From contig JAKPFN010000032.1 of the NCBI GenBank assembly GCA_029551395.1, forward strand, positions 1 to 36,351: 36,351 bases of DNA. Reading direction: 5' to 3'. The DNA comes from Armatimonadota bacterium. GTDB lineage: Bacteria; Armatimonadota; UBA5829; DTLH01. Below the pieces are notes generated by a model. That model made no database searches and was not told the origin of the DNA. It saw only the letters and a program-made list of their open reading frames with translations. Positions 1 through 36,351 of this stretch are shown piece by piece. A program made the position numbers and the translations under genes. Position 1 is the stretch's first letter. Every line of letters begins with the position of its first letter.

Positions 1-34
1 CTTGATTTTATGTTAGTAATTTGGGCTTAACATG

Positions 35-62
35 TTTTGCTTTATACCCCAGGGGGTATAAA
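35..62 (+). promoter_or_regulatory. Sigma-70 type promoter with CsoR-type palindromic operator in its spacer
   Basis: A -35-like TTTTGC (35-40) and a -10 TATAAA (57-62) are 16 nt apart. Between them, overlapping the -10, lies a perfect palindrome at 43-60: TATACCCC, two bases, GGGGTATA. Dyads of A/T-flanked C4 and G4 runs are the hallmark of operators for the CsoR/RcnR/CstR repressor family, which senses copper, nickel or reactive sulfur. The position fits repression by blocking RNA polymerase. No CsoR-like gene lies in the window, so the regulator is inferred. Confidence 0.6.
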
Positions 63-155
63 AAGGCCAGCAGCGTTTGGAATCGGGCTGTCGCAAAACA
101 AGGCTGACCGACCGTTCAAAATGGTTTCGGTCAACCAGAAAGTAGAGGTCTCAAA

Positions 156-347
156 ATGAAGTGTGCTAATTGTGGTGGAGAGATCAAGAATCTGCCCGAA
201 TATATAGAAGAAACAGGAGCAGAGGTCCTCTGTTCAAAATGCGCAGGTACATCTGAGCGAAGAGACGATGCTTTGGTCCTCTTCGATAGATACAGCTATT
301 CCGCTAAATATACAGCTACCGACCAGGAGCTGGAAATAGCCGCTTAG
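156..347 (+). CDS. Small double-CxxC (zinc-ribbon-like) protein
   Basis: A 63-residue protein with two CxxC knuckles, Cys3/Cys6 and Cys26/Cys29, spaced as in a compact zinc ribbon or rubredoxin-like metal site. The C-terminal half is acidic and has no cysteines. No signal peptide or membrane segment is visible. The ATG follows a modest purine-rich stretch (AGTAGAGG). The gene is monocistronic: it has its own promoter with a CsoR-like operator at 43-60 and a strong terminator at 365-391. I do not recognise the family. Given the operator, a role in metal or persulfide binding is possible, but that is inference from the site and the cysteines only. It could equally be an unrelated zinc-ribbon fragment used in protein-protein contacts. 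Confidence 0.7.
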   Translation: MKCANCGGEIKNLPEYIEETGAEVLCSKCAGTSERRDDALVLFDRYSYSAKYTATDQELEIAA

Positions 348-364
348 GATAAAAAAGTTAACCA

Positions 365-394
365 CCGGCCTGCTGAGATTCGGCAGGCCGGTTT
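365..394 (+). terminator. Intrinsic terminator of the small double-CxxC gene
   Basis: Perfect 9-bp G+C-rich stem (CCGGCCTGC at 365-373, GCAGGCCGG at 383-391), extendable by a C-G pair and a wobble, followed by TTT. It lies 18 nt after the stop codon. Confidence 0.8.
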
Positions 395-515
395 GTATGT
401 ACCTCCCCAGTTATCCCCTTTCTTCTTTCCGTTTAGTATCCGCTTTGTTGACGGTACAAGCCACAAGGAGACAAATTTCTACTCTCGCAGTGAGTATTGA
501 AGGGAGCGAATCACC

Positions 516-1502
516 GTGAGGATACCATATAAGAGTCTGGCGGCTATTGGCGCAGTCGCGGCGGGCACTGCAGCCGTAAATACGTTGATTGGCCAGAGGA
601 CCGGTCTTCTGGAAAACAGGATCGGCGGACGTGAGAGAATGTATAAATGGAGATATGGCGATATCTTCTACACGACTTCCGGCGGAGGCGAGCCTATCCT
701 GTTCATACACGGAATTGGCGCTGGGGCATCCAGCTTCGAATGGCGGCGTAACTTCCTGCCGCTTGCTGACCATTACAATGTTTATGCGCTGGACCTGCTG
801 GGTTTTGGTTTGTCCGATAAACCTCCAGTGGAGTATAACGCTGAGATGTATGTCCAGATGATAGCCGAGTTCATTCTGGATGTCATTGGGCAGCCATCGC
901 ACGTTGCTGCCAGTTCACATGGAGCTGCCTATGCCGTAGCAGCCGCTGTGCGGCATAAACCTATGATTAAAAGTCTGATACTCTCTTGCCCCACGGGCAT
1001 TGGTGTAGCTGAAACCAGTAGTTCAATTGCACCAGGGCTTTCCGCACTATTACGTGTTCCTATTATCGGAACATCCGTTTACTATGGCTTGACATCACGG
1101 TCATCAATAAAGTCTTATCTGGAATCTAAGATATATTTCGATTCAGCAGAGGTGACAACCACAGTAGTTGACCAGTATTATGCTGCTGCACACCAGCCTG
1201 GAGCCGAACGAGCTGTTCGCGCGTTTATGTCAGGAGCACTGAACATAGACATTACGCAGGAATTCAAAGAACTTACCCAGCCTGCAGCACTAGTCTGGGG
1301 TAAGGAGGCCAAACTAACACCTGTAGAGGTTGCTGACCGCTTTATAGCTATAAATTCAGGTGTGAGGCTCGATATTTTGCCAATATCGGGACAACTGCCG
1401 CATGTGGAGCGTTCCGATGCTTACAACGCTGTCATACGCGATGTGACCAGCAGACCACCGGAAGGGGCAACAGCGCCTCCACATAAGCATACATCTTTAT
1501 AG
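516..1502 (+). CDS. Alpha/beta hydrolase-fold protein
   Basis: A 328-residue protein of the alpha/beta hydrolase fold. It has a hydrophobic N-terminal segment (residues 8-25, anchor or signal), the HG oxyanion motif (His65-Gly66), a nucleophile elbow with Ser134 in an SSHG context and the late catalytic His296 in a LPHVE motif. This layout is typical of haloalkane dehalogenase or epoxide hydrolase-like esterases; the substrate cannot be read from sequence. Two deviations are notable. The elbow is A-S-S-H-G rather than G-x-S-x-G. The usual acid in the WGxxD motif after strand 7 is Ala265 (WGKEA), although Glu264 is adjacent. Either the acid comes from elsewhere or activity is altered. The start is GTG, chosen because AGGGAG (501-506) sits 9 nt upstream. 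It is monocistronic. Confidence 0.85.
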   Translation: MRIPYKSLAAIGAVAAGTAAVNTLIGQRTGLLENRIGGRERMYKWRYGDIFYTTSGGGEPILFIHGIGAGASSFEWRRNFLPLADHYNVYALDLLGFGLSDKPPVEYNAEMYVQMIAEFILDVIGQPSHVAASSHGAAYAVAAAVRHKPMIKSLILSCPTGIGVAETSSSIAPGLSALLRVPIIGTSVYYGLTSRSSIKSYLESKIYFDSAEVTTTVVDQYYAAAHQPGAERAVRAFMSGALNIDITQEFKELTQPAALVWGKEAKLTPVEVADRFIAINSGVRLDILPISGQLPHVERSDAYNAVIRDVTSRPPEGATAPPHKHTSL

Positions 1503-1575
1503 CCCAACAGACTGCGACAAATAACTGTTATTCAGAGAACAAAATTGTCTGTTTGCGCTTGATTGAAAAGCTATC

Positions 1576-1604
1576 TTGACTACAGTGTGGTAGGCTGCTA
1601 ATAT
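1576..1604 (+). promoter_or_regulatory. Promoter placed for a leaderless J-domain transcript
   Basis: TTGACT (1576-1581), 17-nt spacer and TAATAT (1599-1604) preceded by an extended-10 TGC. The expected +1 is about 1611, which is the first base of the GTG start codon. Confidence 0.7.
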
Positions 1605-1610
1605 TCGTTT

Positions 1611-2327
1611 GTGGGAGTTGCATATATGAAGAGGACTTCGATGATGAGGGACAATTATTATGATCTCCTTCAGGTTCCGCATGACGCCAGCAAGGCAGAT
1701 ATCAAACGGGCTTACAGACGGCTCGTTCGCCAGGTGCATCCGGATATCAATCCCACGCTGCCGGATGCACAGGAGCGGCTCCGGCTGGCCATAGAGGCAT
1801 ATAAAGTACTGGCAGATCCTGCAACACGAGCATCTTATGACCAGGTTCAAAGGCTTTTCACAGCACCATATCCAATGGAAGTCTGTACGGCAAATCAGGC
1901 TCCGAGGTTGTTCGTTGAGCGCAAGGTTACTTCCATTAAGGCTTTGTTTGTAACAGTCGTGCTGGCAGCACTTGTCGTATACCTGTGTGTGGCTTTATCC
2001 AGTGGAAGGTCAGGTCCACTGGAATGGCAAAGTAAGGCAACAGACTTTTGGTCGTCTCATGGTAAAAGTGCAGGAGATGCTGAAGTAAGTACGTTCCCTT
2101 ACCTGGATTTACGGCAAGAAGATATACAAATCCGGCCTTGGAACTACACTGAATTTAGTTATATCCTGAATAATCAAGATACGGATGGCAAATTTAGGCA
2201 TAGAGGAGATTATGTTCTTGCATCAGGTTACCAGGTGGTGGCAGGATGCACTGATTCAACAGGCGATTGTGCAAAAACACTCAGTAAGATGCAAAAAAGC
2301 ATAAATCCGTCCACAGAATCTCTTTAA
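1611..2327 (+). CDS. Membrane-anchored J-domain (DnaJ-like) protein
   Basis: A 238-residue protein. The N-terminal J domain (about residues 14-77) contains the diagnostic HPD tripeptide at 43-45 and the YDxL and KADIKRAYRRL helices, so it should stimulate the ATPase of a DnaK-type Hsp70. There are no Gly/Phe or zinc-finger regions, so it is not DnaJ itself. A single transmembrane helix (about 111-129) follows, then a roughly 110-residue C-terminal domain with two cysteines that I do not recognise. This would place the J domain in the cytoplasm and the C-terminus outside. Start choice is ambiguous: GTG at 1611 coincides with the predicted +1 of a strong promoter, while ATG at 1626 has GGGAG 8 nt upstream, which would begin only 2 nt from the mRNA 5' end. 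I kept 1611. Confidence 0.85.
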   Translation: MGVAYMKRTSMMRDNYYDLLQVPHDASKADIKRAYRRLVRQVHPDINPTLPDAQERLRLAIEAYKVLADPATRASYDQVQRLFTAPYPMEVCTANQAPRLFVERKVTSIKALFVTVVLAALVVYLCVALSSGRSGPLEWQSKATDFWSSHGKSAGDAEVSTFPYLDLRQEDIQIRPWNYTEFSYILNNQDTDGKFRHRGDYVLASGYQVVAGCTDSTGDCAKTLSKMQKSINPSTESL

Positions 2328-2512
2328 TTTATCGACTGCCTACTAAGAATCTGCAAAAAATAAGCAGGACTCCAGTACCTTTTCGAATAAGCGTCAATAT
2401 GGAAGCGGACAAGCTTTCTCTTATGTACATCTGGTCCCGCCAGCGGCTCTGTCATTCTTGTGTCAGTCTATGATGCATTGTGACCCTGGACTGGGATTTG
2501 GAGGCTCTAATA

Positions 2513-4927
2513 ATGAGATTACAAACCCCGATGACTCGGGAAAGGGGTGTTACGTTTGATACAAACTCGCTGCCGGATAAAGACCGACTGGCTCGGTTGC
2601 TTGCAGCGATAGCTCGGCCCTTTGTTTTATCGAGTGACCGTGAACTCAGTGTGCTGCGCCGTGGGCTGACAAAGGAAGGCTGGAAGCGCAGCCTCTACCT
2701 TCAGGATGCTCCTGATGATCCTGTCTGCCTGACTGGAGCAGGGCTTTTAGCCAGGGCAAACCAGTGGCTTATCAAGGATATTACGATTCCTCCAAGGTCA
2801 GGTTGCTGCCACGACTTCTTCTGTGATGACGGTAACAGGCTTGAGATACCAAAAAGCCTTGCACCGCAATCGCAATATGTTTGCCCGGTTTGTAGACAGA
2901 CTTACAGCGGAGAGAAATATGATGCAGCAGTCAGGTGGTATCAGCACTATGCTATGTCTATGGCATGTCTGGCACTGGCGCTGATGTATCAAATCGACCG
3001 AGATGCAGAATATGCAAATAAAGCAATAGAGATACTGCTCAAGTATGCACAGGCTTACCCAGGCCCGCATACGGATACTGTAGAAGGTGGAATTATTCAT
3101 CGGTCGATAGATGAAGCGGTTTGGGTAGTGCCTCTTGCTCAGAGTTATGACCTGATTTATCACACCAAATCGCTGACTCCGGCGGACAGAGACCTGATAG
3201 AGAACAATTTCTTCCGTTCTTTGGCTCAAGGGCTGCTTGACCTTGATTCGAACGGCAGTTGGGGAGTATGGCATGGGGCTGCAGCAGGAGTGATAGGCTG
3301 CGTACTCAAGGACGCTGATATTCTCAGTGAATCAATAAAGAGATTTTCTACGCAGATTGCTTTGGAACTTGGTGATGACGGTATCTGGCCTGAATCTCCT
3401 CACACAAATCATTTCTTTACACTAATGGCATTCATTCAACTGGCTGAGGCCTGCAACAGACTGGGGATAGACCTGTATAACTATCAACCGAAGCGCGGTA
3501 AGAGCCTCAAGTCCATGTTCGTTGCGCCGATTAGCCTTATGTATCCTTCCTTGCAGCTTCCTGCGATAAATGACGGATGTTACAATGCTTTTCTACCGTT
3601 GTCGCTGTATGAGGTTGCTTACCGCCGGTGGTCTGACCCATCTTTTGCCTGGGTGCTTAAGACCGGATACGGCTATGCAAGGAATCCTATCTGCAATATC
3701 CACGAGGATTACCGCAACCAGTTTACCAGAAGCAGCCTGTACGGGTTTTTATTTGGCAGAGACCTGCCGGGGCGCACTCAAGAGCCGCAGGCTGATTCGT
3801 CAGCGTTCGACAGCTTGGGAATATGCGTGTTGAGGAACAATGATGGGACTGCTCTCACACTGGATTATGGACACAAGTTCGAACAAGGCCATCTGGACAA
3901 GCTGGCAATCACATTGTATTCCAACAATGGAGTGCTTTGCGCAGATTACGGCGCTCCCGGTTCTGGTGCAAAAGTCTTTGATTATTATAAAGAAACAGTC
4001 AGCCATAATACGGTTATAGTTGATGGAAAGAATCAACAGCCTTCAGATAAGTCTGAGCTTGTTCAGTTCAAGCCGGGTGATTATCTGCAGTTGGCAGAGG
4101 CACAATCGACGGATTCTTACCCTGGTGTTATCCACAAGAGGCTTGTTCTGCTTGCCTGGGATGTGGCACTGGTACAGGATGAGCTGGAAAGCGAGTCAAA
4201 GCACGTTTATGACTGGCTGCTGCGATGCGAAGGGCAGTTGTGTGATTGTCCAGATGACAAAAAGTCTGTTGAAGGGCTTCCTGACCTGTTTACTGAACCT
4301 CGTCTGCTGGGAGAAGGCAGAGAATTCAGTGTAAGGTGGCATGTAGATAACTACGGGCTGGGTGTGTGGTTAGGAGTTGATTCTCAAGCTGCATTGATTT
4401 CGGCCTTATGTCCGGCTGAGACTGCTGTAAGGACGATTCCAGTGGTCGACCTTCGGCAGAATTCCGCTTCAGCGCGATATCATACACTGCTGGCACCGTA
4501 CTGCGATGCAGTTCCTCAGTTCGAGCGGCAGGGGAAGGTATTGAAGGTCACAAGAGGGAATGTAACGGACTGGATATACTCATCTGATGCACCGTTTGAT
4601 GCCGTGGAATCCGCAGAAATCGATTCCGACGCCAGTTTTGCAGCGGTCCGCGAAGTAGATGGGGCTGTTGCGGCCTGCGGCCTTTTCGGAGGGAGTTATA
4701 TCAACCTTAGAAGTGAGTTCCTGCTTCAAGGATGTGGTCCGTTTGAGAAGATAGAGGCTAAGCTGGACTCGAGAAATCCGGTTATTTCCTTTAAAGGCTC
4801 ACCTGGCGGATGTCTTAAGCTGAAATGCCACTCACGAGCGATGAGAGTGAACGGACATAAGATATCAGCAACCAATTTGAACGGTGTGGCGACTATCAAA
4901 CTGGTCGGAGTGCTGGCTGAGGTTTGA
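2513..4927 (+). CDS. Heparinase II/III-like polysaccharide lyase
   Basis: An 804-residue protein with the two-part heparinase II/III layout. The N-terminal half is an alpha/alpha-toroid, with repeated helices around 130-400. The C-terminal half is beta-rich and starts near the motif SHNTVIVDG (His about 498), the signature of the heparinase II/III-like domain. The family cleaves uronic-acid-containing polysaccharides (heparin, alginate and similar) by beta-elimination; the actual substrate is not readable here. A cysteine cluster (Cys98, 99, 104 and CPVC at 124-127) before the toroid probably binds a structural metal. No clear signal peptide is visible, so export is uncertain. I chose ATG 2513 because GGAGG (2500-2504) lies 8 nt upstream. 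An in-frame GTG at 2480, 5 nt after a TATGAT box (2469-2474), would add 11 residues as a leaderless start. Confidence 0.85.
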   Translation: MRLQTPMTRERGVTFDTNSLPDKDRLARLLAAIARPFVLSSDRELSVLRRGLTKEGWKRSLYLQDAPDDPVCLTGAGLLARANQWLIKDITIPPRSGCCHDFFCDDGNRLEIPKSLAPQSQYVCPVCRQTYSGEKYDAAVRWYQHYAMSMACLALALMYQIDRDAEYANKAIEILLKYAQAYPGPHTDTVEGGIIHRSIDEAVWVVPLAQSYDLIYHTKSLTPADRDLIENNFFRSLAQGLLDLDSNGSWGVWHGAAAGVIGCVLKDADILSESIKRFSTQIALELGDDGIWPESPHTNHFFTLMAFIQLAEACNRLGIDLYNYQPKRGKSLKSMFVAPISLMYPSLQLPAINDGCYNAFLPLSLYEVAYRRWSDPSFAWVLKTGYGYARNPICNIHEDYRNQFTRSSLYGFLFGRDLPGRTQEPQADSSAFDSLGICVLRNNDGTALTLDYGHKFEQGHLDKLAITLYSNNGVLCADYGAPGSGAKVFDYYKETVSHNTVIVDGKNQQPSDKSELVQFKPGDYLQLAEAQSTDSYPGVIHKRLVLLAWDVALVQDELESESKHVYDWLLRCEGQLCDCPDDKKSVEGLPDLFTEPRLLGEGREFSVRWHVDNYGLGVWLGVDSQAALISALCPAETAVRTIPVVDLRQNSASARYHTLLAPYCDAVPQFERQGKVLKVTRGNVTDWIYSSDAPFDAVESAEIDSDASFAAVREVDGAVAACGLFGGSYINLRSEFLLQGCGPFEKIEAKLDSRNPVISFKGSPGGCLKLKCHSRAMRVNGHKISATNLNGVATIKLVGVLAEV

Positions 4928-4958
4928 TTTAACTGGTAGAAGGTATAGGAATGTGATT

Positions 4959-4986
4959 AAAAGGCTGGGATTGCTCCCGGCCTTTT
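4959..4986. terminator. Bidirectional terminator between the lyase gene and smc
   Basis: AAAAGGCTGGGA (4959-4970) pairs with TCCCGGCCTTTT (4975-4986) over 12 bp, with one G-T wobble and a 4-nt loop. The A and T runs at the ends give a T tract on both strands, fitting the convergent genes on either side. Confidence 0.85.
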
Positions 4987-5003
4987 CTGCTTGTAGCAGT
5001 TAT

Positions 5004-8000
5004 CTATTCTGCTCCGATAAACACGACTTCCTGCCCGGTCTTCTTTCTCTCTGCTTCGTCAGTCAGCCGGACAGAAATCAGTTTGGACACTCCGGGTTCC
5101 TGCATTGTGACACCGTAGAGCGTATCTGCCGCTTCCATAGTAGCCCTGTTATGGGTTACGACAATGAACTGAGAGTCCTTGGAGAACTCCCGAAGAACTT
5201 CTGCGAACCGCTCGACATTGGAGTCATCGAGCGGGGCATCAACCTCGTCGAACATAACAAACGGGCTGGGCCTGACCATTAAAAGCGAAAAAAGCAGCGC
5301 GGAAGCTGTCAGCGCACGTTCTCCACCTGAAAGCAGAAGCAGGTTCTGCAGTTTCTTGCCTGGAGGCTGAACTATAACTTCAACTCCAGTCTCAAGCAGG
5401 TTGGACGGGTCTGTCAGCACAAGTTCAGTCCGTCCGCCGCCAAACAGCCTCTTGAACATGTAATCGAAGTGTTCCGCCACATTGTTGAAGGTGTCCATGA
5501 ACAACTCGCGGGTGCCAGAGTCTATCTCCCTGATAGCATCCTGCAGTTTGGCACGGGCATCCTCAAGGTCGCTTTTTTGAGTAGTTAAGAATTCCCAACG
5601 CTCTTTGATTCGTTCGTATTCCTGGATAGCGCCCGTGTTGACAATCCCCATGGATTTGATTTCTTTTCTCAGCCTGGCGACTTCGGTGGCAGTGCCTCGC
5701 TCCACTTCCTCAGGTTCAGGTCTTGCCAGAGCTTCATCAGCCGAGATTTCGTATTCTTCCAGCAGCCGCTGCGAGGTCTGAGATATCTGCACCTCGAGCC
5801 GGGCTTCTTTGACTTCACAATCTCTTAGAAGTTCCGCAGTCTCGGAGCGATTGTGGTGAAGCGATTTCAACTCCGTATCTACACTGGACATTGACTGCGA
5901 AAGCTGAGCACGCTGGTTAAGCAGGTCTTCCAGTTCGGACTGCAGCCGGCTTACGGTCTTCTCGATTTGAACCTGCTGCTCTGACAGGGTTTCCCTTTCC
6001 CGTATGCTGACCGAAGACTGGTTTACCTGTTTGCCTATTTCGTCCCTGCGGTTCCTCAGTTCAGTTTCTATCTCAGTGACAAGCGCTTCTGTCTGCCGGA
6101 TGGACTGTTCAAGGCCGGTCTTTCGCTCTCTTAAAGATGCCAGAGTTACGGACATCTCCATCAATTCTTCCGAGAGCGATTCCCGGTGTGCGCTCAGGTC
6201 TTCCACGCGCTTTTGGGCGTCGGCTACGAATGTGTCGAGGTCGATATTCTCCTGTCCGGCAGCAGAGAGTTCTTCTTCAAGCAGCGCCAGTGCGTCGGAA
6301 TCGCTGGAAAGCGCAGCTTGGACTTCCTCTTTTTCGAGCAGGACAACTTCCATCTGACCGGATATTCGTTTTAGCTCCTGGGCAAGGAACTCAAGCTGCC
6401 TTTCTGCTTCCACAAGGGCCAGCCTGTCTGCTGCTGCAGCCTGTTCAAGCTCTGTTATCTTCTGGCCAGCGGAAGCGAATATGTCTCTGGCAGCCAGACC
6501 TGCCTCCTCACACTTCTGCCGGGCAGCTTCAAGCTTGGAAAGCTCCTTGTTGAGCGTGTCCATCTCCTGTTTGCGGCCGAGCAGGTTAGGCCCTTTACCC
6601 GGCCGTATACCGCCTGTCATTGCACCGGTGGGAACGATGACCTCTCCATCCAGCGTGACTATTTTGCCCCATCCTGCAGCACTTCGAGAGAACTTGACCG
6701 CATTATCGATGTTGTCTACAACAACAACCCGGCCAAGAAGCACGTTTATTGCTGGGGAATACCGCTTGTCGTAGGATATTATGTCGCTTGCGATGCCCAG
6801 CACGCCTGGTTTCTTAAAGTCCCCGTTGATGGAAGACACCTGAGGCCGGATTCCATCCAATGGAAGGAATGTGGCGCGGCCTGCGCGGTTCTCCTTGAGG
6901 AACCGGATGGCCTGTTTTGCATCTTCTACGGTGTCAGCGATAACATCCTGAACAGCGCTGCCCAGCGCGACATCGACTGCTGTTTCAAAACCTTGCGGGA
7001 CTGTTATGACATCAGCTACAACTGCATAATTGCCGTGGAGCTTGCCATGCTTTCTGGCAGCCATTACAGCTCGGACGCCTTCGAAGAACCCTTCGTGCGA
7101 TTCTGCCATCTCTTTGAGTGTAGCAAGGCGGGAAGACTTACCGACCATCTGCCGGTTGATCTCGTCCAGTTCCTTGGTAACTGTTGAAATCTGTGCCTGA
7201 GCTTCCTCACACTGCTTTCTGAGCGGCGGCAGTTCCTGTTCGCGCCGTTTTTGGCGTTCTCTCAAATCTTCAGCACGTTTTGAAAACTCGCTCTGGCGGT
7301 TTGATGCATCTAAGCTGCTTGCTTCCAGCGACTCCAGTTCGGCCAAATATTTAGCCAGCGCTGCTTCAAGTTCAGCCTGACGTGCCTTGAGGCTTTCCAG
7401 TTCTGTCCGTTTGGCAGCCTGTGCCCGTGCCAGTTCAACGTAAGCCGATTTATGGTCTTCTACTATCCTCGATGCCGATTCAAGCTCTTCCGTAACCTGC
7501 TCGAGCGTTTTCGAGTGAGCCGCAACATCCTGAGCAAGCTTCGCTTCGCGTTCAGCACATCCCTGTTCTTCGCTTTCCAGCCTGCCAAGCCGCTCCATCG
7601 TTTCGTTGAACTTCCTGTCAAGCTGTTGGATTTCCGCATCTAGCCGTTGGCGTGTTTCTTCAGCCGACCGCTGGCGTTCATCGAACAGAGCCAGTTGGCT
7701 TTTGATTCGCTGCGCTGATGATGCTGCATCCTGGTGACGTGCTCTTGCGCCTTCAACCGTCCTGTCAAGCTCCGAAAGCTGGTCTGAGAGCTTCTCTTTT
7801 TCCCACTCCAAATCGGAAATCCGCTTGTCCTGCTCGATTATCTGCTGTGCTCCGTCTGTTTTAGCCAGCCTGATGCGGTCTAGTTCAGCAGACCATCTTC
7901 TGAGGTCATTGATAAGCAGCCCGGTTTCAATCTCTCGGAGCCGCGTGACCAGTTCATTGTAACGGGCGGCCTGTTCTGCCTGTTCTGCGAGTGGTTCAAC

Positions 8001-8603
8001 CTGGCCTGACAGTTCTGAGACGATATCGTTGACTCTTCTCAGGTTAGCCTCAGTGTTTTCGAGCTTTTTGGCGGCTTCTTTTCTACGGAACCGGTATTTC
8101 TTTATGCCGGCGGCTTCTTCAATCAGCGTGCGGCGGTCTTCTGATTTAACGGACAGGATAGCGTCTATTTCGCCCTGGCTGACCATAGAGTAAGCATCGC
8201 GGCCCATGCCGGTATCGAGCAGCAGTTCGTAGATGTCTTTAAGCCTGCACTGGGTCTTATTGATTAGGTATTCGCTGTCCCCGGAGCGGTAAATCCGACG
8301 GGTGACGGTGATTTCGGAGTAGTCGAGCGGAAGCGTTCCGCAGGTGTTGTCTATGGTAAGGGAAACCTCGGCCATCCCCAGCGGTTTGCGTTTATCGCTG
8401 CCCGCGAAGATGACATCTTGTGATTTGGCTCCCCGGAGGTTGCGCACATTCTGTTCGCCGAGCACCCACGCGATGGCATCGGCGATATTGCTCTTTCCGC
8501 TGCCGTTTGGACCTACTACGGCTGTGATTCCACTTGTGAGGTCTAGTTCAGTGCGATCAGCGAAGGTTTTAAATCCCTGGATCTCGAGACGCTTAATGTG
8601 CAT
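5004..8603 (-). CDS. smc: Chromosome segregation SMC ATPase
   Basis: A 1199-residue SMC, the usual bacterial length. It has the N-terminal ABC half-domain with Walker A GPNGSGKS (31-38), a long coiled coil, a central hinge (about 500-660, with the conserved Gly-rich TGAMTGG stretch), the returning coiled coil, and the C-terminal head with the ABC signature LLSGGERALTA and Walker B FVMFDEVDAPLDD. As the homodimeric core of the SMC-ScpAB condensin it compacts and resolves sister chromosomes. ScpA and ScpB genes are not in the window. I placed the start at the ATG at 8603, because the family begins at MHIKRLEIQGF and a TATAAT box lies 7 nt upstream. Twelve extra in-frame codons up to 8639 overlap that promoter. 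No Shine-Dalgarno is present, so the mRNA looks leaderless. Confidence 0.97.
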   Translation of the reverse strand: MHIKRLEIQGFKTFADRTELDLTSGITAVVGPNGSGKSNIADAIAWVLGEQNVRNLRGAKSQDVIFAGSDKRKPLGMAEVSLTIDNTCGTLPLDYSEITVTRRIYRSGDSEYLINKTQCRLKDIYELLLDTGMGRDAYSMVSQGEIDAILSVKSEDRRTLIEEAAGIKKYRFRRKEAAKKLENTEANLRRVNDIVSELSGQVEPLAEQAEQAARYNELVTRLREIETGLLINDLRRWSAELDRIRLAKTDGAQQIIEQDKRISDLEWEKEKLSDQLSELDRTVEGARARHQDAASSAQRIKSQLALFDERQRSAEETRQRLDAEIQQLDRKFNETMERLGRLESEEQGCAEREAKLAQDVAAHSKTLEQVTEELESASRIVEDHKSAYVELARAQAAKRTELESLKARQAELEAALAKYLAELESLEASSLDASNRQSEFSKRAEDLRERQKRREQELPPLRKQCEEAQAQISTVTKELDEINRQMVGKSSRLATLKEMAESHEGFFEGVRAVMAARKHGKLHGNYAVVADVITVPQGFETAVDVALGSAVQDVIADTVEDAKQAIRFLKENRAGRATFLPLDGIRPQVSSINGDFKKPGVLGIASDIISYDKRYSPAINVLLGRVVVVDNIDNAVKFSRSAAGWGKIVTLDGEVIVPTGAMTGGIRPGKGPNLLGRKQEMDTLNKELSKLEAARQKCEEAGLAARDIFASAGQKITELEQAAAADRLALVEAERQLEFLAQELKRISGQMEVVLLEKEEVQAALSSDSDALALLEEELSAAGQENIDLDTFVADAQKRVEDLSAHRESLSEELMEMSVTLASLRERKTGLEQSIRQTEALVTEIETELRNRRDEIGKQVNQSSVSIRERETLSEQQVQIEKTVSRLQSELEDLLNQRAQLSQSMSSVDTELKSLHHNRSETAELLRDCEVKEARLEVQISQTSQRLLEEYEISADEALARPEPEEVERGTATEVARLRKEIKSMGIVNTGAIQEYERIKERWEFLTTQKSDLEDARAKLQDAIREIDSGTRELFMDTFNNVAEHFDYMFKRLFGGGRTELVLTDPSNLLETGVEVIVQPPGKKLQNLLLLSGGERALTASALLFSLLMVRPSPFVMFDEVDAPLDDSNVERFAEVLREFSKDSQFIVVTHNRATMEAADTLYGVTMQEPGVSKLISVRLTDEAERKKTGQEVVFIGAE

Positions 8604-8610
8604 AACAAGT

Positions 8611-8639
8611 ATTATACTATGGATTGGCTCCTGGTACAA
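8611..8639 (-). promoter_or_regulatory. smc promoter, leaderless geometry
   Basis: On the minus strand a consensus TATAAT (8616-8611) with a weak -35 TTGTAC (8639-8634) at 17-nt spacing. The predicted +1 (about 8604) is within a base of the ATG at 8603. Confidence 0.7.
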
Positions 8640-8723
8640 AGGGGTTTTATGCTTAAACGCTGGGGAAAACTGACTCAGCTATTTGTCCGGGGGAATTGCA
8701 AATTTACGATTACGATTGACGAT

Positions 8724-8800
8724 ACGATTGCCCGGCCCGCCTCACGATTGCCCGGCCCGTCCTCGGGCCGGGCAGATATATCCGCACGTCCCCGTGCGGA
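8724..8800. repeat. 20-bp direct repeat and two strong adjacent hairpins (REP-like)
   Basis: ACGATTGCCCGGCCCG occurs at 8724-8739 and again at 8744-8759. The second copy forms a perfect 10-bp stem GCCCGGCCCG/CGGGCCGGGC (8750-8759, 8764-8773) with a TCCT loop. A second perfect 8-bp stem TCCGCACG/CGTGCGGA (8781-8788, 8793-8800) with loop TCCC follows. No T-run follows either hairpin, so neither looks like an intrinsic terminator. The arrangement resembles REP-type extragenic palindromes. Confidence 0.65.
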
Positions 8801-8830
8801 AGCAATGATTATTAGGAGATGCTGAAACAA

Positions 8831-8887
8831 GCTCAGTATGATGTGCCAGGTTCGGTATGACAGGTCAGGTTCAGCATGATGCAAAGC
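8831..8887. repeat. Degenerate 19-bp tandem repeat, three units
   Basis: Units at 8831-8849, 8850-8868 and 8869-8887 share the pattern G(C/T)TC(A/G)G(T/C)ATGA. Just before them, CTGAAACAAGCTCAG (8823-8837) is itself an imperfect dyad. Non-coding. Confidence 0.55.
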
Positions 8888-8911
8888 ATAGCAAAGTACC
8901 CTCTGGTAATC

Positions 8912-9036
8912 TTACCGAGGATTTACGGCAAGCAGGCGGATTTCTGTCAGTTCTTCCATAGTATAATGCACACCTTCTCTGCCAAAACCCGTATCTTTGA
9001 CGCCGCCATAAGGCATGTGGTCAATCGGATATGCAA
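8912..9036 (-). pseudogene. 3' remnant of an aldehyde dehydrogenase gene
   Basis: Reading the minus strand from about 9036 to the TAA at 8914-8912 gives about 41 uninterrupted codons containing DHMPYGGVKDTGFGREG followed by EELTEIRLL. This is the C-terminal signature of NAD(P)-dependent aldehyde dehydrogenases (lactaldehyde or glyceraldehyde-3-phosphate type), which end in GGxKxSGxGREG and an EExTExK tail. Nothing upstream continues the frame. The homology stops where interspersed repeat copy A begins (about 9032). The catalytic Cys/Glu domain is absent, so this is a dead gene end rather than a functional gene. The frame has stayed open to the original stop, suggesting fairly recent loss. Confidence 0.85.
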
Positions 9037-9186
9037 TCCCGGTTATTGATGTTTAGATAATTGTTCGGAATCACAGATTCCTTAGCAATATGTTCGGGAG
9101 AAATTGCAAATTTCTCCCGAGGTTGGGATAGGTTGTAATATTAAGTCTCATAACTGGGCGTCGGTGCAAAAAGCGCGCACCGACGC
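9032..9186. repeat. Interspersed multi-hairpin repeat, copy A (5'-truncated)
   Basis: From 9032 to 9129 this matches copy B (25249-25346) without gaps and with only two mismatches in 98 positions. It contains GGAATC/GATTCC with a 3-nt loop, the 11-bp stem CGGGAGAAATT/AATTTCTCCCG (9095-9105, 9109-9119) and a terminal 10-bp stem GCGTCGGTGC/GCACCGACGC (9158-9167, 9177-9186). It lacks hairpin 1 and half of hairpin 2 found in copies B and C. The truncation point abuts the aldehyde dehydrogenase remnant. Confidence 0.85.
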
Positions 9187-9360
9187 ATATAAACATACTT
9201 GTTACTCAACACTCGTAACTCGTTACTATACCCCTACTCGTCCGTAAATCCGTTCCCGGACGAATAAGACTGACGCATACAAACCCATTCTCTCCATTTC
9301 GAAATTTCTCACTTTCTGGTTTTCCACGTTAAATTCCCTTTCAGGCTGTTGGGAATTGGC
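9187..9360. other. Non-coding remainder of the smc-methyltransferase gap
   Basis: No gene seen. The stretch holds low-complexity ACTCGTAACTCGTTACT-like sequence and a 7-bp stem TCGTCCG/CGGACGA (9238-9244, 9257-9263), then AT-rich sequence leading to the methyltransferase promoter. Confidence 0.5.
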
Positions 9361-9389
9361 TTTACAGTCTGGTCAACTCCTGCTACGAT
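9361..9389 (+). promoter_or_regulatory. Methyltransferase gene promoter, leaderless geometry
   Basis: TTTACA (9361-9366), a 17-nt spacer and extended-10 TGC-TACGAT (-10 at 9384-9389). Six nt separate the -10 from the ATG at 9396, which coincides with the expected +1. No Shine-Dalgarno is present. Confidence 0.75.
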
Positions 9390-9395
9390 TCCCCT

Positions 9396-10208
9396 ATGAG
9401 TGTTGAACGAATAGACAGCCAGAAACATCCGGTAATGCAGACTCTTCGCGAGCTGCAGACAGAAAAAGGCAGACTGGAGCACGAGTCTTTCATTGTAGAA
9501 GGCACAATGCTTGTCCATCGGGCGCTTGAGTACGGCATAAAGGTCCGGTCTGTCGTATTTACCGACAAGTATTCATCACAACCCGAAGCAAATGTTATCT
9601 TCTGCGATGCAGCAACTCAGGGAGTAGCCGTATACGAAGTCAGCGAAGGGCTTATGACCAAGGTTGTTCCAGGCAGGCCAACTCCGGGAGTGGTTGCTGT
9701 GGTTGAACGGCGGCTGTTCGATACATATAGCTTGCTCGTAGGGCCGAGTCCGCTGATAATCCTCATTGACCAATGCGAGAACCCTGATAACCTCGGAATG
9801 CTGCTCAGGTCGCTCGATGCAGCAGGTGTGGATGGCGTAGTTCTTACTTCTGACAGCGTTGATCCGTTCTCCAAGCTCTGCGTAAGGGCATCACGAGGCG
9901 CCGTTCTCAGCCTCAGGCTTGCCACTGTGGATAAACCAGAGGAATGGATTGCCAGAGCTAAGGAGACCGGATACCGGGTTCTTGCCTCATCAGCACATGG
10001 CACGCAGACTATCTGGACTGCAGACTTTACCGGGAGTGCCATCGTAGTTGTTGGAAACGAGCATACAGGAGTCAGACAGTCCATCCGCCAGATGGCAGAC
10101 TCAGTGGTGGTAATCCCAATGAAAGGCAGAATGGAATCTCTGAATATTGCAGTTGCAGGTGCGATAATGGCCTACGAAGCTGCAAGACAAAGAGGAGTGG
10201 CTTTCTGA
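9396..10208 (+). CDS. TrmH/SpoU-family RNA 2'-O-ribose methyltransferase
   Basis: A 270-residue SPOUT (trefoil-knot) methyltransferase that uses S-adenosylmethionine to methylate a ribose 2'-OH in rRNA or tRNA. An N-terminal SpoU substrate-binding-like domain (about 1-105) has the motif FIVEGTMLVHRAL. All three catalytic-domain motifs are present: NPDNLGMLLR (129-138, with the catalytic Arg), VVGNEHTG (about 218-225) and IPMKGRMESLNIAVA (240-254). The size and domain order fit the RlmB/TsnR/YsgA-type enzymes, but the exact nucleotide target cannot be assigned. The start is the ATG at 9396, placed at the predicted transcription start. It is monocistronic with no obvious terminator. Confidence 0.93.
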   Translation: MSVERIDSQKHPVMQTLRELQTEKGRLEHESFIVEGTMLVHRALEYGIKVRSVVFTDKYSSQPEANVIFCDAATQGVAVYEVSEGLMTKVVPGRPTPGVVAVVERRLFDTYSLLVGPSPLIILIDQCENPDNLGMLLRSLDAAGVDGVVLTSDSVDPFSKLCVRASRGAVLSLRLATVDKPEEWIARAKETGYRVLASSAHGTQTIWTADFTGSAIVVVGNEHTGVRQSIRQMADSVVVIPMKGRMESLNIAVAGAIMAYEAARQRGVAF

Positions 10209-10252
10209 TATTCTGTATTTGTCGCAGGTGCCTCATTTCTAAATTTTGATAG

Positions 10253-10281
10253 TTGCAAAGCCCCTGTCTGTCTGGTATAAA
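10253..10281 (+). promoter_or_regulatory. Promoter of the secreted zincin gene
   Basis: TTGCAA (10253-10258), 17-nt spacer and TATAAA (10276-10281) with TGG directly before it (extended -10). The expected +1 near 10288 leaves a 165-nt leader before the ATG at 10453. I could not match that leader to a known riboswitch. Confidence 0.7.
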
Positions 10282-10452
10282 GGTATAGGTGCTGGTTTAA
10301 CCGGTTTGCTTTTTTAGTTAAAAGGCTGTTTCACAGTTGACTCAGCCGGGCAAGCCAGGAAATCAGCTCTTAGATACTCATGCCAGCGGCGCGATACCTC
10401 AATGAGGAGGATTTCCTCCATCGCACGCATGGCAAAAGGAGGCTTTCCCTTA

Positions 10453-13452
10453 ATGTTTCGAGTGGTTTTAACCTTCACACTTGTAACGCTTTTCAGTATA
10501 TGTGCTATTGCGTCGGCTGCCTCGGTTGACCGCGCATTAATAATCCTGAAAAGCGATTCGTATGCCGATACAGAGGCAACGATTGACGCACTTGTGCGCA
10601 TCGGTGCGCGCGCACAGCACGTAATTCCTCCGAAGACCGTTATTGCCATCGTACCGGCAGAGGTCGAGGCAGAGGTGCGTTCTTTTGATAATGTTGCGGA
10701 GTTTCACCGCAGTGTAGTCCCGGTTACAGCCTCATTAGACTCTGACATAAAACCAGGAGTAGAGGCTTGGAACTTCCTTATCACTCCTCGCAGCACTACC
10801 TTGTTGCCAGACGAAGTGGGTATGATGCTGTCCAACGATACCTATGTGCTTCCAAAGCCTCAAACAGCTATAAAGTCAGCCAGCCAGAGTCAGGCTCCAG
10901 GCTACAATGATACAAGCGATTTCATGATTGGCAAAATTGCACTTGGGCTTGTGCTGCCGGAATCAATTAAAGGCACCGAGACCTGGTCATCCCAGCGTAT
11001 GCAGACGGTGTTCAACCATGTAGTTGCTGGAATGGACTGGTGGGCTACTCAAGGCGGTCCGTCAGCGAATATGACTTTCTACTATGACACTCACTTGGGA
11101 GTGCTCTGCAATTACGAACCGATAACCATGAATAATGACAGCATTTGGATTAGTGATGTCCTCGGCAGGATAGGTTATACATCAGGTTCAAGTTCATGGG
11201 ACAGGGCTGGTGAATATATTAACCACATGCGAAATACCTTGCACACTGATTGGGGTTTCGTCATGCTGGTAGCAGACAGTTTGAATGATGCTGATGGGGT
11301 GTTCCCAAATGGATTGTGCGCTTATGCGTGGATTGGCGGCCCGATTACTGTTCTGACCTACGACAACGACGGTTGGGGAATAGAAAACTTCTATAGAGTA
11401 GCCGCGCATGAGACAGGGCATATCTTCGGATGTTCGGATGAATATGGCTACTGTGGTTTTGGTCCTGCTGGCTACCTGGGTGTTGATAACGGCAACTGCG
11501 AGAACAACAACCCAAACAGCGTTCCATGCATGATGAGAGGTAATGACCTTCAACTATGTGCTTGGACACCAGGACAGCTCGGTTGGAGAGATTCTGATGG
11601 CGACGGCATATACGATCCAATCGATAACGAAGTCTCCAACATCATCACCTCACAGGTTACATCTCTTGAGAACGGCATAGTAACAATCACCGGCACTGCC
11701 AAGGATATCCCATGTCATTCTCCATATGGCAATGAGGTCACCATAAACAAGATAGCTTCGGTAAGATACAGAGCTGATGGTGGGGAATGGTTTACAGCGC
11801 AGGCTGTTGATGGTGCTTTTGACCTTGATGTGGAAGAATACACATTTACCACTCCAGCGCTTGGTCCAGGAATGCACACAATAGAAATAGAAGCGTTTTC
11901 AACCTCAGGTAACTCAGGAATAGCAATATGTACGCTTGACCCAACTCCTCCAGTTATGGGCCAGGTCACAGATGAAGGCGATTACACCTACGATGAGACT
12001 CGTATGGAAGCACGGTGGTCTGCTAGTGACCCGGAATCTGAGGTAGTTGAATACGCTTATGCTATAGGCACATCTCCAACAGACCCAGGTTCTGGTTATG
12101 TTAAAGATTGGACATCTGCCGGACCTTCAACAAACGTTGCTGTAACCGGATTGAGCCTCACAATGGACCAGACCTACTACTTCTATGTTAAGGCTAAGAA
12201 CTCAAGCGGAGCCTGGAGTGAGCCTGTATCATCTGACGGAGTTAACGTAGGCGAGATAAATATCGGACAAGCAAGATACCTTGAAGCCGGACGATGGGTT
12301 GCGCTCAAGGGCAAGGCCGTCAATGGTTCGTTCGGAAGCATATTCTATATCCAGGAGTCTGACAGGTCAGCCGGTATCGGGGTAAGCTACTCCTCGATGC
12401 CAAATGAAGGTGATGTCGTCACTGTGCGCGGCAGACTGGCCAGAAGCGGGGTTGAATACTACCTTAACGCAAGCAGTGTGGAAACAATCGGTTCCGCAGA
12501 GCCAGTAAAACCGGTATTTATGACAAACAAAATGATTGGAGGCCATCTGGAAGCATCTTCACATCCAGGTTTTGAGGACGATGCTGGTCTGGGGAGTCTG
12601 TATAACATTGGATTGCTGGTTAAGACAAGCGGCAGAGTGACCTACCTTGACCCGGCAGGAGCCTTTGCTTACATTGACGATGGTTCAAACCTGACGGATG
12701 GTAATGAACTTGGTGCTGGCGGAACTGCAGTCAAGGGTATTCGAGTTATACTGCCTGACGGCGTAGAGATGCCTCCTCCTGGGGTTTATGTCTATGTTAC
12801 AGGCGTTTCGGTAAGCTGCTGGGTAAACCTGGAGAACGCCAGAGTAGTCAGCGTAAGGTCTCAAGAAGACATTTCCGTTCTGCCGGGTGCAGTTTTAGCT
12901 GGCAAAATCGATAAAAGCGGTACTATGGTTTTCGATTATCTGGTTGAAAGCGAGCATCCTTATACTCCCGGTATTTACTACTCATGGATGGTAAGCGGCC
13001 CAGCTCAGGCTACTGAAATGCGAGCTCATTTCACCAAAATCGAGATGGAGCAGGACCAGGATTTCCTGTATCTTTTGGATGCCAATTATTCAGGCTACCA
13101 GTCATGGAGTAATGGCGAGCCGATTTTCGATGTTTGGTCCAAGTGGGTTTCTGGAAACCGGTTCATACTGTACCTCAGCGTTAGAGAAGGGACTGACAAC
13201 TACGGGTTCCAGATGGACAAATATGAGGCATATCTTCCGTCTATGCCGGTCGCAGGTGTTCTCATGACATTGACACCTGGGCCAATCACTGCTATTACTG
13301 ATGCCAATGGGATGTATTCGTTTGGTTCGTTAGCTCCGGGCACTTACACTATCACCCCGTCGATGGAAGGAATTACCTTTACGCCTTCCAGCATTACTGT
13401 AACGGTAAGTGAGCGGGAATTCGCACCTGGATTGAACTTTACGGGCAACTAA
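10453..13452 (+). CDS. Secreted multi-domain zincin (HExxHxxGxxD) peptidase-like protein
   Basis: A 999-residue exported protein. Its signal peptide (1-23) ends AIASA before ASVD. The catalytic-type motif HETGHIFGCSD (319-329) is HExxHxxGxxD, the metzincin pattern with Asp rather than His as third zinc ligand, as in snapalysin-type peptidases; a downstream PCMM (about 359-361) could supply the Met-turn. A Ca-type DSDGDGIYD loop follows. C-terminal to it come a fibronectin III-like domain (about 496-598), two tandem beta-rich modules (about 600-809) also present in the C25 protein at 18593, and a carboxypeptidase-regulatory-like domain (about 924-999). The start is ATG 10453 because AAAGGAGG (10435-10442) precedes it by 10 nt and the signal peptide then begins at once. 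Upstream ATGs at 10402 and 10429 lack a ribosome site. Confidence 0.85.
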   Translation: MFRVVLTFTLVTLFSICAIASAASVDRALIILKSDSYADTEATIDALVRIGARAQHVIPPKTVIAIVPAEVEAEVRSFDNVAEFHRSVVPVTASLDSDIKPGVEAWNFLITPRSTTLLPDEVGMMLSNDTYVLPKPQTAIKSASQSQAPGYNDTSDFMIGKIALGLVLPESIKGTETWSSQRMQTVFNHVVAGMDWWATQGGPSANMTFYYDTHLGVLCNYEPITMNNDSIWISDVLGRIGYTSGSSSWDRAGEYINHMRNTLHTDWGFVMLVADSLNDADGVFPNGLCAYAWIGGPITVLTYDNDGWGIENFYRVAAHETGHIFGCSDEYGYCGFGPAGYLGVDNGNCENNNPNSVPCMMRGNDLQLCAWTPGQLGWRDSDGDGIYDPIDNEVSNIITSQVTSLENGIVTITGTAKDIPCHSPYGNEVTINKIASVRYRADGGEWFTAQAVDGAFDLDVEEYTFTTPALGPGMHTIEIEAFSTSGNSGIAICTLDPTPPVMGQVTDEGDYTYDETRMEARWSASDPESEVVEYAYAIGTSPTDPGSGYVKDWTSAGPSTNVAVTGLSLTMDQTYYFYVKAKNSSGAWSEPVSSDGVNVGEINIGQARYLEAGRWVALKGKAVNGSFGSIFYIQESDRSAGIGVSYSSMPNEGDVVTVRGRLARSGVEYYLNASSVETIGSAEPVKPVFMTNKMIGGHLEASSHPGFEDDAGLGSLYNIGLLVKTSGRVTYLDPAGAFAYIDDGSNLTDGNELGAGGTAVKGIRVILPDGVEMPPPGVYVYVTGVSVSCWVNLENARVVSVRSQEDISVLPGAVLAGKIDKSGTMVFDYLVESEHPYTPGIYYSWMVSGPAQATEMRAHFTKIEMEQDQDFLYLLDANYSGYQSWSNGEPIFDVWSKWVSGNRFILYLSVREGTDNYGFQMDKYEAYLPSMPVAGVLMTLTPGPITAITDANGMYSFGSLAPGTYTITPSMEGITFTPSSITVTVSEREFAPGLNFTGN

Positions 13453-13465
13453 AGGTTAAATACGC

Positions 13466-13504
13466 TAAAGGCCGGGTGGAGAAAGTTTGCCTACCCGGCC
13501 TTTA
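13466..13504 (+). terminator. Intrinsic terminator after the zincin gene
   Basis: Perfect 12-bp stem TAAAGGCCGGGT (13466-13477) / ACCCGGCCTTTA (13493-13504) with a 15-nt loop, 13 nt after the stop codon. The T-run is short. Confidence 0.75.
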
Positions 13505-13569
13505 CTTATCAGATTTACCTCTGTAAAACTAAGAATCCCCATGTTTTTCCTTATAAGCAATTGCTGAGG

Positions 13570-13575
13570 TATAAT
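13570..13575 (+). promoter_or_regulatory. -10 box of the mscS promoter
   Basis: A consensus TATAAT lies 43 nt before the ATG at 13619. No good -35 is visible at 16-18 nt, so an activator or weak promoter is possible. Confidence 0.5.
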
Positions 13576-13618
13576 AGTGGAAAGCTATAACTCGTCCTTG
13601 TAGATAAGGAGTGAGGCA

Positions 13619-14749
13619 ATGATACCTCAGACAACACAAATGGACTCCCAACTACTCAAAGATTTGATTGTTTCCGGGGCTATTTTGATAGTCTCCATAT
13701 TGGTTGCACTGATTGTTAGTTATGTACTCAACAGGATTGCTAAAAGGTTCGATAAAGACGACGCGCTTCTTGATGATTTGCTTAGAGCATTTAGATTTCC
13801 AGCAGCAGGGCTTATTATAATCACCGGTATCTTTTCTGCTCTTTTGCATTTGAGTGTGACACATAAGTTCATTGCTCAGCAGCAGCACTGGTTTGTCGCC
13901 ATTGCAACGCTTTTAGTAGTTTATGCCGGTTCACAGGCCGCAAGCATAGGAATCCGGTGGTATGTGCGTTCGTTTGGAGATCCGTCTTTCGAAGGTCATG
14001 CATTGATATATCGGAAGATAGTAATGCTTGTGATATGGATTTTCGCAGGCGTCCTTGTTTTGGACCAGTTAGGCTACAAGATAACTACCATAATCGCCGG
14101 TCTTGGTATTGCTGGTCTGGCCGCAGGTCTTGCTCTGCAGGATACGATAGCTAACCTGTTCTCCGGGTTCTACCTCATGGTAGACCGGAGTGTCCGAACA
14201 GGAGATTATATCAAGCTGGACACTGGAGATGAAGGTTTCGTCGAATACGTAGGCTGGCGCAATACGAAAATCCGCGTGTGGGCGAATAACATTGTTCTGA
14301 TTCCAAATGCAAAGCTGGTGCAGAGCGTAATCACGAACTACACACTGCCATCTCCAGACCTTTCCGTATATGTGTGGTGTTCTGTAGGTTATGATAACGA
14401 CCTGGATTTTGTCGAGAAAGTAACGTTGGATGCGGCAAAGGAAGTCATATCGAAGGTTCCAGGCGCTGATACAACTTATAATCCTGTAGTCAGATTCAAA
14501 GAATTCGGGGATTATAGTATAAAGCTGCTCCTGATAATACGAGCTGAAGATGTGAGCGCGCAATATCTGCTTCATCATGAATGTATGAAGGCGCTTCACA
14601 AGCGATATCGAGAAGAAGGTATAGATATATCTCTACTTGTGCAGCACCTGGTGCTTTCAGACGGTGAAAAGCCTGTCCGAATCAGCAGTGGTGATGGCAT
14701 CAAGAGGTCTAAGATTGACTCTCAAGTGCCGATGGATGGAAAAGGATAG
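13619..14749 (+). CDS. MscS-family small-conductance mechanosensitive channel
   Basis: A 376-residue inner-membrane channel that opens under membrane tension to release solutes in hypo-osmotic shock. Hydrophobic segments lie at about 12-36, 57-80, 84-105 and 122-145. They are followed by the Gly/Ala-rich pore helix (IIAGLGIAGLAAGLALQDT, about 155-175) and the cytosolic beta domain opening with ANLFSGFYLMVDRSVRTGDYI, both strongly conserved in MscS. There is one TM more than E. coli MscS, as in many YnaI/YbdG-like members. AAGGAG (about 13606-13611) supports the ATG at 13619. It converges on ppa with only 12 bp between the stop codons and no terminator hairpin, so the 3' ends of the two transcripts probably overlap. 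Confidence 0.93.
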   Translation: MIPQTTQMDSQLLKDLIVSGAILIVSILVALIVSYVLNRIAKRFDKDDALLDDLLRAFRFPAAGLIIITGIFSALLHLSVTHKFIAQQQHWFVAIATLLVVYAGSQAASIGIRWYVRSFGDPSFEGHALIYRKIVMLVIWIFAGVLVLDQLGYKITTIIAGLGIAGLAAGLALQDTIANLFSGFYLMVDRSVRTGDYIKLDTGDEGFVEYVGWRNTKIRVWANNIVLIPNAKLVQSVITNYTLPSPDLSVYVWCSVGYDNDLDFVEKVTLDAAKEVISKVPGADTTYNPVVRFKEFGDYSIKLLLIIRAEDVSAQYLLHHECMKALHKRYREEGIDISLLVQHLVLSDGEKPVRISSGDGIKRSKIDSQVPMDGKG

Positions 14750-14761
14750 TTTATCAGGGTT

Positions 14762-15301
14762 TTATTCCCCTTTGGAGTCGGAGGATTGGTTGTCTGCCCA
14801 TCGCTTGGAACACTCATCAATTGCCTGACGTGCCGGGCCAGCATGGTCCCAGCCGATTATCAGCGTGGCAGCTTCTTCCAGGTTCTTGTAGGTATCGAAA
14901 AAGTTCTCTATCTCCCGAAGCCAATGGGGCGAGATGTGGTCGATATCCTGTACCCTATCAAATCGTGGGTCTCCAACAGGTACAGCAAGGATTTTCTGGT
15001 CTTCGCCCTTTTCATCTATCATATTCAAAACGCCGATTGGCCTTACTTCAACATAACACCCTGGAAAAGTAGGTTCTTCTACAATGATGAGAATATCCAG
15101 ATGGTCACCGTCCGGCGCCAGTGTATTAGGAATGAACCCGTAGTCAGTAGGGTAATGGACTGATGAGTACAGCACGCGGTCCAGCCGGATTATACCTCGA
15201 TGTTCGTCAAATTCATACTTGTTGCGAGCGCCGCGAGGGATTTCGACCACGCATTCGATGGTTGTGCCTTCACTCGGAACAGTTCCAGGTCTGTCGTACA
15301 T
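14762..15301 (-). CDS. ppa: Family I inorganic pyrophosphatase
   Basis: A 179-residue soluble enzyme that hydrolyses pyrophosphate to two phosphates with Mg2+, driving biosynthetic reactions. Family I features are present: EIPRGARNKYE (20-30), HYPTDYGFIPNT (49-60), the metal-binding DGDHLDI loop (64-70; aspartates 64, 66, 69) and the downstream VGDPRFD stretch. The classical signature has Pro or Glu where this protein has His67, a small deviation that leaves the aspartates intact. Length matches the bacterial hexameric type. The start codon directly follows a terminator-like hairpin and six T residues (15303-15336), so expression may be conditional. Only a weak GGGTGG ribosome-site candidate exists, and it lies at the base of that hairpin. 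Confidence 0.95.
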   Translation of the reverse strand: MYDRPGTVPSEGTTIECVVEIPRGARNKYEFDEHRGIIRLDRVLYSSVHYPTDYGFIPNTLAPDGDHLDILIIVEEPTFPGCYVEVRPIGVLNMIDEKGEDQKILAVPVGDPRFDRVQDIDHISPHWLREIENFFDTYKNLEEAATLIIGWDHAGPARQAIDECSKRWADNQSSDSKGE

Positions 15302-15302
15302 A

Positions 15303-15336
15303 AAAAAGCCACCCTGAAAGACTATTTAACAGGGTG
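15303..15336 (-). promoter_or_regulatory. Terminator-like hairpin and T6 abutting the ppa start codon
   Basis: In the minus-strand reading, CACCCTG (15336-15330), a 13-nt loop, CAGGGTG (15316-15310), then GC and six T residues run directly into ATG (15301). The right arm also contains the only ribosome-site-like purines. It could be an intrinsic terminator, an attenuator or a hairpin hiding the ribosome site. Confidence 0.6.
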
Positions 15337-15373
15337 AACTTACCCATGCCGCCTAAATTATATTGATTGTAGT

Positions 15374-15423
15374 CTGAATCTACCGAAGAAGCCGCAGTGT
15401 TACGACTTCTTCGGTAGATTCAG
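15374..15423. repeat. Perfect 18-bp inverted repeat, 14-nt loop
   Basis: Arms at 15374-15391 and 15406-15423 are perfectly complementary (core CTACCGAAGAAG / CTTCTTCGGTAG). It lies in the non-coding gap between the TPR gene and ppa. No T-run follows on either strand. It could be an RNA stem processed in a read-through transcript or a small palindromic insertion. Confidence 0.8.
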
Positions 15424-15436
15424 CATTCCGGTGCGC

Positions 15437-15597
15437 TCAATGCATCAATGGATGCCTGTAGTTCGGTGGATACTCAGCAAGCACACCGCCTGATTTGTCT
15501 GTGTATTTGGAGATAATGCCTTGGGGTATCTGTCAGACCGTTGGGCACGCTATATCTGACAGTAAATCCAAAGGGCAATATTCCTGACACTGACTCA
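15437..15597 (-). pseudogene. Possible decayed coding remnant, two frames
   Basis: Two minus-strand frames give protein-like text that would join by one frameshift near 15520: first ILPFGFTVRYSVPNGLTDTP, then QGIISKYTDKSGGVLAEYPP ending at TGA 15439-15437. Neither has a start codon. An imperfect dyad CTGTCAGA/TCTGACAG (15530-15537, 15555-15562) lies inside. No family recognised; chance is not excluded. Confidence 0.25.
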
Positions 15598-15610
15598 AAT
15601 CATCAAGCAG

Positions 15611-16006
15611 TTATGCACTGAGCCGCATTCCCCGACTGTTGTGAGCGGATGTCCGGGTTTTCAAAGATGAATAAGCAGTTCGGGCATGTGTATAATACGG
15701 GTTAATCCGAAGTGCCTGAGCATATTCGTAGATAGCTTCTCTAGGCACACCGGCAGCCTCGTAAGCCTGCCCGAGGTTGTAGTGGACGCGAGCATCATCA
15801 GGACGGAGTTCCGCAGCACGTTTCAACGCGCCGATAGCGGCATTATAACGTCCGACGCCAGCGTAAGCCGCACCCAAGTAAAGGAACGCCTTGAAGTCCT
15901 CGTGGTCCTCCATCGTTGCCTGCTCCAACTCTGCAACTGCTGTCGTATAATCCTGCAGCTTGAACGCCTGCAGTCCTTTCTCCAAGGTATCGCTTTCCTT
16001 GCCCAT
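15611..16006 (-). CDS. Small TPR-repeat protein
   Basis: A 131-residue protein made almost wholly of about three tetratricopeptide repeats (residues 10-110; canonical positions in AFLYLGAAYAGVGRYNAAI and VHYNLGQAYEAAGVPREAI). Such repeats stack as helical hairpins that bind partner proteins. There is no signal peptide or membrane segment, so it should be a cytoplasmic scaffold or adaptor; the partner is unknown. A strong ribosome site GGAGGGAG (minus strand, 16020-16013) lies 6 nt before the ATG. A possible promoter lies upstream (TTGTCA at 16105-16100 with GATAAA near 16081-16076). It faces the same way as its neighbours but is separated from them by non-coding gaps. Confidence 0.85.
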   Translation of the reverse strand: MGKESDTLEKGLQAFKLQDYTTAVAELEQATMEDHEDFKAFLYLGAAYAGVGRYNAAIGALKRAAELRPDDARVHYNLGQAYEAAGVPREAIYEYAQALRINPYYTHARTAYSSLKTRTSAHNSRGMRLSA

Positions 16007-16154
16007 TAGTTTCTCCCTCCTACGTCTTTATCGGATAAACATAGCAGGAGAGATTACCGAGAAAACTACCAGATTTTTATCTGACCTGCGCGATAAAGCT
16101 GACAAAGGGAACCTCCGATATGAATGATTATCTAATAAGTGCTGTACAAGAAAA

Positions 16155-16174
16155 GGAGCCGCATCTGCGGCCCC
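16155..16174 (-). terminator. Terminator of the secreted two-repeat protein gene
   Basis: On the minus strand a 9-bp stem with one mismatch (16174-16166 / 16163-16155) around the perfect GCCGCA/TGCGGC core, followed by TTTTCTT. It lies 27 nt after the stop codon. Confidence 0.75.
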
Positions 16175-16200
16175 TCAAAACTCCGTGTGTAAATTAGAAT

Positions 16201-17091
16201 CTATGGAATTTTTCCAAGCAGCCCTACTATTATATCTCCTGATGCCAGTTTACCGGAAGCCCTATATTCTCTCGATCCATCAAAAGGCACTGCCTCTATC
16301 TGGAAAAAGTCCGGAATGGCAAATACAGCGTCTGAATTCGTGCGGATGTTGTCTTCAACAGTCACTGTGACCTTAGCCTTACGGCCGTTTATCGCTCCCA
16401 AACCCTGCAGCACGGCTTTCCTGCCATCTACCCGCAGGAACTGGACCATTGGAACATCAATACACACGGAAGGTCTTAATGAGGAATTGGTAGACAACGG
16501 AGAATACTCGGCGTATTTGATGGTCCCCTGGCATCCGAGCGGATTTGTAGCTGCATGGAAGTCAAACCGCCCTATACCTCCGTAATGCAGTTTAATCAGG
16601 CCGTAACCTTTTGCAAAGGCACAGGATGTATTACCAAAAACTGTTATGTCGCCTTTGATAACCCCTCCCTGATGGTCATAGATTATCGTAAGCGGGCCGA
16701 GAGGTTTGGCAACTATGTGCAGATAGTCTCCAGCCAGGGAATCCAGAACCTCAAGCCTGATTTCGGCTTCCATCCTGTTCCAGTAGCCAATACCTGTTAC
16801 AACAGCGGTATTTCCTTTAATCTCCAACCATTTGACCTGTTTGCAGACAACTATATTGCCCCAGGCATTCGCTGTTGTATCCTCAATAAGAGAGAATCCG
16901 CCGATGAACTGGTTGCCGCATCTGGCAACATTGATGTCAAACGTGGCAGTGAGGCCGTCGTTACTCAGCCTAACAACTCCGTATCCTCGCACACCTGCAT
17001 CGGGAACTGCGATATCTACTACTTGAGCCGTAACTGGAGTCACCAAAAATACCAGAAACAGAAAGATGCTGCCTAATTTTCTGCTCAACAT
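16201..17091 (-). CDS. Secreted protein with two homologous beta-rich repeats
   Basis: A 296-residue exported protein of unknown function. The signal peptide has a hydrophobic core (LGSIFLFLVFLVTPVT) and cleaves near TAQ. The mature part is an internal duplication. Repeats of about 115-125 residues (about 34-150 and 160-288) each start with a GYGxxxL strand and continue through a FDxx(A/V) strand and a central cysteine. Each then has an AVxxGxG-type turn, a charged strand, and an IVA/IEA strand ending in GxxxGDI. The pattern resembles beta-barrel domains found in pairs in secreted or choice-of-anchor proteins, but I cannot name the family. I chose ATG 17091 over GTG 17097 because GGAG lies 8 nt before the ATG. 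Confidence 0.75.
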   Translation of the reverse strand: MLSRKLGSIFLFLVFLVTPVTAQVVDIAVPDAGVRGYGVVRLSNDGLTATFDINVARCGNQFIGGFSLIEDTTANAWGNIVVCKQVKWLEIKGNTAVVTGIGYWNRMEAEIRLEVLDSLAGDYLHIVAKPLGPLTIIYDHQGGVIKGDITVFGNTSCAFAKGYGLIKLHYGGIGRFDFHAATNPLGCQGTIKYAEYSPLSTNSSLRPSVCIDVPMVQFLRVDGRKAVLQGLGAINGRKAKVTVTVEDNIRTNSDAVFAIPDFFQIEAVPFDGSREYRASGKLASGDIIVGLLGKIP

Positions 17092-17120
17092 CCTCACCTC
17101 TCCTTATATTACTGTATTAA

Positions 17121-17153
17121 AGACGTGATAACATGCTCGACGTCTGTTGTCAA
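17121..17153 (-). promoter_or_regulatory. Promoter of the secreted two-repeat protein gene
   Basis: On the minus strand TTGACA (17153-17148), 17-nt spacer and extended-10 TGT-TATCAC (-10 at 17130-17125). A 6-bp dyad AGACGT/ACGTCT (17121-17126, 17140-17145) overlaps it and could be a weak operator. Confidence 0.65.
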
Positions 17154-17219
17154 CTGGTACAAATGCTAATTAATCATAAACACTGGTGCAAAGATACGGC
17201 TGCATGTAGAATAAAATAA

Positions 17220-17267
17220 GGCCATGCACTACAGGGGGTATTTATCGAAAAAGGACAGTGCATGGCC
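17220..17267 (-). terminator. Terminator of the NlpC/P60 gene with a long loop
   Basis: Perfect 11-bp stem GGCCATGCACT/AGTGCATGGCC (17220-17230, 17257-17267) with a 26-nt loop, followed on the minus strand by CTTATTTTATT. It lies just after the NlpC/P60 stop. Confidence 0.75.
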
Positions 17268-17290
17268 TCTGTTGAGGTGAATGCCGGGGA

Positions 17291-17998
17291 TCAATCCGTG
17301 TAGCGTCGTGCGCCTTCGTAACGTTTCGCGTAGTATGGTGAATCCAGCAAGTCCACAGTTACTCCACGTCGAGGATTGGCAGCATGGATAAACTTGCCAT
17401 CTCCGATGTACATGCCAACGTGTGTGAGCGGCCCTCTGGTATTGAAGAACACGAGGTCTCCCTCCTGTAAGTCTTTCTTGCTGACCGCTTTGCCCAAGCC
17501 ATACTGCATTTTGGCTGAGTGAGGGAGCTTGATCCCTCGTTTGGCATAAAGATATTGAGTGAAGCCTGAACAATCGAATCCGCCTCGTCCAGTTTCTCCC
17601 CAAATATAGCGCGCGCCGCGATGGGCTAATGCTTCTCGGGCAAGAGCGGCGCTGCGGCTGTTAGGAGGACTCTCTTTTTTGGCAGTTGCAGTAGTTGTTT
17701 TCTTTACAGGAGTTTTCTCGTTAACAGTTTTGGCAACTACAGGTGACTTTTTTTGAGATTCTTTGGGTATGCCAAGTTCCACTACCAGTTCAGGCAGTGG
17801 TTCTTCGGATTCATCGGAAGTATCAGCCGCGGTTGGGCTGACTGCGGACTTATCAATGGGTTCATTACCAGATTTAAGGTCAGAGGATATTTCCTCCTGA
17901 ATTTCCTTATCAACAGTCTGATCAGCGGTTGGTTCCGCCATCAGAGGACTCATACATGCGCATAAGAAAACCGCTGCTGCGGCAAGCGTCTTGATCAA
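17291..17998 (-). CDS. Secreted NlpC/P60 peptidoglycan endopeptidase
   Basis: A 235-residue cell-wall hydrolase. The signal peptide (MIKTLAAAAVFLCACMSPLMA) is followed by a roughly 90-residue Ser/Thr/Lys/Glu-rich linker and a C-terminal NlpC/P60 domain (about 115-235) with catalytic Cys143 in FDCSGF, His193 in THVGMYIG and the third polar residue at His205. This family cleaves the stem peptide (gamma-D-Glu to diamino acid). The gene sits downstream of a c-di-AMP riboswitch, a known partner of wall hydrolases. The start is uncertain. TTG 17998 has AGGAAGG 9 nt upstream and gives a clean signal peptide, so I prefer it. ATG 18058 would add 20 residues but has no ribosome site. Confidence 0.92.
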   Translation of the reverse strand: MIKTLAAAAVFLCACMSPLMAEPTADQTVDKEIQEEISSDLKSGNEPIDKSAVSPTAADTSDESEEPLPELVVELGIPKESQKKSPVVAKTVNEKTPVKKTTTATAKKESPPNSRSAALAREALAHRGARYIWGETGRGGFDCSGFTQYLYAKRGIKLPHSAKMQYGLGKAVSKKDLQEGDLVFFNTRGPLTHVGMYIGDGKFIHAANPRRGVTVDLLDSPYYAKRYEGARRYTD

Positions 17999-18114
17999 CA
18001 GAATAATCCTTCCTGGTCTGTTTTTCGCGACCGCTTGACGAGGGTTGGTGAGGCGCATGGAGAGAAGAACCAGCTCAAAAAGCAAGCACAGTTCAAAAAT
18101 ATCTCTTCACTACG

Positions 18115-18240
18115 CGCCTGCGGGGTTAGCTTACGGGCTAGGACCGGAAGAGCAGCCCCTCTCCACACTATACGATGAAGATTCGCCCAAGAAACCAACC
18201 AGGTTCCCCCGCTTCCTCCCACTGGAGGAATTCGGCGATC
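18115..18240 (-). ncRNA. c-di-AMP riboswitch (ydaO/yuaA type)
   Basis: The minus strand carries, in order and with normal spacing, the conserved blocks of the ydaO-yuaA class: GATCGCCGAA (P1 5' side), GGGGGAACC, GGGCGAATC, AGGGGCT, then AGCCCGTAAGCTAACCCCG and closing GGCG (P1 3' side). This class binds cyclic di-AMP and commonly controls wall hydrolases and osmolyte or K+ transporters, usually switching them off when the ligand is high. Here it precedes a NlpC/P60 gene. No clear T-tract terminator follows. AGGCGC at the P1 3' side (18120-18115) can instead pair with GCGCCT at 18056-18051, suggesting an alternative fold near the upstream ATG. Confidence 0.93.
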
Positions 18241-18251
18241 AGTTGTTATCC

Positions 18252-18282
18252 ATATCTGGCACATATCTGTTGTGCCAGATAT
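18252..18282. promoter_or_regulatory. Perfect 12-bp inverted repeat upstream of the riboswitch
   Basis: ATATCTGGCACA (18252-18263), 7-nt spacer and TGTGCCAGATAT (18271-18282). It sits between the predicted +1 (about 18286) and the aptamer (18240). It may be a repressor operator or a 5' hairpin on the leader. Confidence 0.7.
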
Positions 18283-18292
18283 TGTTGAGCAT

Positions 18293-18321
18293 ATCCTAAC
18301 AGACTGTGCAATATTTGTCAA
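18293..18321 (-). promoter_or_regulatory. Promoter of the riboswitch-NlpC/P60 transcript
   Basis: On the minus strand a consensus TTGACA (18321-18316), 17-nt spacer and TAGGAT (18298-18293). The expected +1 near 18286 gives a leader of roughly 290 nt containing the inverted repeat and aptamer. Confidence 0.75.
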
Positions 18322-18592
18322 CCTATTAACTTTAATTTAGTAAGCTGGCTGAGGAGCATAAAGAGCAAAGAGAAAAGTGCATTCAGATTCAGGTTAAAAA
18401 TTTTATTTTTCTGCAGCATGTCAGCGGAAAAACCCGCCGAATTACATAATTACAGACCATAATGAGAATATACAGAGAGTAAACTTAAGACCAATTGCAG
18501 GAACAACCTTATTCGGATAGCAGTCAGACAACATGTCTGCCTGTATAACGGATTGGCTTCGCGTGATATAGTTCGAGAGGAGTATTTGCAGT
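18322..18592. other. Gap between the divergent NlpC/P60 and C25 peptidase genes
   Basis: No gene seen. It contains an AT-rich stretch, a small dyad CAGACA/TGTCTG (18525-18530, 18534-18539) and a -10-like TGTATAAC (18542-18549) without a good -35. GAGGAG (18577-18582) is the ribosome site for the C25 gene. Confidence 0.4.
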
Positions 18593-21500
18593 ATGTCACT
18601 TCGCATTAAAATGGCTTTAGTCATCATCGTAGTTCTGTTACTTACCTCATGTTCCTGGGGCGCTGAGGTTGTCGTCCCCTTCGAAACTGGAACCGCACAG
18701 ATAAACGATACCGGAGACGGCCAGGTTTCTCTTGAAATTCCAGGTTACAGCACATTTGCTACTCCTGGCGATCCGGCGCTTCCTTACATAGAACGGTTTG
18801 TGCTTCTGCCTTCAAACACCGATCTTGACACACTCAGCATAGAAATACGCAGCGCAGTTGAGGAAGCAATCTCGGGACAGTTTTCTGTTATTCCAACACC
18901 TCCGATAACCACATCCGTAGATGGCCGAGTAATACAAGACTGGGGCAACCAGCCGATCATCGACGGTAAAAACCCATTAATCTATGAATCAGACCAGTTT
19001 TATCCCGCCAATTATGCAACGGCAGGATATGAGAGCCGGCTTGGACCTTACCTTATGGTACCTGTAAGGTTCTGGCCGTATAGATATAATCCTGTTACTG
19101 GTGAGTTAGTCCGACTGGTAAAAGGTGAAGTGGCTCTTGTTTTTGAGATGACTCAGATCAGTCTCATGCCTGCGCCTGCAAGTCCCTGGTTGACCGAAAA
19201 GCTTGAAACGCTTGTGGTAAATCCTGAGCTGGTCAGTGAATCGTATCCTCAAGCAGCAGCTCCTGCATCAGCCGCTCCTCTTGCGATTATTACGACATCC
19301 AACATCATAAGCAAGAGCACCAAACTTGCATCGTTCATAGCACATAAAACAAACATGGGGTTCGATGTTACGCTCGTAACTGAGAGCCAGTGGGGCGGAG
19401 GCATTGGGAATGCAGCCGCAGAGAATATCCGTACCTGGTTAAAGGCTAATTATGCAACAAAGGCCCGGTATGCAATCTTAATAGGCAACCCACACCCCGA
19501 CAATGGGGATGTTCCGATGAAAATGCTGTGGCCCCGCTACAATGCCGATGATTATAGAGAAGCCCCATCGGATTATTACTATGCAGACCTGACAGGCAAC
19601 TGGGACCTGGATGGTGACGGTATTTATGGTGAACAACCAGACGATTTCGGTACTGGTGGTATTGACAGGGTTCCCGAAGTCATCATCGGGCGAATCCCTC
19701 ATTACGGCAATACTGCAGATCTGGACAAGATTCTGCAGAAGATAATCAACTATGAAACATCGACCACAGTGGGCACCTGGGCGCAGAGAATGTTGATTCC
19801 GCTTGAGCCGCTCGATGCGAATACTCCATTGTGGCAATTAGGAGAATTGATCAGAACTGATGTCGCAATTCCTTCCGCCTTAAACTACTACCGTATATAT
19901 GAGGAAAACTATGGTGTTGTACCAGCTCCAGAAAAGACTCCCTGCAACGAAACCAACGTTCGCAACGAATGGAAAAATGGCTATGCATTCGTCTTTTGGG
20001 GCACTCATGGATGGCCGCAGGGCGGCGCTGACATATTTACAACTGGAAGCTGTCCTTCTCTTGATGACACCAAGCCTGCCTATACATTCCAGGGGTCATG
20101 TCTGACAGCGTATCCTGAGGCAAGCGATAACCTGGCCTACAGCCTGCTTAAAAATGGCGGTATTGGAACAAACGGCGCAACCAGGGTCTCCTGGTACTAT
20201 CCAGGTCAGACCGATTACTCCAACACTGACAGCGTCGCAGGTATGACTTACCAGTATGCAAAACAAATAGCAAAACTCCGAAAGCGGAGCGGTGATGCTC
20301 TTTATGACTCAAAACTTGCGGTTTACATGGGCATCTACCCGAACCATATAGTCTTTAACCTGTATGGAGACCCAACAATAGTGCCGCAGTGGCCGTCTAC
20401 GTTCAATATCGAGACTACCTCTCTTCCATACGGAAAGGTTGGGCAGCCTTATTCAGTCAATCTGCAGGCTTCCGGCGGTAAATTGCCGTATATTTGGTCT
20501 GTAGTAGATGGATCACTGCCAGGTGGACTCACTCTAAATTCCAATGGAACGATAAGCGGCACTCCTCAGACTTCCGGTTTCTACACGGTGACTATCAGAG
20601 CATCGGGAGCGGATGGAGCATGGCAGACCAGGGAATATACCTTTGGAATCAAGATGGCCGCGCACTACTTTGGTTTGGATACCGACCCAGGTTGGACCTG
20701 CCAAGGTGATTGGGCATTCGGTAAGCCTGCTGGCGGCGGATCTAATAATCATGATCCGATCTCAGGATACACTGGAGCCGCAGTGTATGGTTATAATCTG
20801 GCAGGTGATTATCCCAATAAACTCTCTCAAACACAGTATTTGACTACCAAAGCCATCGACTGCAGCAGCCTGACCGGTTCCAAGCTGGTCTTCAAGCGCT
20901 GGCTGGGTGTTGATATCTATGATGGCGCAATGATCGACATTTCCAACAATGGGATTTACTGGACAACAATCTGGGGAAATACTTCCGTTATTTCCGATAG
21001 CTCCTGGACTGAGCAAGCGATAGATATTTCATCCTATGCAGATGGTCAACCGACAATTTACCTGCGTTGGGGAATGGGACCTACTAACTCCAGTGTAACT
21101 TATCCTGGGTGGAATATAGACGATATTGAGATTGAAGCGGTATTGTCCAAACCGATTATCAAACATACGCCAATTGGAACCACAGATGCAACTACAGGTT
21201 ACTACTATATAACATGTGATATTATCTGCACCAGCAGTCTACTGCCCAGCAATCCTGTGCTGTATTGGAAGACAACAGATGGTTACACACAAGTGGTTAT
21301 GAGTTCCATTGGCGGTAAATCATACCGTGGAGCGATTCCTGCACAGCCACTCGGAACAGTGATTAACTATTACATAACTGCTGCTGATCCAGGCGGAACA
21401 GCTTATTCTCCAGCTACTGCACCTACAGACACCTATGAGCTGCGCGTAGAACCAGACCAGTATCCTCCGGTCATCGTGCATACGCCGCTGCCTAATACCA

Positions 21501-22906
21501 AAAACACCACAGGACCTTACCAGGTAAAAGCGGAAGTCACCGATAACAAAGGGATTAGTTCTGTAGTGCTCTACTGGTCAAAGAATGGAGGCTCTCCATC
21601 AGGCCTGTTGATGTCAAAGACAGGTGATCCTGAAAAACCGAATGAGTATGTTGCAACAATCTCCGGACCTGCAGTTGCTGGTGATTGGTTTACATATAAA
21701 ATTGTTGCAATTGATTCGTCTACAGCCAGACTTCAGACTACCAGTCCGGCTAACGGTTGGCATATGTTCAATATAATCCCAGGACCAAGCAGGATTTATT
21801 CGTTCCCGTTGGACAGCGATCCGGGATGGACATGTGAAGGAAGCTGGGCCTTTGGACGGCCTACCGGTGGCGGATCGAACGGCAGCGACCCTACCGCTGG
21901 CACTACCAACCTTTATGTGTACGGTTACAATCTGAACGGTAACTACACAAACAATATGAGCACGACGAGGTATCTCACTACTACACCTATAGACTGCAGC
22001 AATGTATTTAATACTGAACTGAAATTCTATAAGTGGTTGGGAGTGGAAAGCTCTGAAAGAGATCATGCAAACGTCCAGGCTTCATCAGGAGATGGTTCAT
22101 GGACTGAACTATGGAGTAACCCTCCTACGAGTTTTTGCGATAATTACTGGTCTCAGATGGGCTTTAACATCTCCGGTATTGCTGATGGCAAGCCAAATGT
22201 ATATATTCGATGGGGAATAGGGCCTACTAACTCTTCCAGAACCTATCCCGGCTGGAATATAGACGATGTCGAGATATGGGGTAATCTGTATAACCCAGTG
22301 CCTGATATCTTATCGCTAAAAACAATGGCTGATGGAAGCAGCGTTACCATTCAATCTGGAAAAGTCAGCGCCGTATATCCGGGGTACTTCTACATCCAGG
22401 AGAATGGATCGTATAAAGGCCTGAGAGTTGCATGGCCTGAAGCGGTTACAGAAGGCGCTCAGGTGACTGTCAGAGGAATACTCAGGACAAGAAATGGCGA
22501 ACGAGAGCTTGTAGGAGCTATTGTTACTCAGGGAACCATCGGAAACCCTGTTAAGCCAGTCGGTATGAATCTGAAATCTCTTGGAGGCACTGATTACGCA
22601 ACGCCTCCTATGGGACAAAGAGCTGTAGCAGGCGGAATCGGGCTTAACAACATCGGAACGCTCATCAAGACAGCCGGAAAGGTAACACAGATCGGTACTG
22701 ATTACTTCTACATCGACGATGGCTCGAACATCTGGGACGGAACGTATACTTCGGGAGTCAAGAACATCGGTGTAAGAATCAATTGGCCTGGTACTGGTTT
22801 CAGTAAAGGCCAGTTTGTCACCATCACCGGCGTCAGTTCCGGGTTTATCAACGGAACTAACTTCATCAGATGCATTCTCCCCAGGAGGGCGTCTGATATA
22901 CAGTAG
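18593..22906 (+). CDS. Gingipain-like (C25) cysteine peptidase, large multi-domain surface protein
   Basis: A 1437-residue exported protein. The N-terminus has a signal with a lipobox-like LLTSC (Cys20); cleavage after SWGA is an alternative. A propeptide-like region (to about 225) precedes a C25 catalytic domain (about 228-598) with His472 in WGTHG, Cys503 in QGSCLT, a DLDGDG calcium-type loop (338-343) and the closing NLYGDPT. Then come a putative-Ig (He_PIG-like) domain (605-682), jelly-roll-like domain 1 (689-844), two Ig-like repeats (845-1065), jelly-roll-like domain 2 (1067-1227), which closely resembles the first, and a C-terminal pair of beta modules (1232-1436) also found in the zincin at 10453. 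There is no obvious type IX sorting domain. GAGGAG 10 nt upstream supports the ATG. Confidence 0.9.
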   Translation: MSLRIKMALVIIVVLLLTSCSWGAEVVVPFETGTAQINDTGDGQVSLEIPGYSTFATPGDPALPYIERFVLLPSNTDLDTLSIEIRSAVEEAISGQFSVIPTPPITTSVDGRVIQDWGNQPIIDGKNPLIYESDQFYPANYATAGYESRLGPYLMVPVRFWPYRYNPVTGELVRLVKGEVALVFEMTQISLMPAPASPWLTEKLETLVVNPELVSESYPQAAAPASAAPLAIITTSNIISKSTKLASFIAHKTNMGFDVTLVTESQWGGGIGNAAAENIRTWLKANYATKARYAILIGNPHPDNGDVPMKMLWPRYNADDYREAPSDYYYADLTGNWDLDGDGIYGEQPDDFGTGGIDRVPEVIIGRIPHYGNTADLDKILQKIINYETSTTVGTWAQRMLIPLEPLDANTPLWQLGELIRTDVAIPSALNYYRIYEENYGVVPAPEKTPCNETNVRNEWKNGYAFVFWGTHGWPQGGADIFTTGSCPSLDDTKPAYTFQGSCLTAYPEASDNLAYSLLKNGGIGTNGATRVSWYYPGQTDYSNTDSVAGMTYQYAKQIAKLRKRSGDALYDSKLAVYMGIYPNHIVFNLYGDPTIVPQWPSTFNIETTSLPYGKVGQPYSVNLQASGGKLPYIWSVVDGSLPGGLTLNSNGTISGTPQTSGFYTVTIRASGADGAWQTREYTFGIKMAAHYFGLDTDPGWTCQGDWAFGKPAGGGSNNHDPISGYTGAAVYGYNLAGDYPNKLSQTQYLTTKAIDCSSLTGSKLVFKRWLGVDIYDGAMIDISNNGIYWTTIWGNTSVISDSSWTEQAIDISSYADGQPTIYLRWGMGPTNSSVTYPGWNIDDIEIEAVLSKPIIKHTPIGTTDATTGYYYITCDIICTSSLLPSNPVLYWKTTDGYTQVVMSSIGGKSYRGAIPAQPLGTVINYYITAADPGGTAYSPATAPTDTYELRVEPDQYPPVIVHTPLPNTKNTTGPYQVKAEVTDNKGISSVVLYWSKNGGSPSGLLMSKTGDPEKPNEYVATISGPAVAGDWFTYKIVAIDSSTARLQTTSPANGWHMFNIIPGPSRIYSFPLDSDPGWTCEGSWAFGRPTGGGSNGSDPTAGTTNLYVYGYNLNGNYTNNMSTTRYLTTTPIDCSNVFNTELKFYKWLGVESSERDHANVQASSGDGSWTELWSNPPTSFCDNYWSQMGFNISGIADGKPNVYIRWGIGPTNSSRTYPGWNIDDVEIWGNLYNPVPDILSLKTMADGSSVTIQSGKVSAVYPGYFYIQENGSYKGLRVAWPEAVTEGAQVTVRGILRTRNGERELVGAIVTQGTIGNPVKPVGMNLKSLGGTDYATPPMGQRAVAGGIGLNNIGTLIKTAGKVTQIGTDYFYIDDGSNIWDGTYTSGVKNIGVRINWPGTGFSKGQFVTITGVSSGFINGTNFIRCILPRRASDIQ

Positions 22907-22938
22907 ATAACAGATAAATAACATCAAATAACCTACAC

Positions 22939-22985
22939 AGGCCGCTCGGATAACTGATTACCGAGCGGCCTGATTTGTTTTTATT
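22939..22985 (+). terminator. Intrinsic terminator of the C25 peptidase gene
   Basis: Perfect 11-bp stem AGGCCGCTCGG/CCGAGCGGCCT (22939-22949, 22961-22971), 11-nt loop, followed by GATTTGTTTTT. It lies 32 nt after the stop codon. Confidence 0.9.
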
Positions 22986-23048
22986 AGAGGAATTAGATGA
23001 TGGAAAGAACTTGCAGCCTTATTGATGTAGTAATTGCAGCATTAGGAA

Positions 23049-24989
23049 TCAACAATGGTTATAAAATTCAACCACATCTTCCATTTTCATTGTTCCTTTG
23101 CATTTGGGAAGGTAGCGGAGGAATTCTTTGCCGTAGAACTTCTTGATTAAGCGGGAGTCGAGTATTGCCACAACACCTCGATCGGTCTTTGTGCGGATTA
23201 ACCTGCCGAATCCTTGTTTTAGCCTTATCTGAGCCTGGGGCATGGCGTATTCCCTGAACCAATCGCCGCCTGAGCTGGTAATGGCATCGCACCGGGCGCG
23301 GTTGATGGGGCTGTCCGGCACTGCAAACGGTAGCTTATCGATAACAACAAGCGAAAGCTTCTCCCCACGCACATCGACTCCTTCCCAGAAGCTGTGCACA
23401 CCCATAAGGCAGGCGTCGTCGGACTTGCGGAACTCCTCCAGTAGCTTGTCATTGGACTTTTCACCTTGTTTGAGGAGTTTATACGGCAGCCGGCCTTTCA
23501 GATTGTCATAAACCGCGTTCAGCATTCGGTAAGAAGTGAAAAGCAGGAATGCGCGGCCTCCGGAAGCTGTTACCAACTGCTCTATACGCTTTGAAACGGC
23601 CTCAGCGTATGTCCATTTTTCTGAAGGGAAGTCCAAGTCCTTAGGAACATACAAAAGCGACTGCTCTTTGTAGTTGAACGGAGAGCCAAGCACCATCTGA
23701 ATAGCATCCTCTGGCACTCCAAGCCTGGAACGGATGTAGTTGAACCCTCCTGAGTTCGCAAGCGTGGCTGAAGTGAGAATTACGCTGTCTTTCCGGCACC
23801 AGAGCGAGCCTTCAAGTGCTGAAGAGACATCTACAGGAGTCAGATGAAGACAGCAGCTTACGAACTTGCCTCCGTTGGGCTTATCGCACCACTTGAAATA
23901 GTTATCATGCTCTCTGAAGAACAGGCTGTGAAGCTCGTCTTTCATCCTTCCGAGCATCCTTCGAAAGCTCTCTATGCGGTGTTTGAGGTCTTCGTCTTCC
24001 TCAACATCCTGGTCTGCCAGTTGGCGGTTCAATCCGTCGATAAGCGACATCAACTCCGTAGCGGCTTCTTCAAGATTGTTTGTCTGACGTTCCTGGAACG
24101 CATCCTGAAAGAAGAATTCCGAGCGAGGGACATCCTGAAAGAGCGCGAACAGCCGCTTGTTGGCGTCCTCAATCATATCCAGTTCGGTTGCAGTCACGGC
24201 AATGTCTCTGCGCTTCTTTATCCTGTTAAGGATATTTTGCACCCGATAATTGGAGAACTCTATCCCGAAGACCTTGCTTGCCACGTCCTCGAGGTGATGT
24301 GCTTCGTCGAAGATGACCGCGCCATACTCAGGCAGGATGGAGTTATTAGGGTCCATAAGCCTGATTCCAAGGTCGCTGAAGAAGAGCGAATGGTTCACGA
24401 CTATCAAATCAGCCTCAGCCGCGCGTTTCCTCATCCCGTAGTAGTGGCATTTTTCAAAATGGCAGCACTGCTGATGACGGCAGGTATCCTGGTTGGAGCA
24501 GATTTCATTCCAGTTTGGAAATGCGAAGTCCAGTTCTGAGACATCACCCGTTTGAGTCTCTTCAGCCCACTTCAAGATTCGCTCGAAGAGCGGGTCGCCT
24601 GCCATTGTCACATCGCCCCGCGCCTGGTCCAATTCCCACAGGCAAAGGTAATTGCCTCTGCCCTTTACCAACACGGATTTGAAAGGGGTATCCGGCATTG
24701 CTGACTGCATAAGGGGGATGTCTTTTTTTATCAGCTGTTCCTGCAGGTTTATGGTGTGAGTCGAGATAATTACAGGTTTGCCTTGAAGGCTGTGGATGAT
24801 AGCCGGTGTAAGGTATGCGACTGTCTTTCCGACGCCTGTTCCTGCTTCTATGAGGCAGTGTCGGTATAATTCCATCGCTTCCGCGACTGCTGCAGCCATT
24901 TGAAGCTGTTCCGGCCTGTGCTCATAACCTTCACAGCACCTGGCAAACGCTCCGCCTTCTCCAATTATCTCTTCAACCCAGCTATTCAC
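23049..24989 (-). CDS. dinG: DinG/XPD-family ATP-dependent DNA helicase
   Basis: A 646-residue superfamily 2 helicase. It has Walker A EAGTGVGKT (48-56), motif Ia STHTINLQ, the DEAH box (228-231) and C-terminal motifs including SFWEGVDVRGEKL and the Q-x-x-GRLIR arginine finger. Cysteines 116, 170, 175/176 and 181 lie between motifs Ia and II, where XPD and E. coli DinG bind a 4Fe-4S cluster, so an iron-sulfur enzyme is likely. The family unwinds DNA 5' to 3' and resolves R-loops or repair intermediates. The start is GTG 24989. A TAGAAT box ends 6 nt upstream and no Shine-Dalgarno exists, implying a leaderless mRNA. It could also be labelled YoaA-like; the two are close homologues. Confidence 0.92.
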   Translation of the reverse strand: MNSWVEEIIGEGGAFARCCEGYEHRPEQLQMAAAVAEAMELYRHCLIEAGTGVGKTVAYLTPAIIHSLQGKPVIISTHTINLQEQLIKKDIPLMQSAMPDTPFKSVLVKGRGNYLCLWELDQARGDVTMAGDPLFERILKWAEETQTGDVSELDFAFPNWNEICSNQDTCRHQQCCHFEKCHYYGMRKRAAEADLIVVNHSLFFSDLGIRLMDPNNSILPEYGAVIFDEAHHLEDVASKVFGIEFSNYRVQNILNRIKKRRDIAVTATELDMIEDANKRLFALFQDVPRSEFFFQDAFQERQTNNLEEAATELMSLIDGLNRQLADQDVEEDEDLKHRIESFRRMLGRMKDELHSLFFREHDNYFKWCDKPNGGKFVSCCLHLTPVDVSSALEGSLWCRKDSVILTSATLANSGGFNYIRSRLGVPEDAIQMVLGSPFNYKEQSLLYVPKDLDFPSEKWTYAEAVSKRIEQLVTASGGRAFLLFTSYRMLNAVYDNLKGRLPYKLLKQGEKSNDKLLEEFRKSDDACLMGVHSFWEGVDVRGEKLSLVVIDKLPFAVPDSPINRARCDAITSSGGDWFREYAMPQAQIRLKQGFGRLIRTKTDRGVVAILDSRLIKKFYGKEFLRYLPKCKGTMKMEDVVEFYNHC

Positions 24990-24995
24990 TCACGA

Positions 24996-25025
24996 ATTCT
25001 AGCCGAAGTAAGGCAGTTTGGGCAA
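24996..25025 (-). promoter_or_regulatory. DinG-type helicase promoter, leaderless geometry
   Basis: On the minus strand TTGCCC (25025-25020), 18-nt spacer and TAGAAT (25001-24996). Six nt separate the -10 from the GTG start at 24989, the expected +1. Confidence 0.65.
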
Positions 25026-25059
25026 GAGGAAAAGCAAGAGACGCAAGTACAGAACCTAT

Positions 25060-25138
25060 CAAATGCGGAATCTCTAAATGCGGAATGCGGAATGAAAGGA
25101 AGTTACGAGCTTCGAGTGATGAGTGACGAGTATGCATA
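25060..25138. repeat. Low-complexity direct repeats in the helicase-glycosyltransferase gap
   Basis: AAATGCGGAA occurs at 25061-25070 and 25076-25085, followed by a further TGCGGAATGA. GAGTGATGAGTGACGAGT follows. A related TCAAATGCGGA...GGAATGA string recurs near 27657-27677. Non-coding. Confidence 0.55.
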
Positions 25139-25203
25139 TTAAGCATAACAGGACGAGTAGGACTTAACTCAAAATAACAAAGTAACAAACCAACTTCTGT
25201 GCT

Positions 25204-25410
25204 CGGGCTAAATTTGCAATTTAGCCCGGAAGGGCTGAAAGAGGGATTTGCAATCCCGATTATTGATGTTTAGATGATTGTTCGGAATCACAGATTCCTT
25301 AGCAATATGTTCGGGAGAAATTGCAAATTTCTCCCGAGGTTGGGATTCCCGAGGTTGTAATATTAATTAAGACTCATAACTAGCGTCGGTGCACACTTTT
25401 TGCACCGACA
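25204..25410. repeat. Interspersed multi-hairpin repeat, copy B (most complete)
   Basis: Five successive hairpins. (1) An 11-bp stem CGGGCTAAATT/AATTTAGCCCG (25204-25214, 25218-25228). (2) GGGATT/AATCCC (25243-25248, 25252-25257). (3) GGAATC/GATTCC (25284-25289, 25293-25298). (4) An 11-bp stem CGGGAGAAATT/AATTTCTCCCG (25312-25322, 25326-25336). (5) GTCGGTGC/GCACCGAC (25385-25392, 25402-25409). Hairpins 1-4 have 3-nt loops. Hairpins 1, 2 and 4 share the core ATTTGCAAT, or its complement in 4, between different GC arms. Copies A and C match it closely. No open frame spans it. Confidence 0.85.
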
Positions 25411-25631
25411 CTGATGTTCTCAATCTTAAGCGGCATCAGCAAGAATCATCCTTTTTCAAGCTTTCTCCACTTTCAAATTTCCCTCGTCAACTAATCCCAG
25501 CTTACCGACTGAAACCAAGCTGCCAGAACTACATGCCAAGCCTTACTTAACAGCCAACTCATACCTCATACCCCATACCTCATACCCGAGAACTCGCGCT
25601 TTGCACTTAGTTCGCAATACCGCCCAAAATG
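25411..25631. other. Non-coding gap after repeat B
   Basis: No gene seen. It holds a tandem CTCATACC-type repeat near 25558-25586 and a TACTTAACAGC string (about 25543) that recurs near 29372. Confidence 0.4.
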
Positions 25632-26351
25632 CTACCTGTTTCCTGTTCCCGGTTCTCTGGAACCTTTGTTCAGGTCGATAATCACACTTTTTCTTGCTCT
25701 GGTAGACCGGCAGTGAATGAGCGTTTGAACAATATCGCAATACATCCTGACTCGGGCAGCCAAGCCGCGGATACAACCGAGCTTTTCTTCCTTCATTACG
25801 TGTGTGCAGCCTGTCAGCACTACGGTACCCATTGTAAATCCGTTCGCACGGAAGTATCTTGTCATTGCGACTTCTACTCCAGAGCGAACGGATTTTATGT
25901 TCGGAAGCTGCAGGAAAAGCTCCCGGCGTATTGCCCGCTGGCCTGAAATATAAGGAGCTATTATCTGCGCCCAATCCGTAATGAACCTGCCGCCGCGAAA
26001 CACCCCGATGCTCATATCGACCCGGTTATCGACCACCGGCTTGATTATGGAATCGATTTTCTCTCCGGTAAGCCCTATCAAATCCGCATCAAGGAAAAGG
26101 ACGATATCCGCATCCGTATTGCACGCGCCTTCATACATAGCGCCGCCTTTGCCGAGGTTCTCAGGCAGTTCAAGAAGTCGAATACCGCTGTACTGAGAAG
26201 CCGCAGCAGAGGTATCGTCGGTGGAGCCATCGTTAACCACCAACACCTCATCAACCAGCGCAGCCGCAGCTATCGCTTCAAGCACTTTACCTATTCTGCC
26301 TGCCTCGTTATATGCCGGTACTATGGCTGCAACCTTCAATACTTCACTCAT
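25632..26351 (-). CDS. Family 2 glycosyltransferase
   Basis: A 239-residue GT-A fold glycosyltransferase. It has the N-terminal AAIVPAYNEA strand, the nucleotide-sugar motif NDGSTDD (40-46) and the metal-binding LDAD (87-90). It resembles polyprenyl-phosphate or glucosyl-glycerate-type GT2 enzymes that pass a sugar to a lipid or small acceptor; the acceptor is unknown. The membrane helices of dolichol-phosphate-type relatives are absent. It begins 3 nt after the M48 gene's stop and has no ribosome site of its own, so it is probably translated by coupling in a three-gene operon. The last dozen residues (GSREPGTGNR) come from a repeat-like GAACCGGGAACAGG tract, suggesting the original stop was lost and the frame runs into intergenic DNA. 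Confidence 0.88.
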   Translation of the reverse strand: MSEVLKVAAIVPAYNEAGRIGKVLEAIAAAALVDEVLVVNDGSTDDTSAAASQYSGIRLLELPENLGKGGAMYEGACNTDADIVLFLDADLIGLTGEKIDSIIKPVVDNRVDMSIGVFRGGRFITDWAQIIAPYISGQRAIRRELFLQLPNIKSVRSGVEVAMTRYFRANGFTMGTVVLTGCTHVMKEEKLGCIRGLAARVRMYCDIVQTLIHCRSTRARKSVIIDLNKGSREPGTGNR

Positions 26352-26354
26352 TAA

Positions 26355-27077
26355 TCATCGACGCTGTTCAGCCAGGTGTTCTTGAGCGCGTTCAATACGG
26401 TCTTCGGTCAGTGGATGCGTACGCAGAAACTCAGGAGTCCTCCCTCTGCCGGATTCTGCTTCCAGCACCATAAAGAAGTCTATAATCCCCTGTGGGTTGT
26501 ACCGTGAGGGCAGCATGAAGTCAATAGCCAACCTGTCAGCTTCGTACTCATGCCTCCTGCTCCATCTGAGCAGGTATAGTTCGCTAAAGAAACTGACCCA
26601 CTGAGTTGTATTACCTTCTGTTAACGTTCCGATGGCAATTCCATACAATGCCGACCTGCCCATCAAGTCAGCATGGTGTCTGGCCTCCACATGGGCAATT
26701 TCGTGGGCAATTACTCCAGCAAGTTGATTCACATTTCCACGGGTGGCATCAATCAATCCTCTGTTGATGTATATCCAACCTCCAGGCAAGGAAAATGCAT
26801 TAACATCGGACACATCTAGCACTCTGAAAGTATACTGGATGCCGCTTCTTGGCGAAGCATACCGCAGTATTTCCTGCCCAATATTGTTTACGAGTTGATT
26901 GAGCTGGGGGTCTCTGCTGACCGGATATTGTGCCTCTACTTCAGCAGAAGCCTGTTGGCCGATAGAAACCTCTTGAGAGGTAGATACCAATTCCTCCGGG
27001 GAACAGCCTGTCAGAACCCCGCTAATTAGAACCACCGTCGCTAAAAGCAGTAATCTAGTTGTTATTTGCCGGTTCAT
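26355..27077 (-). CDS. M48-family metallopeptidase lipoprotein
   Basis: A 240-residue zinc peptidase. The signal peptide has lipobox LTGC (Cys25), so it is anchored by lipid in the periplasm or on the surface. The M48 domain carries HEIAH (125-129) and the downstream EYEAD (177-181) that supplies the third ligand, plus the family's AFSLPGG (94-100) substrate edge. This layout matches the BepA/YcaL/LoiP type, which degrades misfolded outer-membrane or envelope proteins. It overlaps the upstream coiled-coil gene by 23 nt and is followed 3 nt later by a glycosyltransferase gene, a tight operon. GGAGG in the end of the upstream gene serves as ribosome site. Confidence 0.92.
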   Translation of the reverse strand: MNRQITTRLLLLATVVLISGVLTGCSPEELVSTSQEVSIGQQASAEVEAQYPVSRDPQLNQLVNNIGQEILRYASPRSGIQYTFRVLDVSDVNAFSLPGGWIYINRGLIDATRGNVNQLAGVIAHEIAHVEARHHADLMGRSALYGIAIGTLTEGNTTQWVSFFSELYLLRWSRRHEYEADRLAIDFMLPSRYNPQGIIDFFMVLEAESGRGRTPEFLRTHPLTEDRIERAQEHLAEQRR

Positions 27078-27498
27078 GACCTTCCGGCCTCCTTTTCTCA
27101 GATTGTCTGGCTACTTCCTTCCAAAGCTCATCTATCTGTTTTTTCACAGTATCCCAGGATGAACCAACCTGCTTTGCAGCACCGGATGAAGCATCTCTGG
27201 AGAGCCTGGCGGCGTTTTCCAGACCCTGGAGGCTTTTTTCCAACTCAGCTCTTGCGCCTTTGCTATCTCCATCAGAGAGCAGCTTTCTTGCCTTGGACGT
27301 GTGTGCTGTCACTTCCAGAATTGCAGCTACCAGATCTTCATCCTGCTCAGTTGTTGATTCCGCAGTCTGGCTGGACTGGACCTGCGCTTTGAGTTCCATC
27401 AACTCCTGGTTCAGCTTCTTAATCTGCCAAAAGTTATAACCTGTAAGCCCTAAAAGAACCACTACAGCGATGACAGCAAGCACGGTCAGGCATCTCAT
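27055..27498 (-). CDS. Membrane-anchored coiled-coil protein
   Basis: A 147-residue protein of unknown function. One N-terminal membrane helix (about 3-24) is followed by a Gln/Glu/Lys-rich heptad region (30-50), an Asp/Glu-rich linker and further amphipathic helices (about 60-135). A Lys/Arg-rich tail follows. No catalytic motif is visible. It is the first gene of the operon with the M48 lipoprotein and glycosyltransferase and overlaps the M48 gene. A structural or adaptor role for that peptidase in the envelope is a reasonable inference, not a demonstrated one. GGAG lies 10 nt before the ATG; a TATAAT promoter is about 120 bp upstream. Confidence 0.75.
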   Translation of the reverse strand: MRCLTVLAVIAVVVLLGLTGYNFWQIKKLNQELMELKAQVQSSQTAESTTEQDEDLVAAILEVTAHTSKARKLLSDGDSKGARAELEKSLQGLENAARLSRDASSGAAKQVGSSWDTVKKQIDELWKEVARQSEKRRPEGHEPANNN

Positions 27499-27618
27499 TG
27501 CTTAACATCTCCAGATAATTCGACTATTTCGAGCGCCCGACCGCTTTGGCCTCCAGTATATTCACTGTACCCCTGCACAATCGGCTGCAAACGATACAAG
27601 CGCTCTTAATCGTACGAC

Positions 27619-27647
27619 ATTATAACAGCCAAGCTTACTTGCCGCAA
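27619..27647 (-). promoter_or_regulatory. Promoter of the coiled-coil/M48/glycosyltransferase operon
   Basis: On the minus strand TTGCGG (27647-27642), 17-nt spacer and extended-10 TGT-TATAAT (-10 at 27624-27619). The predicted leader is about 114 nt. Confidence 0.7.
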
Positions 27648-27791
27648 ACAACCTTTCAAATGCGGAGTTCGGAATGAGTGGGCTGCTAAGTACAACTTGA
27701 AATATGACTATATCAGTTTAGCTTCAATCGGTTGACTGGGATCGGTTAATGAGGAAAATCTGAAAGGGTAAGCATATAGAGCTTAATTTTA

Positions 27792-27820
27792 TTGCCGCAT
27801 ATAGTGACTCATGATATAAT
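27792..27820 (+). promoter_or_regulatory. Promoter of the GT-C-type membrane protein gene
   Basis: TTGCCG (27792-27797), 17-nt spacer and extended-10 TGA-TATAAT (-10 at 27815-27820). It is divergent from the operon promoter at 27619. The expected leader is about 135 nt. Confidence 0.7.
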
Positions 27821-27962
27821 CGCTGAGTTAGAGGCCGAATCATACCGATATTTATCATATGCAGGTGGCGTATCTGCTTCGTAAGAATGCTCTGCAGGTA
27901 GATGTGTACGATGCAATCCAGCATGCTCCCGGCAAAGATCAACCTAATAGAGAGGTCTGCAG

Positions 27963-29219
27963 ATGGGATTTAATTCTGAGTTCTTGGCCAATAACTCGGT
28001 GATTCTGATTTTATCAGTGTTGCCAGCGGTGTTTGCCTCTATCGTTATAGCCCTTTCGTTCCGCCCTCCCCTGGATAGGATTATTATCCGCTGGCGTCTT
28101 CCCTTGATAGTACTGACTTATCTGGTCACCCGCATAATACTATTTTTTGTTATATACATTATCTTTGGCGATAAACCTGTCTCAAATGACAATGAATGGT
28201 GGCAATGGATAGGACTTGGCGCACTGAATGGTGAGTTACCATATCGGGATTTTCGCTGTTCTCATTCTCCACTGTTTCCCTACCTGATGGCCATTCCTTT
28301 TAGCATGTGGAACCAGGATGGTTCAGCCGTAATGATCTTCGTGGCCTTCGATCTTGTCTGCATTGCTTTACTATATAAGCTTAGCAAGCTGGTGATGAGT
28401 GTGAAAGTTGCACAGGATGTAGTCTGGCTCTGGGTAGTGAATCCTGTAGTCTGGATTACAACCGTTCGTTATGCTCAGGACGAGACCATCATAGTGACGT
28501 TCCTGCTTTTAGCAGCGTATCTTTATATGCGGGACACCAGATGGTGGTACGCTATGATATTTGCACTAGGTGTGCTCTTTACCAAGTTTACAACTGCGGC
28601 TGGTATGTTCGTAGTATACTCATTCAGCCGAAACAAGCTGAGGGATGCGCTGGTTGCAGGGGTTCTGATGGTTGTAGTACTCTCGATATTTACGGTGCAA
28701 GGCGCCGATTTGACCATCCCTGTAAGGAGCGAGGGTGCAACCATCGAAGGCGTAAGTATTACTGTTGTTCTTGACAGGCTAACCGGTCAAGCCATAACTT
28801 CCGACATATACGGAATATGCACGTTAATAGCGTTCTTTGCGTTTGGAGTAATGCTTTTTGTATGTCATCGCAGACGGCTCAGTGTGCTTGATACACTGTG
28901 CGTTTGTCTAATGGCACTTATGCTTTTTTCACCAAAGGCTTGGAAGTTCTACAGACTTTGGTATATGGGGCCGCTGACACTTTGGACGGTGAAGAACGGA
29001 AGATATAATCGTTATGCGGTCTATTCATCTGCGTTATGTCTGTTCGATGACTTCAGCTTTTATGCCAAAACTGCACCTGCAATTTTAGCCATAATGTATG
29101 TTTTTGCGATTGCCATAATAGTGTTAGAGATCAGGTACATTTTAGATATTCTGGGTGGTTCTAAATCCAACCGAAGTGATGCAGTTAAGCAACCTGGTAA
29201 AGTGTGTGTAGAAGCTTAA
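27963..29219 (+). CDS. Polytopic membrane protein, GT-C-type glycosyltransferase-like
   Basis: A 418-residue integral membrane protein with about 10 hydrophobic segments. It looks like the GT-C fold of polyprenyl-phosphate-sugar-dependent glycosyltransferases (GT39/GT83/GT87-like). The early loop after helices 1-2 carries NDNEWWQWIGLGALNGELPYRDF and then SHSPLFPYL, the usual place for catalytic acids and the P-Y-R-D signature. A DGSAVMIF loop and repeated aromatic helices follow. Such enzymes work on the outer face of the inner membrane, building lipid-linked glycans or protein glycans. I cannot name the substrate, and the assignment rests on topology and loop motifs only. The start follows GAGAGG in the leader. 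It is monocistronic. Confidence 0.65.
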   Translation: MGFNSEFLANNSVILILSVLPAVFASIVIALSFRPPLDRIIIRWRLPLIVLTYLVTRIILFFVIYIIFGDKPVSNDNEWWQWIGLGALNGELPYRDFRCSHSPLFPYLMAIPFSMWNQDGSAVMIFVAFDLVCIALLYKLSKLVMSVKVAQDVVWLWVVNPVVWITTVRYAQDETIIVTFLLLAAYLYMRDTRWWYAMIFALGVLFTKFTTAAGMFVVYSFSRNKLRDALVAGVLMVVVLSIFTVQGADLTIPVRSEGATIEGVSITVVLDRLTGQAITSDIYGICTLIAFFAFGVMLFVCHRRRLSVLDTLCVCLMALMLFSPKAWKFYRLWYMGPLTLWTVKNGRYNRYAVYSSALCLFDDFSFYAKTAPAILAIMYVFAIAIIVLEIRYILDILGGSKSNRSDAVKQPGKVCVEA

Positions 29220-29461
29220 TTAATCTTTAGTGTAATTAGACATACGATACATCAAACTATACAAGCATAAAAAGTCCCTCCACCCCGGTACCTCAATTCT
29301 AATCCATTGAGATACCACACCTCTAACTATACAAGCATATAACTATGCGCCGAAGCATTTATGCACAATCTCTACTTAACAGCTACTCATACCCCGACCT
29401 TCCCCAACTTCGCACTTGGAAGCGTTCTTCCGCTTGACCCTCGGCACAAGTCTTGAGATAC

Positions 29462-29487
29462 TTGTAACACTGTAAACGCTGTTACAA
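29462..29487. promoter_or_regulatory. Operator-like inverted repeat just before a start codon
   Basis: TTGTAACA (29462-29469), 10-nt spacer and TGTTACAA (29480-29487), perfect 8-bp arms of the kind bound by TetR/MarR-type dimers. It ends 5 nt before the ATG at 29493 and overlaps a weak -10-like TACAAA (29483-29488). Confidence 0.45.
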
Positions 29488-29492
29488 AGCCT

Positions 29493-30020
29493 ATGAAACG
29501 AGTTCCGGTAGATATAGTTATTCTGTTGGTTATAATTTTAACTAGCCTTGGGTTCGCCTTTTGGAAGGTAGCTTCTCTTAGTTCTGATGTTTCTCCGGCT
29601 GTGTCTGGTGATCCTGTTGAGGTAGTAGAGATTTTTATCAATGCAACTCACATGGGAGATAAGCAGAGGGCTTTTTTGTGCTTGTCGACCGAGTCTCAGC
29701 GAAGGGTTCAAAGGTTTCCCGGAGATAAGCTGGAAACGCTGGCAAACGGAGTGTTGCGTAATGCGAATTACAGGCTGGAGTTGGTAGAGAACAACGGGAA
29801 AACAGCCAGAGTGGTTGCAAAGCGGGACAGCAGAGGCGATGCGAGACAGCACAGACGCGGAATTCCATATATGCTAGTCAAAGAACGCGGCTCATGGAAG
29901 ATAGATATGGTCAGGACCGAGAGGCTGTGGTACGAAGGACCTCGTTTTTCTCCTTACTCCGGCAGTTTTTATCAAAATGATGAGAACAGGGCTATTCCAC
30001 AGAATCGAGAGAGAAAGTGA
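29493..30020 (+). CDS. Single-pass membrane protein of unknown function
   Basis: A 175-residue protein. An N-terminal membrane helix (about 7-25) is followed by an extracytoplasmic domain of about 140 residues. This opens with PVEVVEIFINATHMGDKQRAFLCLSTESQRR, resembling the first helices of NTF2-like/DUF4878-type fold domains, and continues with strands ending in GSWKIDMVRTERLWYEG. No catalytic residues are recognisable. It lacks a Shine-Dalgarno; an inverted repeat lies immediately upstream. Its TGA overlaps the GTG of the next gene (GTGA, 4 nt), so it is translationally coupled to a glycosyltransferase and is probably co-expressed in surface glycan assembly. Confidence 0.75.
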   Translation: MKRVPVDIVILLVIILTSLGFAFWKVASLSSDVSPAVSGDPVEVVEIFINATHMGDKQRAFLCLSTESQRRVQRFPGDKLETLANGVLRNANYRLELVENNGKTARVVAKRDSRGDARQHRRGIPYMLVKERGSWKIDMVRTERLWYEGPRFSPYSGSFYQNDENRAIPQNRERK

Positions 30021-31033
30021 AGTTGAGCACTCCGCTTGTTTCAGTGCTGATGCCTGTCTACAACTGCGCAGGACTGGTGAGACCGACAGTAGAGAGCATC
30101 ATCAGGCAGACACTCAATGAGTTCGAGCTTGTTGTAGTTGATGATGGTTCAACTGATGGCACACCGGAGGCAGTGGAACTGGCAGCAGGAGGGGATAGTC
30201 GCCTGAGGGTAGTTAAGTCAGAGCATAAAGGGCTTATACCGGCGCTTAACCTGGGCCTTGATCACTGCAGAGGAGAGTTTACTGCGCGCATGGATGGAGA
30301 TGACATCTGCCATCCTGAGCGTCTCAGGCTGCAGGTAGAGTTCATGCAGTCAAATCCTGATGTCAGCGTGTGTTCGTCGCTGGTCCGGTCATTCCCTGGT
30401 CATGCAATACGAGGCGGGTTCCGGCTGTATGAGGAGTGGCTTAACTCACTTGTAACTCACGAAAATATCGCAAGAGACATATTTGTTGAAAGCCCTGTGG
30501 CTCATCCAAGCGTGATGCTGCGAACAGCAGAAATAAAGGGTCTTGGAGGTTATCAGGAGCATGGCTGGCCGGAAGATTACGATCTGTGGCTTAGATACTT
30601 CGTCTCAGGCAAGCGGTTTGCCAAGGTTCCAAAGACGCTTCTCTTCTGGCGTGCTCATGAGTCCAGGTTGACCTTTACCGATTCCCGCTATGCTCTTGAG
30701 AATTTCATGCGTGCCAAGGCACATTACTTCACCAAATGGCTGAAACCACGGCATCAACAGGTGATTGTCTGGGGTGCCGGGATGACAGGCCGCCGGTTGA
30801 GTAAGCATCTTGTGCGTGAAGGTCTGGAAGTCTCGTATGCCGTAGATGTAGACCCAAAGAAAATCGGCCGAACGATGAGAGGCATACCTATAATCTCTCT
30901 CGATGATTTAGAAAAGCACAGGGACTTGTTTATTATCGCTGCTGTTGGTTCGTCCAGCGCTAGAGAGCTTATAAGGGAATACCTAAAGAGCACCGGAAGG
31001 CGTGAGACTATCGATTTCATCTGCGCATCATAA
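30017..31033 (+). CDS. GT2 glycosyltransferase fused to a Rossmann-like domain
   Basis: A 338-residue protein. The N-terminal GT-A domain (about 1-245) has SVLMPVYN, DDGSTDG (42-48) and the metal-binding MDGDD (92-96), typical of family 2 transferases acting on lipid- or protein-linked glycans. From about 247 to 338 there is an added nucleotide-binding-like domain, VIVWGAGMTGRRLS, then a second-strand AVDVDPKKIG and GIPII motif. This arrangement is seen in the C-terminal Rossmann parts of some methyltransferases and PglD-type acyltransferases. The two parts are in one frame with no stop between. The GTG start overlaps the preceding gene's stop, so translation is coupled. Confidence 0.88.
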   Translation: MKLSTPLVSVLMPVYNCAGLVRPTVESIIRQTLNEFELVVVDDGSTDGTPEAVELAAGGDSRLRVVKSEHKGLIPALNLGLDHCRGEFTARMDGDDICHPERLRLQVEFMQSNPDVSVCSSLVRSFPGHAIRGGFRLYEEWLNSLVTHENIARDIFVESPVAHPSVMLRTAEIKGLGGYQEHGWPEDYDLWLRYFVSGKRFAKVPKTLLFWRAHESRLTFTDSRYALENFMRAKAHYFTKWLKPRHQQVIVWGAGMTGRRLSKHLVREGLEVSYAVDVDPKKIGRTMRGIPIISLDDLEKHRDLFIIAAVGSSSARELIREYLKSTGRRETIDFICAS

Positions 31034-31072
31034 CGTAAATGCTGGTTTTTGCTTAATATTGTATGGTTCTGC

Positions 31073-31102
31073 TTGACCCTCTGCCTGCCGCCCATTTATA
31101 AT
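31073..31102 (+). promoter_or_regulatory. Promoter of the GH106-like gene
   Basis: TTGACC (31073-31078), 18-nt spacer and TATAAT (31097-31102). AAGGAG (31122-31127) follows, 9 nt before the ATG at 31137. Confidence 0.8.
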
Positions 31103-31136
31103 CGCCCCAGTAGTATACGCTAAGGAGCATTCCACA

Positions 31137-34100
31137 ATGGACCTGGAAAGTCTGAAAAAAGAGTTCTCAAATCCCGCAAGCACATATCGACTGGCGCCGT
31201 TCTGGTTCCTCAACCACGAGCTTGAAGACTCAGAACTAACCTGGCAAATCAATGAAATGAACCGCAAAGGCGTCGGCGGGTTCATCCTGCACCCAAGGCA
31301 TGGGCTGATTACTCCATACCTGTCCGAAGAATGGATGAACAGGATGGACACCTGCATCAAAGAGGCTGATAAGCTGCGTATGAAGGCTTATCTATACGAC
31401 GAAAACAACTGGCCCAGCGGACCTGTGGATGGTGAACTGATAGAAAAATATCCCGATTACAATATGTCCGGTTGTTTTCTGTCTCAGGAGTGGATAGTTC
31501 AAGGTGGAAAACGGCTTAAAGAGCAGATAGATTTTGTGGATGGACTGATTGCCATAGTAGCCGTTCCTGTTGGCCGAGGAAAGCGGCTGGAAGGCTTGCC
31601 GCAGAGCGCTGTATCTCTTGTGGAGTTTTTGAATGATAAAACTCTGGACTGGACTGCTCCAGCAGGCAGCAAGTGGCAGGTCATGGTGTTTACCCGCAAG
31701 TTTTTGAAGCCGTATGGGTTCTTCGGAGGCTATCTGGACACACTCTCCCGGCAGGCTGTGGCAAAGTTCATCGAGATGACCCATGAAAAGTATGCAGAGC
31801 GGTTTGCAGACTACTTTGGCGGGACTGTTGACGGCATATTTACCGATGAACCTGCAATGAGCTACAATCCTGACCCTGCGGTTCCATGGACTCCGACTCT
31901 CCCTTCAGAGTTCAACTGGAGGAACGGGTACGATATCATTGGAGCCCTTCCGGCTGTGTTCAAAGATGCCGGTCCGGTCACAGCCCAGCTCCGCTGCGAT
32001 TTTCATAAAACAACTACAGAGCTTTACGCTCAGGCGTTCTTTAAGCAAATCTACGAATGGTGCGACAAGCGGAGGCTGAATTTCATCGGTCATGTAGCGT
32101 GCGAAGGTGAGTTCTACTGCCATACCAGGAATCAGGGCGACTTCTTCCAGGGAGCTAAATATATGCACTTTGGAGGAGTCGATTTTCTTACGGAATCGAC
32201 CTGGCCGGATGTTGAGAAGCCAGGACGGCTCAATAACCTCATCGGGCCGAAGCTGGCGAGTTCTGCTGCTCATATCTACGGAAAGCCTCGGGTTATGAGT
32301 GAGGCATTCGGCCTTGCCAGCGTCTGGCAGATTGACCTTCGCAACCTGAAATGGATGACGGACTGGCAGATTGCTCTTGGGGTGAACCTGATAGAACCTC
32401 ATGCGTTCTACTACTCTATCCAGGGATTCAGGAAGTGGGAATGTCCTCCTGGGGAGTTTTATCAGTCGTCTTTCTGGCCGTATTATGATACTTATGCGGA
32501 CTACACAGCACGGCTTTGTTCAGCCCTGGCTGGAGGTTTTCACGTTGCTGATGTGGCTGTCGTGTTTCCGGTTCGCGCTATGTGGTCTGCTATCAACCCG
32601 CAAGGCTATGAGACAGACAACATCGTCAAGACCTTCGAGAAGGTTACTTCAGCGCTTCTCCAGGCAGGGTTCGATTTTGATATTGTGCCGGAAGAAACGC
32701 TTGTCTACAACATGGACCCGACAGACCTAGAGCATTTCGACAGCCTGGAGCAGTATAAGGCCATAATCATCCCCGAATGCACAACGCTTCTTGAAGAGAC
32801 AGCGCATTTTCTTGGCATCTGCATACAAGATGGCAACGCAGTGCTTGCCTGTGGCGATGTTCCTAAGACACTTGTTACGGACAGCGCGCATGATTGGGCA
32901 GGCACTTTCATGACTCCAGAGCTTTTGGCTGACCAGTTCAATCTTGAGTATGACTGGGGATCGGGCGAGATGAAGCGTAGAAGGTCATCTATTGAACCTG
33001 ACGCGCTGTCGGCCATCATTCCAGCGGTAGCAGACAGGCCGCTTGAGGATGTGACACAGGCGGTTTCGACATCGCTCCGAGAACTTATCCATCCTGATGT
33101 TATTGTCAGGGCAAAAGGTGAGAACAAACCGTATGTGGCGGATATAGTCCACTGCCACTATCAGCGTGGAGATGTGGATTTCATCTTCCTGGTCAATACA
33201 TCCCGCACTGAAGCGTATCAGACCACTGTCTGGGTAAATGCTCTTGGCGTTCCTGCGCTTTGGGATGCCCGAACAGGCGATGTAAAGCTGATAGAGTCTT
33301 ATGAGTTCGAAAATGAGATGCTGAAGCTTACTCTTGACTTCGAACCGACTCAGGCGCATCTCATCAGCATCAGCCCGGTAGAAATCTGGGAACCTTCCAA
33401 GAGCCTTGAGAAGCAAGGAAAAGAAAAGGTAACGCAGCTTGGTGATGAATGGGAGTTTTCAACCTTAAAGCCAAACGTGCTGCCGCTTGCTGACTGGAGG
33501 TTTTCGATGGGAGGCGGCGCGCATGGCAGTTGGGGCTATGGTTGGCACGAATACATCACCGAGTTTGAGTGCGATACGAAGCTCTCAGAGGCGAAACTGC
33601 TGATAGATGGGCTGCTGACTGAAAAACTATGGAGACGAAGCACGCCTATACATGTTGAAATCACGCTGAATGATCAGCCTGTAAAGGAGTTCGAGCAGGG
33701 AAGCTATCTGGACCACCTGATAAGGGAGGCCGATGTCTCAGGACTGGTCAAGCAGGGGAAGAATACCCTTAAAATCCGCACGAATACAGAGCTTGCGCCT
33801 GCTGGAAGCCTTACAGACCCGGCTTACCTGATAGGGAACTTCGCTTTGGAAGGCAAACCGGGCAGTTGGAAACTCGTAAAAGAGCCGGGGAAGGTCAAAA
33901 CCGGTTCGTGGGCAGAGCAGGGCTATCCATACTTCTCAGGAATCGGCAGTTACAGGCAGAAAATCAAGCTCGCAGCGCCAAAAGGCAAGGTAATGCTTCG
34001 GATGGAGAAGCCTGCGGATATGGCTGAAGTCCTTGTTAACGGAAAACAAGCTGGAGTGCTGCCCTGGGAGCCTTGGCAGGTGGAAATAACGGATTTCATC

Positions 34101-34217
34101 AAGGAAGGGACGAACGAGATCGAAATCCGAGTTGCAAATTCGATGCACAACCTGCTCGTAATGGAGCCAAAGGTATCCGGGCTTATCGGGAAGGTTGAGA
34201 TTGTAGAACTTCAGTAG
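31137..34217 (+). CDS. GH106-like alpha-L-rhamnosidase family glycoside hydrolase
   Basis: A 1026-residue glycosidase. The N-terminal part has the GH106 opening: RLAPFWFLNHEL, GGFILHPRHGL, LSEEWMNRM and YLYDENNWPSG (about 83-93). It continues into a TIM-barrel-like region with GIFTDEPAM, FIGHVACEGEF and VMSEAFG acidic clusters that could contain the catalytic acids. The C-terminal 220 residues include a galactose-binding-like beta-sandwich (GSWGYGWHEYITEF to TNEIEIRVANSMHNLL). GH106 enzymes remove terminal alpha-L-rhamnose, for example from pectin side chains. No signal peptide is present at the chosen ATG, so it may act on imported oligosaccharide. A strong promoter and ribosome site precede it, and a long terminator follows. 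Confidence 0.8.
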   Translation: MDLESLKKEFSNPASTYRLAPFWFLNHELEDSELTWQINEMNRKGVGGFILHPRHGLITPYLSEEWMNRMDTCIKEADKLRMKAYLYDENNWPSGPVDGELIEKYPDYNMSGCFLSQEWIVQGGKRLKEQIDFVDGLIAIVAVPVGRGKRLEGLPQSAVSLVEFLNDKTLDWTAPAGSKWQVMVFTRKFLKPYGFFGGYLDTLSRQAVAKFIEMTHEKYAERFADYFGGTVDGIFTDEPAMSYNPDPAVPWTPTLPSEFNWRNGYDIIGALPAVFKDAGPVTAQLRCDFHKTTTELYAQAFFKQIYEWCDKRRLNFIGHVACEGEFYCHTRNQGDFFQGAKYMHFGGVDFLTESTWPDVEKPGRLNNLIGPKLASSAAHIYGKPRVMSEAFGLASVWQIDLRNLKWMTDWQIALGVNLIEPHAFYYSIQGFRKWECPPGEFYQSSFWPYYDTYADYTARLCSALAGGFHVADVAVVFPVRAMWSAINPQGYETDNIVKTFEKVTSALLQAGFDFDIVPEETLVYNMDPTDLEHFDSLEQYKAIIIPECTTLLEETAHFLGICIQDGNAVLACGDVPKTLVTDSAHDWAGTFMTPELLADQFNLEYDWGSGEMKRRRSSIEPDALSAIIPAVADRPLEDVTQAVSTSLRELIHPDVIVRAKGENKPYVADIVHCHYQRGDVDFIFLVNTSRTEAYQTTVWVNALGVPALWDARTGDVKLIESYEFENEMLKLTLDFEPTQAHLISISPVEIWEPSKSLEKQGKEKVTQLGDEWEFSTLKPNVLPLADWRFSMGGGAHGSWGYGWHEYITEFECDTKLSEAKLLIDGLLTEKLWRRSTPIHVEITLNDQPVKEFEQGSYLDHLIREADVSGLVKQGKNTLKIRTNTELAPAGSLTDPAYLIGNFALEGKPGSWKLVKEPGKVKTGSWAEQGYPYFSGIGSYRQKIKLAAPKGKVMLRMEKPADMAEVLVNGKQAGVLPWEPWQVEITDFIKEGTNEIEIRVANSMHNLLVMEPKVSGLIGKVEIVELQ

Positions 34218-34228
34218 GAAAAACACTC

Positions 34229-34263
34229 AGGCATAAGGCTCGGGCTATCCGGGCCTTATGCCT
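34229..34263 (+). terminator. Terminator of the GH106-like gene
   Basis: 15-bp stem AGGCATAAGGCTCGG / CCGGGCCTTATGCCT (34229-34243, 34249-34263) with one G-T wobble and a 5-nt loop. The T-run after it is weak (CTAATCTTT). Confidence 0.8.
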
Positions 34264-34411
34264 CTAATCTTTAAGCACAAGGTTTTCGACTACTGATTCC
34301 TTCAATCACCGCCTTGAACTCCTATTCTCCAAACTCAAAGCAAGGAGTTTTTAAGCGGATGGAGAACGGAGATATATAGATTGAGAGTCAGCCGTCAGAT
34401 GGAGGATAACA

Positions 34412-35182
34412 ATGAAGCTGAATTACAGCTTGAGCATGTGGAATTATGAGGCATACACAAGGCCAAAGACGCTTGAAGAGGCCGTTGCTGAAGCCAGGAG
34501 ATCGGGCTACGGCGTTGAAGTCTGGCCCAGTTGGAAAGATGATATAAACCTGTTCGCGCCCAAAAACCGGGAAAGGTTAGTACGAATGCTCCAGGATGTG
34601 TCCTCCAGCCTGCATGGCGGTGGTGATGTAGTAACAATCAAGCAGCACATGACCCAGATAGATGCTGCTTATGATACAAAAAGCCCTGTTATCGTCGTTC
34701 ATTCGGACAGCCTGGGGCTTGTCGAGCATGGGGCAGATGACTACGGGCTTGCTCGTGATGTGGTGGCTTATGCCAAAGAAAAAGGTGTGACCATTGCCCT
34801 GGAGAACGGAACCGGGTCAGCCAGATTGGATAAGCTCACATCAGCGCTGGAAGCAGTAGATGATCTCAGGATTTGCCTGGATATTGGGCATGTGTATGTT
34901 ATGCACGATCATCCAATCCGTGAATACTTATCCCGGCTCGGCACTCGGATTGCTCATCTCCATCTGCAGGATATCTATATGGTCCCAGGCACCCGTAGAG
35001 CAAAAGGCGATTCTCACCGAACACCAGGCCAGTGTGATATCCCCATTTCAGATTGGCAGCTTTTTATCTCTACACTTAAAAAGATTAATTTCAACGGATT
35101 TGCAGTCTTTGAAGTAAGACCGTTTACGCCGGATGAGATAGCAGGTCAGGCCGTCGAGTTTATCGAGTCCATAGGAAGTTAA
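34412..35182 (+). CDS. Sugar-phosphate isomerase/epimerase-like TIM-barrel protein
   Basis: A 256-residue protein of the AP-endonuclease-2/xylose-isomerase-like TIM-barrel superfamily. The metal-site pattern is clear: ALENG (Glu, about 131), CLDIGH (Asp/His, about 151-154), HLHLQD and the closing VFEVRP (Glu). Members interconvert ketoses, epimerise hexose derivatives or act on inositols; this one's substrate cannot be read. It follows the GH106-like gene on the same strand but is separated from it by a strong terminator. A good GGAGG ribosome site lies just before the ATG. A role in processing sugars released by the neighbour enzymes is plausible inference. Confidence 0.8.
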   Translation: MKLNYSLSMWNYEAYTRPKTLEEAVAEARRSGYGVEVWPSWKDDINLFAPKNRERLVRMLQDVSSSLHGGGDVVTIKQHMTQIDAAYDTKSPVIVVHSDSLGLVEHGADDYGLARDVVAYAKEKGVTIALENGTGSARLDKLTSALEAVDDLRICLDIGHVYVMHDHPIREYLSRLGTRIAHLHLQDIYMVPGTRRAKGDSHRTPGQCDIPISDWQLFISTLKKINFNGFAVFEVRPFTPDEIAGQAVEFIESIGS

Positions 35183-35198
35183 CAGTATTACAATAAAA

Positions 35199-35231
35199 GG
35201 CGGCAGACTCCGATAATCGGAATCTGCCGCC
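35199..35231 (-). terminator. Terminator between the isomerase and LTxxQ genes
   Basis: Near-perfect palindrome built on GGCGGCAGA/TCTGCCGCC with inner CCGAT/ATCGG and a 2-nt mismatch. TTTTATTGTAAT follows on the minus strand, so it best terminates the LTxxQ gene, with some function possible for the + strand gene. Confidence 0.8.
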
Positions 35232-35274
35232 CTTCCACAATGCCGTCTGGTGTGCACGGCCATATAGTCAAAAA

Positions 35275-36015
35275 TTACCTGACGAGCCTTCTAACGCCGC
35301 CCATCTTCTGGGTTTTCTGCTGCCGGTGCTGTGCGCAGAACTGATTGAATTGGTTTCTCTGTTCAGGAGTAAGAACCGACATCACCTGTTCATGTGTCCG
35401 TTCCCGTATTATTTTGATCCTGTCCTGCTTGGCTCTGTCCGTGAGTTCAGTGTTTGTCTTTACATCTCTGACAGCTACCATTGCCCTCTGATGGATAGCT
35501 GCAATCTGTTCTTTCTGTTCCTGGGTCAGGTTCAACTGTTCAAAGCACTGCTGCATTCTAAGATGAGCGCCCTGGCGCTGGCCTGCTTTCTGCTTCATAA
35601 AACGCTGGGCTTTTGCCTGCTGCTCAGGTGTGAGTATCTGAAAAATCTCCCGCTTCATATCCTGCCGAAGTTCCTGCCTGCGGGCACGCTTCTCTTCGGG
35701 AAACAGGTTGGACTGCATTATACGCTGAGCCTGCTGTCTGTGTGACTCGACAATACTCTGGATAGCCTGTCTCTGGTCAGGGGTCAGATTGAGCTTAGCG
35801 GCGATTCTTGCTGCACCCATCTGTTTGTTGCCCAATCGGCCTGCACGCATTTTCTGGCCATCAGCAGGCTGATGCTGACGCTGTCGCTTCATCTGCTGAC
35901 CTGCCTGCCCTGCCTGCCCCATACGCGGCGCTGCAAAGGCTGTTCCGAGTACAATTCCTAAAGCCATGACTACTGCTAAAGCAATCATGGCCGGTTTTCT
36001 AAAATATGTTTTCAC
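35275..36015 (-). CDS. Periplasmic LTxxQ (Spy/CpxP-like) protein with duplicated unit
   Basis: A 246-residue exported, very basic, Gln/Arg-rich helical protein. A signal peptide (to about residue 28, cleaving near AFA-AP) and a Gln/Lys-rich linker precede two Spy-type helical units, each bounded by LTxxQ motifs: 77-81 and 128-132, then 163-167 and 215-219. Spy and CpxP have one such unit of about 90-120 residues; here it is doubled. Spy-like proteins are periplasmic, ATP-independent chaperones or stress sensors. The start is GTG 36015 with GGAGG 8 nt upstream. A -10-like TATATT lies at 36123-36118 on the minus strand, with a weak -35. A dyad ACCTGA/TCAGGT (36069-36074, 36084-36089) lies in the leader. 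Confidence 0.88.
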   Translation of the reverse strand: MKTYFRKPAMIALAVVMALGIVLGTAFAAPRMGQAGQAGQQMKRQRQHQPADGQKMRAGRLGNKQMGAARIAAKLNLTPDQRQAIQSIVESHRQQAQRIMQSNLFPEEKRARRQELRQDMKREIFQILTPEQQAKAQRFMKQKAGQRQGAHLRMQQCFEQLNLTQEQKEQIAAIHQRAMVAVRDVKTNTELTDRAKQDRIKIIRERTHEQVMSVLTPEQRNQFNQFCAQHRQQKTQKMGGVRRLVR

Positions 36016-36205
36016 GTAAACTTCCTCCCAACTAATTGCTGGACTTCAGAAGTTTAGACGAAGCTGTTACCTGATGGTTACACTCAGGTCTTCTGAATCT
36101 CTAACGGAACGGAGACAAATATACACAAAACTTCCGCCCGATGAATGGGAGAGATGCCGAATCAAGTTCACTACCATCCCACAATTTTGGGAAATGACCT
36201 ACCCT

Positions 36206-36351
36206 CGGGCTAAATTTGCAATTTAGCCCGGAAGAATAGCCAAGGGATTTGCAATCCCGGTCTTTTGTGCTTCAAACCATAATCCGGAATCTCAGATTCC
36301 TCTGCAATATGTTCGGGAAGGATTGCAAATCCCTACCGAGAAGAATTAGTC
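36206..36351. repeat. Interspersed multi-hairpin repeat, copy C (runs off the window)
   Basis: Hairpin 1 matches copy B exactly (CGGGCTAAATT/AATTTAGCCCG; 36206-36216, 36220-36230), within a 31-nt identical stretch. Hairpin 2 is GGGATT/AATCCC (36244-36249, 36253-36258). Hairpin 3 is GGAATC/GATTCC (36286-36291, 36295-36300). Hairpin 4 is present but imperfect near 36312-36340. The spacers between hairpins differ from A and B while the stems are mostly kept. Confidence 0.8.

Follow-up and report, generated by a model that had tools for sequence, protein, structure and literature searches.

The interspersed hairpin repeat that is present in three copies in the DNA studied here is very probably a non-autonomous miniature element mobilised by a REP-associated tyrosine transposase (RAYT), of the REPIN or TIR-dimer type, consisting of both ends of a RAYT transposon without the gene. 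The case for this reading is built on its copy number and architecture, compensatory changes in its stems, a RAYT with matching ends in the same genome, hairpins whose type follows the RAYT lineage, intergenic placement and the flank AGNNTA at the H1 end. The stretch analysed (the window) is 36,351 nucleotides long and is the whole of contig C5 in the assembly of an Armatimonadota MAG (3.58 Mb, 165 contigs). Elements of this type are already known; the unusual part is the arrays of truncated element ends that lie at the borders.

The unit of copy B is 133 bp long and reads H1, 14 nt, H2, 26 nt, H3, 13 nt, H4. Each end of the element comprises an outer hairpin with an 11-bp stem and a 3-nt loop and an inner hairpin with a stem of about 6 bp, and the two ends are inverted. 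The features in the window are as follows.

25204..25336, + strand: complete gene-less element, copy B (H1-H2-H3-H4); the RAYT orientation is the - strand
25204..25228, + strand: H1, outer hairpin of the right end on the RAYT side, CGGGCTAAATT(TGC)AATTTAGCCCG; it also ends the RAYT locus
25243..25257, + strand: H2, inner hairpin, GGGATT(TGC)AATCCC; at the matching position in the RAYT locus
25284..25298, + strand: H3, inner hairpin, GGAATC(ACA)GATTCC; its core is unlike that of the other hairpins
25312..25336, + strand: H4, outer hairpin, CGGGAGAAATT(GCA)AATTTCTCCCG; several self-complementary arm types among the copies
25337..25351, + strand: truncated border unit of copy B; flank AGGTTGGGAT and the last 5 nt of H4 (TCCCG), then AGGTTG again
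36206..36338, + strand: complete element, copy C; H1 36206-36230, H2 36244-36258, H3 36286-36300, H4 36314-36338
9027..9119, + strand: truncated copy A; partial H2 from 9027, H3 9067-9081, H4 9095-9119, without H1

The initial annotation had described three copies in one orientation, and all are present where it placed them, with some revision of their limits. Copy B was given as 25204-25410; its start holds but its end does not, as the unit stops at 25336 and the remainder to 25410 takes in a truncated border unit and another hairpin repeat at ~25385-25410. Copy A, given as 9032-9186, in fact starts at 9027 and is truncated, with H1 and part of H2 missing, whilst copy C (36206-36351) is a complete copy whose start was right and whose element end moves to 36338. 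The 2 differences in 98 positions reported between copies A and B become 3 in the first 103 aligned positions. The observation that hairpins 1, 2 and 4 share a core between different arms is borne out, ATTTGCAAT being common to H1, H2 and H4, with ATCACAGAT in H3. The statement that there is no terminal repeat was, in effect, mistaken, since the element terminates in its outer hairpins, H1 and H4, which are inverted relative to each other. Folded as single-stranded DNA, copies B and C have z-scores of -6.8 and -6.2 respectively, and none of 200 shuffled sequences was equally stable.

A second, unrelated interspersed hairpin repeat, GCGTCGGTGC..GCACCGACGC, adjoins copies B and A at ~25385-25410 and 9160-9186, and a query covering it has ten matches in the genome. 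On the - strand at ~8913-9026 lies a short coding remnant that by eye resembles the C-terminal end of an aldehyde dehydrogenase; since it adjoins truncated copy A, one rearrangement may have broken both. Elsewhere in the window, Rfam identifies a c-di-AMP riboswitch at 18101-18247 on the - strand (RF00379, 75.4 bits).

The initial annotation had made its case depend on further copies in the genome and on compensatory stem changes, and both were found. A BLAST search with copy B returned more than 40 substantial copies, and H1 with up to two mismatches occurs at 111 sites (60 forward, 51 reverse, a balanced orientation), with 88 exact copies among the matches listed and none for a reversed control pattern; as the assembly is a fragmented MAG, these counts are a minimum. 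From the fetched loci 60 complete copies could be assembled, with a modal length of 133 bp (exactly 133 bp in 37). Over the 36 distinct 133-mers, mean column identity is 0.934 in the hairpins and 0.734 in the spacers. Four base pairs of H4 show changes on both sides (32 cells, compared with a mean of 9.8 and a maximum of 20 in shuffles), and H3 has one compensatory pair, A-T in 19 copies and G-C in 16 of the 36. H1 is almost invariant and is thus uninformative for or against pairing, and in H2 a shift in five copies reduces the counts. None of the 60 complete copies lies within an open frame of at least 130 codons, compared with 81% of control stretches. The element has stops in five of its six frames, so this placement shows where copies survive rather than where they were inserted.

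A search of the genome with the Pfam Y1_Tnp model found six genes. One of these, on contig C39, encodes an intact RAYT of 186 amino acids (NCBIfam NF047646, 86 bits; cut-off 80); it is the RAYT whose ends match the element, and it is single-copy. The initial annotation had proposed a search for rayT genes and had reported no transposase, which is correct for the window but not genome-wide. The HUH and Y-x3-NP motifs are intact, and H65, H67, N151 and P152 are invariant in an alignment of 11 relatives; its 64% homologue is from Armatimonadetes bacterium UBA5829, of the same order as the genome of the window. A profile made from the alignment of RAYT relatives matches E. coli TnpAREP (4er8) at 1.4e-10, a resemblance that, judged from sequence, is distant. 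The protein ends soon after an SSA motif, and Pfam finds Y1_Tnp, a weak match to DUF6146 and no HTH; a C-terminal HTH extension is typical of TnpAREP subclass 2.1, home of most TIRYTs (PMC6006769). AlphaFold, given no alignment, yielded a model of too low quality for use (mean pLDDT 39).

The gene on C39 has H4'-H3 at its left end (TGGGCTAGATTTGCAATCTAGCCCA, GGGATCTGTGATCCC), H4' being H4-like, and H2-H1 at its right end (GGGATTGCAAATCCC, CGGGCTAAATTGCAAATTTAGCCCG), in the order of the repeat read on the - strand. Thus the repeat corresponds to the RAYT unit minus its gene. The right end is identical in gene-less copies and RAYT locus, whereas the arm of the left outer hairpin differs from that of most copies. 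Few gene-less copies have the left outer hairpin of the RAYT itself (TGGGCTAG...), so a RAYT other than the present one may have spread most copies. The other five Y1 genes, on C29 and C109 (IS200/IS605-type) and on C84, C126 and C162 (RAYT-type), were rejected as sources, their ends being unlike H1-H4. The RAYT on C162 (L035/L080) has two-hairpin ends of its own, and to its left ~50-bp units are repeated in tandem; its outer hairpin, found at about a dozen sites in the genome, defines its own family with another core. The gene on C84 (L033) is flanked by GGAGTGCGG-type repeats, and that on C126 (L034) by a 20-bp inverted repeat, GTTCCCGCAGCCAAACGGTA.

Most RAYT homologues in related Armatimonadota and in Pseudomonas carry their own hairpins at both ends, with arms that vary from one locus to another. 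About a dozen loci have two hairpins per end, and the outer and inner ones usually share a core (GGATC..GATCC, ACGC..GCGT). The exceptions are L072, L083, L086 and L167, with one hairpin per end, and L034, with its inverted repeat instead. Gene-less elements of the matching type, with a layout of 130-140 bp, occur at 22 sites in relative G002, 39 in G014 and 6 in G017, and there are none in G000. H1 itself is absent from 100 related genomes. If a cognate transposase recognises core and loop, each RAYT lineage should have hairpins of its own type, as is seen here; such recognition explains why one AT core lies between variable GC arms, as the initial annotation had remarked. The C39 RAYT, a Y1 HUH single-strand endonuclease, would most likely recognise core and loop where the DNA is single-stranded (such as the template at a replication fork), cleave beside the outer hairpin and transfer copies in trans to intergenic sites; the arms would need only to pair, and hence would be free to vary.

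Outside H1, in the RAYT orientation, the sequence AGN(G/A/T)TA is found: AGNNTA is present at 67 of 93 right ends but only 4 of 59 left ends, whilst AG alone follows H4 at 55 of 59 left ends. At many ends a border unit, made of a 6-8 nt flank and a terminal, variably truncated part of the outer hairpin, is repeated in tandem. Strict detection finds arrays at 35/93 right ends and 18/54 left ends, against about 0.1 in shuffled flanks and 2.3 and 0.5 in distant flanks. A looser test applied to all families gives arrays at 48 of the 113 ends of this element (~42%) and at ~6% in other families (2/34 ends in Armatimonadota relatives, 2/34 in Pseudomonas). Of the last units of 33 right-end arrays, 21 have a common flank of 6 or 7 nt; across these last units the hairpin portion varies in length between 5 and 36 nt. 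The flank motifs of adjacent units agree in 44 of 65 pairs, compared with 14.9 expected, and they differ at some loci; border units therefore appear to arise locally, which disfavours their insertion as separate fragments from elsewhere. E. coli TnpAREP suggests a strict rule of nicking at C|T, but this is not supported for the arrays, as array-bearing ends show no enrichment for it (AG at +6/+7, p = 0.52). We found no description of truncated border arrays in a literature search that was thin on subscription journals.

Hairpins provoke replication slippage, and slippage at strong hairpins without a transposase is a serious candidate for the origin of the arrays, though we judge it to fall somewhat short of probable. 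A few junctions between border units share 1-4 bases, as slippage would favour, but many have no microhomology. Identical units can grow by ordinary slippage, which probably accounts for runs of them, yet the outer boundary of the units is narrow (6-8 nt) where the inner one is wide, and the comparable hairpins of the two other families have arrays at just 2/34 ends each.

We tentatively suggest another origin, which we consider possible but rather doubtful: that the RAYT, acting repeatedly at the ends of its own element, leaves the arrays as footprints. The RAYT would nick the DNA 6-8 nt beyond the outer hairpin; extension of the free 3′-OH would then reach a variable point within the hairpin before the strand was resealed to the 5′ end held by the RAYT through phosphotyrosine, duplicating the flank motif and a truncated hairpin. 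Two observations count against this scheme: its finer prediction of a C|T at the nick is not borne out at array-bearing ends, and the flank motifs of adjacent units differ at some loci, although they agree much more often than expected. HUH enzymes leave a 5′-phosphotyrosine and a free 3′-OH that is able to prime synthesis or to attack the tyrosine link, and both have been suggested as routes by which REPs spread (PMC8266576). If this is true, the RAYT would work in vivo as a replication-primed, rolling-circle-like enzyme, with the arrays as a record of aborted copying.

Returning to the element as a whole, we consider it very unlikely to be a canonical REP/REPIN family of GTAG type, such as those of E. 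coli or SBW25. A single RAYT with many gene-less inverted hairpin doublets would suit it, but there are two hairpins per end rather than one, and the 5′ GT[AG]G is absent from the hairpin foot at both ends, where the bases before the outer hairpin are CT (left end) or mostly TTC (right end). The GTAG-like AGNGTAG sits outside the 3′ foot. As the 5′ GT[AG]G foot is absent, the element is not a canonical REP, and with this proviso the suggestions in the initial annotation of a passively mobilised element or a REP/BIME-like array were essentially right. It is highly improbable that the border arrays are an assembly artefact, produced by short-read mis-joining of repeats in the MAG: several copies do lie at contig ends, but arrays also occur well within long contigs and have flank motifs specific to their locus. 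That selection for a function in RNA maintains the element, as a structured RNA (the remaining suggestion of the initial annotation) or as a transcription terminator, is scarcely tenable despite the strong hairpins, intergenic placement and compensatory changes, given that a search of the whole window gave no Rfam match at the element, the two orientations are about equally frequent (60 and 51), the sequence is in none of 100 relatives and the hairpin sequence at the element ends tracks the RAYT lineage.

Published work on how RAYTs spread REP-type repeats gives cleavage and strand transfer in vitro, but no dissemination route (PMC8266576). The ~100 copies and one matching RAYT described here bear on this question. 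The natural arm variants suggest that the identity of the bases is important in core and loop but not elsewhere, and the border arrays may record the RAYT reaction itself.

The closest described kind of element is the TIRtron of Di Nocera 2013 (PMC3733652). In TIRtrons, or TIRYTs, a RAYT-like gene lies between long inverted repeats in which self-complementary tracts are possible; they include cases with double-palindromic TIRs, and gene-less TIR dimers are dispersed in the genome (Di Nocera 2013, PMC3733652). Here too a RAYT-class gene with HUH and Y-x3-NP motifs is flanked at both ends by inverted, non-GTAG hairpin pairs, and the same repeats are dispersed as dimers (60 complete copies), although the left outer arm at the RAYT locus is unlike that of most copies. 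The tandem truncated borders are a difference, undescribed in that paper. We found no report of TIRtrons in Armatimonadota in the literature searched; atypical flanking structures are known from some RAYT subclasses (Quentin 2018). As in a MITE, the gene-less derivative shares both ends with an autonomous element, with the same reservation about the left outer arm in most copies. With IS200/IS605 elements and their gene-less derivatives it has in common a Y1 HUH transposase and subterminal hairpins, but the transposase here falls in the RAYT branch (NF047646; Y-x3-NP), and there is a single copy of the gene with these ends.

With canonical REPs and REPINs the element shares an inverted doublet dispersed as a unit and a RAYT in the genome. 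The REPINs of SBW25 combine a RAYT beside its own repeat type with numerous gene-less inverted doublets, conserved ends, a variable spacer and compensatory changes (Bertels and Rainey 2011, PMC3116915), all of which are also features of the element here. However, a REPIN has one GTAG-tagged REP per end in place of two hairpins without a GTAG foot, and in its tandem arrays whole REPs or REPINs are repeated. In Pseudomonas G101 (L199-L218, the genome of L154) we observed 102 outer hairpins, many in inverted pairs, and a four-hairpin element of 96-107 bp with GAT/ATC flanks. This may be the published R178 family of Pseudomonas, of 101 bp (Silby 2009, PMC2718517); a text search of the literature with its hairpin sequence gave nothing relevant. 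It resembles the Armatimonadota element in its inverted outer and inner hairpins with a common core, its size of ~100 bp and a RAYT homologue with the same ends, and differs in its core (ACGC..GCGT), its GAT/ATC flanks and the rarity of arrays (2/34 ends). Double-hairpin RAYT elements are thus extended to Armatimonadota, and the same plan is found in Pseudomonas.
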